64,000 nucleotides of DNA from Lysinibacillus pakistanensis. GTDB lineage: Bacteria; Bacillota; Bacilli; Bacillales_A; Planococcaceae. The translations under genes and the position numbers were made by a program. The stretch spans positions 1,734,501 to 1,798,500 of the forward strand of contig NZ_CP126101.1 in assembly GCF_030123245.1 (NCBI RefSeq). The letters are read 5' to 3'. The notes under the pieces were generated by a model. That model was not told where the DNA came from. It searched no databases and was given only the letters and a program-made list of their open reading frames with translations. The number at the start of each line of letters is the position of its first letter. Within the stretch, counting starts at the first letter, position 1. Positions 1 through 64,000 of the stretch are shown piece by piece.

Positions 1-43
1 GGATAGAATCCCAAAACCGATGGATAGAGCCTTTAACGCGTAG
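1..43 (+). CDS. Possible 3' end of the gene upstream of ribE (ribD expected)
   Basis: One frame is open from base 2 and ends in TAG at 41-43, 19 bases before the ribE start. In Bacillales the gene before ribE is normally ribD (deaminase/reductase), so this may be its last 13 codons. The stretch is far too short to identify by sequence, and another frame is also open through to ribE. Position is the only support. Confidence 0.25.
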   Translation, partial: DRIPKPMDRAFNA

Positions 44-62
44 AAAGAAAGTAGGTGGAAAA

Positions 63-701
63 ATGTTTACAGGGATTATTGAGGATATTGGCACAGTGAA
101 AACCTTGCAAACAGATCAGCAAAGTATGAAAATAACGATTCTTTCAGCAAAAATGATAGAGGATGTAAAGCTCGGAGACAGTATAGCTGTCAATGGCGTT
201 TGTTTAACAGTGACAAATTTTACGGATCAAGAGCTAACGATGGATGTCATGCCAGAAACGGTGAAGGCAACAAATTTGCAGCAGCTTGCTGTAGGAGACC
301 CAGTTAACTTAGAGCGTGCCATGCCTGCAAATGGAAGATTTGGTGGCCATTTTGTAGCAGGGCATGTGGATGGAGTAGGGAAAATAGTACGTAAACGACC
401 ATTAGCAAACGCAGTTTATATCGATATTGAGCTATCCGAGGATTTAACAAACTATTGTATTCCAAAAGGCTCCATTACGATTGATGGTACGAGCTTAACG
501 CTTTTTCACGTTGAGCAAAAAAGTGTCACAGTATCACTGATACCACACACGTATAAAGAAACTATTTTAGGTATGAAGAAAATTGGCGCTCCAGTGAATA
601 TTGAAACGGATTTAGTTGGAAAATACATTTTGCACCAGCTAAAGCATAGTCAGGAAGCACCAACTATTACGAGAGACTTTTTAGCACAAAACGGATTTTA
701 A
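63..701 (+). CDS. ribE: Riboflavin synthase, alpha chain
   Basis: Riboflavin synthase dismutates two molecules of 6,7-dimethyl-8-ribityllumazine into riboflavin and the pyrimidine precursor, the last step of the pathway, in the cytosol. The 212-residue protein has the usual length and starts with the family hallmark MFTGIIE. It shows the internal duplication of the lumazine-binding fold: the N half carries VNGVCLTV and the C half the matching IDGTSLTL. The ATG follows the ribosome site GTAGGTGG. It is first in a compact series with ribB and ribH, and any FMN riboswitch would lie before the window. The assignment is secure. Confidence 0.95.
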
Positions 702-724
702 CAAAAAGTGAGGAGGTGCCAATA

Positions 725-1342
725 TTGCTGCATACAATTGAAGAAGCAATAGAGGATTTAAAACAGGGCAAGATGATTATTGTAGTAGACGATGAGGATC
801 GAGAAAATGAAGGAGATTTATTGGCTTTAGCAGAGTATATGACACCTGATACGATAAACTTTATGGCGACATATGGAAGAGGACTTATTTGCACACCAAT
901 TACACAGCAGCTCGCACAAAAATTAGCCTTACAACCGATGGTAAGTAATAATACAGACAATCATCAAACAGCATTTACCGTTAGTATCGACTATATGGAT
1001 ACAACGACAGGAATAAGCGCCTTTGAACGCGCAATGACAATTAAAAAAATGATTGAACCACAAGCGAAGGCAAATGATTTTCGTAGACCAGGCCATGTAT
1101 TTCCGCTAATCGCAAAGGAGAATGGTGTGTTAGAGCGTAGGGGTCACACTGAAGCAACCATTGATTTAGCTAAGCTTTGCCACAGTATCCCCGCAGGCAT
1201 TATTTGTGAAATTATGGGGGACGATGGAAAAATGCTACGCTTCAATGAACTAGTCAACTATGCAGCGCATCATCAGCTAAAAATAATTTCAATTGAAGAA
1301 TTGGCGTTATATCGCCAGCAAAATCTCAAAATGACAATTTAA
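725..1342 (+). CDS. ribB: 3,4-dihydroxy-2-butanone-4-phosphate synthase, stand-alone
   Basis: This enzyme makes 3,4-dihydroxy-2-butanone 4-phosphate and formate from ribulose 5-phosphate, supplying the four-carbon unit for lumazine. The acidic metal and substrate loop [10 protein letters not shown], the RPGHVFPL segment and RRGHTEA are present. In B. subtilis this domain is fused to GTP cyclohydrolase II (RibBA, about 400 residues). Here the protein stops at about 205 residues, just where the second domain would begin, and ribH follows 17 bases later. A GTG at 716 would overlap the AGGAGG at 711-716, so the TTG at 725 with normal spacing is the more likely start. Confidence 0.9.
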
Positions 1343-1359
1343 AAAAGGAGAATTTAGAA

Positions 1360-1827
1360 ATGGGTAAAACATTTGAAGCACAATTAATTGGTACAGACTT
1401 AAAAATTGCTATCGTAGTAGGTCGATTCAATGAATTTATAACAAGTAAGTTATTAGACGGAGCCCTCGATGGTTTAAAGCGTCACGGTGTAGATGAGGAC
1501 TTTATTGATGTAGCATGGGTTCCTGGTGCATTTGAGGTTCCATTTATTGCAAAACAGCTTGCAGAAACAAAGAAATACGATGCTATCATTGGTTTAGGAA
1601 CAGTGATCCGTGGCTCGACAACACATTATGACTATGTATGCAATGAATCGGCAAAAGGAATCGCCAACGTATCATTAACAACAGATGTACCTGTCATTTT
1701 TGGCATTGTGACAACTGAAAATATTGAGCAAGCTATTGAGCGTGCAGGTACAAAATCAGGCAATAAAGGCTATGATTCCGCAATGTCTGCTATCGAAATG
1801 GCGAATTTAAAGAGAATGATTGGCTAA
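1360..1827 (+). CDS. ribH: 6,7-dimethyl-8-ribityllumazine synthase
   Basis: Lumazine synthase condenses 5-amino-6-ribitylamino-uracil with dihydroxybutanone phosphate. Family members form a 60-subunit capsid that can enclose riboflavin synthase. The 155 residues are full length. Visible family marks are [10 protein letters not shown] near the N terminus, [24 protein letters not shown] (with the catalytic His region), and the GNKGYDSA tail segment. The ATG follows AAAAGGAG. It is the last gene of the riboflavin series. No strong terminator was recognised in the 120 bases that follow. Confidence 0.95.
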
Positions 1828-1953
1828 AACAAAGTTTGAATTTATCTAAAGTATCTTATCTGTAAAACCTGAATATTTTAAACAAGCATGGGGAAAATAT
1901 TGTGTAAGTATATGGATGCATGTACGAATCTGGAGCTGACTCAGTAGGAGATG

Positions 1954-3414
1954 ATGAGTATTCAAATGGAACAAATCATAAATTTGCAAACTTTGAAGGC
2001 ACTATTTCAACGCTCTGCTGATGTGATTTTTCAAAGGTATATAATGCAGCAACATGCGGTACATGTTATTTATTGTGATGCGATGATTAATGAACAATTA
2101 CTACAAACCGTTATTGTTCAAGAGCTCCAATCGATGCTAAAAAAAATTTCAGGTGATTTATTAGAGGAAGATATTTTAAATCATCTACACATTCCTCATT
2201 TAAAAAATATCTCTGAAAAAGAGGACATCATTACAAAAGTTTATAAAGGATATGTGCTGCTGTATTTTGAAGATGAACAATTAATATTTACAAGTTATAT
2301 TCCTAAAAAGCCAAATCGAGAGCCTAGAGAAACAGCTCTCGAATTAGTTATAAAGGGTCCAAGAGACGATTTTATTGAGGATATCGATATTAATATTGCT
2401 TTATTACGAAAACGATTACCTACAAATTCGTTAAGTGTTGAAACATATGAAATCGGCAAACGTTCTAAAACAACTGTAGCAATTCTTTATATGGATGATA
2501 TTGTTAATAAAAAAATGCTAGAGGACATCAAAGTACATCTTAAAAAAGTAGATACGGATATTGTATTTAGTGGAGATATTTTAATGGAGAGAATCGAGCA
2601 AAGTGCAAAAATTCTTCCGAGACATGATTATACAGGTCGTCCTGATTTTGCTTTACAGGCCTTAATTAACGGTAGAATTGTGATAATGGTGGATGGGGTC
2701 ACTTATGCCATTATTACGCCAGCTAACGTGCTGCTAGTATTTAAATCAGGCGAGGATTATTATTTTCCGATTATTGTTAGTTCAATGGAAAGACTACTAC
2801 GAATTGTTGGCATATTAATTAGTGTGCTTTTACCAGGCTTTTGGCTAGCACTTACGACTTATCATCAAAATCAATTACCGTTGATTCTTTTAGCAACAGT
2901 TGTACAATCAAGGACAGGGCTTCCATTTCCTACGATTCTAGAAATACTACTAATGGTATTTATGTTTGAAATGTTCCGTGAGGCCAATATGCGTCTTCCT
3001 AGTATCATTAGTGGATCCATGAGTGTCGTTGGAGGTCTAATCATTGGAGATGCAGCGATTAAAGCTGGTATTACAAGTCCTCCAATGATAGTTGTGATTG
3101 CTATTTCGAGTATCGCAGCCTATACACTTGTCAATCAATCCTTTGTCACGGCAATGAGTATATTTCGCATTATCATTATATTAGCATCAGCATTTTTCGG
3201 CTTGTATGGCTTCTTTATAGCAATTTTTTTCATTCTTCTATATACAGCAAATTTGCGAGTCCTTGGCATTCCATACTTAAATTTAGGAGCAGATTTAAAT
3301 TGGCAGGATATGAAAAAATCTTTATTGAGATTATCTCCTAAAGGCTATGGTAAACGTCCAGCATTTTTAAATGTGCAGGATAAAACAAGAACATCCCATA
3401 AAAGAAAAAAATAG
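1954..3414 (+). CDS. GerA-family spore germination receptor, A subunit (orphan)
   Basis: A subunits of GerA-type receptors sit in the inner spore membrane and take part in sensing germinants together with B and C subunits. The protein (about 486 residues) has a soluble N-terminal half with family words such as GDILMERIEQ and PRHDYTGRPD (PF03323). Several hydrophobic helices follow from about residue 280, then a basic cytosolic tail. No B (permease) or C (lipoprotein) gene follows; the next gene is unrelated and a terminator lies between. The start is uncertain: TAGGAG ends at 1950, so ATGs at 1951, 1954 and 1966 are all possible. Which receptor it belongs to cannot be told. Confidence 0.88.
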   Translation: MSIQMEQIINLQTLKALFQRSADVIFQRYIMQQHAVHVIYCDAMINEQLLQTVIVQELQSMLKKISGDLLEEDILNHLHIPHLKNISEKEDIITKVYKGYVLLYFEDEQLIFTSYIPKKPNREPRETALELVIKGPRDDFIEDIDINIALLRKRLPTNSLSVETYEIGKRSKTTVAILYMDDIVNKKMLEDIKVHLKKVDTDIVFSGDILMERIEQSAKILPRHDYTGRPDFALQALINGRIVIMVDGVTYAIITPANVLLVFKSGEDYYFPIIVSSMERLLRIVGILISVLLPGFWLALTTYHQNQLPLILLATVVQSRTGLPFPTILEILLMVFMFEMFREANMRLPSIISGSMSVVGGLIIGDAAIKAGITSPPMIVVIAISSIAAYTLVNQSFVTAMSIFRIIIILASAFFGLYGFFIAIFFILLYTANLRVLGIPYLNLGADLNWQDMKKSLLRLSPKGYGKRPAFLNVQDKTRTSHKRKK

Positions 3415-3450
3415 GACTAGGTATAAGCTGGCTGTACCTAGTTCTTTTCT
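3414..3450 (+). terminator. Terminator after the germination gene
   Basis: An 8-bp perfect stem (ACTAGGTA / TACCTAGT, extendable by a G:U pair) closes a loop of about 11 bases. TTCTTTTCTTTG follows. The hairpin begins at the stop codon of the gerA-type gene. Confidence 0.7.
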
Positions 3451-3532
3451 TTGTTTCCATAAACCATTTCCTTGACCTTCTATTTACTTGAAGCTTTATA
3501 ATTTTGAAAAATGAGTTGATAAGGGAGAGAAA

Positions 3533-4564
3533 ATGAACATGACAGGTTATGAAGAGCTAGTCGTTAAAGTTGAAGATGTGAAAGGTAGCTACTACCAAAT
3601 TGGTTTACAGCAAAGCAAAGGGCTATTATCTTTATTGCAAATGCAAAAAGATGCTTTATTGCACTTAACCAGGTCTACTAATACTCAAATAGCGAAACAA
3701 CTTTTACAGAAACATTGTCCACAGCTTATCAATGAAATGGAGGGCTTGAGTGCTGGTACAGCTCTATCGTTAGACACTGTGCTCAGATTGTACAGTGGCT
3801 ACACTATTACTTTTCCGGAGATGGGCTGTACAGCATTTATGCGTGATGGGATGTATGTCCGTAATTATGATTTCAGTCCAGCTTTGTATGATGCTAGGCT
3901 TGTTTTCTCTAATCCAGAGAATGGTTATGCAAGTATCGGGTTCAGTCAGCAAATTATTGGTAGACTGGATGGGATGAATGAATACGGGTTAGTAGTTGGG
4001 CTGCATTTTGTTAATCATGAGCACTCCGAAGAAGGCTTTATCGCCTCTACAATTATTCGTATACTATTAGAGCAATGTAAAACAATTGAAGAGGCGTGTA
4101 TGCTAATAAAGGAAATTCCACATGGTTACTGCTATAATTATTCTATGACAGATTGTAGTGGGAGAGCCATTGTAGTCGAAGCCTCTCCACAGAAGCAAGT
4201 AATCAAGCGGGAAAATTCTTTCATTTGTACAAATCATTTTGAATCTAAACAATTAATTGAAAAAAATAAGAAAATGATAGAAGGCTCTATTCATAGAAAG
4301 CAATTTTTAACGAAACTACTGAAGGAAGAACTAACGACAACAGCCCTCTATCAACATTTTAACACTGAAAATTCACCATTATTTTATCATAATTATCAAG
4401 AATACTTTGGCACATTACATACGATTATTTATCAACCGAAAACATTAGAGATTCTTGTTGGGATAGGTGGAAATGCGCAACCAACAGCATTTTCATTTAA
4501 AGAATACTTGGAGGGAGCACTAATGCTTCCAAAAGAGATAAAGGGCATCATCTATACAAATTAA
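3533..4564 (+). CDS. C45-family Ntn hydrolase (acyl-CoA:6-APA acyltransferase-like)
   Basis: Members of this Ntn-hydrolase group cleave themselves before a cysteine, which then becomes the N-terminal nucleophile that hydrolyses or transfers acyl groups on amides. Near residue 100 the sequence has MGCTAF, a candidate for the cleaved Cys. It is followed by the RNYDFSP strand and later DGMNEYGLVVG and TDCSGRAIVVEASP, all typical of the C45/linear amide hydrolase fold. The 343 residues fit the family. The ATG follows AAGGGAG. It is monocistronic between two terminators. The natural substrate is unknown, and a penicillin-related role should not be assumed from the family name. Confidence 0.8.
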   Translation: MNMTGYEELVVKVEDVKGSYYQIGLQQSKGLLSLLQMQKDALLHLTRSTNTQIAKQLLQKHCPQLINEMEGLSAGTALSLDTVLRLYSGYTITFPEMGCTAFMRDGMYVRNYDFSPALYDARLVFSNPENGYASIGFSQQIIGRLDGMNEYGLVVGLHFVNHEHSEEGFIASTIIRILLEQCKTIEEACMLIKEIPHGYCYNYSMTDCSGRAIVVEASPQKQVIKRENSFICTNHFESKQLIEKNKKMIEGSIHRKQFLTKLLKEELTTTALYQHFNTENSPLFYHNYQEYFGTLHTIIYQPKTLEILVGIGGNAQPTAFSFKEYLEGALMLPKEIKGIIYTN

Positions 4565-4603
4565 AAAAGTTGAGCTGTGTGTAAAAATCATACATGCTTT
4601 CGA

Positions 4604-4638
4604 AAAAGGAGGTAGCTTCCATGCTACTCTCTTTTTTT
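4604..4638 (+). terminator. Terminator after the Ntn hydrolase
   Basis: Hairpin GGAGGTAGC / GCTACTCTC (with G:U pairs and one A-C mismatch) around a short loop, followed by seven T residues. The AAGGAGG in the left arm resembles a ribosome site but no sensible reading frame follows. Confidence 0.6.
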
Positions 4639-4872
4639 ACTTTGCTCTGCACTAAAAATAAAAATTGCTTTTATGATTTTGATAAAGTAGGATAAACAAG
4701 ACTATATTACTCTAAAGAAAAAAACAACAAACAATAAGAAGAAGTTTATTATAGTATAATGATTACGACTATTTACATATTTGTTTCTGTTGACATTAGC
4801 CACTATCAAAAAACTTGCTCCAGCTACATCATGTCATTATTCATTTCTAGAGATGAGGAAGTACCACTTAGT

Positions 4873-6180
4873 ATGAAAAACCGAAAATTAAAACTAATCC
4901 TAATCCTATCAACTATTTTATTACTACTGTTTACAAGTTTAAATATCTTTACATCTTATATTAAGATGAAAAAAACGGTGGAAGAATCTATTGCGAACCA
5001 AAGCCTTGAAGCTGCTATTTCGATTGCATCCTCTATTGACGTGGATGCGTACCAACAATTTATAAATAATCCAGAAAAGAACGATTATTATTGGGAATTA
5101 CGAAGCTATTTAAATGATGCGAGAATTAAACTTGGAGCATTATTTGTTTATACCTTAAAGGTAGATAATCCTAAGGTATCACATGCCATGATTATGGGGA
5201 TGCCTAGCGAAATAACAGAAGGCTTTGATATTGGTGAAGTCTGTACGGTTCCTGAACGGCAAGTACAACGGGCTTATAAGGGAGAAACATTTGTAACAGA
5301 GGTAATACCAGATTCTGTACATGGTTCTTACCTTTCAGTTGGAGCACCAATTAGAGATAAAACTGGTACTATCATCGCCTATCTTGGCATTGATATAAGT
5401 GCAGATACACTGAATGGTATTAAAGGAAAAGTAATTGAGGACAATCTCTTTATCTTTATTTTTAATGGCGTATTAATTTTAATCGTCATTGGTTCATTTT
5501 TATTTTTACAAAGATGGTATCAAAAAGAGGTTGCCAAAGAGGTTGGAGCTACTGAGGATACCTATCAAGCTGAAATAAAGACCTTAATTACCTCTGTCTC
5601 CTCTCTAAGACACGATTTTACCAATCATATACAAGTATTGCATGGACTACTTCAGCTAGATAAACCTGAGCAGGCTAAACAATATTTATCCTCATTGTCG
5701 AAAGAGGTGCAGGCGATTAAGTCACTGAAGTTAAATATTAATCATCCTGGCTTATCAATTTTATTGCAAACGAAAAAATTAACAGCGCAAAATCATAATA
5801 TTGATATGGATTTCACCATTTCACAGAATGATTTTCATAAAATAAAGACCACGGATTTAATTAAAATTTTATCAAACTTAATTGATAATGCCATTGATGC
5901 GGCAACCGAATTACCAGAGGGGCAACGGAGAATAACCATTTGTTGTAATGCAGATGATTTGTACTATGAATTTAAAGTTACCAATACCGGACCAAATATT
6001 TTAGATGCTTGTCAAATATTTAAGCAAGGATTTTCCACTAAAAAACAAGAAAATGGGAAAATAAGAGGGCAGGGCTTATTTATTGTTAATGAAATTGTCC
6101 ATAAATATAATGGGCAAATTTCGATTGATTCATCCAAACATTTAGAGACAACCGCCATTGTAAATATTCCAATAAAATAA
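4873..6180 (+). CDS. Orphan sensor histidine kinase with Spo0B-like dimerisation and GHKL ATPase domains
   Basis: This is a membrane sensor of the CitA/DcuS-related type. A first helix (about residues 9-28) is followed by an extracytoplasmic sensor region of about 150 residues, a second helix, and the alpha-helical phospho-acceptor region with RHDFTNHIQVLHGLL, where the first His is the probable phosphorylated residue. The ATPase has N-box NLIDNAIDAA and G-box GQGLFIVNEI. The start at 4873 is chosen because GAGGAAG precedes it and a membrane helix begins at once; the longer frame from 4759 lacks a ribosome site. No response regulator is adjacent, so its partner and signal are unknown. Confidence 0.82.
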   Translation: MKNRKLKLILILSTILLLLFTSLNIFTSYIKMKKTVEESIANQSLEAAISIASSIDVDAYQQFINNPEKNDYYWELRSYLNDARIKLGALFVYTLKVDNPKVSHAMIMGMPSEITEGFDIGEVCTVPERQVQRAYKGETFVTEVIPDSVHGSYLSVGAPIRDKTGTIIAYLGIDISADTLNGIKGKVIEDNLFIFIFNGVLILIVIGSFLFLQRWYQKEVAKEVGATEDTYQAEIKTLITSVSSLRHDFTNHIQVLHGLLQLDKPEQAKQYLSSLSKEVQAIKSLKLNINHPGLSILLQTKKLTAQNHNIDMDFTISQNDFHKIKTTDLIKILSNLIDNAIDAATELPEGQRRITICCNADDLYYEFKVTNTGPNILDACQIFKQGFSTKKQENGKIRGQGLFIVNEIVHKYNGQISIDSSKHLETTAIVNIPIK

Positions 6181-6186
6181 ACACCT

Positions 6187-6219
6187 AAGCTTCCTATATA
6201 AATTGTAGGAAGCTTTTTT
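6187..6219 (+). terminator. Terminator after the orphan kinase
   Basis: Perfect 10-bp stem AAGCTTCCTA / TAGGAAGCTT with a 9-base loop, continuing into a run of T. Confidence 0.9.
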
Positions 6220-6297
6220 GGCTATGTAGTAATCGTTTCTGACAGCTAATTCATATATTACTATGAAGCTAAATGGTATTATTAGGAGGAAAGAAAA

Positions 6298-6846
6298 TTG
6301 AATATATCAGATCTTGATTTATGGAGAAAGGGTGGATTCATTTTATATGCACGGCATGGAGAAGCAACGGTCGGTATAGATCAGCAAAATCTATGTTTTC
6401 AAGATTGTATGAGTCAGAGAAATTTATCTGAGGAAGGACGGAGGGAGGCCATATATTTTGGACAACTACTGAGGCATTGGCAAATCCCAGTTGCACCACC
6501 GATTATCGCAAGTCCTTTTTGCCGTACAATTGAGACGGCACAGCTTGCATTTCCAACAACATATATACAAATTGACCCTTTTTGGTTTGATATCTACTCT
6601 TTAGGTGGAAAAATCCCTCCAAATGAACAGACGAGAATACTGTCAAACTTACAGGCTGTATTAGAAAAGAAGCCTCCATTTCGAATGAATCAAGTGATTA
6701 TTGCCCATAGCTTTCCAGAAGGTATAGGGTTAGGCCATATTTCAAATATGGGGATGGTTGTTGTGAAGCCACTTGGTGCTGGAAATGGCTATGAAATTGT
6801 CAAAAAACTGACTTTGAAGAATTTAGCTCAACTTAATTACCAGTAA
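6298..6846 (+). CDS. Histidine phosphatase superfamily protein
   Basis: The N-terminal YARHGEA carries the RHG motif whose His is transiently phosphorylated in phosphoglycerate-mutase-like phosphatases. SPFCRTIETA gives the second conserved Arg, and IIAHSFPEG the C-terminal catalytic His. At 182 residues it is a minimal member of the superfamily. The start is a TTG preceded by AGGAGGAAAG. The following acetyltransferase begins 25 bases later, so the two may be co-transcribed. The substrate cannot be inferred. Confidence 0.78.
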   Translation: MNISDLDLWRKGGFILYARHGEATVGIDQQNLCFQDCMSQRNLSEEGRREAIYFGQLLRHWQIPVAPPIIASPFCRTIETAQLAFPTTYIQIDPFWFDIYSLGGKIPPNEQTRILSNLQAVLEKKPPFRMNQVIIAHSFPEGIGLGHISNMGMVVVKPLGAGNGYEIVKKLTLKNLAQLNYQ

Positions 6847-6870
6847 TTTTACTTTGAAATGAGGGAAAAT

Positions 6871-7719
6871 ATGAATATTAAAACACTTTCACAATGTACA
6901 TTAGAACAAGGACTACATGCTTGGAATAAAGGCTTTGAAGGGTATTTTGTCGAGATTGATATGAGCGAAGAGATGTTTTTAACTCGACTTGTGGGAGAAG
7001 GACTATCGTCAAAGCTGTCGATTGTTGCATTTGCAAATGGTGAACCAGTTGGCATTGTGATGAATGGTTTTAGACAAATTGATGGCAAGAAAACTTCTTG
7101 GAATGGAGGAACAGGTGTTTCTCCGAATTATCGTGGAAAGGGTGTCTCTCGAACTTTAATGGAAGAAACTATAGCCATCTATGAAAGAGAGCAAGTTGAA
7201 ATAGCAACACTTGAGGCTATTAAAGTGAATGAAGTAGCCATTGCTCTATATAAGAAATTTGGTTATGTCATTACAAATAACCTTCTCTTTTTAAGAGGAG
7301 ATTTTGAGGCGAAAGTTGACAAGCAAAGGTCATTTCAGGCCAACACGATAAGACCAGAGCAGCTTGCGCATTTACCCGTTTATAAGGAAGATGTTCCATG
7401 GCAATGTAGCTGGCAAAGCAATAAACAAGGGGAAGCGAAAGTTTTTTATAATGACGACCAGGAAGCTATAGGTTATCTATTATATAGAACGGTATGGAAT
7501 CAGGAGGGAGCAATTGACACAATTATTCTATACCAGTTAGAGCTATTAGAAAATGGTAAGGTGGAGGATATACCGTACTTCCTATCGACCATAACGGATG
7601 AAAAGGTAAAAATCACAGCAGTGAATTTTTTAGCAAGCAACCCAGCAACGGATTTTTTCATTAAAAATGGACTTGAAGTGACAACAGAGCAGGTACAGAT
7701 GAAGAAGTATTGGAGTTAA
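6871..7719 (+). CDS. GNAT-family N-acetyltransferase
   Basis: The acetyl-CoA binding motif A is visible as VSPNYRGKGVSRTLM, the pyrophosphate-binding Q/RxxGxG/A loop, followed by a strand with LEAIKVNEVAIALYKKFGY, typical of motif B in GNAT enzymes. The protein has about 282 residues. Its second half is a weaker repeat of the fold, as in two-domain GNATs. The ATG at 6871 is preferred over 6859 because GAGGGA lies between the two. Substrate unknown. It lies just after the histidine phosphatase and ends at a terminator. Confidence 0.8.
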   Translation: MNIKTLSQCTLEQGLHAWNKGFEGYFVEIDMSEEMFLTRLVGEGLSSKLSIVAFANGEPVGIVMNGFRQIDGKKTSWNGGTGVSPNYRGKGVSRTLMEETIAIYEREQVEIATLEAIKVNEVAIALYKKFGYVITNNLLFLRGDFEAKVDKQRSFQANTIRPEQLAHLPVYKEDVPWQCSWQSNKQGEAKVFYNDDQEAIGYLLYRTVWNQEGAIDTIILYQLELLENGKVEDIPYFLSTITDEKVKITAVNFLASNPATDFFIKNGLEVTTEQVQMKKYWS

Positions 7720-7732
7720 GAATGCATTGCAT

Positions 7733-7763
7733 AAAAACGTCTTAATTTAAAGGCGTTTTTTTG
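7733..7763 (+). terminator. Terminator after the acetyltransferase
   Basis: Hairpin AAAAACGTCTT / AAGGCGTTTTT (one G:U pair) with a 6-base AT loop, running into TTTTTTTG. Confidence 0.75.
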
Positions 7764-7790
7764 TTTTGAATTGCATATATATTAATGCAT

Positions 7791-7819
7791 TTGTATTAAT
7801 ATTCAGTTTTAGTTATAAT
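7791..7819 (+). promoter_or_regulatory. Sigma-A promoter for the transglutaminase-like gene
   Basis: TTGTAT (7791-7796), a 17-bp spacer and a consensus TATAAT (7814-7819). It lies inside the longest open frame, which argues that translation really begins downstream at 7844. Confidence 0.6.
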
Positions 7820-7843
7820 TATGCTAAAAGGAGAATAAGATTT

Positions 7844-8452
7844 ATGAGGCTAATTCCTGAAGCTACTGATTTTAAAGAATATTTACAAGAATTGGATGTT
7901 GTGGATTATAATCATCCAATTATTTATCAAAAAATTGGTGAGATTTTTGAGAACCAATCTTCAGAAATAGAAAAGGTGAAGGCAGCTTTTTTATTTGTTA
8001 GAGATAAAATATCTCACTCGTGGGACATTCAAAGTACAAATATTACTTGTAAAGCTTCAGAGGTTCTAACATATGGTGAGGGAATCTGTTACGCAAAGGC
8101 TAATTTATTAGCTGGGCTATTAAGGGGGGCAGGAATTCCAACTGGTTTTTGTTATCAACGATTAATGCTCTTTCATACCCCAGAGGAAGGTTATTGTCTC
8201 CATGCTTTAAATGGGGTTTATCTCAGGTCTTTAAATCGTTGGATTCGTTTAGATGCTCGTGGCAATAAACCAGGCGTTCAGGCTGAATTCTCTGTAAATG
8301 AGGAAATACTAGCCTTTTCAATAAACGAGAAGCTAGGAGAAAAAGATTATCCTATTATCTACACAGCACCCAATAAAAACACAATAGCTACTTTAAATGC
8401 ACATACAAATGCATTAGATATGTATATGCATCGATTACCTGATGTCTTATAA
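7844..8452 (+). CDS. Transglutaminase-like cysteine peptidase-fold protein
   Basis: The catalytic triad of the transglutaminase-like superfamily is readable: Cys in YGEGICYAKANLLAGLLR, His in CLHALNGVYL, and Asp in WIRLDARGN. At about 202 residues it is a small cytosolic single-domain member with no signal peptide. Many such bacterial proteins act as proteases or amidases rather than cross-linkers. The start at 7844 follows AAAAGGAG with normal spacing and lies after a clear promoter, so the upstream in-frame codons from 7766 are untranslated. It is monocistronic, and its specific substrate is unknown. Confidence 0.82.
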   Translation: MRLIPEATDFKEYLQELDVVDYNHPIIYQKIGEIFENQSSEIEKVKAAFLFVRDKISHSWDIQSTNITCKASEVLTYGEGICYAKANLLAGLLRGAGIPTGFCYQRLMLFHTPEEGYCLHALNGVYLRSLNRWIRLDARGNKPGVQAEFSVNEEILAFSINEKLGEKDYPIIYTAPNKNTIATLNAHTNALDMYMHRLPDVL

Positions 8453-8477
8453 AGATATTTAGCAGCACGTTATTCTG

Positions 8478-8506
8478 TTGTCAAGATTTGAGAATTCCAG
8501 TATACT
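8478..8506 (+). promoter_or_regulatory. Sigma-A promoter for the DUF2829/Tad2-like gene
   Basis: TTGTCA (8478-8483), exactly 17 bases, then TATACT (8501-8506). The gene starts 36 bases downstream, so it has its own strong promoter. Confidence 0.7.
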
Positions 8507-8541
8507 AGTTCGATAAAGAATGTTGAAAAAGGATGAATGGC

Positions 8542-8763
8542 ATGACGTTTGAAGAAATATTACCACGCTTAAAAGCAGGAGAAAAAGTAATCCGTAAGGG
8601 CTGGGGCGGTGCAGAATTGTATGTAAAGCTAGTTGGCAAAGAAGAGCATGAAGGCGAGACTTTAAATCCTTATTTTTTAATTAATGTACGGGGTGAAGGC
8701 TATACAATGTTTACACCGACAGTTTGTGATTTATTAGCTGAAGATTGGATCATTGTTGATTAA
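8542..8763 (+). CDS. DUF2829 (Tad2-like) small protein
   Basis: The 73-residue protein has the DUF2829 pattern: FEEILPRLKAGEKVIRKGWGG at the N terminus (an aromatic/Gly turn after a helix), a central hydrophobic strand, and the C-terminal signature DLLAEDWIIV. This family includes Tad2, phage proteins that bind the Thoeris signal molecule and block that defence. Relatives also occur outside recognisable prophages with unknown roles. Here it stands alone behind its own promoter and terminator with no phage genes around. The ATG at 8542 is chosen because AAAAAGGA overlaps the ATG at 8533. Family is fairly sure; anti-defence function is inference. Confidence 0.75.
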   Translation: MTFEEILPRLKAGEKVIRKGWGGAELYVKLVGKEEHEGETLNPYFLINVRGEGYTMFTPTVCDLLAEDWIIVD

Positions 8764-8766
8764 ATA

Positions 8767-8801
8767 AAGGAGTCCATCTCAACAGAGGTGGCTTCTTTTG
8801 T
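8767..8801 (+). terminator. Terminator after the DUF2829 gene
   Basis: Hairpin GAGTCCATCTC / GAGGTGGCTTC around AACA, with two G:U pairs and one mismatch, followed by TTTTGTTTT. It also lies in the leader of the next gene. Confidence 0.6.
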
Positions 8802-8817
8802 TTTGAGGAGAGATGTT

Positions 8818-9573
8818 ATGAAATTTGAAGAGTATCAGGGAAAGACAGTTTTTATTACGGGTGCTGCTTCAGGAATTGGTCAGGCACAGGCCATTGCTTT
8901 TTTAGAAAATGGCGCAAATGTATTTGGGTTTGACTTGGACGAGGCTGGTTTAATCTATTTACAGCAGCAATTTCCTGGGCAATTTTCTTATTGTTTAGGC
9001 AGTGTAAGTAATAAAAAGGATGTTGAACAGTCGTTTTTTAATGTAATATCACTATTTAAGCAAATCGATATTTTATGTAATACGGCAGGTATTTTAGATG
9101 GCTTTGCCAAAACACTGGATACAGATGAAGCGCTTTGGGATGCTGTGATGGATACCAATCTAAAGGGAACTTATTTCGTGACGAATACAATTCTTCCCCA
9201 TATGGTAGAAAGGAAGTCTGGTGTTATTATTAATATGGCCTCGATTGCTGGACTAGTTGCAGGTGGTGGAGGTGCAGCTTATACAGCTTCTAAGCATGCC
9301 ATTGTTGGCTATACCAAGCAGTTAGACTTAGATTATTGCCGTGAAGGTATTCGTGCCAATGCTATAGCGCCAGGTGCCATTCAAACACCCATGACTAAGG
9401 CAGATTTTGAAGGGGATGGGGAAATGGCTAAATGGGTAGCCGATGAAACACCTGCTGGTCGCTGGGCACAACCATACGAAGTAGCAAATTTAACACTCTT
9501 CTTGGCAAGTTCTGCGGCTGATTATATTCATGGAACTATTATGCCAATTGATGGTGGTTGGCTGACAAAATAG
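8818..9573 (+). CDS. Short-chain dehydrogenase/reductase
   Basis: Classical SDR: the nucleotide-binding TGAASGIG near residue 16, CNTAG (the NNAG motif with Cys in place of the first Asn), an active-site Ser in NMASIAG, and the catalytic pair in YTASK. The C-terminal IDGGW matches the family end. At 251 residues it is a single-domain, soluble enzyme that oxidises or reduces an alcohol or carbonyl with NAD(P)(H). The ATG at 8818 follows TTGAGGAGAG; the upstream in-frame codons lie in the preceding terminator. Close relatives include 3-oxoacyl-ACP reductase-type and sugar/steroid dehydrogenases; the substrate is not predictable. Confidence 0.85.
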   Translation: MKFEEYQGKTVFITGAASGIGQAQAIAFLENGANVFGFDLDEAGLIYLQQQFPGQFSYCLGSVSNKKDVEQSFFNVISLFKQIDILCNTAGILDGFAKTLDTDEALWDAVMDTNLKGTYFVTNTILPHMVERKSGVIINMASIAGLVAGGGGAAYTASKHAIVGYTKQLDLDYCREGIRANAIAPGAIQTPMTKADFEGDGEMAKWVADETPAGRWAQPYEVANLTLFLASSAADYIHGTIMPIDGGWLTK

Positions 9574-9575
9574 CA

Positions 9576-9605
9576 TTGTTCAATAAGATATTCTTCTGCT
9601 ATAAT
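9576..9605 (+). promoter_or_regulatory. Promoter of the queT leader
   Basis: TTGTTC (9576-9581), an 18-bp spacer and consensus TATAAT (9600-9605). Transcription would start about ten bases before the leader structure described next. Confidence 0.65.
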
Positions 9606-9610
9606 ACGCA

Positions 9611-9718
9611 GGTAAGCAAAAATGGCTTGCACTACGGCACTTCAGATAGGGCGAAAAGCTCTCTTCCTTTGGTCGTAGTTATTACTAAAATAGCAAAGAT
9701 GCTATTTTACAAAGGAGA
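9611..9718 (+). ncRNA. preQ1-II-type riboswitch candidate in the queT leader
   Basis: The leader folds like the class II preQ1 aptamer (COG4708 RNA). P1 hairpin is GTAAGC/GCTTGC (9612-9630). P2 is ACTACG (9631-9636) with CGTAGT (9674-9679). A pyrimidine run UUCCUUU (9664-9670) in the P2 loop can pair over 7 bp with the ribosome site AAAGGAG (9711-9717), making the H-type pseudoknot that hides the Shine-Dalgarno. The P4 hairpin AAAATAGCA/TGCTATTTT (9687-9708) lies between, preceded by the conserved-looking TATTAC. An extra small hairpin (9648-9662) sits in the P2 loop. The downstream gene is queT, the usual target. The class assignment is by eye. Confidence 0.7.
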
Positions 9719-9724
9719 ATAAAA

Positions 9725-10237
9725 TTGAATACATCTATTGTAAAAGAGTCGAGCCACCGTATTTCAGTAAGTGAGCTTACAAAGACGGCCCTTGTTGCAG
9801 CTTTATATGTGGCTGTAACTGTTTTATTGTCAGTCATTAGCTTTGGCGCTGTCCAGCTACGTTTGTCAGAGATGTTTAATTATCTGGCATTGTACAATAA
9901 GCGCTATGTTGTAGCAGTGACGATAGGCGTAATACTTGCTAATTTCATGTCACCAACATGGATATTAGATGTACCGATTGGTGGAATTGCAACTTTTCTA
10001 GTGCTAATACTTTGTAGAAGCATCACAAAACATATGACAAATGACATTGTAAAAATGGTGGTAACCGCATTGATTTTTGCTTTATCAATGTTTACGGTTG
10101 CAGGACAATTATCAATCCTTTATGATCTTCCTTTTTGGGCTACATGGTTTACAGTGGGCGTAGGGGAATTATTGTCTATGACTGTAGGCGGTCTGACTAT
10201 TTATTTACTTCATAAAAAAATTGATCTATCAAAATAA
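9725..10237 (+). CDS. queT: QueT-family queuosine precursor transporter
   Basis: A 170-residue integral membrane protein with about five hydrophobic helices and the QueT (DUF988/COG4708) features: a TKTALVAALYVAVT first helix, FGAVQLRLSE, and ILANFMSPTWILDVPIGG. The family acts as the substrate-binding S component of ECF transporters that import preQ1/preQ0-type precursors of the tRNA nucleoside queuosine. The shared ECF module would be encoded elsewhere. The start is a TTG 7 bases after AAAGGAG, and that ribosome site is part of the proposed riboswitch. Monocistronic, ending at a strong terminator. Confidence 0.85.
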   Translation: MNTSIVKESSHRISVSELTKTALVAALYVAVTVLLSVISFGAVQLRLSEMFNYLALYNKRYVVAVTIGVILANFMSPTWILDVPIGGIATFLVLILCRSITKHMTNDIVKMVVTALIFALSMFTVAGQLSILYDLPFWATWFTVGVGELLSMTVGGLTIYLLHKKIDLSK

Positions 10238-10242
10238 CCTTT

Positions 10243-10278
10243 AAAAAGCGGGCGACAATAGATGCCCGTTTTTTGCGT
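10243..10278 (+). terminator. Terminator after queT
   Basis: GC-rich stem AACGGGC-type (CGGGC / GCCCG flanked by A and T runs) with an 11-base loop, followed by TTTTTTGCGTTTTT. Confidence 0.85.
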
Positions 10279-10297
10279 TTTTCAGAAGCTAAAATTT

Positions 10298-10327
10298 TGA
10301 AAAGAATTTTTTTAGATAAACATAATT
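10298..10327 (+). promoter_or_regulatory. Candidate sigma-G promoter of splA-splB
   Basis: TGAAAA (10298-10303), 17 bases, then CATAATT (10321-10327). This is close to the forespore sigma-G/sigma-F consensus (TGAATA, CATACTA). In B. subtilis the spl operon is transcribed by sigma-G, so the placement makes sense. Only sequence resemblance supports it here. Confidence 0.5.
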
Positions 10328-10375
10328 TTCATATATTTTCACCAAACTAATGGAAAGATGGAGGAAGGTGAAGAG

Positions 10376-10600
10376 ATGCAGCAACAATTCAATGTCGGTG
10401 ATATCGTTTACATTTTTTATCGTAATCCTCATATTCAGGATGTAGCGAATATACAGGAAGCTGCGGTGGTTTATCATCCAGAACAACCAGAGCAGCTAGC
10501 CCTTTTTTTATTTGAAACATATTATCCAATAACAAATGACCTATTGATTTTTTCAAGCGAGATGGCGGCTGAGCAAGCCTATCATCAATATTTTCATTGA
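10376..10600 (+). CDS. splA: SplA, small regulator of spore photoproduct lyase
   Basis: SplA is a small TRAP-like protein that lowers expression of spore photoproduct lyase in B. subtilis. The 74-residue product shares the recognisable order of that protein: an N-terminal GDIVYIFYRNPHIQDVANI segment, then AVVYHPEQPEQLALFLFETY and a short acidic helix. It lies directly before splB, 12 bases apart, as in B. subtilis. The ATG at 10376 is chosen over 10358 because GAGGAAGGTG sits between them. Family and context agree well. Confidence 0.85.
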   Translation: MQQQFNVGDIVYIFYRNPHIQDVANIQEAAVVYHPEQPEQLALFLFETYYPITNDLLIFSSEMAAEQAYHQYFH

Positions 10601-10612
10601 GGGGGGACCACC

Positions 10613-11641
10613 ATGATTAAGCCATTTATCCCTCAGCTTGTTTATTTTGAGCCAGATGCACTCCAGTATCCACTAGGTCAGGAGCTAAAAGAAAAGTTTG
10701 AGCAGATGGGTATCGAAATTCGTTATACAACCTCACACAATCAAGTGAGAAATCTTCCAGGTGACAACGACTTTCAAAAGTATCGAGTAGCGAAATCTAC
10801 ATTAGTTGTAGGGATTCGGAAAACGTTAAAATTTGATACATCAAAGCCATCAGCAGAATATGCGATTCCATTAGCAACAGGCTGTATGGGTCATTGTCAT
10901 TATTGCTATTTACAAACAACTATGGGTAGTAAGCCTTATATTCGTACCTATGTGAATGTCGATGAAATTTTGAAACAGGCTGATCATTATATGACAGAAC
11001 GAGCCCCTGACATCACAAGATTTGAAGCATCCTGCACATCCGATATTGTAGGAATTGATCATCTTACCCATTCATTGAAGCGAGCCATTGAGCATTTTGG
11101 TCAAAGTGAGTTAGGTCAATTACGATTTGTGACGAAATTCCATTACGTGGATCATCTATTGGACGCTAAGCATAATGGTAAAACGAGGTTCCGGTTTAGC
11201 GTAAATGCCGATTATGTCATTAAGCATTTTGAGCCAGGCACGTCTTCATTAGTGAAGCGGATTGAGGCAGCTGGTAAAGTGGCAAGGGCCGGATACCCGC
11301 TTGGCTTTATCGTTGCTCCCATTTATCTTCATGATGGATGGCAGGAGGGTTACTACCATATGTTTGAGCGATTGGATGCAGAATTGCCAAAAGATGTACG
11401 AGAGGATATAACGTGTGAGTTTATTCAGCATCGCTTTACAAAGCCAGCCAAACGCGTGATTGAAAAAAGTTATCCCATGACGAAGCTAGAATTAGACGAA
11501 ACGGTAAGAAGGTATAAATGGGGTAAGTACGGTATAGGCAAATACATTTATCAAAAAGAAGAAGAGGAAGATATAAAGGAACATTTGTATGGTTATATGC
11601 AAAAATTTTTTCCTCAAGCCAAATTAGAGTATTTTACGTAG
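10613..11641 (+). CDS. splB: Spore photoproduct lyase
   Basis: A radical-SAM enzyme that repairs the UV-induced 5-thyminyl-5,6-dihydrothymine lesion directly during spore germination. The cluster-binding CX3CX2C is Cys91, Cys95 and Cys98 (TGCMGHCHYC). Cys141, which donates the hydrogen atom back to thymine in the B. subtilis enzyme, is present in ASCTSDIVG at the same residue number. 342 residues is the standard length. The ATG has the ribosome site GAGGGGGG. It is the second gene of the splA-splB operon and is presumably expressed in the developing forespore. Confidence 0.95.
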   Translation: MIKPFIPQLVYFEPDALQYPLGQELKEKFEQMGIEIRYTTSHNQVRNLPGDNDFQKYRVAKSTLVVGIRKTLKFDTSKPSAEYAIPLATGCMGHCHYCYLQTTMGSKPYIRTYVNVDEILKQADHYMTERAPDITRFEASCTSDIVGIDHLTHSLKRAIEHFGQSELGQLRFVTKFHYVDHLLDAKHNGKTRFRFSVNADYVIKHFEPGTSSLVKRIEAAGKVARAGYPLGFIVAPIYLHDGWQEGYYHMFERLDAELPKDVREDITCEFIQHRFTKPAKRVIEKSYPMTKLELDETVRRYKWGKYGIGKYIYQKEEEEDIKEHLYGYMQKFFPQAKLEYFT

Positions 11642-11649
11642 CATTAGCA

Positions 11650-11681
11650 TAGAGAGAGAACTGGGTAGTTTTCTCTCTAAA
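11650..11681. terminator. Possible terminator between splB and the broken NUDIX gene
   Basis: Stem AGAGAGAA / TTCTCTCT with a loop of 10 bases between two convergent genes. It lacks a strong T run on either strand, so termination efficiency is unclear. Confidence 0.4.
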
Positions 11682-12150
11682 GTATTTGTGATATATATGT
11701 CTCAATAAACTTCCGATTTGAAAATGTTAAGCTATCTGGTAAATCTATTAATGAGAAGTATTGCATTGTCTCTGATTCATGATAATTAATCACTAAATCA
11801 CCTTTTACATTTCTTGTATAATAGACGGCTGTAACGGCGTAAAATTCATCCCCGTTAGACATTTTAACATAATAATCTTGACCAGAAAAAATACCTAGGA
11901 ACTGTAGATTTGCATGGTCAACCCTGTTTCTTCAAACACTTCTCTTTTGGCCGTATCTTCTAAGCTTTCTCCTAATTCCATTAAACCACCTGGAAGTCCC
12001 CACCCGCCTTCGTATCTTTTTTGCAATAATACTTCATTTGCGTTATTTAGAATAATGACAGCTGAACCAGGTAAAATAATAGGCTGATGTCCTACATATT
12101 GTCTTAAAAATTTATCTTCATTCAGCAAATGTTTTTTGTATCGAAAGCAT
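11677..12150 (-). pseudogene. NUDIX hydrolase, disrupted by a frameshift
   Basis: Read on the minus strand, the first part has WGLPGGLMELGESLEDTAKR followed by EVFEETG, a complete NUDIX box. It runs into a stop at about 11895. The continuation, FSGQDYY through the C terminus EFYAVTAVYYTRN...ISQIL, is in the next frame down to 11677. One missing base near 11898 (between codons for TyrSer and LeuGly) explains the break. The 5' end is also uncertain: codons upstream of about 12128 do not look like the family, and no start with a ribosome site was found. Probably a decayed nucleotide-sanitising hydrolase; an assembly error is the alternative. Confidence 0.7.
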
Positions 12151-12267
12151 AGTGCAGAAACAAAAGACTCCCACCTCCACAGGTGGTGAGATGAATGCGG
12201 TTTTGGTTCCTTTTCAATGGTTGTCCAAACACCTACTGAATGAAGATAAAGCCTCCGGCGGGTGTCA

Positions 12268-12338
12268 CGGATTTTCAAGGGAATAAATTGTGCGCGCACA
12301 ATTTAAAATCCGGACGCAATTTCGCCAAGGCGAAATTG
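12268..12338. repeat. Palindrome cluster (large hairpin plus palindromic CAATTTCGCC element)
   Basis: 12284-12305 is a perfect 22-bp palindrome centred on GTGCGCGCAC. It is enclosed by a further stem CGGATTTT (12268-12275) / AAAATCCG (12305-12312). Directly after it, CAATTTCGCC (12317-12326) and GGCGAAATTG (12329-12338) form a second hairpin with a 2-base loop. A related sequence occurs at 53491-53520. It lies between the broken NUDIX gene and the amidinotransferase. Confidence 0.8.
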
Positions 12339-12360
12339 ATAGTATTCCACGGTAACACTC

Positions 12361-12412
12361 ATTTCTATAATTATTTAGATCTTTGTATTAATTATCTAAA
12401 TAATATAGAAAT
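12361..12412. promoter_or_regulatory. Long inverted repeat upstream of the amidinotransferase gene
   Basis: A 20-base arm (12361-12380) and a 19-base arm (12394-12412) are complementary except for one bulged base, separated by 13 bases. A TATAAT lies at 12433-12438, so the dyad sits just upstream of a probable promoter. It could be a regulator site or an RNA hairpin. There is no T run, so a terminator is less likely. Confidence 0.6.
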
Positions 12413-12492
12413 CCTTCTTTTCGTTGTATTTGTATAATCTGAATCACGATGGTAACGCTAACAGAAATCGTTATGAAGAAGGGGAGAATAGG

Positions 12493-13428
12493 ATGGACTC
12501 ATTTCAGGTGAATTGTTGGTCGGAGCATGAGGAACTGAAGGTTGTTATGCTTTGTGAACCTTCTATTTTTGATGTAACAGATTTAAAAATAGCGGAGAAC
12601 ATAGGCTGGAGTGCAACTGTTAGCCATAAAAAAGCAACGGAGAATTTTATGGAACTGAAGGCAGCATTTGAGCATGTAGGTGTAAAGGTTATAGATTATG
12701 CCAAAGAACTTGGCAATGAACAACAATTGTTAAGTAAGCAGCTTATTAATCGTTATTTTGTGCGTGATCTGGCCTGTGTTATTGGTAATAAAATGTTACC
12801 GGGAAATGCAGGTAGCTCGTTAAGACGTCCAGAGTATCCACTTGCTCATTCACTTTTAGCAAAGTGGTTTCCAGAACATTTTATGAGCAAGCTGCAACCT
12901 GCCCAATCACTGGAATGTGGAGATGTGATGCTATTAAATAAGGATGCTGTGCTCATTAATCTTGGCATGAGAACAACATTAGAGGCTATCGAAAGCATGA
13001 AAACTTATATTTTTCAACAAGGATTTTCTGAAATTGCTGTAATTGATCTGCCAAAAGGAAATGATACGCTTCATTTAGATATGAATTGTAATGTTGCGAA
13101 CGTTAACTTAGTGATTGCTAAAAGCTTTGTACGTTATTTTCCTGTACAGGTGTTCACAGCCCAAACCAGTCATTTTGATATGGTGGAACAATTTTTACAA
13201 CGACATGGCTTTGAAGTATATTGGCTTGAAAAATATAAGACTATTCCAGATATTAACTTTGTGAATATTGATCCAGAAACATTATTAATTAGTAAGCAAG
13301 CAACGAAACAGCAATTGATGAAGCATCCACTACTACAAAAAAAGAAGTTGCTTGAAGTCGAAGTTTCAGAACTTGAAAAAGGCGGTGGAGGCATTCGTTG
13401 CATGACATTGCCATTAGTAAGAAAGTAA
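12493..13428 (+). CDS. Amidinotransferase/arginine deiminase-family protein
   Basis: The beta/alpha-propeller guanidine-modifying fold is indicated by FVRDLACVIGNK near the N terminus, the acidic substrate residue in LECGDVMLLN, the catalytic His in TLHLDMNCNV, and the C-terminal GGGGIRCMTLPL with the nucleophilic Cys. Family members hydrolyse or transfer the guanidine group of arginine-like compounds. At 311 residues it is shorter than classical arginine deiminase (about 410). The ATG at 12493 follows GGGGAGAATAG. An amino-acid permease follows within 20 bases, so substrate uptake and use are probably linked. The exact substrate is not known. Confidence 0.8.
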   Translation: MDSFQVNCWSEHEELKVVMLCEPSIFDVTDLKIAENIGWSATVSHKKATENFMELKAAFEHVGVKVIDYAKELGNEQQLLSKQLINRYFVRDLACVIGNKMLPGNAGSSLRRPEYPLAHSLLAKWFPEHFMSKLQPAQSLECGDVMLLNKDAVLINLGMRTTLEAIESMKTYIFQQGFSEIAVIDLPKGNDTLHLDMNCNVANVNLVIAKSFVRYFPVQVFTAQTSHFDMVEQFLQRHGFEVYWLEKYKTIPDINFVNIDPETLLISKQATKQQLMKHPLLQKKKLLEVEVSELEKGGGGIRCMTLPLVRK

Positions 13429-13446
13429 GCACAAAGGATGATTAAA

Positions 13447-14760
13447 ATGACAGCTAAAACAAGTAAAGGAAGATTGTCTTGGTGGCAGCTTTCGCTTCTC
13501 GGGATAGGTTGTACACTAGGAACAGGTTTTTTTCTTGGGACTAGTATGGCCATTCATAAAAGTGGACCTGCTGTGTTAATTCCTTTTTTAGTAGCAGCAG
13601 TTTGTACTTACATTGTGTATGATGGACTTGTCAAAATGTCTGTGGCGAACCCTGATAAAGGCTCGTTTCGTACCTATGCTAAGCAAGCATTTGGTAGATG
13701 GGCAGGATTTAGTAATGGCTGGGTTTATTTGATATCTGAGATCCTTATAATGGGGAGCCAATTGATGGCACTGGGTATTTTTACGAAGTTTTGGTTCCCA
13801 GCATTGCCATTATGGGTGGCTGGGTCTCTTTATGCAGCACTAGGGTTAGTCGTTATCCTCACTGGTATGAAGGGCTTTGAAAACTTTCAAAATATCTTTG
13901 GGGTATTAAAGGCCGCAGCAATTATGATGTTTATTATCGTAGCTGTGATGATCATCCTAAAAGGTACACAATCAGCAACACTTGATTCTTTACAATCGAA
14001 TTATGAAGAGTTTTTCTCGCAAGGTATAAAAGGAATTTGGCTTGGACTACTGTATGCCTTTTACGCCTATGGAGGTATTGAAGTAATGGGGTTAATGGTC
14101 ATTGATTTAAAAAATCCTAAAGAGGCACCAAAAGCAGGTAGAGTTATGCTCATTGTCATTACAATCATTTTTATAATGGCCATCGCACTTGCGTTTGCCC
14201 TAGTCTCCTGGAAAGATTTCAATGTTGAGGAAAGCCCCTTTATTACAGCGCTTCATGACTATCATATCCCCTATGTGGCAGATATTTTTAATGGCGTTTT
14301 AATTATTGCAGGTTTTTCAACAATGGTAGCTTCACTCTATGCTGTTATTACGATTCTCGTTACACTTGCCGAAGATCATGATGCCCCAAAAATATTAGCA
14401 AAGAAAGGGAAAATGAAAGTACCATTTCCTGCATTTTTATTTTTAGCGGGTGGATTAATGATAACAAATGTAATTGGTTTTCTTATGCCAGAAAAGATCT
14501 TTGAATATTTGGTTACAGCAGCGGGTTTAATGTTGATCTATAACTGGCTCTTTATTTTAGTGACGTATATGAAGCTCATGAAGTTATCCAAATGGGAGCA
14601 GGTGAAAAATTCTTTAGGGATGCTGCTTATTGCTGTAACGGTATCTGGCACATTAGGGGAAAAAACAAGCAGACTCGGTTTTTTCGTGAGCCTGCTCTTT
14701 ATAATCCTAATAGGTATTGCGACCTGGATTGTTGTGAAAAGGCAAAGAAAAGAAGCTTAA
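13447..14760 (+). CDS. APC-family amino acid permease
   Basis: About 437 residues with twelve predicted hydrophobic helices. The first helix carries GIGCTLGTGFFLGT, the unwound substrate-binding glycine region of the amino acid-polyamine-organocation superfamily, and YAFYAYGGIEVMG gives the helix-6 equivalent. It resembles AAT/YbxG-type secondary transporters. It follows the amidinotransferase gene directly, which suggests uptake of an arginine-like or guanidino substrate. The ATG at 13447 is preferred to 13438 because AAAGGA overlaps the latter. Confidence 0.82.
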   Translation: MTAKTSKGRLSWWQLSLLGIGCTLGTGFFLGTSMAIHKSGPAVLIPFLVAAVCTYIVYDGLVKMSVANPDKGSFRTYAKQAFGRWAGFSNGWVYLISEILIMGSQLMALGIFTKFWFPALPLWVAGSLYAALGLVVILTGMKGFENFQNIFGVLKAAAIMMFIIVAVMIILKGTQSATLDSLQSNYEEFFSQGIKGIWLGLLYAFYAYGGIEVMGLMVIDLKNPKEAPKAGRVMLIVITIIFIMAIALAFALVSWKDFNVEESPFITALHDYHIPYVADIFNGVLIIAGFSTMVASLYAVITILVTLAEDHDAPKILAKKGKMKVPFPAFLFLAGGLMITNVIGFLMPEKIFEYLVTAAGLMLIYNWLFILVTYMKLMKLSKWEQVKNSLGMLLIAVTVSGTLGEKTSRLGFFVSLLFIILIGIATWIVVKRQRKEA

Positions 14761-14766
14761 TGTACA

Positions 14767-15510
14767 TTATTCTGTTATTCGTGAAAAAGGACATTTAGAT
14801 GGACTACGATTGTCATCACTTAAAAAATATTGCTTCCATTCATAACTATCCTCTTGCCCGTACCATTTTAAATCAGGATGTCCTGGAAGCGCATCATAAT
14901 CAGCAATACGTTGGCGAATTAGTTTTTTTAATTTTTGACCAAATACAGTAGTATCATTAATTTCCTCGAATATCCAGCGAGGTTGAATCGCCATTAACAA
15001 CGTAGAAAAATGTCGACTCCTACGCAATTTGTGGGCTGGTGTTGCGCACGAGATGAAATACGGGTCACCGTTAAAACAAAATTCCCATTCAGTGTGAGTT
15101 GGGTCAGTTGGAATTTCTTTTGGCCAATCGATATCATCAATTTTAGTTAAATTGTTTAAAATGGTCCAAAATAAATGTTGATAATCTGATACTTTAAAAC
15201 TGTTAAGCATATCGTTTGGGGTTTGAAAGAAAACAGCGAGGGTTGTATATTTCCCATATGTTTGCGAGGATTTTGCGTAATCCTTTAAGCATTGAGCTAA
15301 CGTCTTGATCGATTGTTCCTGACGTGGATCCTCAACAAAACTATAGCGTAGATGGTTCGATAAAAAACCCATCCTTGCTGGTACACATGGAAAGGTATTT
15401 GCTTCATCAGCAATCGTGGCTGCAAAATCCCTATAGGCGGATTGTTGCCAAAATGGAAGTGTCTCAAGATGTTCCTCCATCCACTTCCTGTCAAATACTA
15501 CTACTTCCAC
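14767..15510 (-). CDS. YqcI/YcgG-family protein (GntA-like heme protein family)
   Basis: The 247-residue protein shows the family layout: FPCVPARMGFL near the N terminus, HLRYSFVEDPR, the central WEFCFNGDPYFISCATP, HKLRRSRHFS and a C-terminal CPFSRI. Better-known relatives include GntA, a heme-dependent N-hydroxylase of a guanidino substrate, but most members are uncharacterised. The start is GTG with GGAGGAG six bases before. It is convergent with the permease gene. Its nearness to the amidinotransferase is suggestive only, since the strands differ. Family call is fairly sure, activity unknown. Confidence 0.72.
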   Translation of the reverse strand: MEVVVFDRKWMEEHLETLPFWQQSAYRDFAATIADEANTFPCVPARMGFLSNHLRYSFVEDPRQEQSIKTLAQCLKDYAKSSQTYGKYTTLAVFFQTPNDMLNSFKVSDYQHLFWTILNNLTKIDDIDWPKEIPTDPTHTEWEFCFNGDPYFISCATPAHKLRRSRHFSTLLMAIQPRWIFEEINDTTVFGQKLKKLIRQRIADYDALPGHPDLKWYGQEDSYEWKQYFLSDDNRSPSKCPFSRITE

Positions 15511-15872
15511 TTGAGTCTCCTCCTTCTATACACCTTTATACTATTAAAGAAAAAGCGAATGGGTTACGAAACCATGATGAATATATCGATATTTTTTAAG
15601 CGGTTTTTTTTATACACACTATTCGTTTTCTACGTTATGAAGGGAAAAAAATTGCGGAAAATGGAAAAAAACACATGCTGCTAGATAGACAGGGGAAACC
15701 TGCTCTTCATATTGAAACTTATCTTTAACTTATACGCCTATCAATTGAAGTTTCTGGAAGGGAGTAAGATAGATTAATGAGTAATCGTTTTCCACCACTA
15801 ATAGAACATTTAGAGTAAAACAATCACCACTGCTTCAAAGGCTCAGGAAAAAACTATTGAAGCAGCATATTG
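15511..15872. other. Intergenic region without a convincing gene
   Basis: This 360-base stretch contains only short open frames without ribosome sites. A 9-bp inverted repeat CTGCTTCAA (15830-15838) / TTGAAGCAG (15857-15865) lies just after the marR stop and may form the marR transcript end, although no T run follows on the minus strand. Confidence 0.5.
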
Positions 15873-16310
15873 TTAATCTTTTTGTTGAAAAATCTTTTGT
15901 TCAAGGACGTTTAGGGCATGTTGAATATCTTTTAAATCGTTCTGTGTCGCATGTTGAATAAGCTGTAAAAAGCGTTCTTCGATACATGCGAAGGCTTCTC
16001 CCATCATTTTATCTCCTTCATCGGACAAGCGAATATACTGCTTTCTTCGGTCCTCTGTGTCGTTAAATTTTTCAATTAGGTTTTGTTCTTGTAATTTTCG
16101 TAATTCACGACTTGTGTTGGATAGGGACATATGCTGACATTCGCTTATTTCAGTCGGAGTGACAGGATGGCTTACTTTAATATATTCGAGAATTTTATAT
16201 TGAAGCGGTGTAATATTGGCTACTGTCACATTTTGAGTGAGGTCGTGTGTCACTTGATGGACAGTGGCTGTAAACGTCACGAATTGATGAAATAAACTGC
16301 TTTTATCCAA
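15873..16310 (-). CDS. MarR-family transcriptional regulator
   Basis: A winged-helix repressor of about 145 residues. The recognition region is PVTPTEISECQHMSLSNTSR followed by RKLQEQNLIEK, and the wing is FNDTEDRRKQYIRLSDEG, with the DxRxxxxxLT-like pattern of MarR. The GTG at 16319 would overlap the AAGAGGTG ribosome site, so the TTG at 16310 with six-base spacing is the better start. It is divergent from a flavodoxin-fold oxidoreductase gene, and a dyad lies between them. It probably represses both; the inducer is unknown but is commonly a phenolic or electrophile in such pairs. Confidence 0.85.
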   Translation of the reverse strand: MDKSSLFHQFVTFTATVHQVTHDLTQNVTVANITPLQYKILEYIKVSHPVTPTEISECQHMSLSNTSRELRKLQEQNLIEKFNDTEDRRKQYIRLSDEGDKMMGEAFACIEERFLQLIQHATQNDLKDIQHALNVLEQKIFQQKD

Positions 16311-16360
16311 TTGGATCACCTCTTACTGTCAAGATAACAAATAACTTGTCTTAAAACAAT

Positions 16361-16412
16361 TATCATTTGACAACAAAAATAAAATGGATTATTATTTTGT
16401 TATCAAATGATA
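16361..16412. promoter_or_regulatory. MarR-type operator between marR and the flavoprotein gene
   Basis: Imperfect inverted repeat with outer arms TATCATTTGACAAC (16361-16374) and GTTATCAAATGATA (16399-16412); AT-rich inner arms also match. It lies between the divergent starts and covers the promoter zone of the flavoprotein gene, the expected position for the adjacent MarR protein. Confidence 0.7.
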
Positions 16413-16430
16413 AGTATTTGGAGGCGTAGG

Positions 16431-17018
16431 ATGAAAACGTTAATTGTCTATACATACCCAAACCATAAAAGTTTAAATTATGCTTTTTTACAGGAGGTGA
16501 TAAAAGGGTGTCGAGAGAACCCTGCGATAGAAGAATTACAGATAGTAGATTTATATGAAGAACAATTCGATCCGCGTTTAGTTTTTCATGAGCATAAACG
16601 ACGGCGTGATATGTATCGTGATCCGCAATTGGAAAAGTACCGCCAACAGCTTACATGGGCAGATCAAATTGTTTTTGTCTATCCAATTTGGTGGGGGAGA
16701 CCTCCAGCAATGCTACTAGGGTATATTGATCAATTATTTGCTTCTAATTTTGCTTATCGGGATACGAAGGGATTATTTCCTATAGGGCTCTTAAAAGGAA
16801 AGTCAGTTGTCTGTGTGTCCACGATGAAGGGGCCAACGAATTATCCATTCTTATGGTTGAATAATGCCCATAAAATTTTGATGAAAAGAGCATTATTTAA
16901 ATTTGTAGGGATGAAGAAAGTGAAATTTTTTGAATTTGGTAATATGGAAAGTAAAAAGGGGAAGCAACAGCAAAAGCTTGACAAAGTGTATCGATATTTT
17001 AAAAAGGTTGCTTACTAA
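16431..17018 (+). CDS. NAD(P)H oxidoreductase, flavodoxin fold (KefF/MdaB type)
   Basis: Of 195 residues, the N-terminal LIVYTYPNHKSLNYAFL is the FMN phosphate loop of the NAD(P)H:quinone oxidoreductase family. WADQIVFVYPIWWGRPPAMLLGYIDQ is the conserved active-site loop, and STMKGP follows. Such proteins reduce quinones or electrophiles by two electrons. The ATG at 16431 follows TTGGAGGCG. It is divergent from marR across the dyad, which suggests induction by a quinone-like compound, as for similar pairs in Bacillus. Substrate unproven. Confidence 0.82.
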   Translation: MKTLIVYTYPNHKSLNYAFLQEVIKGCRENPAIEELQIVDLYEEQFDPRLVFHEHKRRRDMYRDPQLEKYRQQLTWADQIVFVYPIWWGRPPAMLLGYIDQLFASNFAYRDTKGLFPIGLLKGKSVVCVSTMKGPTNYPFLWLNNAHKILMKRALFKFVGMKKVKFFEFGNMESKKGKQQQKLDKVYRYFKKVAY

Positions 17019-17027
17019 TGAAATTAT

Positions 17028-17059
17028 CTCGTGCAGACGTGCTTAATCGTTTGCACGAG
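17028..17059. terminator. Shared hairpin between convergent genes
   Basis: Stem CTCGTGCA / TGCACGAG with further inner pairing. It contains the stop region of the histidine kinase on the minus strand and follows the flavoprotein gene on the plus strand, so it may end both transcripts. Confidence 0.6.
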
Positions 17060-18116
17060 TTTGTGTACTGTCGATAGGTAATGTTATGATAAAGGTTGTA
17101 AATTCAGCAGGCTTGCTCTTTACAGCAATGGTACCATGGTGCATTTCAATAATTTTTTTAACAATAGCCAACCCTAGGCCGCTGCCGCCATTTGTAGCTG
17201 TTCGCGATTGATCGGCCTTATAAAATCGCTCAAAAATATGGATTAGCTGTTCTTCGGATAAACCGATGCCTGTATCCTGAACAATAACTGTAATTGTATC
17301 CAACTGCTGTGTCATCGATAAAGTGATTGTACCGCAGTCAGGCGTAAATTTAATGCTATTCGTTAGCAAATTCATCCATACTTGATTTAACAAATCCTCG
17401 TCTGCCGTAATGCTTATGTTATCAAGTTGAAGATCAAAGTCGAGTTGTTTCATTATCCAATTAGGCTCAAGTGCCAATACAACATTGCGTAATTGTTTAT
17501 CAAGTCGATAATTTTTCGCCTCAAATGGATGATGCTGTGATTCTAGAGAAGTAAGCTTAAGCAAATTATCACTTATTTTTGATAAGCGATTACTTTCTAA
17601 TTCAATGATTTCTAGGTAGTGTCGACGCTTTTCTTCAGGCAGATTAATATTTTTAAGTGCCTTTGCAAAGCCATTAATAGATGTTAAAGGTGACTGTATT
17701 TCATGGGAAACGTTTGAAATGAACTCTTGACGCATTCTTTCAAGTTCGCCTAATTCCACAGCCATATGATTGATGCCATGAATTAATTGCCCAAATTGAT
17801 CTTCTTCATCTGCTTTTAAATCTAATTGGACATCAAAATCACCTTTTGCCATGCGACTTAATGCATCCACAATTGTATCCCAATAGTTTCGTTTTCGATT
17901 TAATCCGATTAAAAAGATAATAGCGGCTGAACAGGCAAAGAGCACAAATACACCTATCACTGTTCCTAACTGGAGCCAAAATCCTTGAGGTTCTGCACCT
18001 AATCGACCATAAAGCCATGTGGTTGCATGATAGGCAAGAAAAGCAAATACAGTATTTGCAATGAGGAACAAGCAAAGGACCATGATCAACTTGAAAAGGA
18101 ATCTGCGTTTTCTCAT
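17043..18116 (-). CDS. Sensor histidine kinase
   Basis: A membrane kinase of 357 residues with two helices (about 7-29 and 50-72), a very short extracytoplasmic loop, a HAMP segment, and HisKA with His138 in SNVSHEIQSPL. The HATPase domain has NLLTNSIKF (N box), QDTGIGL (G1) and GGSGLGLAIVK (G2). The small sensor loop suggests membrane-based sensing. Its ATG overlaps the stop of the response regulator by four bases, so they are translationally coupled. It is last in the order ABC exporter-regulator-kinase. Confidence 0.9.
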   Translation of the reverse strand: MRKRRFLFKLIMVLCLFLIANTVFAFLAYHATTWLYGRLGAEPQGFWLQLGTVIGVFVLFACSAAIIFLIGLNRKRNYWDTIVDALSRMAKGDFDVQLDLKADEEDQFGQLIHGINHMAVELGELERMRQEFISNVSHEIQSPLTSINGFAKALKNINLPEEKRRHYLEIIELESNRLSKISDNLLKLTSLESQHHPFEAKNYRLDKQLRNVVLALEPNWIMKQLDFDLQLDNISITADEDLLNQVWMNLLTNSIKFTPDCGTITLSMTQQLDTITVIVQDTGIGLSEEQLIHIFERFYKADQSRTATNGGSGLGLAIVKKIIEMHHGTIAVKSKPAEFTTFIITLPIDSTQTRAND

Positions 18117-18790
18117 GTGGTTAGTTCCAAGCGATAGCCAAGACCACGAATGGTGCGAATGATAAAGCCACTCATTTCTTGTGGAAACCGTTCGCGTATT
18201 CTTTTAATATGGACATCGACTGTCCGTTCATCTCCCTCATAGTCATAGCCCCAAATTTCTTCAATTAATTGTTCGCGTGAAAAGGTTTTACCCGCATAGC
18301 TCGCTAGCGTAAATAATAGCTCGAACTCCTTTAATCGAAGTATTATAATTTCCCCGTTCAAATCGACTTCATGTGTCTGACGATTGAGTTTGACATTGCC
18401 AGCTTCTACAATCTGTGAGACCGAAATACGATATCTTTTTAATATCGACTTTACACGGACAATTAGCTCGGCAGGCTCAAAAGGCTTTACGAGATAATCA
18501 TCTGTCCCCAAATGAAAGCCCTTGACCTTTTGAGACGTTTCTCCTTTAGCTGTGAGCATGAGGATAGGGAGATCTGTATCGAATGAACGTATTTCCTCAC
18601 ATAGTGTCCAGCCATCCATGTTTGGCATCATAATATCCATCACGACCATATCCACTTTTTCAGCGGCTAACTTGGACAGTGCATCAACACCGTCCGTAGC
18701 TTCTATAACCTCTAACCCTTCATTTTGTAAAAATACTTTTACTAATTCTCGAATATATGCATCATCATCCACCACTAATAGTTTTGTCAT
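18113..18790 (-). CDS. OmpR-family response regulator
   Basis: The receiver domain has the acidic pocket VVDDD, phospho-acceptor Asp52 in MDIMMP, and Lys in LVKPFEP. The C-terminal winged helix includes DERTVDVHIKRIRERF-type recognition sequence (GYDYEGDERTVDVHI). The upstream in-frame ATG at 18811 overlaps the ABC gene's stop and has its ribosome site only at zero spacing, so the ATG at 18790, nine to ten bases after AAGGGA, is preferred. It is coupled to the kinase downstream and probably controls the transporter gene before it. Confidence 0.9.
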   Translation of the reverse strand: MTKLLVVDDDAYIRELVKVFLQNEGLEVIEATDGVDALSKLAAEKVDMVVMDIMMPNMDGWTLCEEIRSFDTDLPILMLTAKGETSQKVKGFHLGTDDYLVKPFEPAELIVRVKSILKRYRISVSQIVEAGNVKLNRQTHEVDLNGEIIILRLKEFELLFTLASYAGKTFSREQLIEEIWGYDYEGDERTVDVHIKRIRERFPQEMSGFIIRTIRGLGYRLELTT

Positions 18791-18807
18791 CAAAACATAT
18801 CCCTTCG

Positions 18808-20562
18808 TCATTCCTCTTTAATTCGTAATTGCTGCTTCGCAAACTCACGATACATTGCATGTGTTTCAAAGAGCGTTTCATGTGTACCACAGCCTGTAAT
18901 ATATCCTTTTTCTATAAATAATATTTGATCGGCATCTACCACTGTTGATAGACGGTGAGCTATAACTAATGTTGTGCGACCTTGCATTAAATTGTCTAAC
19001 GCCTTCTGTACATAAATCTCCGACTTGCTATCTAAACTCGAGGTTGCTTCATCTAGCATTAAAATTTGAGGGTTCCGTAACAGGGCTCTTGCAATGGAAA
19101 TACGCTGACGTTGCCCACCTGAAAGCTTAATTCCTCGTTCTCCAACCTCTGTGTTAAACTTATCTGGCAGATCATTTATAAAGTGATCAGCATAGGCCAT
19201 TTTAGCCACTTTTTCTAGCTCATCATCCCGCACCTCACGGTCAACACCGTAGCAAATATTGTCACGAATCGTTCCTGACAGTAGGGCACTTTCCTGCGCC
19301 ACATAGCCAATTTGACTGCGCCAAGAGTGGAGTGAGAAAGTTTCAATTGGTGTATCTCCTAGTGTAATACTGCCACTAGTTGGCTGATAATATCGCTCTA
19401 AGAGAGAAAATGTTGTTGTTTTTCCGCCACCACTTGGTCCAACGATGGCCGTTACTTTGCCTGGCTCAATGGTAAAGTTAATATTGGACAAAATTGGTTC
19501 CTCATCATAAGAGAAGTCCACATTTTTGACATAAATCGGTTGATCTACTTTTTCTACTGTTAAGCCGTCCTCAATATGTTCTTCTTCATGTTCAAGTAAC
19601 TCGCTAATTCGTTCCGTAGCTCCCATAGCCTTTTGAAGTTGCGTAAAGAACATAGTTAATTGGGTCATAGGCATAATGATTTGGATTAAATATAAAATAA
19701 ATGCCACCATATCGCCAGCAGTTAGTTCCCCAGAGGATACACGAACACCACCGTATCCAATAATAGCGACAAGTACTGACATCAGAACAAATGAAATTAA
19801 TGGCGAAATAAGTGCATGAATTTTTGCTTCTTTTAAGCCAAAGGTAAAGAGATTTGTAATGCCCTTTTTTCCACGCTCATATTCAATTTGCTCTGCATTC
19901 GATGCCTTAACTAAGCGTGTTTCAGGTAAAACTTGGTTCAGCACGGATGTAAACTTCGCTGTCTCATCTTGCATACCCTTTGAAATCACAAACATGCGTT
20001 TACCAAGCAACATTAAAATAACCATCGCCAGTGGAACAGCGATTAGCATTACCAGCGTCATTTTCCAATCTAAGAATAAGAGAATGATGATAGAGCCGAT
20101 GATGGAAATAACACCAGATAAGCAGTTTGCTAGATGCTCCGTAATAAGCTCCTTCACGACCGCTGTGTCATTGGTAACACGGCTTAATGTTTCACCAGTA
20201 TCATGTTCATCATAATAGGGGATTGGTAAATGAAGCAGCTTGCGCCAAAGTTGATCTCGTAATTTTGCCACAACATGCTGTCCAACTCGATTTAAATAAT
20301 AGATGGATAATCCACTAGCAATAGCCTGTGCGATAAAGGCAATACCCAGTAAAATGATTTGCCAATAATTAAGCGCTTCTAATGAAAAGCCATCCACTAA
20401 CTGTTTTGTAAATAAGGGGACGATAAAGCCTACACCCGTTGTAGCTAAACTCATAATTAAGGCAATAACTAGTAGCCAAACAGGTGGTTCAGCTCGTTTT
20501 ACTAATTGTATAAAACGTCGCCAATCTTGTTTTTTAGTAGTACCTTTTGATGTTTCTTGCAA
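18808..20562 (-). CDS. ABC multidrug exporter, half-transporter (BmrA/LmrA-like)
   Basis: 584 residues with an N-terminal type IV exporter membrane domain of six helices and a C-terminal ATPase: Walker [11 protein letters not shown]-loop in YVAQES, signature LSGGQRQR, Walker [13 protein letters not shown] and the H-loop AHRLST. Such half-transporters work as homodimers that export lipophilic drugs or lipids. The start is a TTG nine bases after AAGGAGG. The two-component system follows directly, an arrangement that suggests the exporter answers to envelope or drug stress. The substrate is unknown. Confidence 0.9.
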
Positions 20563-20732
20563 AGAAATAAGCCTCCTTCAGTGTTCTATGGCTTTTACTA
20601 TAGCATCTGTTTATGAACTGAATATGAAATGAATTGTAATGAAGCTACAATAAGTGTACAAAATTACCACTTCTTAATTATTACAATAAAGAAAAAATAA
20701 ATAAAGAGGTTCCTTTTTTTGGAGAGATACCA

Positions 20733-20760
20733 TATAATATTCATAAACCGACAGTCGGTC
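20733..20760 (+). promoter_or_regulatory. Promoter with overlapping TetR-type operator for the MFS gene
   Basis: TATAAT at 20733-20738 is followed by ACCGACAGTCGGT (20747-20759), a near-perfect 13-base palindrome of the GACCG-N-CGGTC sort bound by many TetR/QacR-family repressors. The site would cover the transcription start. No TetR gene lies nearby in the window, and the -35 element is weak. Confidence 0.6.
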
Positions 20761-20841
20761 TATAAAATTCACCGAAATTCGAAATATGATTGATGGCTGA
20801 ATGATTTAACATCCATTAAGCACAGGAAAGGGGTTATTCAA

Positions 20842-22098
20842 ATGGAATCTCAGATAACAAGAAAAGGCTTTTCAAAAGATTTTAACCTAATGGTGGTTGG
20901 GCAAATTATTTCAATTTTAGGATCTGCTCTTTTAAGGTTTGCTCTTTCACTTTATGTATTAGATATTACAGGTCGTGCAGATCTTTTTGCTGTACTATTT
21001 GCGATTTCAAGTATCCCGATTTTACTTGCACCACTTGGAGGAGCTATTGCTGACAGATTCAATCGACGTAATTTAATGGTACTATTTGATTTTGTCAGTA
21101 GTGTAATCGTGTTTATTTTTTTATTTTGGCTTATAAGTGATAATAGTTCTATCGTCTTTATCGGTATCGTCATGGTGTTACTTTCACTTGTTAGTGCCAT
21201 GTACACCCCAGCAGTTATGGCTAGTATCCCTGTTCTTGTAGAAGAAGAGAAGCTTGAGCAAGCAAATGGCATTGTCAATGGGATTCAAGCATTGTCGGGT
21301 GTAGCGGCTCCTGTGTTAGGAGGAATATTATACGGCATGATTGGCTTAAAAGTGCTTGTCGTCATCAGTGGGGTGCTCTTTTTTCTATCAGCCTTATTAG
21401 AGATGTTTATTACCATTCCATTTAATCAACGAGAACAGGACGGACATATTATTCCAACACTTATCAATGATTTGAAAGAGGGCTTTAGCTATGTATTAAA
21501 GCAATCTTTTATATTCAAATGCATGATTTTAGCAGCATTATTAAATTTATTATTAACCCCATTGTTTGTTGTAGGTGTACCAATAATTCTCCGCGTCACA
21601 ATGCAAAGTAGTGATACGTTATATGGAATAGCAATGGGATTGATCGATTTTGCTACTATTTTAGGGGCTTTATCGATGGGATACTTTGCAAAAAAAATGG
21701 GTATCAGTAATTTGTATATTTGGATTTTCGTCACAGCCTTATTGATTGTTCCAATGGCCATTTCAGTTATGCCTATTATGCTTACGATTGGCTATTATCC
21801 TTCTTATATTGTTTTTGTTATCAGCACCCTTTTGATAGCTATGATTATTACAGTTATTTCTATTTATGTTATTACAATTGTCCAAAAAGAAACACCAAAT
21901 GAAAATTTAGGGAAGGTTATGGCGATTATTATTGCCGTTTCACAATGTATGGCACCAATTGGGCAAATATTGTATGGCTTACTATTTGAGGTATTTAGTA
22001 GTGAAATCTATGTTCCAATTTTAATAATTGGTGTATTCATGGTGATCCTGGCTTTAGCAACCAACAGAATATTACGATTTGAAGAGAGAAATAATTAA
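20842..22098 (+). CDS. Major facilitator superfamily exporter
   Basis: A 418-residue protein with twelve predicted helices. The MFS signature after helix 2 appears as GGAIADRFNRRNLM, and helices 4-5 carry AMYTPAVMASIPVLVEEE with a downstream GIVNGIQALSGVAAPVLGG (motif C region of proton-driven drug exporters). It resembles the MefA/Bmr-like macrolide or multidrug efflux group. It has a strong AAAGGGG ribosome site and is monocistronic, between a TetR-like operator and a terminator. The substrate is unknown. Confidence 0.87.
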   Translation: MESQITRKGFSKDFNLMVVGQIISILGSALLRFALSLYVLDITGRADLFAVLFAISSIPILLAPLGGAIADRFNRRNLMVLFDFVSSVIVFIFLFWLISDNSSIVFIGIVMVLLSLVSAMYTPAVMASIPVLVEEEKLEQANGIVNGIQALSGVAAPVLGGILYGMIGLKVLVVISGVLFFLSALLEMFITIPFNQREQDGHIIPTLINDLKEGFSYVLKQSFIFKCMILAALLNLLLTPLFVVGVPIILRVTMQSSDTLYGIAMGLIDFATILGALSMGYFAKKMGISNLYIWIFVTALLIVPMAISVMPIMLTIGYYPSYIVFVISTLLIAMIITVISIYVITIVQKETPNENLGKVMAIIIAVSQCMAPIGQILYGLLFEVFSSEIYVPILIIGVFMVILALATNRILRFEERNN

Positions 22099-22111
22099 CT
22101 TAGTACTTATG

Positions 22112-22139
22112 AGTCCCTTATATAGAAGGGACTTTTTTA
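22112..22139 (+). terminator. Terminator after the MFS gene
   Basis: Perfect 8-bp stem AGTCCCTT / AAGGGACT with a 6-base loop, then TTTTTT. Confidence 0.9.
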
Positions 22140-22178
22140 TTACTCCAACGACATGAAAAACAAATCTTGGAGAAAAGC

Positions 22179-22209
22179 TTGACCTTCAAGTTGGTTGAAG
22201 GTTTACCAT
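22179..22209 (+). promoter_or_regulatory. MerR-type promoter and operator for merR-RND
   Basis: TTGACC (22179-22184) and TACCAT (22204-22209) are separated by 19 bp instead of 17. The dyad ACCTTCAA (22182-22189) / TTGAAGGT (22195-22202) fills the spacer. This is the classical architecture on which MerR proteins twist the DNA to activate transcription, here presumably of their own gene and the pump. Confidence 0.8.
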
Positions 22210-22231
22210 TGGAAATGAGAGGTGTGATGTT

Positions 22232-22996
22232 ATGAAAAAATATATGACCATTCAAGAGTTCTCTGAAAGAACAGGTATAGCCAAAAGCACTCTACGCTTT
22301 TATGAAACCAAAAATTTATTACTGCCAGAGGAAAGGAGCTTAAATGGCTATCGTGTGTATGCAGACAGCCAGATTGCAACTGTAAAATTAATATCCACTT
22401 TGCGTTTGGCGGATGTTCCTATTAATGAAATTCAACATTATTTACAGGAGCAGAATGAAGCGGTTCGTCAAGAGATGATGCAAAAATGGATTCAACATAT
22501 TAAGAGAAAAAGAGATTTATTGGATATTAGCCTGCGTTATTTAGAAAGTGATTCTATTCGAGAGGATATTTATTTAATTGATAAAAATGATGAAAAGATT
22601 ATTTGGTATACAGCCAAATCGACGACAGGGAAATTTGGAGAAAGCTTTGCACAAAGAGCAAATGAATTAAAACAATTAAATATCCGTATTAAAAGCTACT
22701 ATTTAAATTATTTATCAGGGCAAGACGAAATTAAAGCTCAAATTGGCTTTGGAGTTCCAGTAGACACAAATTTAAATATGCATATAGATTGTGATTTTAT
22801 TGAACACATGCCTGCTTGTATATGTTTGGCACTACCCTTTAAAGAGCATATGTCAACGATTAAGGATGGCTATATTAAATTACTACAATATGCTCTTCAA
22901 CATAAATGGGTCCCTACCCGTTCCATTTTAGAGTGGTATCGAGGTGATGATTATACACAATTAGATTTATTGTTACCTGTTATTCAAATGGAGTAG
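22232..22996 (+). CDS. MerR-family regulator with effector-binding domain
   Basis: The N-terminal winged helix reads MTIQEFSERTGIAKSTLRFY then ETKNLL, the standard MerR DNA-binding sequence, followed by a coiled coil (about residues 75-110). A C-terminal half of about 140 residues looks like a GyrI-like ligand pocket, as in BltR/TipA-type drug sensors. It lacks the Cys pattern of metal-sensing MerR proteins. The RND pump gene begins 30 bases downstream and the MerR-type promoter precedes, so the two genes probably form a drug-inducible unit. Confidence 0.87.
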   Translation: MKKYMTIQEFSERTGIAKSTLRFYETKNLLLPEERSLNGYRVYADSQIATVKLISTLRLADVPINEIQHYLQEQNEAVRQEMMQKWIQHIKRKRDLLDISLRYLESDSIREDIYLIDKNDEKIIWYTAKSTTGKFGESFAQRANELKQLNIRIKSYYLNYLSGQDEIKAQIGFGVPVDTNLNMHIDCDFIEHMPACICLALPFKEHMSTIKDGYIKLLQYALQHKWVPTRSILEWYRGDDYTQLDLLLPVIQME

Positions 22997-23026
22997 TAAG
23001 ACTTTACATAATTAGGAAGGTGTAAT

Positions 23027-26000
23027 ATGAAACGATTTATCCGTTTTACTATGAAAAATGCTTTAACAATGATATTAATCATACCTCTTTTTATTGCAGG
23101 AGGGATTTATTCATTAAAAACTTTACATATGGAGAAGTACCCAAACGTCGATATTCCATATTTGACAGTAATTATTCCTTTTCAGGGAGCCTCTCCAGAA
23201 CAAGCTATGAATGATATTGGAAAGCAAATGGAAAGAGCGTTCCTCAAGCTTGAAGGAAGAAAAAATGTTTACACGAACGGTGTTACGAATGCTGTCTATT
23301 CAACGATCGAATTTGATATGACAATGGATATGAAGGAAGCAGAGCGGCTTGTAAGGAGAAGTGTGGATAGTTTACAACTGCCTAAATTAGCAGGTGAACC
23401 TCAATATGAATTAACGAGACCTGGTGGAAATCCAATGAGTTTCACAATGGGTATATATGGGCCAGAAAAAATCGACGAAGTTCAAAAGTTTGTAAAGGAC
23501 ACAATACTCCCACGATTGACTGTTATAGAGGGTATAAGTGACTTAGAATGGAGTGGAATAACAGAAAGGTCTGTATTTATACGACTTTTACCGCAAAAAT
23601 TAATAACAAATGGTTTTACATTCAATGATGTACGAGAAGCAATTGTAGCAAGTAATCTTTCTGTGCCAACTGGAGATATTACTATTTCAAATGAAATTTT
23701 ACCAGTAAGAATAAATAGTACACTTACATCTATTGAGGACATTAAAAATGTAAAGCTTTTTTCGAAAGAAGGAGAATATACTGCAAAGACTTTAGGTGAA
23801 GTAGCTGAAGTAACAGATGAAAGTAAATATACAAATAATATAACACGCATTAATGGCAAGGAGGGTGTTAGTTTCAGTATTATTCCTGAGGGTGGTGCCG
23901 ATGTAGTAGGAATTATTGATCAAGTTAAGAAGGAAATGGATTCTTTAGCTATTCCAGAAGATTATAAAGTGGAGATTTTGCACGATCAATCTATTGAAAT
24001 TAATCAATCCGTTCATTCAATGCTCCGTGAAGTCTTTTTAGGTGCATTCATGACGGTTCTCATCACATTATTATTTTTAAAAAATATTCGTTCGACTTTT
24101 ATTGCCGTCATCTCAATCCCAGTTTCAATTTTTGCATCTTTTCTTTGGCTGAAAGCAATGGGATATACATTAAATATTATGACACTTGCTGGGATTGCTG
24201 TGGCAGTTGGACGAGTTGTAGATGATTCTATCGTCGTTATTGAAAATATATTTAGGAGAGTAAGGGCATCAAAGGAAAGAGACGAAGAATTAATAGAACA
24301 AGCAACAAGTGAAGTTGCAACTGCGATAACTTCCTCAACCATAACAACCATTGCTGTTTTTCTTCCACTTGCTTTTGTACCAGGAATTGTAGGTGGTTTT
24401 TTCAAGCCACTAGCATGGACCATTGTCATTTCATTGTTAATTTCTTTAATGGTTGCCGTCACTATTGTACCAATATTGTCAAAGGTCTTTTTATTAAAGA
24501 CTACGCCTAAACTCTCACATGAGAATGTCCTTCAAAAGTGGTATCGTAAAAGTTTAACTTGGACTTTGCATCACCGTCTGATTACTTTATTTGCTGCACT
24601 TGTAATTTTAATAGGCACTACTGTTAGCATTGCACCCAAGCTAGGGACAACCTTTCTACCACAGGAGAAAGTGAACAATTTCAAGGTTGAATTGACCATG
24701 GAAAATGGAACTTCCTTAGAAAAAGCAACTGATGTGGCTAGTAAAGTAGAAAATATATTATTAAATCAAAAGGAAATCAATCTTATACATACAGTTATTA
24801 ATCCGCAATCAAAAAATGCAACGATTTCTTTTGTAGTCAATGATTCTGTTAAGGAATTGTATGAATATGTTAGTAATTTGCAACTACAGTTAACAACAAT
24901 AAGTGAACCTAAGGAAATGAAGGTATCAGGTATTGGAGGAATTATTGGAGGGGCAGAAAACAAATATACGTTAGTAGTAAATGGTACTAATTTAGAAGAA
25001 ATAAAAAGAGCGAGTGAGCAGATAACAGCCGCTTTAAAGAAAGTGCAAGGTATGGAGAATGTGACAACATCTTTAGAGGCGGAAGTGCCTGAAATCATTG
25101 TTGATTTGGATGATACGAAACTTGCCGAGAAAAGAATGATGCCAGCAATGGTTGCACAAAATCTTCGAGCACTCATTAATGGCGATGTAGTCACAACTTT
25201 GCAAGCTGCTGATGAAATCAAAGAAGTGAATCTAGGATTAAAAATGGATGAGATGACTTCGCTTAAAGATTTAGGAAAGGTTCAAATCAGTAATGTAATG
25301 GGAATTCCCGTCAAGCTGAATGAAATAGGAGAACTAAAAAGAGTTCATAATATCACTTCAATTTCTCATTTAAATGGTGAAGAATATATTATGGTGTATG
25401 GAACCATTACTGATGAAAAAATAGGAGATGTAACTGCTCAGGCAGATAAGATGATTAATAAACTACAGCTTCCTGAGAATATTAGCTATTATAAAGAAGG
25501 TGTGTCAGCTTCAATGGATGATGGTTTCAGGGATTTATCAATTGCCATAGGAATTAGTATATTTTTAGTATATTTGGTACTGGTATTCACCTTTAAGGAA
25601 GGAAAAGCCCCATTTGTTATCTTGTTTGCTATTCCGTTCTCAGTTATAGGTGCAGTAATAGGTCTTTATATTGTAAAGGAACCGATTGGAATGCCTGCAA
25701 TGATTGGTTTACTAATGTTAAATGGGATTGTTGTAACGAATGCAATCGTACTAATTGATAAGGTGAAGCAATTCGAAAGAAGTGGCATGACCAAACAATC
25801 AGCTTTAGTGGAAGCAGGCGTTATACGTATTCGTCCTATTTTAATGACAGCTATTGCTACAATGGGAGCATTAGTACCCATGGCAATTTCGAATGAAACT
25901 GGCATGGTATCAAAATCACTTTCTGTTGTAGTGATAGGTGGGCTATTTACTTCTACTTTTTTAACACTGTTTATTGTACCTATACTTTATAGCCTATTTC

Positions 26001-26032
26001 AAAAGAATAAAAAATCACTAAGCCATATTTAA
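23027..26032 (+). CDS. RND-family efflux permease (SwrC-like)
   Basis: At 1001 residues it matches the AcrB/HAE1 superfamily: a first helix, a large outer loop, helices 2-6 (from about residue 335), a second large loop, and helices 8-12. The proton-relay Asp pair is present in VGRVVDDSIVVIENI. Like SwrC (YerP) of B. subtilis it works in a cell without an outer membrane, and no adaptor protein gene accompanies it. SwrC exports surfactin and related lipids or peptides; the substrate here is unknown. It is co-transcribed with merR and ends at a bidirectional hairpin. Confidence 0.92.
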   Translation: MKRFIRFTMKNALTMILIIPLFIAGGIYSLKTLHMEKYPNVDIPYLTVIIPFQGASPEQAMNDIGKQMERAFLKLEGRKNVYTNGVTNAVYSTIEFDMTMDMKEAERLVRRSVDSLQLPKLAGEPQYELTRPGGNPMSFTMGIYGPEKIDEVQKFVKDTILPRLTVIEGISDLEWSGITERSVFIRLLPQKLITNGFTFNDVREAIVASNLSVPTGDITISNEILPVRINSTLTSIEDIKNVKLFSKEGEYTAKTLGEVAEVTDESKYTNNITRINGKEGVSFSIIPEGGADVVGIIDQVKKEMDSLAIPEDYKVEILHDQSIEINQSVHSMLREVFLGAFMTVLITLLFLKNIRSTFIAVISIPVSIFASFLWLKAMGYTLNIMTLAGIAVAVGRVVDDSIVVIENIFRRVRASKERDEELIEQATSEVATAITSSTITTIAVFLPLAFVPGIVGGFFKPLAWTIVISLLISLMVAVTIVPILSKVFLLKTTPKLSHENVLQKWYRKSLTWTLHHRLITLFAALVILIGTTVSIAPKLGTTFLPQEKVNNFKVELTMENGTSLEKATDVASKVENILLNQKEINLIHTVINPQSKNATISFVVNDSVKELYEYVSNLQLQLTTISEPKEMKVSGIGGIIGGAENKYTLVVNGTNLEEIKRASEQITAALKKVQGMENVTTSLEAEVPEIIVDLDDTKLAEKRMMPAMVAQNLRALINGDVVTTLQAADEIKEVNLGLKMDEMTSLKDLGKVQISNVMGIPVKLNEIGELKRVHNITSISHLNGEEYIMVYGTITDEKIGDVTAQADKMINKLQLPENISYYKEGVSASMDDGFRDLSIAIGISIFLVYLVLVFTFKEGKAPFVILFAIPFSVIGAVIGLYIVKEPIGMPAMIGLLMLNGIVVTNAIVLIDKVKQFERSGMTKQSALVEAGVIRIRPILMTAIATMGALVPMAISNETGMVSKSLSVVVIGGLFTSTFLTLFIVPILYSLFQKNKKSLSHI

Positions 26033-26125
26033 AAATTTTACGACAGAAAAGCGCAAGAAATCAACGTTTCTAAAATGATTTCTTACGCTTTTTAGTTTTG
26101 ACCAGTTTGATCCAGACCTTTTAAA
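26032..26125. repeat. Dispersed repeat, copy 1, containing a bidirectional terminator hairpin
   Basis: Hairpin arms AAAAGCGCAAGAAATCA and TGATTTCTTACGCTTTTT lie between the convergent RND and multicopper oxidase genes and can end both transcripts. The hairpin and its flanks, including the tail GTTTTGACCAGTTTGATCCA, recur at 51221-51308 with clear but imperfect identity. Confidence 0.75.
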
Positions 26126-26138
26126 AATAATGTTTTCG

Positions 26139-27980
26139 CTAGTACCATTTTCTCCTAGGCCTAGTTGACTTTCTTTCCTGGGGTTGAACCTCAGCAGATG
26201 GGAAAATCGGTTGAGGGATTTTACGTATATCTGTTTCCTGATGAACAATTGTCTGTTTATCTTCATCCTCCAGACGAACGCTACGTTCCTCATTTGCTTG
26301 ACTAAGACCTGAATCATTACTTAAGAGAGGTGTTGTTTGCTGATTGCTGTTTTCAATAGTAGCAACAGTTTCATGATGCTCAGATGGAGAATGTTCTATT
26401 TCAGCTTCGGTATGAGGCTGCTGCACAGGATGAACATCCTTTATCACAAGGATTGGTCGCATCATATCATGGTCTTCGTGCTCAAGAAAATGACAATGCC
26501 ACATATAATGACCGATATGATCTTTCCAGTGCATAATAATTTTCGTCACTTTTCCTGCATCTGCTTTGACGGTATCCTTCCAGCCTTGTTCGTAGTCACG
26601 AGGTTCTTCAGGAGGTCCTGTAAATTCCAGCCTTCCTTCATTTTGATATAGCTCCAAATCAAATGGACGTCTTTCCACTATTTTGAATTGTATTAAATGC
26701 AAATGAATAGGATGGATGAACGGTGTGGCATTAATAAAATTCCACATCTCTATGCTATCAAGTGCAGGTTTTTCTGTGGCAGGATCATGGTACATCCGAT
26801 TATTTAATAAAAGCATCGGTCGACCAAATTCATCCGTTGTAGCGGTTAAAGGTAGTTGTCTCTCGATATGTGCATGGTGAGGGTGCAAATCCATTGAAAC
26901 GGCAAGCATTTCTGGGATTTCACTAATATCTTCACATTTTAAAGGAAGAGTAACTTTGAATTGCATAATAACGTTTGTATGCTCATCGATGAAATCCTCA
27001 TCAGAATTGACTAATAGTATTTCCTGCCCGTCACAATTAGAGAAATCAATAATGACATCTGTACGTTCAGCTGGTAGTAATTCCACAGATTGTATTTCTC
27101 GAGGTGCTGTTAAAAAACCGCCATCTGTCCCAATTTGAATCATTGGTTCTCCATTTGAAAGGCTGATGACATATCCTCTTCTATTGGAGCCATTTAGAAA
27201 ACGAAATCTATATTTACGAGGTTCGACATTTAAAAAAGGCCATACCTTACCGTTTACAACGATTGTATTCCCCACAAATCCAGGCGTAATTGATGGATGG
27301 ACGGGAACTGGAAATGGTGGCTCATCAGGATAGAATAGTGAACCATCTTCATTAAACGATTTATCTTGAATTAAAATTGGATATTCGTAGTCACCACAGG
27401 GCAAATTAGAACGCTCCTCAAGGGCATCCCGCAAGAGATAAAAGCCCGCTAACCCTGCATAAACATTTAAGCGTGTTAGTGCCATTGCATGGTCATGGTA
27501 CCACATTGTTTTACCAGGTTGATGATTTGTATATTCATGTACTTCTTTATTGAATTTTGGTCCCGTATGCATATAGTCTCTTGTGTACCATGCTTCTGGG
27601 TGACCATCGCTTTCCCAATCTACATTTGCGCCATGTAAATGAGTGACTGTTCTTACCTCTTGGGAATCATTGGCAGCATGAAGCGTAAAATCAACTGGTA
27701 GAAAATGCTTTGTAGGTAATCGATTTTTATATCTGACGTAAATTGTTTTGTCTTTTTTAGCTTCAATCGTCGGACCAGGATAAAGCCCGTTATAGCCCCA
27801 AATGATGGATTTTGGGAAATCCTTATGAAAACAGTGCTCTGCCTGTATCATTTGTAACTCATAATAATCTTTTCGTTGTTGACCTCTATAATATTTTGGT
27901 TTAGCAGTGCTTGGTTTCGGTAGCTCATCAACAAATTTTGGAATAGTAGCTGGATCAGCAGGATTAATATTCATGGTCAA
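26139..27980 (-). CDS. Multicopper oxidase, CotA-like, with a C-terminal extension
   Basis: The copper ligands are readable: HLHG at residues 114-117, WYHDH at 160-164, HPIHLH in the third domain, and HCHFLEHEDHDMM near residue 500, including the type 1 copper Cys and the axial Met. The core of about 520 residues matches CotA, the outer spore-coat laccase of B. subtilis, which also acts as bilirubin oxidase. About 90 extra residues follow, rich in Glu, Ser and Gln and ending in a basic STRPRRKWY. The start is a TTG at 27980 or the ATG two codons later. No export signal is visible, as for CotA. Confidence 0.88.
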   Translation of the reverse strand: MTMNINPADPATIPKFVDELPKPSTAKPKYYRGQQRKDYYELQMIQAEHCFHKDFPKSIIWGYNGLYPGPTIEAKKDKTIYVRYKNRLPTKHFLPVDFTLHAANDSQEVRTVTHLHGANVDWESDGHPEAWYTRDYMHTGPKFNKEVHEYTNHQPGKTMWYHDHAMALTRLNVYAGLAGFYLLRDALEERSNLPCGDYEYPILIQDKSFNEDGSLFYPDEPPFPVPVHPSITPGFVGNTIVVNGKVWPFLNVEPRKYRFRFLNGSNRRGYVISLSNGEPMIQIGTDGGFLTAPREIQSVELLPAERTDVIIDFSNCDGQEILLVNSDEDFIDEHTNVIMQFKVTLPLKCEDISEIPEMLAVSMDLHPHHAHIERQLPLTATTDEFGRPMLLLNNRMYHDPATEKPALDSIEMWNFINATPFIHPIHLHLIQFKIVERRPFDLELYQNEGRLEFTGPPEEPRDYEQGWKDTVKADAGKVTKIIMHWKDHIGHYMWHCHFLEHEDHDMMRPILVIKDVHPVQQPHTEAEIEHSPSEHHETVATIENSNQQTTPLLSNDSGLSQANEERSVRLEDEDKQTIVHQETDIRKIPQPIFPSAEVQPQERKSTRPRRKWY

Positions 27981-28244
27981 AACATCACATCCCTTTTTTT
28001 GAGTACTTTAGATAGCTAATTACTTCATCATATGGGTGAAAACAATAGGCAACTAGGACAATAATGGAGAAAATTTGTGCAAATATGAAAAAATTTTGAT
28101 GCAAGATTGTAGGAATATTTTCTACTATTCTATAAATTATCAATCGGTAAAATTTGGTAAATGTTGAAAAGTACGGACGACAGGATACAGTTGTTTTATA
28201 ATGGATATATTAGTTAATCTGGGGTTAGGAGAAGTGGTGATACG

Positions 28245-29669
28245 TTGGAATTAACATTAGAACAATTAAATAAAACAATAATGGAAATGCGAACAAAGGG
28301 TCTTTTAACGGAAGCATTAGCCCTTGCTGAACAAGGTCTATTAGTAGCAATAGAGAATCAAAATTTTCAACATGGACTGGATTTATATTCTCAAAAGATA
28401 TTAATACACTTCGCGCTAGGAAATACATTAAGTATGGTGAGCCTTATTCCTGAATATGAAGCGTCTTGCCAAAAATATGGTACTGCAAAAGACTTCATGC
28501 ATTATTACCTTGTAATGTCTTTATTATATGATGCAGTTGGTTTTAGAGAAAAAACAATCGAAATGACAAAAAGGTCGATTGACTATGCACAAGAACTTAA
28601 CGATTTAATTATGCTTGTTCGAGGTCATAATAATTTATGTTACCTAGAGGTTGAGAAAGGCTGCAACGATGAAGCACTACAAGCTGGTTTACTGGCTAGA
28701 AAATACAATCAGCAAATATTGAGGAAGCTACCTGAATTAGCGAGGTTACATGATATTCGTATTAATAATAATTTAGCTGATGTTTATATTTTTGAGGGAG
28801 ATTTTGACACAGCACAGACTTTATTAGACAATACGTTGAATTCACCGATTATTCAGCACCATAATCGTGAAAGGGTGGCTGCTTTGTTTGGATATGGGTT
28901 TTTATATGAAAAACAAGATAATTTAAAAGAGGCAGTGAACTATTACAAACAGTCAATAGCGCTGGCACAATCGTATGGGGATAATGCTATAACCAAGAAA
29001 GTAATGCGTTTGCTTTTAAATGTACTGTACCAGTTGAATTGGCGAGATGAAATTTTTGAAGTACAGCGTGCATATATTGAGCTTTCTGAAAAAATGAGCG
29101 CAGATAATTTGCTACAGCAGGTGATGAACTTAGAATTTAATCGTCATAAGGAAAAGCTTGAAAAAAAAGCACTCTATGATCCTTTAACGGGTGTCTTAAA
29201 TCGGCATTTCCTTGATGTTGAGATTAATGAAAGGCTATATGAGGCAAAAATCAACAGGAAATTTGTTGGTCTGGCTGTTTTAGATCTTGATTATTTTAAA
29301 TCGTATAACGATACGTATGGACACTTATTTGGTGATCGTGTGTTACAAATTCTTGCGACTGGCCTATGTAATTTTTTACAGAAAGAAGATGCGGAGATTA
29401 TTCGTTTTGGTGGTGATGAATTTGTCATTTGTATTCGTCATAAGCAGAAAGAATATGTAAATAAACTGTTCAAAGCTATGCATACCTATTTACTTACATT
29501 AACACTGGATCAACATACTGAAAGTGAAACACTAAAGGTTAGCATGGGCGCATGTATTAATAATCAGAAAAATTATGACTTTAAAACTTTATTTGAGCAT
29601 GCGGATCAATGTTTATACCGAGCTAAAAAAAATGGACGGACTACCTGTATTATTAAAGGATTGCAATAA
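28245..29669 (+). CDS. TPR-like repeat protein with GGDEF domain (putative diguanylate cyclase)
   Basis: Residues 1 to about 290 are all helical with tetratricopeptide-like repeats (for example FGYGFLYEKQDNLKEAVNYY). The rest is a GGDEF domain, with the exact GGDEF at 389-393 in RFGGDEFVI, and DPLTGVLNRHF and DLDYFKSYNDTYGH before it. An intact GGDEF suggests synthesis of cyclic-di-GMP. The inhibitory RxxD site is absent (KEDA is found at that position). There are no membrane helices, so the protein is cytosolic, perhaps controlled by partners binding the TPR part. The start is a TTG after GGAGAAG. A terminator follows. Confidence 0.87.
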   Translation: MELTLEQLNKTIMEMRTKGLLTEALALAEQGLLVAIENQNFQHGLDLYSQKILIHFALGNTLSMVSLIPEYEASCQKYGTAKDFMHYYLVMSLLYDAVGFREKTIEMTKRSIDYAQELNDLIMLVRGHNNLCYLEVEKGCNDEALQAGLLARKYNQQILRKLPELARLHDIRINNNLADVYIFEGDFDTAQTLLDNTLNSPIIQHHNRERVAALFGYGFLYEKQDNLKEAVNYYKQSIALAQSYGDNAITKKVMRLLLNVLYQLNWRDEIFEVQRAYIELSEKMSADNLLQQVMNLEFNRHKEKLEKKALYDPLTGVLNRHFLDVEINERLYEAKINRKFVGLAVLDLDYFKSYNDTYGHLFGDRVLQILATGLCNFLQKEDAEIIRFGGDEFVICIRHKQKEYVNKLFKAMHTYLLTLTLDQHTESETLKVSMGACINNQKNYDFKTLFEHADQCLYRAKKNGRTTCIIKGLQ

Positions 29670-29677
29670 ATATTTTT

Positions 29678-29713
29678 AATTCCTATTTGATTAGTGAATA
29701 GGAATTTTTTACG
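29678..29713 (+). terminator. Terminator after the GGDEF gene
   Basis: Perfect 10-bp stem AATTCCTATT / AATAGGAATT with a 9-base loop, followed by TTTTTACG. Confidence 0.85.
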
Positions 29714-29878
29714 TTGAAAAGGCTGTCACTTTTTATCAAAAATCGAAAAATAAAAATAACTATTCGAATCATTTGAAAACCTTATTCTAGCAACGTACAA
29801 TATATGAAATTAAGAAACACGACATGACAAAATTGTTGTATAATGTTGTGGTATGAGGAAAGAAAGCAGGTTGACAAA

Positions 29879-29977
29879 ATGGAGAGCAAAATGAAAGGTT
29901 ACGTAGCTTTTAACATGCTAAATCAGGCAATCGAGTTAAAGCATAAGCTAGATGTGAAATATAAGGTGAATAAATGA
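29879..29977 (+). CDS. Small ORF coupled to ypmB
   Basis: A 32-codon frame (28 from the second ATG at 29891, which has GGAGAG before it) ends in TGA overlapping the ypmB start (ATGA). The product is basic and amphipathic (for example MLNQAIELKHKLDV). TATAAT at 29839-29844 gives a plausible promoter. In B. subtilis a small gene, ypmA, lies at this position, but no convincing resemblance to YpmA is visible. It may be a leader peptide that sets ypmB translation. Confidence 0.4.
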   Translation: MESKMKGYVAFNMLNQAIELKHKLDVKYKVNK

Positions 29978-30456
29978 AAAACTGGTTGATTTTCATTTCT
30001 GTCTTTATGGTTTCATTGTCACTTGTCATAGGTATTTTAGTATTATGGAAAGCCGAGGCTCCGTTCCGTTCAATTGAAGAGAAGGCTGAACAGTTGGCAC
30101 TTGATGCCAAAGCCCTTGCAGTCGTTTCGGAGTCCTACACATATAATGGCAAACATTCGTATGTTACTGTATTTGGAGTAGACGAATATGGTGATAAAAA
30201 AGCTGTCTTTGTTCCTACGAATCTAGATGCTGATTCAATTCAGGAAGTATTTTTGAAAGATGGTATTAACGAAAAGCAAGCATTATCGGTTTTTAAAAAA
30301 GAAGGAAATGTACAGAAGGTACTCAATATGAAATTAGGCTATGAGGAGCCCGGTGCTGTTTGGGAAATTTCGTACCTAAACGATCACGATAAGCTCAACT
30401 ATGTCTATATTATGTTTGAGGACGGCGATTGGTGGAAGCGCATTACGAATTTATAA
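29974..30456 (+). CDS. ypmB: YpmB family protein (DUF5590)
   Basis: A 160-residue bitopic membrane protein: one N-terminal helix (residues 3-21), then an extracytoplasmic domain of PepSY-like character with two weak repeats. The C-terminal GAVWEISYLNDHDKLNYVYI resembles the cystatin-like fold assigned to YpmB. In Bacillales this gene precedes aspB, as here. Its function is unknown. The ATG overlaps the stop of the small upstream ORF, and aspB follows after 16 bases. Confidence 0.8.
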   Translation: MKNWLIFISVFMVSLSLVIGILVLWKAEAPFRSIEEKAEQLALDAKALAVVSESYTYNGKHSYVTVFGVDEYGDKKAVFVPTNLDADSIQEVFLKDGINEKQALSVFKKEGNVQKVLNMKLGYEEPGAVWEISYLNDHDKLNYVYIMFEDGDWWKRITNL

Positions 30457-30472
30457 GAGGAGTAGATTCCAA

Positions 30473-31666
30473 ATGAAAAATTTATTAGCAAACCGTGTAA
30501 AAACTTTAACACCATCTTCAACTTTAGCCATTACTGCAAAAGCTAAAGCATTAAAAGAGCAAGGGATTGATGTCATTGGTCTAGGGGCTGGTGAACCAGA
30601 CTTTAACACGCCGCAAAATATTTTAAATGCTGCCATTGACTCAATGGAGAAAGGTTTTACAAAATATACACCAGCTGGCGGACTTCCAGTACTTAAGCAG
30701 GCGATTATTGATAAATTACAACGCGACAACAACCTTACATATAAGGCTAATGAAATCATTGTTGGTGTTGGTGCAAAGCATATTCTCTACACATTATTCC
30801 AAGTTATTTTAAACGAGGGTGATGAAGTCATCATTCCAATCCCTTATTGGGTATCCTATCCTGAGCAAGTAAAGCTAGCTGGTGGAGTTCCTGTTTACGT
30901 TGAAGGTACAAGAGAGCAGGGCTATAAAATTACAGCGGATCAATTAAGAGCTGCTGTAACAGATAAAACAAAAGCAGTGATTATAAACTCTCCTAGCAAT
31001 CCATCAGGTATGATTTATTCTCGTGAAGAGCTAGCAGAACTTGCTGCTGTTGCAGAAGAAAAAGATATTTTAATCGTGTCAGATGAAATTTATGAGAAGC
31101 TTGTATACAATGGTATAGAGCATTTTTCAATTGCACAACTTTCTGCTGCAGTGAAAGCACGTACAATCGTTGTAAACGGTGTAGCAAAATCTCACTCTAT
31201 GACAGGCTGGCGTATCGGGTATGCGGCAGGTAATGCAGACATTATTAAACCAATGACTGATCTTGCATCACACTCTACATCAAACGCAACAACAACTGCA
31301 CAATATGCAACAGTGGAGGCATATAATGGACCACAGGACACAGTAGAAGAAATGCGCCAAGCTTTCGAATCTCGTCTTGAAAAAATCTATCCACAGGTAA
31401 GTGCAATTCCTGGCTTCCATGTTTTAAAACCACAGGGTGCATTCTACTTATTACCAGACGTAGCAGAGGCTATGGCTCATACTGGGTACGATTCAGTGGA
31501 TGCATTTGCTGCGGCTATTTTAACAGAAGCAAACGTAGCAGTGATTCCAGGCTCTGGCTTTGGTGCACCAACTACAATGCGATTATCTTATGCTACATCT
31601 TTAGAACTATTAGAAGAGGCAGTCCGCCGTATTGATGCATTTGTCAAATCAAAATGGCAAGACTAA
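30473..31666 (+). CDS. aspB: Aspartate aminotransferase (class I PLP enzyme)
   Basis: The enzyme transfers the amino group between aspartate and 2-oxoglutarate, using pyridoxal phosphate. The 397 residues include [12 protein letters not shown] near the N terminus, [18 protein letters not shown] (cofactor-binding Asp and Tyr), and [20 protein letters not shown] with the Schiff-base Lys. It matches the type Ib family of B. subtilis AspB. The ATG at 30473 follows AAGAGGAG; the longer in-frame stretch lies inside ypmB. The neighbouring asnS uses its downstream product asparagine, and the pairing is conserved in Bacillales. Confidence 0.93.
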
Positions 31667-31694
31667 TCCTTCTAACCAACTTTGGAGGATTTCT

Positions 31695-32990
31695 ATGAAA
31701 AAAATTATGATTCAAGATATGCCAAAACATATCGGTGAAACAGTCAAGCTAGGTGCTTGGTTATCAAACAAACGTTCAAGTGGGAAAATTGCCTTCTTAC
31801 AATTACGTGATGGCTCTGGCTTTGTACAGGGCGTTGTTGTGAAAGAAGAAGTAGGCGAAGAAATTTTTGCTGTTGCAAAAGGTATGACACAAGAAACATC
31901 GATGTATATTACGGGAGAGGTTAAAGCAGATGAGCGTTCAAGCTTTGGCTGCGAGCTAGCTGTTACAGGTATTGAAGTGCTACATGCCGCAACAGATTTT
32001 CCAATTACACCAAAAGAACACGGACCCGAGTTCTTAATGGATAATCGTCATCTATGGCTGCGCTCTCGTAAGCAGCACGCAATTATGAAGATCCGTAACG
32101 AAATTATTCGTGCAACTTACGAGTTTTTCAACAACAACGGATTTACAAAAATGGATCCGCCAATTTTGACTGGATCAGCTCCTGAAGGTACTTCTGAGCT
32201 ATTCCATACGAAATATTTTGATGAGGATGCGTATCTTTCTCAATCTGGTCAGCTCTATATGGAAGCGGCTGCGATGGCATTAGGAAAGGTCTTCTCATTC
32301 GGTCCTACGTTCCGTGCTGAAAAGTCAAAAACACGCCGTCATTTAATCGAATTTTGGATGATTGAGCCGGAAATGGCCTTTGTAGAATTTGAGGAAAATC
32401 TTGAAGTGCAAGAACAATATGTGGAACATATCGTGCAATCTGTACTAGCAAACTGCAAATTAGATCTAGAGCGTCTTGGTCGTGATACCTCAACTCTAGA
32501 AAACATAAAAGCACCATTCCCACGTATCTCTTATGACGATGCGATTAAATTGTTACATGAGCAAGGATTTAACGATATTGAGTGGGGCGATGATTTCGGT
32601 GCGCCACATGAAACAGCTATTGCCAATTCATTTGACAAACCTGTATTCATTACTTGTTATCCAGTAGGTATTAAGCCATTCTATATGCAACCACATCCTG
32701 ATCGTGATGATGTTGTATTATGTGCAGATCTAATTGCACCAGAGGGATATGGGGAAATCATTGGTGGTTCTGAGCGTATTCATGATTATGATTTATTAAA
32801 ATCACGACTTGAAGAACACAATTTATCATTGGATGCTTATGCTTGGTATTTAGAACTACGTAAACAGGGCTCCGTACCGCACTCTGGTTTCGGTCTAGGC
32901 TTAGAGAGAACAGTGGCATGGATTTCAGGAACTGAGCATATCCGTGAAACTATTCCATTCCCACGTTTATTAAACCGTTTATATCCATAA
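31695..32990 (+). CDS. asnS: Asparagine-tRNA ligase
   Basis: A class IIb synthetase that charges tRNA-Asn. An N-terminal OB-fold anticodon-binding domain (about residues 15-100, [20 protein letters not shown]) leads into the catalytic core with motif 2 ([21 protein letters not shown]) in two adjoining parts and motif 3 [10 protein letters not shown] near the C terminus. The 431 residues are standard. The ATG at 31695 follows TTTGGAGG. No T-box leader is seen, so expression is probably tied to the ypmB-aspB transcript. Confidence 0.95.
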
Positions 32991-33063
32991 GCGGCAATTA
33001 ATATGGTTTGTATTTGACGCTTTAGGTACAGATAATTACTGCCCGTTAAAGCGGGGCCAATTG

Positions 33064-33098
33064 AAAAGTCGCGTAGGGTAAATCTACGCGGCTTTTCT
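33064..33098 (+). terminator. Terminator after asnS
   Basis: Stem AAAAGTCGCGTAG / CTACGCGGCTTTT with a 7-base loop (one G:U pair), followed by TTTTCT. Confidence 0.85.
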
Positions 33099-33129
33099 AC
33101 TTACTATTGAAGAAGGAGTCAAATAAGGT

Positions 33130-33858
33130 ATGAGCATAAATAATAGTCGACTCCGCATATGGACTGAACAGCGAATGATTCAAATTCCCCAGCTCTTTTT
33201 TCAGTTTTATAAGGAGTTAAATATGAAGGATGAAGAGGCGCTAATCGTTTTCCATTTACTAGCGTTCCATATTGAGGGCAATGACTTTCCAACACCTGAT
33301 GATTTAATGAACCGCCTCACAATGCCCGACAATGATATTACCTCTGGTTTACAGCGGTTAATGCAAAAAGGCTTCCTTGAAATTACCCGTGATGTTGATG
33401 CAAACGGCAAGCTATATGAAAAATATTCGATTTTTCCACTTTGGGAGCGTATAATGCAGCTGATTGAAATGAAAGAACAGCAAAAAACTGCTACTGCACT
33501 CAGACATGAAGAGGGCGAGATATTTCGGTTATTTGAAGAGGAAATGGGGCGTCTTTTATCTCCTTTAGAGCTAGAAAAAATCGGTTCTTGGCTAGATGAG
33601 GATAAGCATAGTCCAGCCCTCATTAAAGAAGCGCTAAAGGAGGCAGTGTTTGCAGGGAAGCTAAGTATTCGTTATATTGATCGTATTTTGCTGGAGTGGA
33701 AAAAGAAAAATATTACGACACCTCAGGCTGCACAAAAACAAAGTGAGCAATTCCGTGAAAAACAAACAATTCACAGGCCATCAGTCCGCTCACCACAGCA
33801 AGGGATACAATCGACAAATAAAGTACCATTTTATAATTGGTTAGAAGAGAGAGAATAG
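33130..33858 (+). CDS. dnaD: DnaD-family primosomal protein
   Basis: DnaD helps load the replicative helicase at the origin and at restarting forks. The 242 residues comprise an N-terminal winged-helix oligomerisation domain (PDDLMNRLTMPDNDITSGLQ and following) and the C-terminal DnaD/DnaB2 domain with EEMGRLLSPLELEKIGSWLD and the conserved YIDRIL just before a disordered basic tail. It begins the dnaD-nth-ypoC series in the B. subtilis order. The ATG has the ribosome site GAAGGAG. Confidence 0.92.
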   Translation: MSINNSRLRIWTEQRMIQIPQLFFQFYKELNMKDEEALIVFHLLAFHIEGNDFPTPDDLMNRLTMPDNDITSGLQRLMQKGFLEITRDVDANGKLYEKYSIFPLWERIMQLIEMKEQQKTATALRHEEGEIFRLFEEEMGRLLSPLELEKIGSWLDEDKHSPALIKEALKEAVFAGKLSIRYIDRILLEWKKKNITTPQAAQKQSEQFREKQTIHRPSVRSPQQGIQSTNKVPFYNWLEERE

Positions 33859-33868
33859 GAGGACCAGT

Positions 33869-34531
33869 ATGCTAACAAAAAAACAATGGGAGCATTGTCT
33901 AGCCGAAATGGATCGTATGTTTCCTGAGGCACATTGTGAGCTTGTGCATGAGAATCCGTTTGAGCTAACGATAGCCACATTGTTATCTGCACAATGTACT
34001 GATGTTCTTGTCAATAAGGTTACGAAAACGTTGTTCCAAAAATATAAGAAACCTGAAGATTATTTAGCAGTATCCTTAGAGGAATTACAGCAGGATATTC
34101 GTTCCATCGGCTTGTATCGAAATAAGGCAAAGAATATTCAAGCTTTATGTCAGCGTTTGTTAGATGAATATGAGGGTGAGATACCAGCCAGTCGAGAAGC
34201 TTTAGTGACATTGCCTGGTGTTGGTCGTAAAACGGCTAATGTCGTATTATCGGTAGCATTCGATATCCCTGCACTTGCAGTGGATACACATGTAGAGCGG
34301 GTGTCCAAGCGATTAGGGCTTTGCCGCTGGAAGGATTCGGTGCTTGAGGTGGAAGAAACGATTATGAAGAAAACACCAATGGACAAGTGGTCGAAAACAC
34401 ATCATCAGCTCATTTTCTTTGGCCGGTATCATTGTAAGGCTCAAAATCCAGGCTGTCAGTCTTGCCCGTTACTCGGAGAATGTCGAGAAGGACAAAAGCG
34501 TTTGAAAAAAGGACTGGTGAAAGATGCGTGA
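33869..34531 (+). CDS. nth: Endonuclease III
   Basis: A base-excision DNA glycosylase/AP lyase that removes oxidised pyrimidines. The helix-hairpin-helix reads LPGVGRKTANVVLS, with the catalytic Lys, and AVDTHVERVS carries the catalytic Asp. The C-terminal cluster loop has four Cys in the CX6CX2CX5C spacing (CKAQNPGCQSCPLLGEC). The 220 residues are typical. The ATG is ten bases after dnaD with AGGAGG before it; the stop overlaps ypoC. Confidence 0.95.
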   Translation: MLTKKQWEHCLAEMDRMFPEAHCELVHENPFELTIATLLSAQCTDVLVNKVTKTLFQKYKKPEDYLAVSLEELQQDIRSIGLYRNKAKNIQALCQRLLDEYEGEIPASREALVTLPGVGRKTANVVLSVAFDIPALAVDTHVERVSKRLGLCRWKDSVLEVEETIMKKTPMDKWSKTHHQLIFFGRYHCKAQNPGCQSCPLLGECREGQKRLKKGLVKDA

Positions 34532-34854
34532 ATATAGAGGCAATTACAAAGGAAAAAATTGATGCTTGGTTTACAGAGTGGCAAGAGCTAGAAGGCAAAA
34601 TTCACATAGCCCATGATACAAGAAATGGTGAGGCTAAGGGCTTGATGGAAGCGGCAATTGTTTTGTTTGACCATCTAGTAGAAGAGGGTGGAGATGAGAT
34701 TTTGCCGATAAATGGGGTTGAACGATTGGCCTTTATTAAAGCAAAGCCTGGTCAATATGCCTGTTATCGTCAGCTGGGTGAATTATTTAAGGAGACAAAA
34801 AAACGGACTGCTCGCTTACGACTCCAAGCTACCAAAAATAATTCAAATCGGTAA
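34528..34854 (+). CDS. ypoC: YpoC-like protein
   Basis: A small helical cytosolic protein of about 108 residues in the position of ypoC of B. subtilis, between nth and the convergent ponA. It starts with GTG overlapping the nth stop by four bases (GTGA), so it is translationally coupled. The C terminus is basic (KKRTARLRLQ). Function unknown. The assignment rests mainly on position and size, with weak visible similarity. Confidence 0.7.
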   Translation: MNIEAITKEKIDAWFTEWQELEGKIHIAHDTRNGEAKGLMEAAIVLFDHLVEEGGDEILPINGVERLAFIKAKPGQYACYRQLGELFKETKKRTARLRLQATKNNSNR

Positions 34855-34875
34855 AGATAGTTGGTTAAATAAAGG

Positions 34876-34920
34876 AAAAGCAGAGGAGACATCAATAAAG
34901 ATGCTCCTCTGCTTTTTTTA
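34876..34920. terminator. Bidirectional terminator between ypoC and ponA
   Basis: Stem AAAGCAGAGGAG / CTCCTCTGCTTT with T runs on the plus strand and A-rich sequence on the other side. It lies between two convergent genes. Confidence 0.9.
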
Positions 34921-37605
34921 TTCTGTGCTGTCGTTTTCTTCATTTGGAACGACAGGGTCAGTCGGTAGTGTAGGTGGTTGACCACCGTTATTTGTGCCAT
35001 TATTGGTGTTGTTACCACCATTATTGCCACCACTGCCATTATTACCGTTAGGATTGCCATTGTTACTATTATTTCCACTACCATTATGGTTGCCATTATT
35101 TCCATTGTTGTTGTGATTGCCATTATTATCATTGCCATTTCCTTGATCCGGAGACGTTGGCTGTTCTAAATCAGGTTCATCTGGAGTATCCGGGTCTTGG
35201 TTTTCGTCTGGCATACTTGTCACTTGGAAGGAGGCTGTACCAGGTTCGCTTCGTGTACCATCCACAATAGCGACGACAGAGATTGTATAATTACCATCCT
35301 CTAAATTGTTTGCAACTGTTAGGCCTTTGCTTTCTGTTGTTCCAAGAGAAATTGTTTCTCCGCCTTCACGTGTAGCAGAGACCTCAAAGGTAGTTGGCAA
35401 TGGTTCGTTAGTTTCAGGATCCAGAATAGCATCATGTTCCCAAGAAATGCTAATTGATTGAGCACCTAAATCTAAATTTGCCGAAACATTATAAGGTGTT
35501 GAAAGCTCAGGTGCCTCATATTCATTTGATACTTCCGTAGGCTCCGTGCCACGAACAAATAACTCAGTTTGACGTTTTTCACTTGGTGTGTAATCACTTG
35601 CTAATTTCAGTGGTTTTGAACCTACCTCGATTGTCATCTCTACAACAGAACTTGGTTTTTTGAAACGAGGTGTTTCAACATCCGCTGAAATGTCTTTCAT
35701 AATTTGTTTAAATAGTTGTTGTGGTAAACGACGTTCATCCCAAGTTGTGATAGGATCAAAGTGTTTCTCATAACCACTCCATATTGCGATTGAATAGTTA
35801 GTTGTGTAACCTGCAAACCATGAGTCTGGCACACTTGTGCTAGGTAAGTTGTATTTATCAAAATCAGCTTTTGAATAGTTAGTTGTACCCGTTTTACCTG
35901 CAATATCTAAGCCAGAGACATTGGCAGCAGTACCTGATGCATCGGGCTTATTGCCAACAACATCACGTAGCATGTCTGTTACCATGTAAGCTGTGTAATC
36001 ACTCATCGCAACATTAGGTTTTGGTGTGTAGTCCTTTGTTGTTTTACCATCACGATAAACAATTTTTGAAATTGCATGAGGATCATTGTAAACACCATCA
36101 TTACCGAATGCTGCATAGGAAGCTGCCATTTGGATAGGAGATATGGCAATATCCCCCCCACCAATCGCATCAGATTCATACACATTTTTTGCCTTAATAC
36201 CTAAACGACCAATGAATTCCTTTGCCTTGTCAGTTCCAACCTCTTTTAAAGCTTTTACAGCTGGAACGTTTCGGGAAGCATATAGTGCCTTACGTGCTGT
36301 CATGGCCCCCATGTATTTACCATCCCAGTTTGTAATAGTTTGCTGAGTTCCAGTGTATTTCATTGGTTCATCTACAAGCGTTTGACCTGTTGACCATTTT
36401 AAATATTCAATGGCTGGACCATAATCCAATAATGGCTTCATAGTAGAGCCTGGCTGATTTTGTGTTAAATCGTCTGCATAGTTCCAACCACGATTGCCAT
36501 AATTGCGTCCACCACCAACTGCTTGAATTTGACCCGTTTTTGTATCAACAACAGCTACACCAGATTGAATTTTTTCTGTTGGGAAATTACTATCATCATT
36601 CATAACATTTTCAACAATTTGTTGAGCTTTTGGATCAAGTGTTGTGTAGACCTTAATGCCTTCTGCCATTGCAGAACCATCACCGTTTTTCTCAAGTTCG
36701 TTTAGAACGACATCAAGGAAAGCATCATATTTAGAGCCAGCAAATTTTTGACGTGTTGTATCATCAGCTAAACCTGCTTGAACGTCTACTTTTTTTGCTT
36801 CTTCCATTTCAGCTTTTGTAATTTTACCATGTTGATACATTAATCCTAAGACTGTATTACGACGCTTTTCCGCAAGCTCAGGATTTTTTAATGGGTCGTA
36901 TGCATTTGGACGCTGTACTAAACCTGCAAGTAATGCTTCTTCATCTAACGTTAAATCTTTTAACTCCTTACCATAGAAATATTGAGCGGCTGTACCAAAG
37001 CCATATACACGACCTGACATAAGCATTTTGTTAAAGTACATTTCAAAGATTTCTTCTTTTGAGTATTTACGTTCTAATTGGAAAGCAAGCCAAGCCTCTT
37101 GTGCTTTACGTTTTAATTTTTTCTCATTTTGTAAAAAAGAGTTCTTCACAACTTGTTGTGTTAAAGTTGAAGCCCCCTGTGATCCAAAGCCATCGCGGAA
37201 GTTGGCAATAATTGCACCACCAAGACGATAAAAATCCATACCATGATGCTCAAAAAAGCGTACGTCTTCCGTAGCAAGGATAGCATTGATCATGTCCTCA
37301 GGTATATCTTCATATTTTATATATTTACGGTTTTCTGCACCAATTGTTGCAAATAAATCACCATTTTTATCAAAGAACTCAGAAGAAACAGGGTCTTTTA
37401 GTAATTCTTCCTTAAGCTCAGGCGCGCTACTAGCATAAAAAGCGAACATCCCAGCTCCTCCAATAAAACATGCAACTCCTATTGCCACCAGCGTTAAGAA
37501 AATGCGCTTAAACCATAGCTTTCCAGATGATTTGGGCACTTTCTTTTTATTTTTTTGAGCGAGAGCTTTTTGACGCTCACCGCGTGTTTGACGACGTTCA
37601 GTCAT
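34918..37605 (-). CDS. ponA: Class A penicillin-binding protein 1 (transglycosylase/transpeptidase)
   Basis: A bifunctional cell-wall synthase of 895 residues. A basic cytosolic N-terminus and one helix (about 32-54) anchor it. The glycosyltransferase has EDVRFFEHHGMDFYR with the catalytic Glu. The transpeptidase has GSTMK (SxxK), SRN and KTGTT. A fibronectin-III-like domain lies near residues 740-830, followed by an acidic stretch and an extreme Asn/Gly tail of about 60 residues. recU is upstream with a 4-base overlap, as in B. subtilis, where ponA and recU form one operon. Confidence 0.95.
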   Translation of the reverse strand: MTERRQTRGERQKALAQKNKKKVPKSSGKLWFKRIFLTLVAIGVACFIGGAGMFAFYASSAPELKEELLKDPVSSEFFDKNGDLFATIGAENRKYIKYEDIPEDMINAILATEDVRFFEHHGMDFYRLGGAIIANFRDGFGSQGASTLTQQVVKNSFLQNEKKLKRKAQEAWLAFQLERKYSKEEIFEMYFNKMLMSGRVYGFGTAAQYFYGKELKDLTLDEEALLAGLVQRPNAYDPLKNPELAEKRRNTVLGLMYQHGKITKAEMEEAKKVDVQAGLADDTTRQKFAGSKYDAFLDVVLNELEKNGDGSAMAEGIKVYTTLDPKAQQIVENVMNDDSNFPTEKIQSGVAVVDTKTGQIQAVGGGRNYGNRGWNYADDLTQNQPGSTMKPLLDYGPAIEYLKWSTGQTLVDEPMKYTGTQQTITNWDGKYMGAMTARKALYASRNVPAVKALKEVGTDKAKEFIGRLGIKAKNVYESDAIGGGDIAISPIQMAASYAAFGNDGVYNDPHAISKIVYRDGKTTKDYTPKPNVAMSDYTAYMVTDMLRDVVGNKPDASGTAANVSGLDIAGKTGTTNYSKADFDKYNLPSTSVPDSWFAGYTTNYSIAIWSGYEKHFDPITTWDERRLPQQLFKQIMKDISADVETPRFKKPSSVVEMTIEVGSKPLKLASDYTPSEKRQTELFVRGTEPTEVSNEYEAPELSTPYNVSANLDLGAQSISISWEHDAILDPETNEPLPTTFEVSATREGGETISLGTTESKGLTVANNLEDGNYTISVVAIVDGTRSEPGTASFQVTSMPDENQDPDTPDEPDLEQPTSPDQGNGNDNNGNHNNNGNNGNHNGSGNNSNNGNPNGNNGSGGNNGGNNTNNGTNNGGQPPTLPTDPVVPNEENDSTE

Positions 37606-38252
37606 TCTACAATCTCCTCACTTTCAGAACCATGGCTTTTTGCTTCAATGAGCTGCTGGACAATCGGTAAATAGTCGATACGTGGATAATAGCTTGTAGG
37701 AATTTCGAAAGCTTCTCTTTCAATCGTTGAAAAAGGTATCGATTTACGCTCACCATTCTCCATTGCTTGCCAGGCCTTTTGTAAAACTTCGTATGGCACA
37801 ATAAAATATCGTTCAAAAGCTGAAAAACGAACGATAATAAAAGCCACACCATTTTGTTCCGACACCTGCTGCATATGAGTCATTTGATGTAAGTGTATAT
37901 TTTTTAAGGGAAAACTCGTTTTGGAAGCTGTCTCCTTTGCATCAAAATCAATATACTGCCCTTTCCAAACACCATTATAATCTGTTGTGGAAGGAGTTCG
38001 GAAGTAAGCTTCGCGAATTACTGCAGCACTTCGTGATGGGTACTCTACTTTGACGATTTGTACGGGAACAGGTTTCTTATGAATGATAGCAAGTCGTCTT
38101 TTTATATAATAGTCGTTTGCTTCATTTATTTCATCTTCTAGTGTTTTCCCTCGATTACTAAAAGAGATTTCTTTGTTATCATCCTTTTTTTCCACATTTT
38201 GTACAGTTGGATTTGGGGTATACAATTTCCCATTTGGATAACGAATTGTCAT
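37602..38252 (-). CDS. recU: Holliday junction resolvase RecU
   Basis: RecU cuts four-way junctions and modulates RecA in Firmicutes. The 216-residue protein has the N-terminal NRGKTLEDEINEANDYY, the metal-binding strand YNGVWKGQYIDFDAKET with Asp and Glu-x-Lys of the PD-(D/E)XK fold, and the Phe/Tyr-rich IIVRFSAFERYFIVP. The stop overlaps the ponA start. Together they link wall growth and chromosome segregation, the order conserved in Bacillales. Confidence 0.93.
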   Translation of the reverse strand: MTIRYPNGKLYTPNPTVQNVEKKDDNKEISFSNRGKTLEDEINEANDYYIKRRLAIIHKKPVPVQIVKVEYPSRSAAVIREAYFRTPSTTDYNGVWKGQYIDFDAKETASKTSFPLKNIHLHQMTHMQQVSEQNGVAFIIVRFSAFERYFIVPYEVLQKAWQAMENGERKSIPFSTIEREAFEIPTSYYPRIDYLPIVQQLIEAKSHGSESEEIVE

Positions 38253-38663
38253 TTAGCTCATCCTCTATAATACTGCTATTATATACAATAGTTTACCATG
38301 ATTCAGTAGCAGTTCTCCACTTCTGGCTCGCTCAAAACATAACAGAAATCATACGACAAGAATCAATCAATATAGTACACTTTCCGTCTTCTGAAGTCGA
38401 AAAGTTGTCAAAAAAAGGCTGTGCTTTCTACTCAAAATGCCAAAAAAACAGATAAAGTTTTCATCCAATTCAGTAGTCAATTTGTCCTCTCTATTTGCCC
38501 CAATCTAGCTAGAAGATTATTCGGACAACAGCGCCTTAAGTTTGTTTTAATAAAAAAATATCGAAATTCTTCTTCTTTCAGCTAACTTACGCTTATTTTG
38601 TCACGCATGAAGGTAATTTTATACATGCGAGGAATACATAAGTAAAGCAAAGGAGGCGTTGTA
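38253..38663. other. Intergenic region between recU and a divergent small gene
   Basis: About 410 bases with no convincing gene. It must hold the recU-ponA promoter (minus strand, a TATAAT-like AT-rich stretch near 38260-38290) and a promoter for the small gene at 38664. No dyad or riboswitch structure was recognised. Confidence 0.5.
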
Positions 38664-38858
38664 TTGAATAAGTTGGAACAATTAGTTGCGCAGTTGGATC
38701 TGGTCAATCAATTACTTATAACAAGAGTGTCTTTGGAAAACAATGCACATAGCATGCATTTTTTTATGCAACTCAAAGCTGTTAGCCAGAAAGTAAGCTT
38801 AGCAGAAAAGAACTGGCAAGTAAAGAATGCGTGTTCGCCTATAAGTAGTGAAAAATGA
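38664..38858 (+). CDS. Small hypothetical protein
   Basis: A 64-residue frame with a very strong ribosome site (AAAGGAGG) seven bases before a TTG start. The product is helical, with a leucine-rich first half (LEQLVAQLDLVNQLL) and no membrane segment or known motif. It sits where B. subtilis has the small yppC-yppG genes, upstream of yppE, but no clear match to any of them is visible. Confidence 0.5.
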   Translation: MNKLEQLVAQLDLVNQLLITRVSLENNAHSMHFFMQLKAVSQKVSLAEKNWQVKNACSPISSEK

Positions 38859-39087
38859 TAGACTTTGGTACACTTATCTCATATGCAAAATAACTCACTC
38901 AATATGTGTATTTTAAATACAATATTTACCATTATAAGAGGTGAGAGACATGCTATTATAAAAAAACTTCATATACAACTTGCTTGTCATGTATTGTGTT
39001 GAGATTTTCGCTAACAGTACTACTATACATGCTGAAGAAGTGATTTTAAGTTCGTATTTGTTGGAATGAATGAGATGAGGTGCGAAA

Positions 39088-39474
39088 TTGTTATTAATAC
39101 AGCAAACTTCCATATTAATAGATGAATGTGAAAAAAGTGTTGCACGCTTTTGGCAAATGCGTGAAGAGGATCGTACACCTGATTTTTTTAAAGAGGTTAA
39201 GCCACATGCCGATGCTATACATCATCACTTAAAGGAGTGGCAACAGGGGGCCAATTTGTGGATTCAAAACAATAATCCAAAGTATATGCATATCCAACAA
39301 ATTGCTGCTGTGGTGGAATCCATGGAGCAATTTGTTGTGCAATCTTTTTTTAAAGAAACAAGTAAAAAACGCTTTTTAGATGCTATTCATTCTACCTCCT
39401 TTACATTGAAAAATTTTGAGCGAATCGTGAAGGAGGGAACAAAAGATGTTATCCAAAAAGAGAACCATCAATGA
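39088..39474 (+). CDS. yppE: YppE family protein (DUF1798)
   Basis: A 128-residue helical-bundle protein matching the DUF1798 pattern: an N-terminal helix with a conserved Cys/Glu, the FFKEVKPHADAIHHHLKEW segment, and a later helix with a conserved TLKNF turn. The structure of YppE is known as a four-helix up-down bundle, but its role is not. It starts with TTG after GATGAGGTG. The 3' end overlaps mrfA by 29 bases, so the two are co-expressed, as in B. subtilis. Confidence 0.78.
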   Translation: MLLIQQTSILIDECEKSVARFWQMREEDRTPDFFKEVKPHADAIHHHLKEWQQGANLWIQNNNPKYMHIQQIAAVVESMEQFVVQSFFKETSKKRFLDAIHSTSFTLKNFERIVKEGTKDVIQKENHQ

Positions 39475-41716
39475 ATTATTAAACGAGTGGAGATATGATG
39501 AGGAATTAAAAGAGCGAATTATACACTGGCAGACACTGGAAGGACGGGAAGCAAAATATGCTCCTTTCCCTAGAAATTTACATCCTTCTCTAGTAAAGGC
39601 ACTACAGGCAAGAGGGATCGAGCAGCTTTATACACATCAGCGAGAAGCTTTCGATTTAGCGCAGAGTGGTACATCCTTTACTGCGGTTACGCCAACAGCA
39701 TCAGGTAAATCATATTGCTATCATCTGCCAGTTCTTCAAACAATATTAGAGGATAAAAATGCCAGGGCTATTTATTTATTTCCGACAAAGGCTTTAGCAC
39801 AGGATCAGAAAAATGATTTAAATGAATTAATTGAACAAAGTGGAGAAGAGATATTAAGCTACACATATGATGGAGATACCGCACCTGGAATTCGCCAAAA
39901 GGTACGTAAGGCAGGGCATATTGTCATGACAAACCCCGATATGCTCCATTCAGGAATATTACCACACCATACGAAATGGGTATCCCTTTTTGAAAATTTA
40001 CAGTATATCGTTATTGATGAATTACATACATATAAAGGTGTATTTGGTTCACATGTTGCCCATGTTATACGCAGACTCAAGCGGATATGTGCATTTTATG
40101 GCAGTAAGCCGGTGTTTATTTGTACTTCGGCAACTATAAAAAATCCAAAGGAATTAGCAGAGATTCTAACAAATGAAACTCATGCATTAATTGCTGATTC
40201 GGGAGCACCAGTTGGTAAAAAAACATTTCTTTTTTACAATCCGCCTATTGTTCATAAAACGTTTGGTGTGCGTCGTAGTGCGGTTTTAGAGGTAAGTGAC
40301 CTAGCTAAAAGATTATATATAGCAGGTATTCAAACCATTATCTTTGCTAAAAGCCGTGTAAGAGTAGAAATGATAGTGACTTATTTAAAGGAGCTGACAA
40401 GAAACAAGCTACTTGATGAATCGGTGCGAGGCTATCGTGGTGGCTATTTGCCTTCTGAGCGAAGAGTAATTGAACGTGGTCTTCGAGATGGTACTATTCA
40501 AACAGTTGTTAGTACAAATGCATTGGAATTAGGAGTCGATATTGGACAGCTTCAAGCATGCATTATGACAGGTTACCCAGGAAATATTGCAAGTGCCTGG
40601 CAGCAAGCTGGTCGCGCTGGTCGTCGACAGGACGAGGCATTAATTATTTATGTAGCCCAATCGTCTGCACTGGATCAGTATGTGGTCAATTATCCACTCT
40701 TTTTACTCGGTGGTGCTCCTGAGGAAGCACGTATTTACCCTGAAAATATGTTAATTTTAATGGACCACTTAAAATGTGCAGCATTCGAGTTACCTTTTTC
40801 CACAAATGATGCATATGGAGAATATGAAGTTCAGGAATTATTAGATTATCTAGCAGAGGAAGGCGTTGTTTTTAAAACAAGTGATAAGTGGCACTGGATG
40901 AGTGATCGTTTTCCTGCACATGATATTAGTCTGCGCTCTGCTTCTCAGGAAAACGTTGTAATCATTGATATGACAGTTCCTGCACAAACAAAGGTCATCG
41001 GTGAAATGGATCGTCACAGCGCAATGACATTATTACATGAAGAGGCAATCTATTTACATCAGGGCATTCAGTTTCAAGTAGAAAAGCTTGATTGGGAAGA
41101 AAAGAAAGCCTTTGTCCGTGAAGTAGATGTCGATTACTACACAGATGCTAATCTAGCAGTTGAAATGAAAGTACTAGAAGAGGATCGTAATCGGGATTAT
41201 AAGGGGGGCACAATTAGCTTTGGTGATGTTGGGTTAGTTGCTCAGGCCACACTATTTAAAAAAATACGCTTTGGCACTCATGATAATATCGGATCAGGTC
41301 CAATCCATTTACCACCAGATGAGATGCATACAAGTGCCACCTGGCTATCACTTCATTTATCAGAGCAGTGGTCAGAGGCAGAATTGACCGAGGTAATGAT
41401 TGGAATAGCCTACGCAATGAATGCCTTTATACCTTTGTTTATTCAATGTGATAGCAGTGATGTAGCAGTCGTGCCACAAGTTAAAGCATCCCATAATAAG
41501 CTGCCAACATTTTTTGTTTATGATAAGTATCCTGGAGGAATCGGATTAAGTGAAAAGGTCTATGATTTATGGGAGGACTTATTAACAAAAACGCAGCACC
41601 ATGTTATAAACTGTCCTTGTGAAGCTGGCTGCCCATCTTGTATTGGTCCACAAGACACTACGATGAATGTAAAAAGTAAAGTCGTCAAGCTACTTCAACT
41701 ATTAAATTATAAGTAG
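39446..41716 (+). CDS. mrfA: DEAD/DEAH-box helicase MrfA (YprA)
   Basis: A superfamily-2 helicase of 756 residues. Walker A is TPTASGKS (82-89), motif II IDELHTY, motif III TSATI, and motif VI QQAGRAGRR. The C-terminal third is the DUF1998/MZB region with four Cys in NCPCEAGCPSCIGP that bind metal. In B. subtilis MrfA with the exonuclease MrfB (YprB) repairs mitomycin C damage without excision nucleases. Here mrfB does not follow; a terminator and unrelated genes do. The ATG has AAGGAGGG before it. Confidence 0.9.
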   Translation: MLSKKRTINELLNEWRYDEELKERIIHWQTLEGREAKYAPFPRNLHPSLVKALQARGIEQLYTHQREAFDLAQSGTSFTAVTPTASGKSYCYHLPVLQTILEDKNARAIYLFPTKALAQDQKNDLNELIEQSGEEILSYTYDGDTAPGIRQKVRKAGHIVMTNPDMLHSGILPHHTKWVSLFENLQYIVIDELHTYKGVFGSHVAHVIRRLKRICAFYGSKPVFICTSATIKNPKELAEILTNETHALIADSGAPVGKKTFLFYNPPIVHKTFGVRRSAVLEVSDLAKRLYIAGIQTIIFAKSRVRVEMIVTYLKELTRNKLLDESVRGYRGGYLPSERRVIERGLRDGTIQTVVSTNALELGVDIGQLQACIMTGYPGNIASAWQQAGRAGRRQDEALIIYVAQSSALDQYVVNYPLFLLGGAPEEARIYPENMLILMDHLKCAAFELPFSTNDAYGEYEVQELLDYLAEEGVVFKTSDKWHWMSDRFPAHDISLRSASQENVVIIDMTVPAQTKVIGEMDRHSAMTLLHEEAIYLHQGIQFQVEKLDWEEKKAFVREVDVDYYTDANLAVEMKVLEEDRNRDYKGGTISFGDVGLVAQATLFKKIRFGTHDNIGSGPIHLPPDEMHTSATWLSLHLSEQWSEAELTEVMIGIAYAMNAFIPLFIQCDSSDVAVVPQVKASHNKLPTFFVYDKYPGGIGLSEKVYDLWEDLLTKTQHHVINCPCEAGCPSCIGPQDTTMNVKSKVVKLLQLLNYK

Positions 41717-41880
41717 TTAAGTATAGAGAGGGAGAGGATTTAGTTTAAATCTTCAAACCCAAATTGATCTTGTTACTGTCTAGTTTGAAGGTCCTTATGG
41801 GCCAATCGCTGTTTATTAGTTACAAAATTTTAAAAATTATTTACTGTAGCTTGCACGGATCATAATAGCTACTCTAATTG

Positions 41881-41917
41881 AAGTTGCTGTCTGTTTTTTA
41901 CAGGCAGCAGCTTTTTC
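41881..41917 (+). terminator. Terminator downstream of mrfA
   Basis: Stem AAGTTGCTGTCTG / CAGGCAGCAGCTT with a 7-base loop, followed by TTTTTC. It lies 165 bases after the mrfA stop. A further inverted repeat CTTCAAAC/GTTTGAAG lies near 41753-41791. Confidence 0.8.
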
Positions 41918-42040
41918 AAATACTATTGCTCACAGAAATAATTAAAGTATGTCATAACGAGAAATTAGTGATCTTAATATATTCTGACGTTTTACAAGGA
42001 GTAATCTGAAAAAGGGTTACAAAACCAAAATAGCATAACA

Positions 42041-42069
42041 TTGACAGTCACCCGACCGTATAGTATCAT
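42041..42069 (+). promoter_or_regulatory. Sigma-A promoter of the APH-like gene
   Basis: Consensus TTGACA (42041-42046), 17 bases, TATCAT (42064-42069). The TTG in this -35 box also opens a long frame but would place translation inside the promoter. Confidence 0.7.
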
Positions 42070-42106
42070 TTTCATTCTTACTTGTTGCGAGAAAGGTGGA
42101 TTGACT

Positions 42107-43045
42107 TTGTTAATTGAAAGTGTAATAGACCACATATCGAGCCTTAAAGGGTATTCATCTATAAAAAAAGTGGAGAAAGGATACTCACCAGATGAAAAAT
42201 ACATAGTTACCGTCGGCCAGAATCAATACTTTATACGATTATTTGACATACAATATCACGGAAAACGAACCATCGAATTTTCATTGCTTCAAGCATTAGA
42301 AAAACAAGGTGTACAAACACATAAAGCCATAGAATGTAATTTATTGATTGAGGCTAATCTTTCTGTCATGGTATTAAGCTATATTGAAGGATACCCTGCA
42401 GATGAATTCATTTTGAATCTTTCTGATGTGGCGCAATTTAATATAGGTCTTGCTGCTGGGAAAGAATTAAGAAAAATTCATCAGCTACATGCCCATGCCC
42501 CGCAAACGATGCACTGGGAAGAAGCTCAAAGAAAGAAATTCAGTTTTTATTTAAATGAATATAAAAAAGGAAGCTATCAACTGCCAAAAGAGCATAAAAT
42601 ACTAAACTTTATTGAAAACAATTTCCACCTTCTTAAAGATCGACCTATCACATTACTCCATGATGATTTTCATCTTGGCCATATCATCGTTCAAAATAAC
42701 TTGTATAATGCCGTAATTGATTTTAATGGCTATGATTTTGGTGACCCCTATCATGATTTTTATAATCTTTCTTTGTTTAGTAGAAGACATAGTATCCCAT
42801 TTTGTATTGGACAAATAAATGGTTATTTTACAGAATCTCCAGACGATACGTTTTGGCGAATATATGCCCTTTATGCAGCGATGAATATCATCTCTACGAT
42901 TGTGTGGACGAAAAAATATGATGACCAATCATTTGATGATGCATTGGAAAGAATCCATCTCATTTTAGAAGATCATGACTATTTTAATTTGGATCAACCA
43001 TTATGGTATAAGTCCAAATCTGTTGATAATGTTACAGGTTTATAA
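42107..43045 (+). CDS. Aminoglycoside phosphotransferase (APH)-family kinase
   Basis: A 313-residue protein-kinase-like fold. The catalytic loop is LLHDDFHLGHIIV, a variant of the usual HGDxxxxN with His at the Asn position. The metal-binding Asp lies in VIDFNGYDFGDPYHDF. The N-lobe has a Lys-poor VGQNQYFIRLFDI strand. Relatives phosphorylate antibiotics, choline-like small molecules or sugars, so resistance is only one option. TTG at 42107, after GGTGGA, is the best start, since a promoter covers 42041-42069. A perfect terminator follows. Confidence 0.78.
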   Translation: MLIESVIDHISSLKGYSSIKKVEKGYSPDEKYIVTVGQNQYFIRLFDIQYHGKRTIEFSLLQALEKQGVQTHKAIECNLLIEANLSVMVLSYIEGYPADEFILNLSDVAQFNIGLAAGKELRKIHQLHAHAPQTMHWEEAQRKKFSFYLNEYKKGSYQLPKEHKILNFIENNFHLLKDRPITLLHDDFHLGHIIVQNNLYNAVIDFNGYDFGDPYHDFYNLSLFSRRHSIPFCIGQINGYFTESPDDTFWRIYALYAAMNIISTIVWTKKYDDQSFDDALERIHLILEDHDYFNLDQPLWYKSKSVDNVTGL

Positions 43046-43075
43046 ACGGTGATATGTTTGCTATTGTGTATTTTT

Positions 43076-43117
43076 AAACTGAACTAATATTTATTAAATT
43101 TAGTTCAGTTTTTATTT
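43076..43117 (+). terminator. Terminator after the APH-like gene
   Basis: Perfect 11-bp stem AAACTGAACTA / TAGTTCAGTTT with a 14-base loop, followed by TTTATTT. Confidence 0.85.
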
Positions 43118-43146
43118 ATGAGCAAATCTATTTTTAAATTATTGAC

Positions 43147-43172
43147 CTAACGGTGTAGGTTAGTAGATTAAG
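43147..43172 (+). repeat. AACGGGTGC-type repeat, copy 1 (diverged)
   Basis: Matches the copy at 44025 at about 19 of 26 positions by eye, sharing CTAACGGTG and TTAGT. It lies between the APH-like and nucleotidyltransferase genes. Confidence 0.5.
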
Positions 43173-43227
43173 AAATTATTATACAAATTAGAGAAATATT
43201 ATGTATTAGGATGATTAGGAGGTATTT

Positions 43228-44028
43228 ATGACGACAAATATTTTAAATATACAAGAGGAAGCCAAAAAAATTGTAGAAAAAGTTGCTTATATTTATCAAT
43301 ATCATACAAGAGAGGATTTTATAGGTTTAATTGTTCATGGTTCCGTAGTAAAAGGTGGCATTATTCCAGGTTCAAGCGATATTGATTTTCATCTTTATTT
43401 GAAGGAAACGGCTTTTGAAAAACAAGGTATATTACCATTGGAGTTATATCTAAAAATTCATCGAGATTTAAGCAAAATTGATACGAAACCATTTAGCTAT
43501 ATTCAATGTGAAGCATTAACAGATAAATTACCAAAGGGATTTATTGGTCCAGTTCCTGGTGCTTATCAAATTGTGGCTGGAAGGTTGCCAGTAGAGGAAG
43601 CATCAAATGAACAATTGAAGGAAACGGCATTAAAATCATTAAATGATTTAACTGTTGTTCCCAAGTATTTTTCTACACTATTAGACCACGGAAAAGAGAG
43701 ATTAACGAGAGTTGTACGTTTACTTAATACACAAGTTTCTCCAACAATATATCACGTCCTATCTTTAGTACATCAAGATGCCATTGAAATATGGCAGATG
43801 CCAAAAAATAAGGCAATACACTTATTACCCGAAGAAATGAAAAAATTTGCAATTCAATTTTATGAATGTGCTAAAAGGTATTACCCTGATGAAATTTCGG
43901 TTAATGATGCTTTAGGTATGATTGAAAATGGTGCAAAGTTCTTCGAAAGTGTAAATCTCTGGTTCAAATTGAGAAAAACTAACGGATGCGTTAATTATAG
44001 ATCGTTGAGGTACATTGGCAACAACTAA
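43228..44028 (+). CDS. Nucleotidyltransferase-domain protein
   Basis: The polymerase-beta-like nucleotidyltransferase core is HGSVVKGG (Gly38-Ser39) with the metal-binding pair Asp51 and Asp53 in SSDIDFHLYL. A helical C-terminal part of about 150 residues follows, as in aminoglycoside adenylyltransferases and related small-molecule nucleotidylating enzymes. The 266 residues end in an odd tail, KTNGCVNYRSLRY, encoded by a copy of the AACGGGTGC-type repeat, so the original gene probably ended earlier. ATG with ribosome site TAGGAGG. Substrate unknown. Confidence 0.75.
   Translation: MTTNILNIQEEAKKIVEKVAYIYQYHTREDFIGLIVHGSVVKGGIIPGSSDIDFHLYLKETAFEKQGILPLELYLKIHRDLSKIDTKPFSYIQCEALTDKLPKGFIGPVPGAYQIVAGRLPVEEASNEQLKETALKSLNDLTVVPKYFSTLLDHGKERLTRVVRLLNTQVSPTIYHVLSLVHQDAIEIWQMPKNKAIHLLPEEMKKFAIQFYECAKRYYPDEISVNDALGMIENGAKFFESVNLWFKLRKTNGCVNYRSLRYIGNN
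43979..44003 (+). repeat. AACGGGTGC-type repeat, copy 2, inside the 3' end of the nucleotidyltransferase gene
   Basis: AACGGATGCGTTAATT here closely matches AACGGGTGCGTTAATT at 51001, including the following AGAT-CG. It encodes the last residues of the preceding gene. Confidence 0.65.
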
Positions 44029-44050
44029 CGGTGCAATTTAGTTGAACAAG
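44025..44050 (+). repeat. AACGGGTGC-type repeat, copy 3
   Basis: CTAACGGTGCAATTTAGTTG followed by AACAAG. It begins at the stop codon of the nucleotidyltransferase gene, only 22 bases after copy 2. Confidence 0.65.
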
Positions 44051-44107
44051 CGTAAATAATTCTACAGACCTTATTTAGATAGAAATAACATTAATTAGGA
44101 GGAAAGA

Positions 44108-44743
44108 ATGAGTAATTTTAGAGGGATAATCTTAGAGGGCTACTCGAATGCTGGAAAAACATCAGTCTTAAAAGCGTTGAAACAACTTCAAGCAAGTGAT
44201 GATGCCGAACGTAGTGTCATAGTTCTCAGTGAGCATTATTCGCAAGTATTACACAAAGTAAATGGTGAATTAAAGTCGTTAAGTCGAGATGAACACTTAC
44301 AAGTCTTAAGAGAAAGAGTCACGATGCTGAAAATGTTAAATAATTGGTCAAGAGAAATTGGACAAACCCAACGTTCAAAAGGTTTATTCTTTATATTGGA
44401 AAGGTTTCATTTAAATCATCGAGTAGCATTTTCTCATTCAATATCAGATGAAATCAAGGAATTAGAAGCCCAGTTATTTGAAATGGGAGCAAGATGTACT
44501 TTGTTAACTGTATCACCAGAAAATTTAGAGCAAAGAATAAGTAGTAGAAACCCTAATGAAAGGGAAGGGAAAACCATGGAAGAAATGAAATTAGCGTGTG
44601 AATTATTATTAAAACAACAACAAGAGTATAGGAGCCAAGCTGAAAATTCTATCATTCCTACAATTGAAATAAATACTGATAATAAAGATTGGGATTCCTA
44701 CGCAAAACAAATTTACTTATTAAACTCCCATGAAAGAACGTAA
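44108..44743 (+). CDS. P-loop kinase-like ATPase (thymidylate kinase-like)
   Basis: The Walker A motif is GYSNAGKT at residues 11-18, and the fold resembles nucleoside/nucleotide kinases: a DRX-like FILERFHLNH segment near residue 100 and a lid-like ISSRNPNEREGK with basic residues. At 211 residues it is close in size to thymidylate kinase, but the usual thymidylate signature is absent. It has a strong TAGGAGGAAAG ribosome site. It lies in the accessory stretch after a nucleotidyltransferase, so a small-molecule or toxin-antitoxin-like role is possible. Substrate unknown. Confidence 0.65.
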   Translation: MSNFRGIILEGYSNAGKTSVLKALKQLQASDDAERSVIVLSEHYSQVLHKVNGELKSLSRDEHLQVLRERVTMLKMLNNWSREIGQTQRSKGLFFILERFHLNHRVAFSHSISDEIKELEAQLFEMGARCTLLTVSPENLEQRISSRNPNEREGKTMEEMKLACELLLKQQQEYRSQAENSIIPTIEINTDNKDWDSYAKQIYLLNSHERT

Positions 44744-44793
44744 CATCTTTCATTTTCTGTGGTGTAGCGCTGGTTTTTGCGCTACATGGATGG

Positions 44794-44819
44794 CTAACTG
44801 GGGCAATTGTTCAATAGAG
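44794..44819 (+). repeat. AACGGGTGC-type repeat, copy 4 (diverged)
   Basis: CTAACTGGGGCAATTGTTCA followed by ATAGAG has the same layout as the other copies (CTAAC, GGTGC-like, TTGnnCAATAAG-like). It follows the P-loop kinase gene. Confidence 0.5.
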
Positions 44820-44895
44820 CAGTCGCTTTTCAATAACGTTGAGGTCAGTTCAATATATATAAGTGAAAAAATAATTAATGGAGGGGGTAATGTGA

Positions 44896-45063
44896 CACAT
44901 TCTTATATCTACACCTTGGGATGGAGAAGGGACGCAATGGATGGAGCACTACCTTTATGTTTGTAACAAAAATAGTGAAGAACTTGTAAAGTATTTAGCA
45001 TTCAGAGATTATTTGCGAAATAACCCACAAGTCGTAATTGAATATGAAATTGAGAGGAGATAA
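44896..45063 (+). pseudogene. GrpB-family fragment (C-terminal part)
   Basis: In this frame the last 40 codons read YLYVCNKNSEELVKYLAFRD then YLRNNPQVVIEYE. This is the conserved C-terminal end of GrpB/UPF0157 nucleotidyltransferase-like proteins (HxLxVC...ELxxHLxFRDYLRxNP). The N-terminal two thirds is missing: the frame opens only at 44896 and no start with a ribosome site fits. The NUDIX gene begins three bases after the stop, so the fragment may have been fused to its present neighbour by deletion. Confidence 0.65.
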
Positions 45064-45066
45064 GCA

Positions 45067-45543
45067 ATGAGGGCGCCTTATCAAGTTTTGGTATTTCCTT
45101 ATATAATCACTGACAATTCTATTGAATATGCAATTTTTAAGAGAAGTGATTATGGGTATTGGCAGGGATTAGCAGGTGGTGGGGAAGAGGATGAGACTCC
45201 TATTGAATCAGCTAAACGAGAAGCATTTGAAGAGGCTGGTATTACAAAAGATTATCCATATATTGAATTAGATTCTATGTCTTCACTACCGGTAGAAGAT
45301 GTAGTTGGGAACTTCCTTTGGGGAGAAGACATTTATGTATTAAAAGAATTTTCTTTTGGTGTTAAAGTTCCTACAAAAGATATAACTTTATCAAAAGAGC
45401 ACCTCAACTACAAATGGTTATGTTTTGAAGAGGCAGTAACGCTTTTGAAATGGGATAGCAATAAAACGGCGTTATGGGAATTGAACAAAAGGTTATTAAA
45501 TCGGACTAACACCAAGCAAAAGTTTGCGAAAGAAAATACTTAA
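45067..45543 (+). CDS. NUDIX hydrolase
   Basis: A pyrophosphohydrolase of 158 residues with a complete NUDIX box at residues 37-59: Gly37, Glu43, then RE at 51-52 and EEAG at 55-58 (in AKREAFEEAGI). It is similar in layout to dATP/dihydroneopterin-triphosphate pyrophosphatases. ATG with ribosome site GAGAGGAGA, overlapping the end of the GrpB fragment. An AACGGGTGC-type repeat follows the stop. The substrate is probably a nucleotide derivative but cannot be specified. Confidence 0.83.
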   Translation: MRAPYQVLVFPYIITDNSIEYAIFKRSDYGYWQGLAGGGEEDETPIESAKREAFEEAGITKDYPYIELDSMSSLPVEDVVGNFLWGEDIYVLKEFSFGVKVPTKDITLSKEHLNYKWLCFEEAVTLLKWDSNKTALWELNKRLLNRTNTKQKFAKENT

Positions 45544-45544
45544 T

Positions 45545-45590
45545 CTATCGGTGCTAATTGAAGAAGATAGCAAAACCAGAAGCAACAATC
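45545..45590 (+). repeat. AACGGGTGC-type repeat, copy 5 with extended tail
   Basis: CTATCGGTGCTAATTGAAGA starts two codons after the NUDIX stop. The similarity to the copy at 51001 continues for about 45 bases through CCAGAA and CAATCTTT, so the repeat is longer than its 26-base core. Confidence 0.6.
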
Positions 45591-45612
45591 TTTGAGAAAA
45601 TAGCCTATTGAA

Positions 45613-45963
45613 TTAGTGGAGCAGTTTCAAATCTAGTAGCCGGTCTATTTTTTCGTGAATTGTTTGTTCTTGTTTTGTTAGCCGTTTAATTTCTAACTGT
45701 AATTTTTGTAATTCATCTTCATCAAAATCTGAATCAATGTATTTATGTGCCATTTCTTTATTTGTTAAAATATCTTTGACTGCTTTAGTAATGTTTTGTC
45801 TAATTCTTTTATCATTTATATATGGTTTAACTGGACAATTATCATGTGTATTTTCAGCAGCATGTGTAATAACAAAGAGAGGGTAACATTGATCTTCATT
45901 TTTGCCATATGCCATTTGTTTTTTCACACTAAGAGCTTTGCTGCAATCATGTATCTGTACCAT
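45613..45963 (-). pseudogene. Fragment resembling the C-terminal part of a large serine recombinase
   Basis: A 116-residue frame with two Cys-containing turns (EDQCYPLFV and DNCPVKPYI) followed by a coiled coil ending in EKIDRLLDLKLL. That order, a zinc-ribbon-like part, an N-terminal helix, then a coiled coil with KIxRLLDL, recalls the C-terminal domains of large serine integrases. No catalytic domain is present. The likeness is weak and the frame could instead be an unrelated small protein. It lies in the mobile-looking part of the window. Confidence 0.35.
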
Positions 45964-46342
45964 GTATGTCTTTAAAAAAACAGAGGAATAGAGAAATTGT
46001 CGGTAGCACCAGGAAAATGTTCAGGAGCTGCCTTAAAGGCACGAATGTTGTTACAGGGGCTATACAACATTCAGGCGCAATTGTGGAACAACAACAGATA
46101 GAAAACAATCAAACTATTATTGCATAGCTCTTCAAAAGAAAGAATCCGTTTTAATCAATCTTTTTTTAAAACGGATTCTTTTAATTTAACGTAAAATACG
46201 TGTTTGCAGGGTGTTTTTGATCAATCTTTATTCCAAAGCTATATCAAGTTAACGTTTTATATGTCCCCAAAAGTGAAAAAATCTGAGCTGTATTCAGCAA
46301 AGAAACTAAAATTTCTATTTTGGGGTATTTAGTATTCTTAGA
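45964..46342. other. Intergenic region with a perfect 16-bp hairpin
   Basis: Besides the hairpin AAAGAATCCGTTTTAA (46139-46154) / TTAAAACGGATTCTTT (46166-46181), only short frames are seen. Sequence after the hairpin (GTAAAATACGTGTTTGCA, and CAAAGCTATATCAAGTT) resembles the sequence after the hairpin at 51074-51125. Confidence 0.6.
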
Positions 46343-46645
46343 TTGATGATTATGGGGTCCTACCAGGGTTCCGCCAACATTTTAATGAAAATATACGCTA
46401 AGCCAATATTCAATACAATAAAGCCAATAATTCATTCTCTAAGGGGACTATCGGCTTATAGACGCTTGCTCACGTTTCGAATTTTATGGTGGATTATTCA
46501 TTTCGGCTGCCGTCGCTGGCGTGCCCCACAGCTTCGCCAAGTGGAGAGAGATTTGTTTCGAAATATTGCGGTTTTATTCGAAGATGCATACACCCGAGTT
46601 CTGCGAGTGTATAATCTGAATCAGCAATGGAATTTTACAAGATGA
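46343..46645 (+). CDS. Hypothetical protein of doubtful coding status
   Basis: A 100-codon frame directly before the decarboxylase gene. Base composition rises in GC from about 46450 on, like that gene. The product is basic and rich in Arg and hydrophobic residues (for example YRRLLTFRILWWIIHFG), with no known motif. No good ribosome site precedes the first ATGs. It may be a leader or the remnant of a gene carried in with the decarboxylase. Confidence 0.3.
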   Translation: MMIMGSYQGSANILMKIYAKPIFNTIKPIIHSLRGLSAYRRLLTFRILWWIIHFGCRRWRAPQLRQVERDLFRNIAVLFEDAYTRVLRVYNLNQQWNFTR

Positions 46646-46664
46646 AGGGAGATGCATTTTCCAC

Positions 46665-48128
46665 ATGATGAAGCATAATTCAATTCTTAATCTTAATACG
46701 GATGAACGCATGGACATTGGAACCTATCTTTTGGAGCAAATCAATGACTATATGACGCACATACGCGGGGTTCGTGTCTCACCTGAACTCAGCGTGGATG
46801 CGGTTGCAGAATACGCACGTAGATTATCTTTTGAGCATCCCGTCAGCGCACGCGAGGCGATTTATCATATCCTGGAGGGATTAAGGCAATACCAAGTACA
46901 TACGCCACACCCGCGATATTTCGGCCTGTATAATCCGCGGCCCAACTTCATGGGAATAATGGCGGATATGATTACTGCAGCATTCAATCCGCAGCTTGCA
47001 GCCTGGAGCCATGCGCCTGTAGCGGTCGAAATGGAGAACTATGTATTGAAAGAGATAGCTTCAAAATTCGGTTATTCAGCAGAGGCAGCAGATGGGACAT
47101 TTACAACTGGGGGAGCGGAAGCAAATTTGACAGCCGTACTGACCGCACTAGTGCATCGTTTTCCATCTTATGCTAAAGAGGGGCTGAGGTCGCTCCCCAC
47201 GCAACCCGTCATGTACGCCTCTGCTGAGAGCCACCATTCTCTGGTAAAGGCAGCTCGTTCCTGCGGACTGGGTACAGATTCCCTTCGTATTATTACGACA
47301 GATTCTCAACTGCATATAGATGTTCATGCGCTTCATCATCAAATTCAAGTGGATCGCGCTGCTGGATACACTCCTTTTCTCATCATTGCGACGGGTGGAA
47401 CGACCGGCGCCGGAGCGATTGATCCCATTAACGAAATGGCAAACTTGGCTGAACGTGAGCAACTGTGGCTGCATGTGGATGCTGCGTACGGAGGAGCCTC
47501 CGTGTTTGCACCAGAACTGCTTGATCTACTTCATGGTATTAACCGAGCTGACTCCATTACCTTCGATGCGCACAAGTGGATGTCTGTCCCAATGGGGGCG
47601 GGAATTTATATTACACGGCATAAGGACATCTTACATAGAACATTCAGCATCACGGCAGATTATATGCCGAAAGAAGGGGGTGATCTGGATGTTATTGAAC
47701 CGTTCACCCATTCGATTCAATGGTCGCGAAGGTTTATCGGTTTGAAAGTGTACTTATCTCTTGTAACTGCTGGTTGGGAAGGCTATCGCAGCATGGTGCA
47801 GCACCAGACAGAGATGGGCAATCGGTTACGCCGGGACCTTGCATGCTCTAACTGGAAGGTTGTCAATGATACCGTATTGCCTGTAGTATGCTTTACTGAT
47901 TCCAATATACAATCAAAGATCCAATCGAATTTCGCATCATTTATATGTCAAGAGATATTACGTTCAGGGCAGGCATGGATTTCAGTATACGAAATAAACA
48001 AGGCTCCAGTACTGCGAGCTTGCATTACGAACTACGATTCAACTGAGGAAGATATTATGGTATTGATGGAGTTGCTGAATAGAGCAAGAGCAAAATATTT
48101 GGAGAGACATCCGAACGGTTTGAGCTGA
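46665..48128 (+). CDS. Pyridoxal-dependent group II decarboxylase
   Basis: A PLP enzyme of 487 residues in the aromatic-L-amino-acid/glutamate decarboxylase family (PF00282). ESHHSLVKAA gives the His stacking on the cofactor, ATGGTTGAGAIDPI and HVDAAYGG bind phosphate and pyridine N, and FDAHKWMSVP has the Schiff-base Lys. FTTGGAEANL is the conserved N-terminal part. The substrate may be an aromatic or acidic amino acid. Its GC content and codon choice (many GCG, CGC and CTG codons) differ sharply from the AT-rich neighbours, which points to recent transfer, perhaps from a Paenibacillus-like donor. Confidence 0.85.
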   Translation: MMKHNSILNLNTDERMDIGTYLLEQINDYMTHIRGVRVSPELSVDAVAEYARRLSFEHPVSAREAIYHILEGLRQYQVHTPHPRYFGLYNPRPNFMGIMADMITAAFNPQLAAWSHAPVAVEMENYVLKEIASKFGYSAEAADGTFTTGGAEANLTAVLTALVHRFPSYAKEGLRSLPTQPVMYASAESHHSLVKAARSCGLGTDSLRIITTDSQLHIDVHALHHQIQVDRAAGYTPFLIIATGGTTGAGAIDPINEMANLAEREQLWLHVDAAYGGASVFAPELLDLLHGINRADSITFDAHKWMSVPMGAGIYITRHKDILHRTFSITADYMPKEGGDLDVIEPFTHSIQWSRRFIGLKVYLSLVTAGWEGYRSMVQHQTEMGNRLRRDLACSNWKVVNDTVLPVVCFTDSNIQSKIQSNFASFICQEILRSGQAWISVYEINKAPVLRACITNYDSTEEDIMVLMELLNRARAKYLERHPNGLS

Positions 48129-48210
48129 ATTTAGCCAAGGAAGACATTATACCATCAATGGGCTGTTCCAATAGTCATGTCACGACATAGAATAGTCCGG
48201 GGTCCCACCA

Positions 48211-49440
48211 CATCGCCATCAAGCTAAGGTTAATTTGTATCATCATAACGAAAAAAACGCTATTCTTTTTGTAGAAATATACAGGAAGGATTGCGTTTTC
48301 TATGAGTTTTTCTGTTTCAGCGAAATGAATCTCTTTGCTCAATAACTTCAAAAATACTTATCTCCATCTTCTCTACAACAATTAGCTAAAGAAGTTGGTT
48401 TTGTTCAACGTACAAGTAAATATCAAGCACAAGAATTAATTGCTTTATGTGTATGGCTTAGTCAACAGGTCGCGAGTACACCACTCACACAATTGTGTAG
48501 CCGTCTCGAAGTATCTACAGGTGTCCTCATGAGCCCCGAAGGGCTTAATCAACGATTCAATGGTTCAGCCGTACAGTTTCTTCAACAAGTTCTAGCTAAT
48601 CTTCTAACTCAAAGAATTCATTCAACACAAGAAATACTTCATCCATACTCCACGACTTTTAAACGTATTCGATCCTAGATCCTACAACATTTCAACTTCC
48701 AGATAAGTTTACTTCACATTATCAAGATTCTGGCGGAATAGCCATACCGCGGGTGTTAAAATCCAACTTGAATATGACTTATTGAGTGGGAAGTTCCTCC
48801 ACGTTTATGTAGGAGAAGGGAGAGAAAATGATAAAACCTTCGGTTCCACAAGTCTACTAACCATTCAACAGAAAGACTTATACATAAGGAATTTAGGGTA
48901 TTTCGACTTACACGACTTACAGAAAATGAATGATGAAGGTGCTTACTATGTCTCACGTTTGAAGTTGAATACTCGCATATATCGTAAGAATGATGAACCG
49001 GAGTTTTTTCGGAATGGGACTGTGAAGAAAGGTATTCTCTTTATTCAGTTAGACACAGAAGAGCTTATGAATCAATTACAACCTGGTCAAACACTTGAAA
49101 TTTCAGAAGCATACATTGGGCTGTATCAAAAACTACCCGCCCGAGTGATTATTCATCGACTAACTGAGGTACAAACAGAGAAAAGATTGAAAGAACAAGC
49201 AAAAAAAGAAAAGAAGAAGGGCATTACCTATAGAGACCGAAGCAAACGATTAAGTGGAATGAACGTATATATTACAAATCTTTCTTTAGAAGCCGTTCCA
49301 ACGGAACATATTCATGAACTGTATTCGTTACTTGGCAGATTGAAATTCTATATAAAACATGGAAATCTTTTTTTTCAAACTGACAAGTGCAAAGAGATTA
49401 AGAGGGAACGCTAAGAGTGTCTTCGCTTGTTATACGAGAT
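48211..49440 (+). mobile_element. Decayed IS4-family (IS231-like) insertion sequence
   Basis: Pieces of one transposase are spread over several frames: LQQLAKEVGFVQRTSKYQAQ near 48375, LNQRFNGSAVQFLQQVLANL near 48545, and from 48782 a 210-residue frame with DLHDLQKMNDEGAYYVSRLK and YRDRSKRLSGMNVYITNLSL. Near 49320, where IS4 enzymes have YSLRWQIE, the reading frame shifts. Stops and shifts near 48678, 48720-48780, 49330 and 49410 make it inactive. A possible left terminal repeat, CATCGCCATCAAGCTAAGG, lies at 48211. No matching right end was found, so the element is probably truncated. Confidence 0.75.
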
Positions 49441-49889
49441 CGTAATGTCCCAACCAGCCTAATCATGCGTTAACAAGTAGAGGGCGAACAGTTTAGTTGT
49501 CGGGATCAAGTTCCACGGGTGCTTCCGTTCTACCCCAGCTACTATCAATCTATAAATTGAATAAAAAATAGTCAACCAGATTTCTCCGGTTGACCTTATA
49601 ATACGAACGAAGCAGATTATTGAAAGAAGAAATTTGTTACAAACTACGAAAAGCCCAGAGAATAGGTGATCCTTTTCCCTTTCAACCGTTCAGAAATGGA
49701 CGGTTATTTTTATACTTAAAATGATTACTAGGTATGATTTACTAACCTGTTTTCTGTTTAAAAAATTTTAAAAAAATAGTTGGTGAAAAGAATTTCTTAT
49801 CGATTTAACCTTTGGGTAAGGAGATAATCATATTTACTAAGAAAAGACAATTGAGCTAAAAAGTCAATATATGATATGGAGAAAGTTAT
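49441..49889. other. Intergenic region after the IS remnant
   Basis: No gene seen. A 7-bp inverted repeat GTCAACC (49571-49577) / GGTTGAC (49588-49594) could be a weak terminator. The final 30 bases supply the ribosome site of the serine hydrolase. Confidence 0.45.
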
Positions 49890-50870
49890 ATGAATCAAGA
49901 AAAAGTGATAGAGTTAGAACAGAAAATAAACAATGATTATAGTAATATTGCAGGCATGGTTGTACTAAAAGATGGTAAAACACTTTATGAAAATTATTTC
50001 AATGAATGCACTTCTTCTAGCCGAATCCATGTTTATTCAGTATCAAAAAGTATTATTTCCATATTGTTTGGGATTGCCTTAGACAAGGGGTACATCAAGA
50101 GTATCAATCAGAAAGTATTGGATTTTTTTCCAGATTACAAGACAAAAAGAGGAGAGAAAACTATACAAAATATTACAATTAAGGATATGCTGACAATGAC
50201 AGCTCCGTATAAATATAAAGTTGCACCATACACTTACATTAAGTATTTTATGAGTGATGACTGGGTAAAATTTACACTTAATTTATTGGGAGGTAAAGGG
50301 CAAATCGGGAAATTTAGGTATACTCCTCTCGTAGGTCCAGATATTTTGTCAGGCATTCTTGTAAAAGTAACGGGAAAATCTGTGTTTGATTTCGCAACAG
50401 AAAGTGTATTCTCGCCATTAGGAATTACTCTTGAGAGTAATGTGATTTTTCATAGTGTAAAGGAACAACGCGAATTCAATAAATCTAAAAGTATCAGTGG
50501 CTGGGTTGCTGATCCAAATGGAGTAAATACAGCAGGGTGGGGTCTTACTCTTTCTCCTAGGGATATGGCGAAAATAGGTCAATTATACTTAGACGGAGGA
50601 ATCTGGAATGGAAAACAAATTGTGTCGTCTCAATGGATAGACGAGAGTACAAAGGAACATAGTCGATGGGAAAAACTCAATCTATCATATGGATATTTAT
50701 GGTGGATTATTGACGATAAAGAACAAGCCTATGCAGCTATGGGTGATGGAGGTAATGTGATTTATATTAATAAAAAGAGAAATATGGTCGTTTCTATTAC
50801 TTCTCATTTTAAGTCAAATGCCAAGGATAGAATAGAACTTATTAAGGAATATATAGAAAGAATATTTTGA
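49890..50870 (+). CDS. Serine hydrolase, beta-lactamase/class C-type fold
   Basis: The nucleophile motif SxxK is Ser50-Val-Ser-Lys53 in HVYSVSKSIISI, followed by the helix FGIALDKGYI. RYTPLVGPDILSGILVKVTG occupies the place of the YxN motif but without the Asn, and GDGGNVIYI replaces the usual HTG. The 326 residues have no signal peptide, so a cytosolic esterase or peptidase role is more likely than antibiotic hydrolysis. ATG after GGAGAAAG. An AACGGGTGC-type repeat lies about 130 bases beyond the stop, like those after the other accessory genes. Confidence 0.82.
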   Translation: MNQEKVIELEQKINNDYSNIAGMVVLKDGKTLYENYFNECTSSSRIHVYSVSKSIISILFGIALDKGYIKSINQKVLDFFPDYKTKRGEKTIQNITIKDMLTMTAPYKYKVAPYTYIKYFMSDDWVKFTLNLLGGKGQIGKFRYTPLVGPDILSGILVKVTGKSVFDFATESVFSPLGITLESNVIFHSVKEQREFNKSKSISGWVADPNGVNTAGWGLTLSPRDMAKIGQLYLDGGIWNGKQIVSSQWIDESTKEHSRWEKLNLSYGYLWWIIDDKEQAYAAMGDGGNVIYINKKRNMVVSITSHFKSNAKDRIELIKEYIERIF

Positions 50871-50997
50871 AAATACAGAATAATTGATTAATAAATCGTT
50901 CTGGATTGATTGAAAAATTATTAATACAAAGTGGCTATTGTGTCCATTAGAAAACGATATATTGCTAAATGAATAAATTGTGAATAATTATACTTAA

Positions 50998-51050
50998 ACA
51001 AACGGGTGCGTTAATTGAAGATTCGGATCCAGAAATAATCAATCTTTATT
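50998..51050 (+). repeat. AACGGGTGC-type repeat, copy 6 with extended tail
   Basis: AACGGGTGCGTTAATTGAAG followed by ATTCGG and, further on, CCAGAAATAATCAATCTTTA. It shares its core with the copy at 43979 and its tail with the copy at 45545. Confidence 0.65.
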
Positions 51051-51073
51051 ATAAAAACCAAACTAGATAAATA

Positions 51074-51125
51074 AAAGAAACCAACTGTTTTGATCAAACT
51101 TTGTTTCAAAACAGTTGGTTTCTTT
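51074..51125. terminator. Perfect 20-bp hairpin downstream of the serine hydrolase
   Basis: The arms at 51074-51093 and 51106-51125 are fully complementary (starting AAAGAAACC and ending GGTTTCTTT) with a 12-base loop. T-rich sequence follows. Probably a terminator. It stands in the same relation to the repeat and downstream flank as the hairpin at 46139-46181. Confidence 0.65.
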
Positions 51126-51220
51126 CTGTATAAAATCAGCGTTTGCAACTTACCTTTAATCGAACTATATTCAAAAGCTACAGAAATCAAGTTTATAGTA
51201 AATTTTAAAAGTAAATATTG

Positions 51221-51308
51221 AAAATTTCACATCAGAAAAGCGTGAGAATCAACCTAAAATTGATTTTCTTGCGCTTTTGAGGTTTTAACCAGTTTTATGT
51301 CCAGACTC
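51221..51308. repeat. Dispersed repeat, copy 2
   Basis: AAAATTTCAC, CAGAAAAGCG, a hairpin ending in GCGCTTTT, then GTTTTAACCAGTTTTATGTC and CAGAC align with 26032-26125 over almost the whole length. Here it lies upstream of no obvious convergent pair, between the serine hydrolase and the DUF3139-like gene. Confidence 0.7.
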
Positions 51309-51372
51309 ATTTTACTTTCAAATAAGTTGAGTTTTTTTGTTTTTCTTATAGTTAGTATCTTATGAAAAGTCT

Positions 51373-51794
51373 TTAATCTCGTTCCACATACTTTCCGTCA
51401 TTTTGAAGGTAATTTTCATTATAGGATACATATGCTTGAATGACTTTATCATTTTCAATTTTATATACATAAAGTACTGTTGGTTCTTCAGCAAATTTAA
51501 CTTTTATTTGGTATCCAAATGCTGTAGTTAATAATTCTTCTTTATCAAAACTAGTTTCCCAAGACGCATTAGGGTATTTCTTTTCTAAATGTTCTTCTAC
51601 CATTTGAGTATATTTGTCATATTTAGCGTCCTGTATATTAGGACGAACAGTTAGGAATACTGCATAGCTTATAAGGATAATAATAATAAAGCTATACAAA
51701 ATTTTTTTACCTTTTTTTCTTAAAAAAATGAAATCACAAAAAGAAAAAAATAGATTCCTATCACAAAAAATAATTCTATCGTTTTTATACCCAT
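51373..51794 (-). pseudogene. DUF3139-like membrane protein, interrupted in a homopolymer
   Basis: On the minus strand an AGGAGG-led ATG at 51794 opens a 24-codon frame, MGIKTIELFFVIGIYFF onward, that ends in TAA right after seven T residues. One extra T would join it in frame to LRKKGKKI and then the 108-residue frame to 51373 (a membrane helix, then NASWETSFDKEELLTTAFGY, YQIKVKF and a short C-terminal strand). The product resembles small DUF3139 proteins with one or two helices and an outer domain. It may be a true frameshift, a phase-variable tract or a sequencing error. Confidence 0.55.
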
Positions 51795-52041
51795 ATAAAC
51801 ACCTCCTAATTAATTCTATTTTAATGAGATTCTTCTATTTTTATTATAGCTAATGTAGATCGATAACCTATATAACCATTAAGTATTGGTTCAAACATAA
51901 ATTGTGAAAATATCGCTATTTTGAATATTTATTTAATTGCTCTTGGCTACCAACTCTTTTTCTCTTCACTTAACGGAGTCAGGGATAGCTGAATAGCCCC
52001 AGTGATTAATTAAGGGTCCGCATTAAAAACTGGCTTAACTT

Positions 52042-53295
52042 CTATTGTCCTGTATTAAACCTTTGTGTAAGCTTTTTTAAATTTTCAGCCTGTGCACATA
52101 AGTCTTGGGACACTACTGTGTTGACAGCTTGCATGGAGGCACTTTGTTCATTTACTGATTGTAAAACGACCTCTGTATAATTAGATAAACTATCCATTCC
52201 GTTGGCGATTGTCGATACTAATTTTGTTACTTCACTAGCGCTACCTGAAAGCTGTTCAGCAGTTGCGGAAATATCCTCTAGCTGATCCGTCATTTTGCTA
52301 ACATGCTGAGAGATTGTACCGAATGACTTTGTAGCCTCGTCAATGACATAAACACCTTTTTGAACATTTTTCGAATCCTCTCCGACAGCACTAACTACTT
52401 GTTTCGTATCGCTTTCGATGTCCACTACCAACTCAACAATTTGAGCAGCCGAGTACTTAGATTGCTCTGCCAATTTTCGAACTTCCTCCGCAACTACTGC
52501 AAAGCCTTTACCATGCTCGCTAGCACGTGCTGCTTCAATCGCAGCATTTAAAGCCAACAAATTCGTTTGATCAGTAAAAGCCGTAATCATTTCTGTCATC
52601 GCTTTGATATCCGTCATTTTGCTAGATAATTGTTGCATCAATTCATTTGTTTTTTTAGTAGAAGTTGAAATAAATGCCATTTGGTTTTTAGCTACGTGTA
52701 AAATTTCCGCACCATTACCTGCAATGTCATTTGCTTCTTTCGCATGATCAAAAACACCTTGTGTTGCCGTGGTAATACGTTTTATGCCATTGGCAGTTTC
52801 CTTCATAGAAATAGCACTTTCATTAGCAGACTGTGCTGCTTGTTTAAGACCCTCAGTTGTTTTCTCCATTTGTTAGTCAACTTCGTCAACTGCAATCGTA
52901 ATTTCATTTGTACTTGCAGATAGCTCCTCAATGCTCACTGATAAATCTGTAGAACTACTCACAATTTTTTGTGTCATAGTATGTAATTGTTCTTTCATTT
53001 CTATAAAAGCTTTAGCTAACTCTGAAATTTCATCATTGGAATTCACATTAATGGAAACAGTATGCAAATTTCCTTCAGTTATGGCTTTCGCAGATGCTGC
53101 TAATTGGTTAATTGGCTTAATAACTTTAGATTCTACATAGAAAATATAGGATATTGTCACAATAATTCCTACTATCGTTAAAAAAGTAGGTAGCCATTCA
53201 AATGATGTTATATTTGCTAGGTCTATGATTAAAATAGCAATCATGTGAGCATTTAAAATAGTAAAGCCAATGATATTTCTTTTCCGTAAAGTCAT
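52042..53295 (-). pseudogene. Methyl-accepting chemotaxis protein with an in-frame stop
   Basis: From the ATG at 53295 (after GGAGGGTAC) the frame gives two adjacent membrane helices with almost no sensor loop, then a HAMP segment (ESKVIKPINQLAASAKAI). After codons for VDEVD comes TAA (52873-52875), and the same frame continues with [10 protein letters not shown] into a complete signalling domain, with the hairpin tip [20 protein letters not shown] single nonsense codon therefore splits the receptor at about residue 141 of 417. The downstream part also has an ATG (52869) and could be made as a soluble fragment, but no ribosome site is evident. Confidence 0.8.
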
Positions 53296-53490
53296 AATAA
53301 GTACCCTCCAAATATGGTAATTAAGGTAGTTTTGTTTATTTGCAAAAACCTTAATAGAGTATCCCAAGGAAAAAATTATGGTCTCTTTTCCTTGGGACTT
53401 TGTATATGGTGATGAATAATCTATGCTGATATAATATTGTATTTAGCAACAGCGTAAGAAGATTATTAATAAATAATGCTGGGGAGGCAA

Positions 53491-53520
53491 TTATCAATTA
53501 CGCCAAGACGAAATTGATAA
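53491..53520. repeat. Palindromic CAATTTCGCC-related element, second copy
   Basis: TTATCAATT (53491-53499) and AATTGATAA (53512-53520) form a hairpin whose centre, CGCCAAGACGAAATTGATA, is nearly identical to CGCCAAGGCGAAATTGATA at 12323-12341. Confidence 0.65.
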
Positions 53521-53522
53521 AC

Positions 53523-54562
53523 TTAAATCAACTTTTTCAAAACTGAGTATAAAAACTCCGCATCTTTTCCTACCCCACAAATAAGGGCCGACCCTCTTTG
53601 GTGTTGCCATGGTAGTCCAATATAATATAACCCTGGTATTGGACTTACCCCTCTTTTATGAAGAGGAAAACCTTTTGCATCTAAAACTCCCTCTATGTCT
53701 ATCCATTTATAGTCAGGAACAAATCCTGTTGACCAAATAATATTTTGCACGTTTTTTTTACTATGATCATTAAAAATTATTTCTCTTCCTTGTGTTTTTA
53801 TGACTCTTGGTTTTATATTAATTTTCTCTTCCCGAATCAGATGCTTTAATTCAAGGCCGAAAATAGGATCCCTTTGTTTTTGAAACCATGATCCGCGCCT
53901 TGTATTCGTTCCTGCATATTAGAGACCAATCTTTTCTAACCAGTAAAAAATGCTTTTCCCCAAAAGATTAACTGGTAAAAATTTAAATGGATGGCTATTA
54001 GCTATAGTTACTTCACGATTTTCTGCAAGTTCAGTAGCAATTTGTGTACCAGAATTCCCTCCTCCAATCACAACAACAGGACCACCTGGGATCATCTCAG
54101 GTGATAGATATTGGGAAGAATGAATTTGAAACACCTCTTTTGAAAGATTTTGGGATATTGAGGGAATGAACGGTTTCTGAAAAGCCCCAGATGCAATGAT
54201 TACATGTTTAGAATGAAATATCCCCTTATCAGTAAAGACTTTAAATGTATTTTTTATTTTTTGGACTTTATGTACAGTTGTCTCCATTTTCACCGGTAAT
54301 AAAAAACGTTTCGCATATGCTGCAAGATAATCCGCGATTTCATCCTTTGTAGGCAATGCGTTGTTATCTCCTTCGAATCTCATTCCAGGCAGTGAGCTAT
54401 AGGATTTAGGTGTAAATAGGATCAAAGAATCATACCTATTTCTCCATGTATCTCCAATTCTTTTTTCTCCATCGAGTATGACAAAATTATAGCCTCCTTG
54501 TTGCAAATAATACCCCATACTAATCCAGCTTGACCAGCACCAATCACAATCATATCTAACAT
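53523..54562 (-). pseudogene. Flavin-containing monooxygenase (CzcO-like), doubly disrupted
   Basis: The N-terminal dinucleotide fold starts at the ATG at 54562 (MIVIGAGQAGL) but loses frame after GLV. The next frame continues MGYYLQQGGYNFVILDGEKR, then the NADPH fold VVVIGGGNSGTQIA. At 53919 a TAA follows EKIGL, and the same frame then runs on through YAGTNTRRGSWF, NIIWSTGFVPDY and the C terminus to 53523. So one base change or loss at each site would restore a protein of about 345 residues of the FAD/NADPH monooxygenase type. Both lesions are seen directly; an assembly error at both is unlikely. Confidence 0.78.
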
Positions 54563-55339
54563 TTTTTTATCTCGCTTTCTATTATTAAATTAATATATGA
54601 GCATTTAATCATATATTCATATATAATCGTCATTATAACAATTCCTTCTAATACGTCAAGTAATTTTCCTCAATGATGATTAGAGATTAATCCGAAAAAG
54701 AAGCAAGATAGACTATAATGCTAAAACTTAATATTGCAAATTAAATTCCAACGAATTTAAAAATAGAGTTTTTCATAATTTTAGGGAATTATGAGTTTAC
54801 CAGTCGTATTGAAACAATAAAGTGTTAAATCAGACTAAGAGGAAGCGTAACTTTTAGTTTGCGTAGTTATTTAGATCGAACAATAAGCCAAGTAAAGATT
54901 GAGAAGATCCAAGAATAAATTGAGAAGTTTGAAATTGAACGAGAATATCGGGAGAAAAAAGTATTGATTGGGGGATTATTACGGAAAAAGAATTACCAAC
55001 GAAATTCGCTTAGAAGGATTTACAGATATAGTCTAATAATATATATTGATATTTTGGTTTTTTTGGAAATCCTGGGCTAAAATTATGTTGTTAGAGGATG
55101 TTTATTAGGAGGAATCAAATAATGACTAAATTTGATAAAATAAAGGAAAAAATTATTGTATTGATTAAGTGAGAGTAGGCAAGAGTATTTGGAATGCCTC
55201 TATCAAAAAATATAGGTTGTTTTTGAGGGTTCGTCATTATTGAAATAAAGCTTTCTATTGATTTGTCTAACATTAAATCACGATATTTTTTTACATTTTT
55301 CCAGCGATTTCACATAATAAAAGAATCGCCAGTTTTTCC
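54563..55339. other. Gene-free region between the broken monooxygenase and the IS1182-like element
   Basis: About 780 AT-rich bases without an intact gene. Short coding-like scraps occur (for example a frame reading EIEREYREKKVLIGGLLRKK near 54935-55000), and a good ribosome site (TTAGGAGGAATC) at 55106 leads into only six codons. The region looks like eroded coding DNA. Confidence 0.45.
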
Positions 55340-55344
55340 TCTTA

Positions 55345-56627
55345 AAAGACGTTGCGCGGTGCCCCACGTGAACTAAACTATGGTGCGATGATTCAATCAC
55401 TGATTATTCGCATTGTCGAACGCATTCCTACAATCAAGGATTTAATAAACGTTTGGTCCATGATCCTTTATTCCGCTTAGATTGTGGTTTTCTTGTTTCG
55501 GATGTTGTGCCTTCTGAAGCGTCTTATTCGCGTATGATTGATGTCATTAGTCAATCTGATGTACTTGATGTGATGCAAGATACATTAATACAAATAGCTT
55601 TTAGAGAAGGATTTCTTGATGATGAGCATCTCGCGATTGATGCCACACATTTCGAATCACGCGATGCGGTGAAACCTACTGAGAAAAAAGAGCCTGCACC
55701 ACCCAAAAAACGTGGACGAAAATCAAAAGAAGAACGGGAGGATTGGCTTGCGAAACAAGTAGAAATCGAAGCCAATCAGTCGACTTATGAAAAAGAAATC
55801 AAGGACCAACTCGATACGCCAATGGTGACATTGTGGCAAGATGCACCCATCGAACCGAATTGGGGCATCAAAAAGAACAGTGACGGCAAAACTACATTTT
55901 GGTTTGGCTTTAAAGGGCATCTCGCTGTGACAACCAAGAGTCAATATATCATTGGACGCCTCATGACATCTGCCAATTTGTCAGATAGTAAAGCCGCAAT
56001 TCCTCTTTTAAAAAAAGTAGAAGACCAATTTCCAAAGCATTTCACAACCGCTATATTGGATGCAGGGTATGATTTTGAGCCCATCTACTGTCAATTACAC
56101 GCGTATCAAATGCGTGCAGTGATTCCCTATAATATCCGCAATGAAGGCGAGTATCTTGGATTTGATGAGCATTTTAGACCGACATGTGTACGTGAACACA
56201 GCTACTGTTACGACAGCTTTGATGAAAAATATCAAACACTAAAGTTTACAAGACCAAAGGAATGTGCAAGTTGTCCGTTACGTGATGATTCTCTCTGTCA
56301 GAGGTTTTCAAAATAAAATGCGACATGGATTTACGAAAATTCACCTATCCAGCACGTGGCTCTGAACGTTGGAAACAACTTTATAAGGAACGCACCGCTG
56401 TAGAGCGTGTAAATGCCTATTTAAAACAATATTTTCAGTTAAACAATGTCCGTCAAAGAACAGGAAGAAAAGCGAAACTTCATTTCAACCTAGTGACGTT
56501 TATTTATAATGCCTGCAAGTTGGCAGTAGATCGTAAATGCGTTATTACAGACACAAATTCAAGCAGCATAATTTTAAAAAACGTAAGTTTTCTTAATAGG
56601 AACAGTCTGAGCTCTTGGAAAATATGA
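55345..56627 (+). mobile_element. IS1182-like transposase remnant with two frameshifts
   Basis: A DDE transposase is recognisable: RGAPRELNYGAMIQSLIIRI near 55355, then after a shift near 55448 HLAIDATHFESRDAV, FGFKGHLAV, DAGYD and CASCPLRDDSLC. A second shift near 56306 (one base missing) leads into KIKCDMDLRKF, ERTAVERVNAYLKQY and the C terminus. The long Lys/Glu insert near residue 85 and the CxxC region fit IS1182 relatives. The N-terminal 40 or so residues are missing, and no terminal repeats were found. It cannot make an intact enzyme. Confidence 0.75.
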
Positions 56628-56867
56628 TTTATGAAATTGATTCAAGTATCAGAAATGAAATTAAATTTTCTATCTTCAACTGCTGGTGCTTTACTTCAAG
56701 AAAGATAAATATATCTGATATAAAACTAATAGAAAGAATTTAATAAGAACCTAACTTTTTTTATGGAATGAATCACTAATGAGCAGGAATATTGAGGAAG
56801 AAGAGGGGGAGTTTCTGATAGAATTAAAATTATATTAAAAGTTTTGAAATTTAGAGAGGGATGTTAC

Positions 56868-57545
56868 TTGAAAAGAAGCGTATTATATATTGAAGATAAT
56901 GAGAAAATAGGCAGTTGGGTAAAAGAAGAATTGGAACAGCGAGGGTTTTCAGTTCAATGGCTGCTTTCAGGTGAAGGAGCCGAAAGAGAAGTAAATCAGC
57001 ATGAATTAGTTATTTTGGATATCATGCTACCCGGGTTAGACGGATTTACTGTGGGAAAACGATTAAAGAAGGCAGCTCCTGCCGTTCCTATATTGCTGTT
57101 ATCTGCTCGAACATCGATAGAAGATAAAGTAGATGGTTTAAAATTTGCTGATGACTATTTAACGAAACCCTTCCATACTGATGAATTAGTTGCAAGATTA
57201 GAAGTATTAATCCGTCGAAGTGGTGGAACACATTCCGAGCGCATTTCATTAGGAAATGATATTGAAGTAGATCCAGAAGTTCAAATGGTATACGACAAAC
57301 GCACAGGTGAAGAAATTATATTAACAGGGAAACAACATCAAATATTAATGTACTTCTTACGCCATCCTAATCAGGTTTTACCCAAAGAACAAATCTATGA
57401 AGCCATTTGGCAAGAAGCTTATATTACTGGGGATAAAACAATAATGGTGCATATCCATCGATTGCGTCAAAAGTTGGAACGTCATCCAGATTCCCCAGGA
57501 ATTATTGAAACGTTGAAGGGAATAGGCTATCGGGTGAAACTATGA
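56868..57545 (+). CDS. OmpR-family response regulator
   Basis: About 225 residues. The receiver has Glu-Asp at residues 9-10, phospho-acceptor Asp51 in VILDIMLPG, LLLSART with the switch Ser, and Lys in LTKPF. The loop before it, DGLKFADDYL, is one residue shorter than the usual GLxxGADDY. The C-terminal winged helix has DKTIMVHIHRLRQKLE. The start is a TTG at 56868 after GAGAGGGATG. It overlaps the kinase gene by four bases. Together they probably regulate the ABC transporter downstream, whose promoter has phased repeats. Confidence 0.88.
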   Translation: MKRSVLYIEDNEKIGSWVKEELEQRGFSVQWLLSGEGAEREVNQHELVILDIMLPGLDGFTVGKRLKKAAPAVPILLLSARTSIEDKVDGLKFADDYLTKPFHTDELVARLEVLIRRSGGTHSERISLGNDIEVDPEVQMVYDKRTGEEIILTGKQHQILMYFLRHPNQVLPKEQIYEAIWQEAYITGDKTIMVHIHRLRQKLERHPDSPGIIETLKGIGYRVKL

Positions 57546-58546
57546 AACAGAATAGATCATTATTTAGTCGTTTTCTAAAAGTGCATTTTCTATTTATCTT
57601 TTTTCCTCTTCTTGTGCTTATTTTCTTCACTGCGTTCGTTCCTGATAGCAATGAAAAAGAAATGAATATGTTAAATCTGTTTTACTTTACCGTACTTTTG
57701 TTTGGTTTTATTATTGTCGCATTTGTTGTAATATCTTGGCTGTTCTTCATGAGACTTCGTAAACGTCTCACCGGCTTACAGGAAGTCATGTCATTTTCAG
57801 CTAATAATAATTCATTTCCTGAACCAATATCTGTTCAAACGGATCGTATGGATGAAATAGACCAGTTAGGAAGTTCTTTTAATTGGATGATTCAGCAGCT
57901 TGAAGGCAGTCGCAAGCGAGAATATGAAGAGGAATTATTACGCCATCGACTCATTGCGAATTTATCTCACGACTTACGAACGCCACTTACCATTTTGAGA
58001 GGACTTATCACCAGATTAAATAAAGAATCCATGAGTTTTGAAGGGCAAGACTCATTAGCAGAGATGAACCATACGATTACAAGAGTCGGAGATCTAATGG
58101 ATGATTTACTTTCCTATACATTGCTTTCATCAGGGAAACATCCTTTTCATCCCACTTCAACAGATATTGTACGATTAGTAAGAGCATCTGTCGCTGAGTG
58201 GTATCCTGCATTTGAAGACAAAGAAATTCAGTTAGATGTTGATTTACCGACAGAGAATACTTTTTATTGGGAAGCAGATCCTAAATGGATGACACGGGTT
58301 CTGGATAATTTATTTCAGAATATTCTTCGCCATGCAGCAGAGGGAAAATATACAAACATTGTGGTTGATCTAGAAAAAGAACTGATCATTGTTGCAGACA
58401 GAGGTCCAGGTATGGATAACTCTTCCTATGAGGGTGGGGCGGGGATTGGTTTATCGGCTTCAAATTATATGTTGAAAAAAATGAAGCTGAAAGCTGACTT
58501 TACATCAAATGAAAATGGCACAAGAGTAGCTATTGGTAGAGCTTAA
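57542..58546 (+). CDS. Sensor histidine kinase
   Basis: A 334-residue membrane kinase with two helices (about 15-33 and 46-70) joined by a very short loop, a HAMP-like linker, His143 in NLSHDLRTPL, N box LDNLFQNILRHA, G1 DRGPGMD and G2 GGAGIGLSASNYM. The lack of a large sensor loop is typical of intramembrane-sensing kinases that work with ABC transporters in defence against wall-active peptides. Coupled to the regulator by a 4-base overlap. Confidence 0.88.
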   Translation: MKQNRSLFSRFLKVHFLFIFFPLLVLIFFTAFVPDSNEKEMNMLNLFYFTVLLFGFIIVAFVVISWLFFMRLRKRLTGLQEVMSFSANNNSFPEPISVQTDRMDEIDQLGSSFNWMIQQLEGSRKREYEEELLRHRLIANLSHDLRTPLTILRGLITRLNKESMSFEGQDSLAEMNHTITRVGDLMDDLLSYTLLSSGKHPFHPTSTDIVRLVRASVAEWYPAFEDKEIQLDVDLPTENTFYWEADPKWMTRVLDNLFQNILRHAAEGKYTNIVVDLEKELIIVADRGPGMDNSSYEGGAGIGLSASNYMLKKMKLKADFTSNENGTRVAIGRA

Positions 58547-58608
58547 CCTAAAGTTAACCCAGAAGTAAACAGCAAGATAACCGAGATTTAACTTTGCTTT
58601 TTTATAAT
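58543..58608 (+). promoter_or_regulatory. Promoter of the ABC operon with five phased TTAAC-type repeats
   Basis: TTAAC (58543), TTAAC (58554), TAAAC (58566), ATAAC (58577) and TTAAC (58588) recur every 11, 12, 11 and 11 bases, on one face of the helix. TATAAT lies at 58603-58608, with no good -35; the last repeats lie where a -35 would be. This is the layout expected for direct-repeat binding by an OmpR-family activator. The first repeat overlaps the kinase stop codon. Confidence 0.75.
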
Positions 58609-58638
58609 TAGAACCATAACGGAAAGGGAGTGTTGTGG

Positions 58639-59352
58639 TTGCTTACGATTAATAACTTAGTCAAACATCGCGGAACTCAAGAAATCTTATCAGGTATCAG
58701 CTTTAAAGCTAGACCAGGTAGAGTAACCGGTTTTTTAGGTCCGAATGGGGCAGGTAAAAGTTCTACACTTCGCATCCTGCTTGGATTAGATCGTGCCACC
58801 TCAGGGAGTGCACTAATTAATGGAAAGCCATTCGCAGAATTACATAATCCTCTAGTAACAGTAGGTGCCGCACTTGATGGATTTGGAGCTCATCGTATGC
58901 GAACAGGACGAGCACATCTGCGTTGGATTGCTCGTGCCTCAGGATTATCTCGCTCACGTGTCGAGGAAGTTCTGGAAATAGTAGGTCTTACGAATGTAGC
59001 TGGTAAAAGAATTGGAAATTATTCCTTAGGTATGGGAAGAAGACTTGGAATGGCAGCTGCACTACTTGGTGATCCAAAAATATTGGTTTTAGATGAACCT
59101 GTAAACGGGCTCGACCCAGAAGGAATTCGTTGGATTCGGACATTTTTACGTGAACGCGCTGAGTCTGGAAACACGGTGTTACTATCCAGTCATCTAATGG
59201 GAGAGCTTGAAGAGACTGTTGATGATGTGGTGATTATTAATCATGGAAAAATCGTTGCAAATGGAACATTGAAAGAAGTAATAGGTAATCATTCCACGCT
59301 GGAGGAAGCTTTTTTTGCCCTGACATCTAAAAATGCAGGTGATGTTGTATGA
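58639..59352 (+). CDS. ABC transporter ATP-binding protein
   Basis: A 237-residue ATPase: Walker A GPNGAGKSS, a YSLGMGRRLG signature (a variant of LSGGQ with Ser-Leu-Gly-Met-Gly), Walker B ILVLDEPVNGLDPEG, and the H-loop SSHLMGE. It belongs to the CcmA/YhaQ-like group common in bacteriocin-immunity and antibiotic-resistance transporters. The TTG at 58639, nine bases after AAAGGGAG, is the likely start. It overlaps the first permease by four bases. Confidence 0.88.
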   Translation: MLTINNLVKHRGTQEILSGISFKARPGRVTGFLGPNGAGKSSTLRILLGLDRATSGSALINGKPFAELHNPLVTVGAALDGFGAHRMRTGRAHLRWIARASGLSRSRVEEVLEIVGLTNVAGKRIGNYSLGMGRRLGMAAALLGDPKILVLDEPVNGLDPEGIRWIRTFLRERAESGNTVLLSSHLMGELEETVDDVVIINHGKIVANGTLKEVIGNHSTLEEAFFALTSKNAGDVV

Positions 59353-60098
59353 GAGCATTTAACGCGGAACTATCTAAATTGTTCTCCCTGCCGGGTATTT
59401 GGCTTGCCTTTCTTATTGGAGCATTTGCCCCAGCGGTCATTGCTGCCTTGGACAGTACAGCACAAAAAGAGAAGATTATAGCTGGAGTTAGCACACGTCT
59501 ATCGGAAGTTGGCTATATTGGTTTAGGTCTTGGTGTACAAGGTGTCATTATTCTTGGTGTGCTTGCTGTCAGCAGTGAGTATTTGACAGAGAGCAGTGAA
59601 TCTGGTGGAGGGAATCAGATTACAACGAGTTTAACTGTTGTATCATCCCGTTTCCACTTTTTGCTGGCAAAAGCAAGTGCAGTGACAGTGATCAGCATAC
59701 TGCTTTCCATTGTTGCTATTCTAACAACTGTGTCAGCGACAAATCTTATTCTTGGTGAATACGCCCCTGCATTTGAAGCATCTAGACTGATCGGCGCGGT
59801 TTGTTACTGGATATTTACTGCTCTTTTAGCATTTGGGATTACGGTTCTAACTAAGAATGGCATTATCCCGCTTTCTGTGCTCATGATAAACTCATCAGTT
59901 GTGACAGTCTCTTACCTCCTTGCTAAGGTTACAAAATTAGCGTTTTACTTACCAGATAAGGCTGGCGTTGATATGTTTATGTTTACGAGCGACAGTTTTC
60001 ACACCCCATTCACAGGTGGTTTAATCATGTTTGCTTGGGTAGCTGTTCTTTTCATTGTCGCAGCCATTGTATTCCATAGGAGGGACGTTACATCATGA
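59349..60098 (+). CDS. ABC-2-type permease subunit 1
   Basis: A 249-residue membrane protein with about six helices and the layout of ABC-2 permeases: FNAELSKLFSLPGIWLAFLI at the N terminus, then a helix with GLGVQGVIILGVLAVSSEYL, in which the S-x-E-(Y/F) element after helix 2 is characteristic. It forms the channel together with the next gene product, driven by the preceding ATPase. Start and stop overlap both neighbours by four bases, so the three are translated as a unit. The substrate is unknown, perhaps an antimicrobial peptide. Confidence 0.8.
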   Translation: MRAFNAELSKLFSLPGIWLAFLIGAFAPAVIAALDSTAQKEKIIAGVSTRLSEVGYIGLGLGVQGVIILGVLAVSSEYLTESSESGGGNQITTSLTVVSSRFHFLLAKASAVTVISILLSIVAILTTVSATNLILGEYAPAFEASRLIGAVCYWIFTALLAFGITVLTKNGIIPLSVLMINSSVVTVSYLLAKVTKLAFYLPDKAGVDMFMFTSDSFHTPFTGGLIMFAWVAVLFIVAAIVFHRRDVTS

Positions 60099-60853
60099 GT
60101 GTCTCTTCTAGTAGAAAGATAACACTTATCCTCGGTGCTGAACTGGAAAAATTAGTTACATTACCATTGGTATGGCTCACTCTTATGGGGACATTCATTC
60201 TAAATTTAGTTTTAGCAGCAGCTTTTACTTCTGCTGGTCTACAAGGGGCAGCAGGAACGCAAAGTATACTGAAAATAGGACTTGCTTCTATGGGATATCT
60301 GCAAGCAGGGTTCATTATTCTAGGTATCTTAGCTACTTGTTCAGAGTATACGGGTGGACAGATTCGAACTACTTTAACTACGATCCCTTGGCGAGGGTTT
60401 CAACTATCCACGAAGCTATTATCTTTGGCAATTGTAACCATTCCTATGGCGTTTTTTATTGCTGCATCAGGTGTACTTTATGCTTTTATTATGATGAGAG
60501 ACACAGCATTAGTGATTGAAATAGACGCTATGATAAAAACTTTAGTAGGTGCAACCGGCTATCTAACATTAACCACCCTTCTCAGTGCAGCTATAGGCGT
60601 TCTACTCAGACGAACCACCCCTGCTTTAGTGGTACTGCTTGGTCATTATTTCATTGTCAGTCCATTATTGATAGATTTTTCACCCAGTATTAAAAATTAT
60701 TTTCCGGATACGGCAGGATATTATATGTATATGCCGCCTTCCTCTGATGAAATAAATGTCCTTACACCAATGCAAGGGACAGGTGTTTCAATGTTATGGA
60801 CACTGATCTTTATTACAGTAGCTATTGTATTTTACCGTAAGCGAGATGCCTAA
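60095..60853 (+). CDS. ABC-2-type permease subunit 2
   Basis: A 252-residue membrane protein that parallels the previous permease in layout: GAELEKLVTLPLVWLTLMG at the N terminus and GFIILGILATCSEYTGGQIR with the same S-E-Y element, followed by four more helices. The two permeases probably arose by duplication and form a heterodimer. It is last in the operon. No clear terminator was found in the following 150 bases. Confidence 0.8.
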   Translation: MSVSSSRKITLILGAELEKLVTLPLVWLTLMGTFILNLVLAAAFTSAGLQGAAGTQSILKIGLASMGYLQAGFIILGILATCSEYTGGQIRTTLTTIPWRGFQLSTKLLSLAIVTIPMAFFIAASGVLYAFIMMRDTALVIEIDAMIKTLVGATGYLTLTTLLSAAIGVLLRRTTPALVVLLGHYFIVSPLLIDFSPSIKNYFPDTAGYYMYMPPSSDEINVLTPMQGTGVSMLWTLIFITVAIVFYRKRDA

Positions 60854-61037
60854 GTTTAGGTTTCACCATTTATACAAAATAAGGAAATTGATTTATAGAG
60901 ATGGAGAAAGAATCATTCCTTCATTACCTGTTGTTGAGTAATAATATAGTTCTTTAATTATAAATATAGTTGTTTAAAAACTTTAATTTACTTGTTCAAT
61001 TAAAGTGTCTCTGTTCTTGGATCTAAGTCAAGATTAC
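60854..61037. other. Intergenic region between the ABC operon and the IS3 element
   Basis: No gene seen. It contains a reverse-strand copy of the AACGGGTGC-type repeat at about 60990-61013 (reading AATTTACTTGTTCAATTAAAG on the plus strand, shared part CTTGTTCAATTAAAG). Confidence 0.5.
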
Positions 61038-61068
61038 GGACACACAAAAGTTAAGTTTTTGTTTTGTG

Positions 61069-61174
61069 GCAACCACCATTTATGGAGTGTTCCACATCCC
61101 GTGTAGCCAGTCAAAGTGAAAAGAGCCTTTGACAGACTACACGGGATGTAGAGCGAGAAATCCATGGAGGTTGC
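61069..61174. repeat. Nested 106-base hairpin in the end of the IS3 element
   Basis: Inner stem: CATCCCGTGTAG (61095-61106) then CAGTCAAAG pair with CTTTGAC and CTACACGGGATG (ending 61148). Outer stem: GCAACCACCAT (61069-61079) pairs with ATGGAGGTTGC (61164-61174) with one mismatch. It lies between the terminal repeat and the transposase stop codon. Confidence 0.75.
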
Positions 61175-61216
61175 GCCCAAAAATATGAAGGGAAAGATTG
61201 CTTGAACCCCAAAGTT

Positions 61217-62032
61217 TTACGCTACAGCTCGACACATATTTTCGCATTCATCAGGCGTTAAAAAGCCTATAGCACCGTGAATTCGTTTGCGATTGTACCA
61301 ACCTTCAATGTATTGAAATAGTGCAATTCTAGCTGTTTCATAATTTTCATAGCGCGTTCGATAGACTTCTTCTTTTTTCAATGTTGCATGAAAAGATTCG
61401 ATACAAGCGTTATCGTATGGGCAACCCTTACGGCTGAACGACGGAATCATTTCGTGCTTTTTTAGTTTTTCTTGGAATGTTTCACTCGTATATTGCGTAC
61501 CTAAATCGGTATGGATGATCAATCCTGAGGCTGGATTTTGTGCTTGTACAGCGTGATCCAATGCCTCAACAACCAGATCTACGGTCATTTTTCGACCGAA
61601 TTTATACCCTACAATTTTCTTCGAATGTAAATCAAGAACCGACGCCAAGTAGCACCATCCATCACGAATCGTATGGATATACGTAATATCAGCTACCCAT
61701 TTTTCATTAATCGTCGTTGTTTGAAAATCTTGTTCGAGTACGTTTTCACGTTCTTCCACGGGCTTTTGTGTTGGCGTCGGACGGTACTTTTTTGTGATGT
61801 TCGAGCGAATGCCAGCTTTTTTCATGAGTCGTTGTACGCGTTTGATACTAACTTTCACGCCTTCTTTGAGTAATTGTGCATGTATTTTCGGCGCACCGTA
61901 TCGACCATCACTATTTTTGTGAATGGCACAAATACGCTCCGTAATTTTTTTGTTTTCAACTTCATAGACACTAGGTTTCTTGTGGAAAGACTGATAATAC
62001 GTACTTTTGGGTACCTTTAAAACGCGACACAT
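61217..62032 (-). CDS. IS3-family transposase, OrfB (integrase domain)
   Basis: 271 residues from the first ATG, but the frame is open back to the frameshift site at 62119 and is probably made as part of an OrfAB fusion. The HTH_21 segment (RYGAPKIHAQLLKEG) leads into the rve core. The DDE triad is the Asp in WVADITYIHT, the Asp in IIHTDLGTQYTS and the Glu in ACIESFHATLKKE, 35 residues apart as usual for IS3. A GWYNRKRIHGAIGFLTPDE end is typical. No stop or frame lesion is visible, so it may be active. Confidence 0.9.
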   Translation of the reverse strand: MCRVLKVPKSTYYQSFHKKPSVYEVENKKITERICAIHKNSDGRYGAPKIHAQLLKEGVKVSIKRVQRLMKKAGIRSNITKKYRPTPTQKPVEERENVLEQDFQTTTINEKWVADITYIHTIRDGWCYLASVLDLHSKKIVGYKFGRKMTVDLVVEALDHAVQAQNPASGLIIHTDLGTQYTSETFQEKLKKHEMIPSFSRKGCPYDNACIESFHATLKKEEVYRTRYENYETARIALFQYIEGWYNRKRIHGAIGFLTPDECENMCRAVA

Positions 62033-62091
62033 TAATTGAATAGGATAATGTTCGCTTTCGTTTTCAATATGGTCAATGAGTTCTTGTTCTG

Positions 62092-62352
62092 TTACTTTTT
62101 CGCGAATATGGTCATAGCCTTTTTTAAAATTTCAATCTCCTGATTTAACCGAAGATTTTCTTTTTGAATCGAAGAAACTTCCGCTGCAGTTAATTCTTCT
62201 GCACCTTCGATAGGAGAATGTAACTTAATCCATTTATAAATAGTTACTTCAGAAACACCATATTCGCTAGACAGTTGACTGACCGATGTACCAGAGTGAT
62301 AAAGATCTACTACAGTTTGTTTAAATTCTTGATTGTATCGTTTTTGACTCAT
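62092..62352 (-). CDS. IS3-family transposase, OrfA (helix-turn-helix protein)
   Basis: An 86-residue HTH_Tnp_1 protein (YNQEFKQTVVDLYHSGTSVS, then EYGVSEVTIYKWIK) with a leucine-zipper-like C-terminal helix (LRLNQEIEILKKAM). At 62119-62125 the minus strand reads A AAA AAG in the OrfA frame. This is the standard slippery heptamer, and slipping back one base enters the OrfB frame exactly. OrfA binds the terminal repeats, while the fusion does the transposition. Confidence 0.9.
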   Translation of the reverse strand: MSQKRYNQEFKQTVVDLYHSGTSVSQLSSEYGVSEVTIYKWIKLHSPIEGAEELTAAEVSSIQKENLRLNQEIEILKKAMTIFAKK

Positions 62353-62438
62353 AAAACAGACACGTCCTCTCTTGGTTATAATAATACTTACTTAACCAGG
62401 ATGTGTCCATGACTCCATTCTACATTCATCTTATTAAG

Positions 62439-62465
62439 CTAATGGAGGCTTTAGTTCAATAAGAA
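62439..62465 (+). repeat. AACGGGTGC-type repeat, copy 7
   Basis: CTAATGGAGGCTTTAGTTCA followed by ATAAGAA, just outside the IS3 element on the side opposite to the reverse-strand copy at 60990. Confidence 0.55.
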
Positions 62466-62640
62466 TTAAACAACTTTATTAACGCTATACATCAGAAAAA
62501 TGTAGATTTACAACGTTAAGCACTTAATGTTACCAAACGAAGCTTTGGGAACTTTTTTAGAAATTATTTGACTGATATAGAAACAAAAAAGGAATAATGT
62601 TACAATCTGTAGGATTATATTAATATATGAGGTGTTTCTT

Positions 62641-62820
62641 ATGAAATTATTACTTTACTTTTTTTACACTATTGCAGTTCTTGCTATTATCACTTTTACT
62701 TATGATTTAGTTAAGTTAGGCACTTTTGATTGGTCTTCTCTTGCAATAACATTTTGTATGATTGGGGTAGCAACGGGATTAAAAAAGAACACTAAAAACA
62801 TTCAATCTAAAGTTGGATAA
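62641..62820 (+). CDS. Small two-helix membrane protein
   Basis: A 59-residue product with two hydrophobic helices (about residues 2-23 and 32-48) and a basic C-terminal tail (GLKKNTKNIQSKVG). The ATG at 62641 follows TATGAGGTGTTTC, a fair ribosome site. A TTGACT lies at 62568, though its -10 partner is poorly spaced. No family was recognised. Confidence 0.5.
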   Translation: MKLLLYFFYTIAVLAIITFTYDLVKLGTFDWSSLAITFCMIGVATGLKKNTKNIQSKVG

Positions 62821-63338
62821 AATAAACAATCAATGCTTTAAAAGAAGAAGCACAACAGCGAGTAAAACCTACATCGAGTTCGATTGATACGTTTATTTAA
62901 GCTATACAATCACATAAAAATAACGTCCCAAACAAAAGTTTGGAAACACACCAAAAAGGCACGAGTGTTGTTAAATCAACGTTCGTGCCTTTTTACGAGG
63001 ACTATTGTTTATACAGCTTTTTATGCAAAGCTATATAAACATAGCTACGATATAGGACTTTTCGAGATTTTTCAGAGTGTGTTATCTGAATAAAAACCTG
63101 AATATAGAGCAATTTATTAAGCTGTATAACTGCATTTTTTTACCGTTCCTATACTTCATTACAGGAGCTATAGTTGAAAAACAATCTTCCTTAATCGGGC
63201 GCTTTTCTTTCTTCATCTAAAGGACCATTTAGTTGTATAAGAGCATTTGACATATATTGTGAAGCCTGTGCATACTGACTTGGTTGAGATATTCGAGTCC
63301 CATTCCATCATGGTGCTATGATGGAATGGCTTTGGTAA
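62821..63338. other. Intergenic region with hairpins and a repeat copy
   Basis: No gene seen. 62953-62996 is a terminator-like hairpin (AAAAAGGCACGA / TCGTGCCTTTTT with further inner pairing GTTG/CAAC) downstream of the small membrane protein. A diverged AACGGGTGC-type repeat lies at 63217-63242 (CTAAAGGACCATTTAGTTGT, then ATAAGA). 63299-63329 is a perfect 12-bp hairpin CCATTCCATCAT / ATGATGGAATGG just after the stop of the convergent hydrolase gene. Confidence 0.6.
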
Positions 63339-64000
63339 TTAATGTTTGATTTGATCGATAATGTCGAATAAAGCTTCGTTGAATAGCTCCTTCTGATCAA
63401 GCATCGTCACATGTCCAGCATTTGGTATGGAGTAAAATTGTTTCATTGGCGCCTTGAGTTGATCAAAGTATGTGCGAGCGAGAGAATAAGGAGTTTGCCA
63501 GTCATCCTCGCCATGGATATAGAATACTGGAACTTGATAGTCTGAAGTTACCATGTTCAGATCATAGGATTTAAACAAAAATTCCAAAATAGCACGCTGT
63601 TTTATTTCTAGTACATCGCTCATAAACATGTATTTAATATCTTTGAACGAATAAAATGGAGAAGATAGTACGCTAATAACTAGTTGAAGTGATGGTTGCA
63701 TCGCAAGCTTATACTTACCTTGCAACTTACGAAGTTTCATAAGCTTCTTGACCATGGCATCACTAAAATGGTGCTCGGGATAAGGACTTAAAGCCTGTAA
63801 GGTGCTAATATCTTTCTGATTTTTTACTTGTCTGCTGCATTCCAATGCTTTCTCGTAGCCAATTCGTTCGTTTTCAAACATATTTACAACTTGTTCAACT
63901 CCAATATAGGCTTGAACCATCTGCGGATATTGCATGGTGAATAGACTACCTATGATAGAACCCCATGAATGACCAAGCAGAAGGATTCGCTCTTTGTTAT
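63339..64000 (-). CDS. Alpha/beta hydrolase (prolyl aminopeptidase-like), partial
   Basis: The reading frame enters from beyond the window edge; the visible part is about 220 residues. Near its start is LLLGHSWGS, the nucleophile elbow GxSxG with the catalytic Ser. A helical cap domain follows. VPVFYIHGEDDWQTP carries the catalytic Asp region and IPNAGHVTMLDQ the catalytic His. The order and the cap resemble proline iminopeptidase-type serine hydrolases, but ester or amide substrates are equally possible. The ATG at 63935 lies after the catalytic Ser, so it is not the real start. Confidence 0.8.
   Translation of the reverse strand, partial: NKERILLLGHSWGSIIGSLFTMQYPQMVQAYIGVEQVVNMFENERIGYEKALECSRQVKNQKDISTLQALSPYPEHHFSDAMVKKLMKLRKLQGKYKLAMQPSLQLVISVLSSPFYSFKDIKYMFMSDVLEIKQRAILEFLFKSYDLNMVTSDYQVPVFYIHGEDDWQTPYSLARTYFDQLKAPMKQFYSIPNAGHVTMLDQKELFNEALFDIIDQIKH

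Follow-up and report, generated by a model that had tools for sequence, protein, structure and literature searches.

An inverted-repeat core in Lysinibacillus pakistanensis as the predicted boundary of integron-like gene cassettes in Bacillales

Introduction

The pdif modules of Acinetobacter plasmids, which use the host XerC/XerD recombinases, are a known precedent for genes flanked by short recombination sites (PMC6449649, available text). In integrons, the catalytic domain of IntI contains a specific insertion described as essential to integron function (PMC8138268, available text), and the attC boundary sites can receive insertion elements of the IS1111 type (PMC11187229, available text). 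The available sections of a 2022 survey describe integrons as extremely rare in Firmicutes, where a single complete element was found, and call it unclear why some clades lack them (PMC9024848). Here, a stretch of 64,000 nucleotides of Lysinibacillus pakistanensis (the window) was analyzed. A preliminary description had reported nine copies of a motif lying between accessory genes, offering as readings either gene cassettes with a common recombination site or a non-mobile intergenic repeat. On the basis of sequence comparisons, the motif very probably marks the boundary of an integron-like Bacillales cassette system, in which the insertion, excision and reordering of single-gene cassettes would be the work of a XerA-like tyrosine recombinase. 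A literature search found no paper describing this cassette system.

The Core Site and Its Distribution

The boundary core consists of two inverted arms, TTSAACTAAC and GTTAGTTSAA, separated by about 7 bp, and it separates modules in the arrays of many genera of Bacillales. In 40 loci, 339 core matches with at most 4 mismatches were counted (shuffled sequences gave 2), most loci having been chosen for holding sites or integrase. The exact core is present in 57 of the 261 genomes of a sample of the order, the reversed-pattern control being 0 in all rows; a related motif, CAATCGGGC, was found in 61 of the 261. In the L. pakistanensis genome the strict core pattern had no match and a loose one (3 mismatches) had 20 against 8 in the control, so that a sequence model was used instead. 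This model, R1, has 40 positions, was built on 110 sites from other genomes with L. pakistanensis left out, and was run over the window without filters, giving 40 matches up to E 10, with E <= 0.1 as the threshold of support. The copies of the L. pakistanensis genome are clustered rather than scattered at random, a point on which the preliminary description had asked for a scan: 37 of 51 have a neighbor within 10 kb, against a random mean of 8.9 and a highest value of 24 in 2000 draws.

Other candidate identities were considered for these sequences. The bcr repeats of Bacillus cereus, the first candidate, were dropped in view of the exact pattern between genes in many genera and the fixed module layout. 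Stretches of 50–62 bp were also read as two-core attC sites; this was abandoned because a gene module without such a stretch exists (L162, 860–1213) and each core alone is a boundary. In folding prediction, a composite two-core stretch gave no attC-like fold. Another recurrent stretch, GATTGTGAA...ACTTAAA, precedes many cores and was at first read as attI; the real leader sits at the integrase. The window has no Rfam match and contains no tRNA or tmRNA.

The Array in the Window

The array of the window is an old, partly decayed stretch that lacks an integrase. Six of the nine reported copies (62439, 43147, 44025, 50998, 63217, and 43979) reach R1 E <= 0.1, and the other three are weak or undetected by the model. 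The first core (43139–43175, +, CTAACGG at 43147, E 1.8e-6) opens the module of a predicted nucleotidyltransferase (43228–44028, +, weak match to Polbeta/NTP_transf_2), and is followed by a core (43977–44003, +, E 0.03) that starts a 46-bp ORF-less module (43979–44024) and by another (44023–44050, +, CTAACGG at 44025, E 6.3e-6) that opens the module of a predicted P-loop kinase-like protein (44108–44743, +, AAA_18 below cut-off). To the right of the kinase, a 67-bp mini-element, CCCATGAAAG...CATGGATGG (44727–44793, +, read from the sequence), lies inside a core, and its junction places a degenerate core at 44794–44819 (+). The reported copy at 44794 is absent from the 40 R1 matches; on the other hand, the mini-element ending there ends on CTAACGG in other genomes. 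Next comes a NUDIX hydrolase gene (45067–45543, +, PF00293), closed by a degenerate core, CTATCGGTGC (45540–45568, +). This copy, reported at 45545, is not significant by R1 alone (E 2.3), but comparison supports a site: two relatives have GCTAACGG there, and CTAACGG stands at this place in L204 and L211.

Farther along, a gene for a serine hydrolase of beta-lactamase fold (49890–50870, +, PF00144) lies upstream of a core at 50991–51022 (+, E 1.1e-5); by eye, the module after this core looks like the one to the right of L163:3015 in Paenisporosarcina. The remaining sites are a core at 62429–62465 (+, E 4.4e-7), a diverged core at 63205–63241 (+, E 0.061 on + and 0.024 on -), and a weak half-length match at 60989–61009 (-, E 0.14), which corresponds to the reversed copy reported at 60990. 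An extra R1 match at 56685 (E 0.017) is absent from the earlier list. The statement that the housekeeping half is free of copies holds, the best R1 match in 1–42000 being at 19585 with E 0.84, and the placement of copies at or just after stop codons is roughly right: the copy at 43979 falls within the final 50 bases of the ORF for the nucleotidyltransferase, the stop of that ORF lies inside the copy at 44025, and the copy at 45545 is 2 bp past the NUDIX stop, whereas those at 43147 and 50998 are 102 and 128 bp past a stop. The two module types, the attI-like leader, the mini-element insertion at 44727–44793 and the decay of the array go beyond that description.

Exchange of Modules Among Genomes

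The kinase, nucleotidyltransferase and NUDIX modules of the window have other neighbors in sister species, a comparison that the preliminary description had proposed, and several of the breakpoints, although not all, fall at the motif. In one case the orthologous place of the kinase is occupied by a GNAT cassette, with the switch at CTAACGG, and at the core at 43977–44003 the orthologous sequence of G056 runs on through AAAAACTAACGGA and differs after it. The kinase module (44027–44726 or 44045–44726) is found at 94–97% identity in four genomes (L207–L210) with three different right neighbors, each after TTATTCAA/TTCTTCAA CTAACGG. However, in L207 and L210 no core precedes this block, which begins 20 bp into the core sequence. 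Similarly, the nucleotidyltransferase block has other neighbors in L205 (43157–43968, 97%) and L206 (43198–43968, 95%), but there it stops 11 bp short of the core, without a core after it; in L204 it extends to 43986, into the core. The NUDIX block (45050–45551) is 96% identical in L204 and L211, where it is preceded by CTAACGGAGCAAGTTGG, so that the left core of this module is lost in the window and kept in relatives. A duplicated cassette of the L. pakistanensis genome (99% identical) has its start at a core, but its end falls in the arm of the core that follows.

Arrays contain two types of modules, single-gene ones and ORF-less ones of 50–62 bp that look like intrinsic terminators, and module lengths peak at 40–70 bp and at 200–1000 bp. 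The cassette genes (sample of 249 gene modules, 40 of them listed) include accessory ones of GNAT, NUDIX, APH-type, DinB and immunity-like kinds, and two of eight cassette proteins scanned for Pfam had no family. As in integrons, exchangeable single-gene cassettes make up the arrays and mostly share one orientation: 867 adjacent site pairs have the same orientation and 209 of 1076 the opposite one, and of the 445 gene-size modules that have an ORF, the longest ORF runs forward in 377 and in reverse in 68. The ends of homologous blocks are enriched at sites, since 140 of 468 distinct internal ends in 161 loci lie within 25 bp of one (25.1 at random, about 5.6 times chance). When the same module is compared with different left neighbors (55 pairs; among the 25 listed, 20 represent the distal end of this integrase's own module), the mismatch is 0.84 at -6, 0.71 at -3 and 0.00–0.16 from -1 to +5. 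With different right neighbors at leader junctions (79 pairs, 19 loci), it goes from 0.00 at +5 to 0.63 at +6, while at non-leader right junctions (23 pairs) the rise is less sharp and occurs at +7/+8. The change-over points are therefore inside or beside (A)CTAACG.

This position bears on the improbable alternative of a palindromic, non-mobile repeat of the REP or MITE type, with genes shuffled by ordinary homologous recombination between copies. The copies are indeed many and alike, some adjacent ones are in opposite orientation, and a single core folds as a hairpin on either strand (-4.9 and -4.4 kcal/mol; z -3.8 and -4.1). Homologous exchange, however, predicts change-over anywhere in the shared 26 bp, and it fits poorly with modules bounded on both sides, mostly co-oriented and carrying a gene that points the same way, and with a dedicated integrase and conserved leader at the head. 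Of the two readings offered, cassettes with a common recombination site are supported by the tests that the preliminary description had itself put forward.

The Integrase and Its Leader

The preliminary description saw no integrase. This is true of the window, but the genome does have one, next to another array at a distance of 0.85 Mb: at 0.93 Mb, an intact gene for a 281-aa XerA-like tyrosine recombinase is divergent from a cassette array. In this genome and in others, intact integrase genes are found at array heads, transcribed away from the array, with a leader of about 72 bp, conserved upstream of the integrase, that ends at CTAACG. After dropping six loose matches with no integrase start nearby and one start-shortened integrase, 19 distinct leader junctions (integrase start 72–88 bp away) show 19 different first-cassette starts, and the leader ends in CTAACG in 17 of the 19 and in one-base variants in 2. 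This conserved site beside the integrase gene corresponds to attI of integrons, and we infer that cassettes enter at the leader. In a promoter scan of L161 (15600–16800) aimed at a counterpart of the integron cassette promoter Pc, which gave 5 sites in all against 3.6 +- 1.7 in shuffles, the single promoter-like site of the leader (16612–16585, -) faces the integrase.

The catalytic region reads CRIGE...GKGDKERE...HPHQLRHSY...LLGHEKSETTRIYAQL, in which we presume the usual roles of the catalytic residues. Three integrases scored 89.7, 95.9, and 97.3 bits on the IntI model (NCBIfam TIGR02249, cut-off 265). The matches of this integrase are split, covering profile positions to about 180 and from 234, with the stretch of the IntI-specific insertion unmatched; those of the XerC/XerD-like proteins are split similarly. 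The length is 279–281 aa against 315 for the profile. On the XerA model (NF040815, cut-off 220), two scores were just above (220.3 and 224.2 bits) and one below (210.9). An AlphaFold model of low quality (pLDDT 67, pTM 0.41), with XerA 5hxy as its best PDB match (TM 0.31), added nothing beyond the sequence evidence. A second integrase class (58–66% identity), one member of which lies at 4.28 Mb in the L. pakistanensis genome, had fewer than two good CTAACGG cores nearby in 5 of 7 loci.

Among the matches listed, the exact site occurs in 32 of 42 genomes with an integrase match of at least 78% and in 25 of 219 without one (Fisher p 4e-17, which ignores genome kinship). Against a strict pairing, 25 of the 57 exact-site genomes have no such integrase among these matches and 10 of the 42 integrase genomes lack the exact site. 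In L162, modules flank the integrase on both sides, the integrase itself lying between two core sites. By neighborhood and co-occurrence, the tyrosine recombinase at array heads is the likely agent of cassette movement. That the host XerC/XerD would move the modules, as with pdif modules, is less probable than a non-mobile repeat. Two inverted arms with a short spacer do make a Xer-like core, the integrase itself is XerA-like, and pdif offers the precedent; nevertheless, the arrays are accompanied by a separate integrase clade, to which the XerC/XerD-like recombinases of these genomes do not belong, and the core is, as we assume, unlike the dif site of Bacillus subtilis.

Insertion Elements at the Cores

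The mini-element of the window interrupts a core at its CT and has CT on both sides; the same end is joined to CTAACGG in other genomes, and of the 32 genomes examined from the genus, at least 23 have a match. It is putatively IS110-related. Two IS110-type transposase genes are found in the array of the L. pakistanensis genome, and noncoding stretches near IS110-type elements contain core halves (by eye). These observations, together with the mini-element and longer forms ending exactly at cores, could suggest that the repeats are scars or targets of IS110-type elements moving genes by RNA-guided recombination, the least probable of the explanations considered here. Against it, element–core junctions number 19 in 140 loci, compared with several hundred cores in 40 loci of a later set alone, and the elements apparently enter a core that was already there, as IS1111-type elements enter attC (PMC11187229, available text).

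Proposed Mechanism and Comparison with Known Systems

In the proposed cassette system, the recombinase would bind both core arms and exchange strands inside CTAACG, taking cassettes in at the attI-like leader and releasing them as circles. Because the partners differ in their spacers, the exchange would probably involve a single strand and be completed by replication, as in integrons. The terminator-like ORF-less modules would insulate adjacent cassettes, and the array of the window, itself without an integrase, lies in a genome that keeps an intact one at 0.93 Mb. With less assurance, but still with fair probability, this could be an independently evolved integron, in which a XerA-family integrase and single-core sites form a genome-wide platform for gene capture in Bacillota, with gene and terminator cassettes, the integrase carried between two cores, and sharing across genera. 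If the system works as proposed, Bacillales own a gene-cassette platform, Bacillus relatives being thought almost integron-free, and another type of recombinase also gave rise to the integron mode. Search tools based on IntI and attC would probably miss these sites. Such a platform would account for the scattered small accessory genes of many environmental Bacillales and would be a small, testable two-part system.

The resemblance to integrons includes the dedicated tyrosine recombinase gene that faces away from its array of one-gene modules, the conserved leader joined to varying first cassettes, the ORF-less modules, the integrase-free stretches elsewhere and the IS110/IS1111-type elements inserting into the boundary site. 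Unlike integrons, the integrase is XerA-like (89.7–97.3 bits on the IntI model, cut-off 265, with the extra IntI profile stretch unmatched), the boundary appears to be one inverted-repeat core instead of a paired attC, and the integrase can lie between two core sites (L162). As in the pdif modules of Acinetobacter plasmids, short two-arm recombination sites flank genes whose neighbors vary; however, pdif sites are in opposite orientation and depend on the host XerC/XerD, whereas the sites described here are mostly direct repeats (867 pairs against 209), have a dedicated integrase and leader, and belong to arrays that, among those studied, are mostly chromosomal. The window itself is comparable to CALIN (attC clusters without integrase) in having boundary sites and accessory genes with no integrase nearby, although its sites do not look like attC. 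Finally, as with IS1111-attC insertion sequences, an element occupies a fixed point of the cassette boundary, but the target is the CTAACGG core, in Bacillales, and the IS110 kinship of the mini-element is putative.

The Core in the Window and in Other Genomes

The core that bounds the cassettes proposed here has two arms, TTSAACTAAC and then GTTAGTTSAA or TTTAGTTSAA, separated by a roughly 7-bp spacer (often GGGGCAG), with NAAG often following the second arm. The exact pattern CTAACGGNGCNNTTTAGTTGAAN{0,2}AAG was found in at least 120 stretches of the genome collection, and the 80 titles among these (Viridibacillus, Lysinibacillus, Paenisporosarcina, Sporosarcina, Solibacillus, Neobacillus, Peribacillus, Psychrobacillus, etc.) all belong to what we take to be Bacillales. 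In the order-wide sample, which consists of 261 genomes of a single family, CTAACGGNGCNNTTTAGTTGAA is exact in 57, and a reversed-pattern control gave 0 in every row. With up to 4 mismatches, the full core was matched 339 times in the first 40 loci, mostly picked for having sites, versus 2 times in mononucleotide shuffles. Adjacent cores have the same orientation in 867 pairs and opposite orientations in 209, and same-orientation spacing peaks at 40–70 bp and at 200–1000 bp. Short modules without an ORF resemble, by eye, intrinsic terminators (e.g., CTAACGGGTGCTTTACTTCAAGAAGGAGTAAAGCCTTTTT...). Where gene-size modules contain an ORF, the longest one points the same way as the site in 377 modules and the other way in 68, starting at a median of 96 bp past the core and stopping at a median of 52 bp ahead of the following one. 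Locus L162, taken as Paenisporosarcina sp. HGH0030, holds about 19 kb of such modules. A recurrent ORF-less GATTGTGAAGAAATGTACTTAAA stands before CTAACGG at module ends of L026, L080, L108 and other loci. A related motif, CAATCGGGCNNNTTNNTTGAA, present at L161:3067 in the array of L. pakistanensis itself and in 61 of 261 genomes, is possibly a second core type.

A sequence-only site model, built from 110 sites of genomes other than that of L. pakistanensis, recovered at E ≤ 0.1 six of the nine copies listed in the preliminary description; those at 60990 (0.14) and 45545 (2.3) fall short of significance by themselves, and the one at 44794 was not found. The housekeeping half, where no copies had been noticed, has none by this model either (best match in 1–42000 not below E 0.8). 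Genome-wide, 51 places reach E ≤ 0.1 (best strand per place), and the copies are clustered rather than randomly positioned, since 37 of the 51 have a neighbor within 10 kb versus a mean of 8.9 and a maximum of 24 in 2000 random draws. Of these chromosomal sites (51 places), 26 of the 27 that precede 2.745 Mb point + and 22 of the 24 beyond it point −; site orientation would thus agree with the direction of replication, provided that the terminus is near mid-genome.

Probable Exchange of Modules at the Core

In 161 loci, homologous blocks (at least 250 bp and 80% identity) have 468 distinct internal ends, 140 of them within 25 bp of a core, versus 25.1 for random places. Among junction pairs, which have loci in common and are not independent, the same module with differing left neighbors (55 pairs; 20 of the 25 listed representing the distal boundary of the integrase module) shows mismatch of 0.84 at −6, 0.71 at −3 and 0.00–0.16 from −1 to +5, position 0 being the C of CTAACGG; where right neighbors differ, mismatch at leader junctions (79 pairs, 19 loci) goes from none at +5 to 0.63 at +6, and at non-leader junctions (23 pairs) it rises at +7/+8. 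The exchange point therefore lies in or adjoining (A)CTAACG, whereas homologous recombination between cores would spread the change-over along the 26-bp core. For exchange at this point, we infer strand use, entry direction and circular forms alike. In the L161 array, a 60-aa cassette is present twice (L161:13096–13484 and L161:17178–17565, 99% identical), its left end at a core and its right end within the arm of the following core.

The modules of the window were compared in 32 genomes of the genus, its own among them. The block with the nucleotidyltransferase gene (43228–44028) recurs in three other genomes; that with the kinase gene (44108–44743) is full length in four others and partial in two further ones; and that with the NUDIX gene (45067–45543) is full length in three, of which two were used as loci (L204 and L211), and partial in others. 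In one genome (G041), the NUDIX block stands ahead of the nucleotidyltransferase block, the opposite of the window order. The kinase block ends on the right at TTATTCAA/TTCTTCAA CTAACGG in 4/4, with three different neighbors beyond (L208 and L209 have the same one), and on the left at a core in 2/4. In another genome (G056), the APH and nucleotidyltransferase genes match those of the window at 94% identity through AAAAACTAACGGA, past which a GNAT-like cassette (annotated by eye) and then the NUDIX cassette stand in place of the kinase. The idea that gene content between copies varies among relatives is thus borne out by different neighbors and several breakpoints at the core, although not at L205 and L206, where the nucleotidyltransferase block stops 11 bp short of the core and no core follows. 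In the window, the core to the left of the NUDIX gene is gone, and the array there is old and decayed.

Integrase and Leader

The earlier remark that no integrase is visible applies to the window, but the genome does have an intact gene (G000:C1:930731–931573, − strand), with cassettes from 931.6 kb on. In nine genomes searched with the integron-integrase model, a 279–281-aa recombinase lies beside the arrays, reading away from them; it scores below the model cut-off, and XerC/XerD-like recombinases score higher. Three integrases gave 220.3, 224.2, and 210.9 bits with NCBIfam NF040815 (XerA), around its cut-off of 220, and scores far under the cut-offs of the XerC/XerD NCBIfam models. In a tree of 59 rows whose bootstrap is not settled, a 100/99 branch sets the integrases (two identity classes) apart from XerC/XerD-like genes that these genomes also have. 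The exact site is present in 32 of 42 genomes with a listed integrase match of at least 78% (fragments counted) versus 25 of 219 others (Fisher p 4e-17, kinship ignored).

Upstream of the integrase gene lies a conserved leader of about 72 bp with CTAACG at its end. Of its 19 distinct junctions (L180 and L183, from near-identical genomes, have one in common), with the integrase start 72–88 bp away, CTAACG is read at 17, and first-cassette starts differ in all 19. A promoter scan of the leader in L161 found none for cassettes. In L162/L163, the integrase and an adjoining 68-aa cassette form a block of 99.2% identity in differing surroundings, which starts at a core and stops about 33 bp into the core opening the following module.

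Among 72,556 plasmid records, seven have the integrase at E ≤ 1e-60, one at 94.7% (Sporosarcina psychrophila) and the rest at 62–74%, and phage records yielded five distant relatives (33–37% identity). On the S. psychrophila plasmid (L202, NZ_CP146247.1), a possible interspecies vehicle, the integrase lies no more than 6 kb from genes for GNAT and NUDIX proteins, mercury reductase, and an IS110 transposase. A second integrase class (58–66% identity; own copy G000:C1:4277725–4278564) was looked at in seven genomes (L223–L229), and five of the seven loci have fewer than two good CTAACGG cores nearby.

A Mini-Element Inserted in the Core

A 67-bp mini-element (44727–44793) with CT on each side lies inside a former core; its same end joins CTAACGG in other genomes, and it has matches in at least 23 of the 32 genus genomes. 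This insertion supports the view that the core is a recurrent, recognized site. The element, which ends in ...CATGGATGG, is inserted at the CT of cassette cores (window; L021, L029, L036, L044, L066, and others), and its longer forms carry noncoding stretches with both core halves (GACTAACGGATGGGCTC ... GCACCATAGTTCATCGACC), an arrangement like that of bridge/seek RNA target loops. The L161 array contains two IS110-type transposase genes (PF01548, PF02371; L161:11124–12359 and L161:14297–15547), whose adjoining noncoding DNA has the core halves GAACGGTTTAGTTGAC. The mini-element is probably kin to these genes.

Comparison with Known Systems

In the literature covered, with preprints and most subscription journals outside it, no description of such a cassette system was found. 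One complete integron in Firmicutes is reported by a 2022 survey (PMC9024848), and a review counts Firmicutes among integron-bearing phyla (PMC8618304). The pdif modules of Acinetobacter (PMC6449649) differ from the present system in site orientation and in the use of host Xer enzymes. The mini-element at the core has a parallel in IS1111-type elements, which target attC (PMC11187229). By the tests run, the system is not a member of the integrons, because the IntI model is not matched (89.7–97.3 bits versus a cut-off of 265) and the integrase gives no match to the IntI-specific insertion; nevertheless, it resembles them in having an integrase, a leader, and cassettes and, to judge from its sequence, would work like one.
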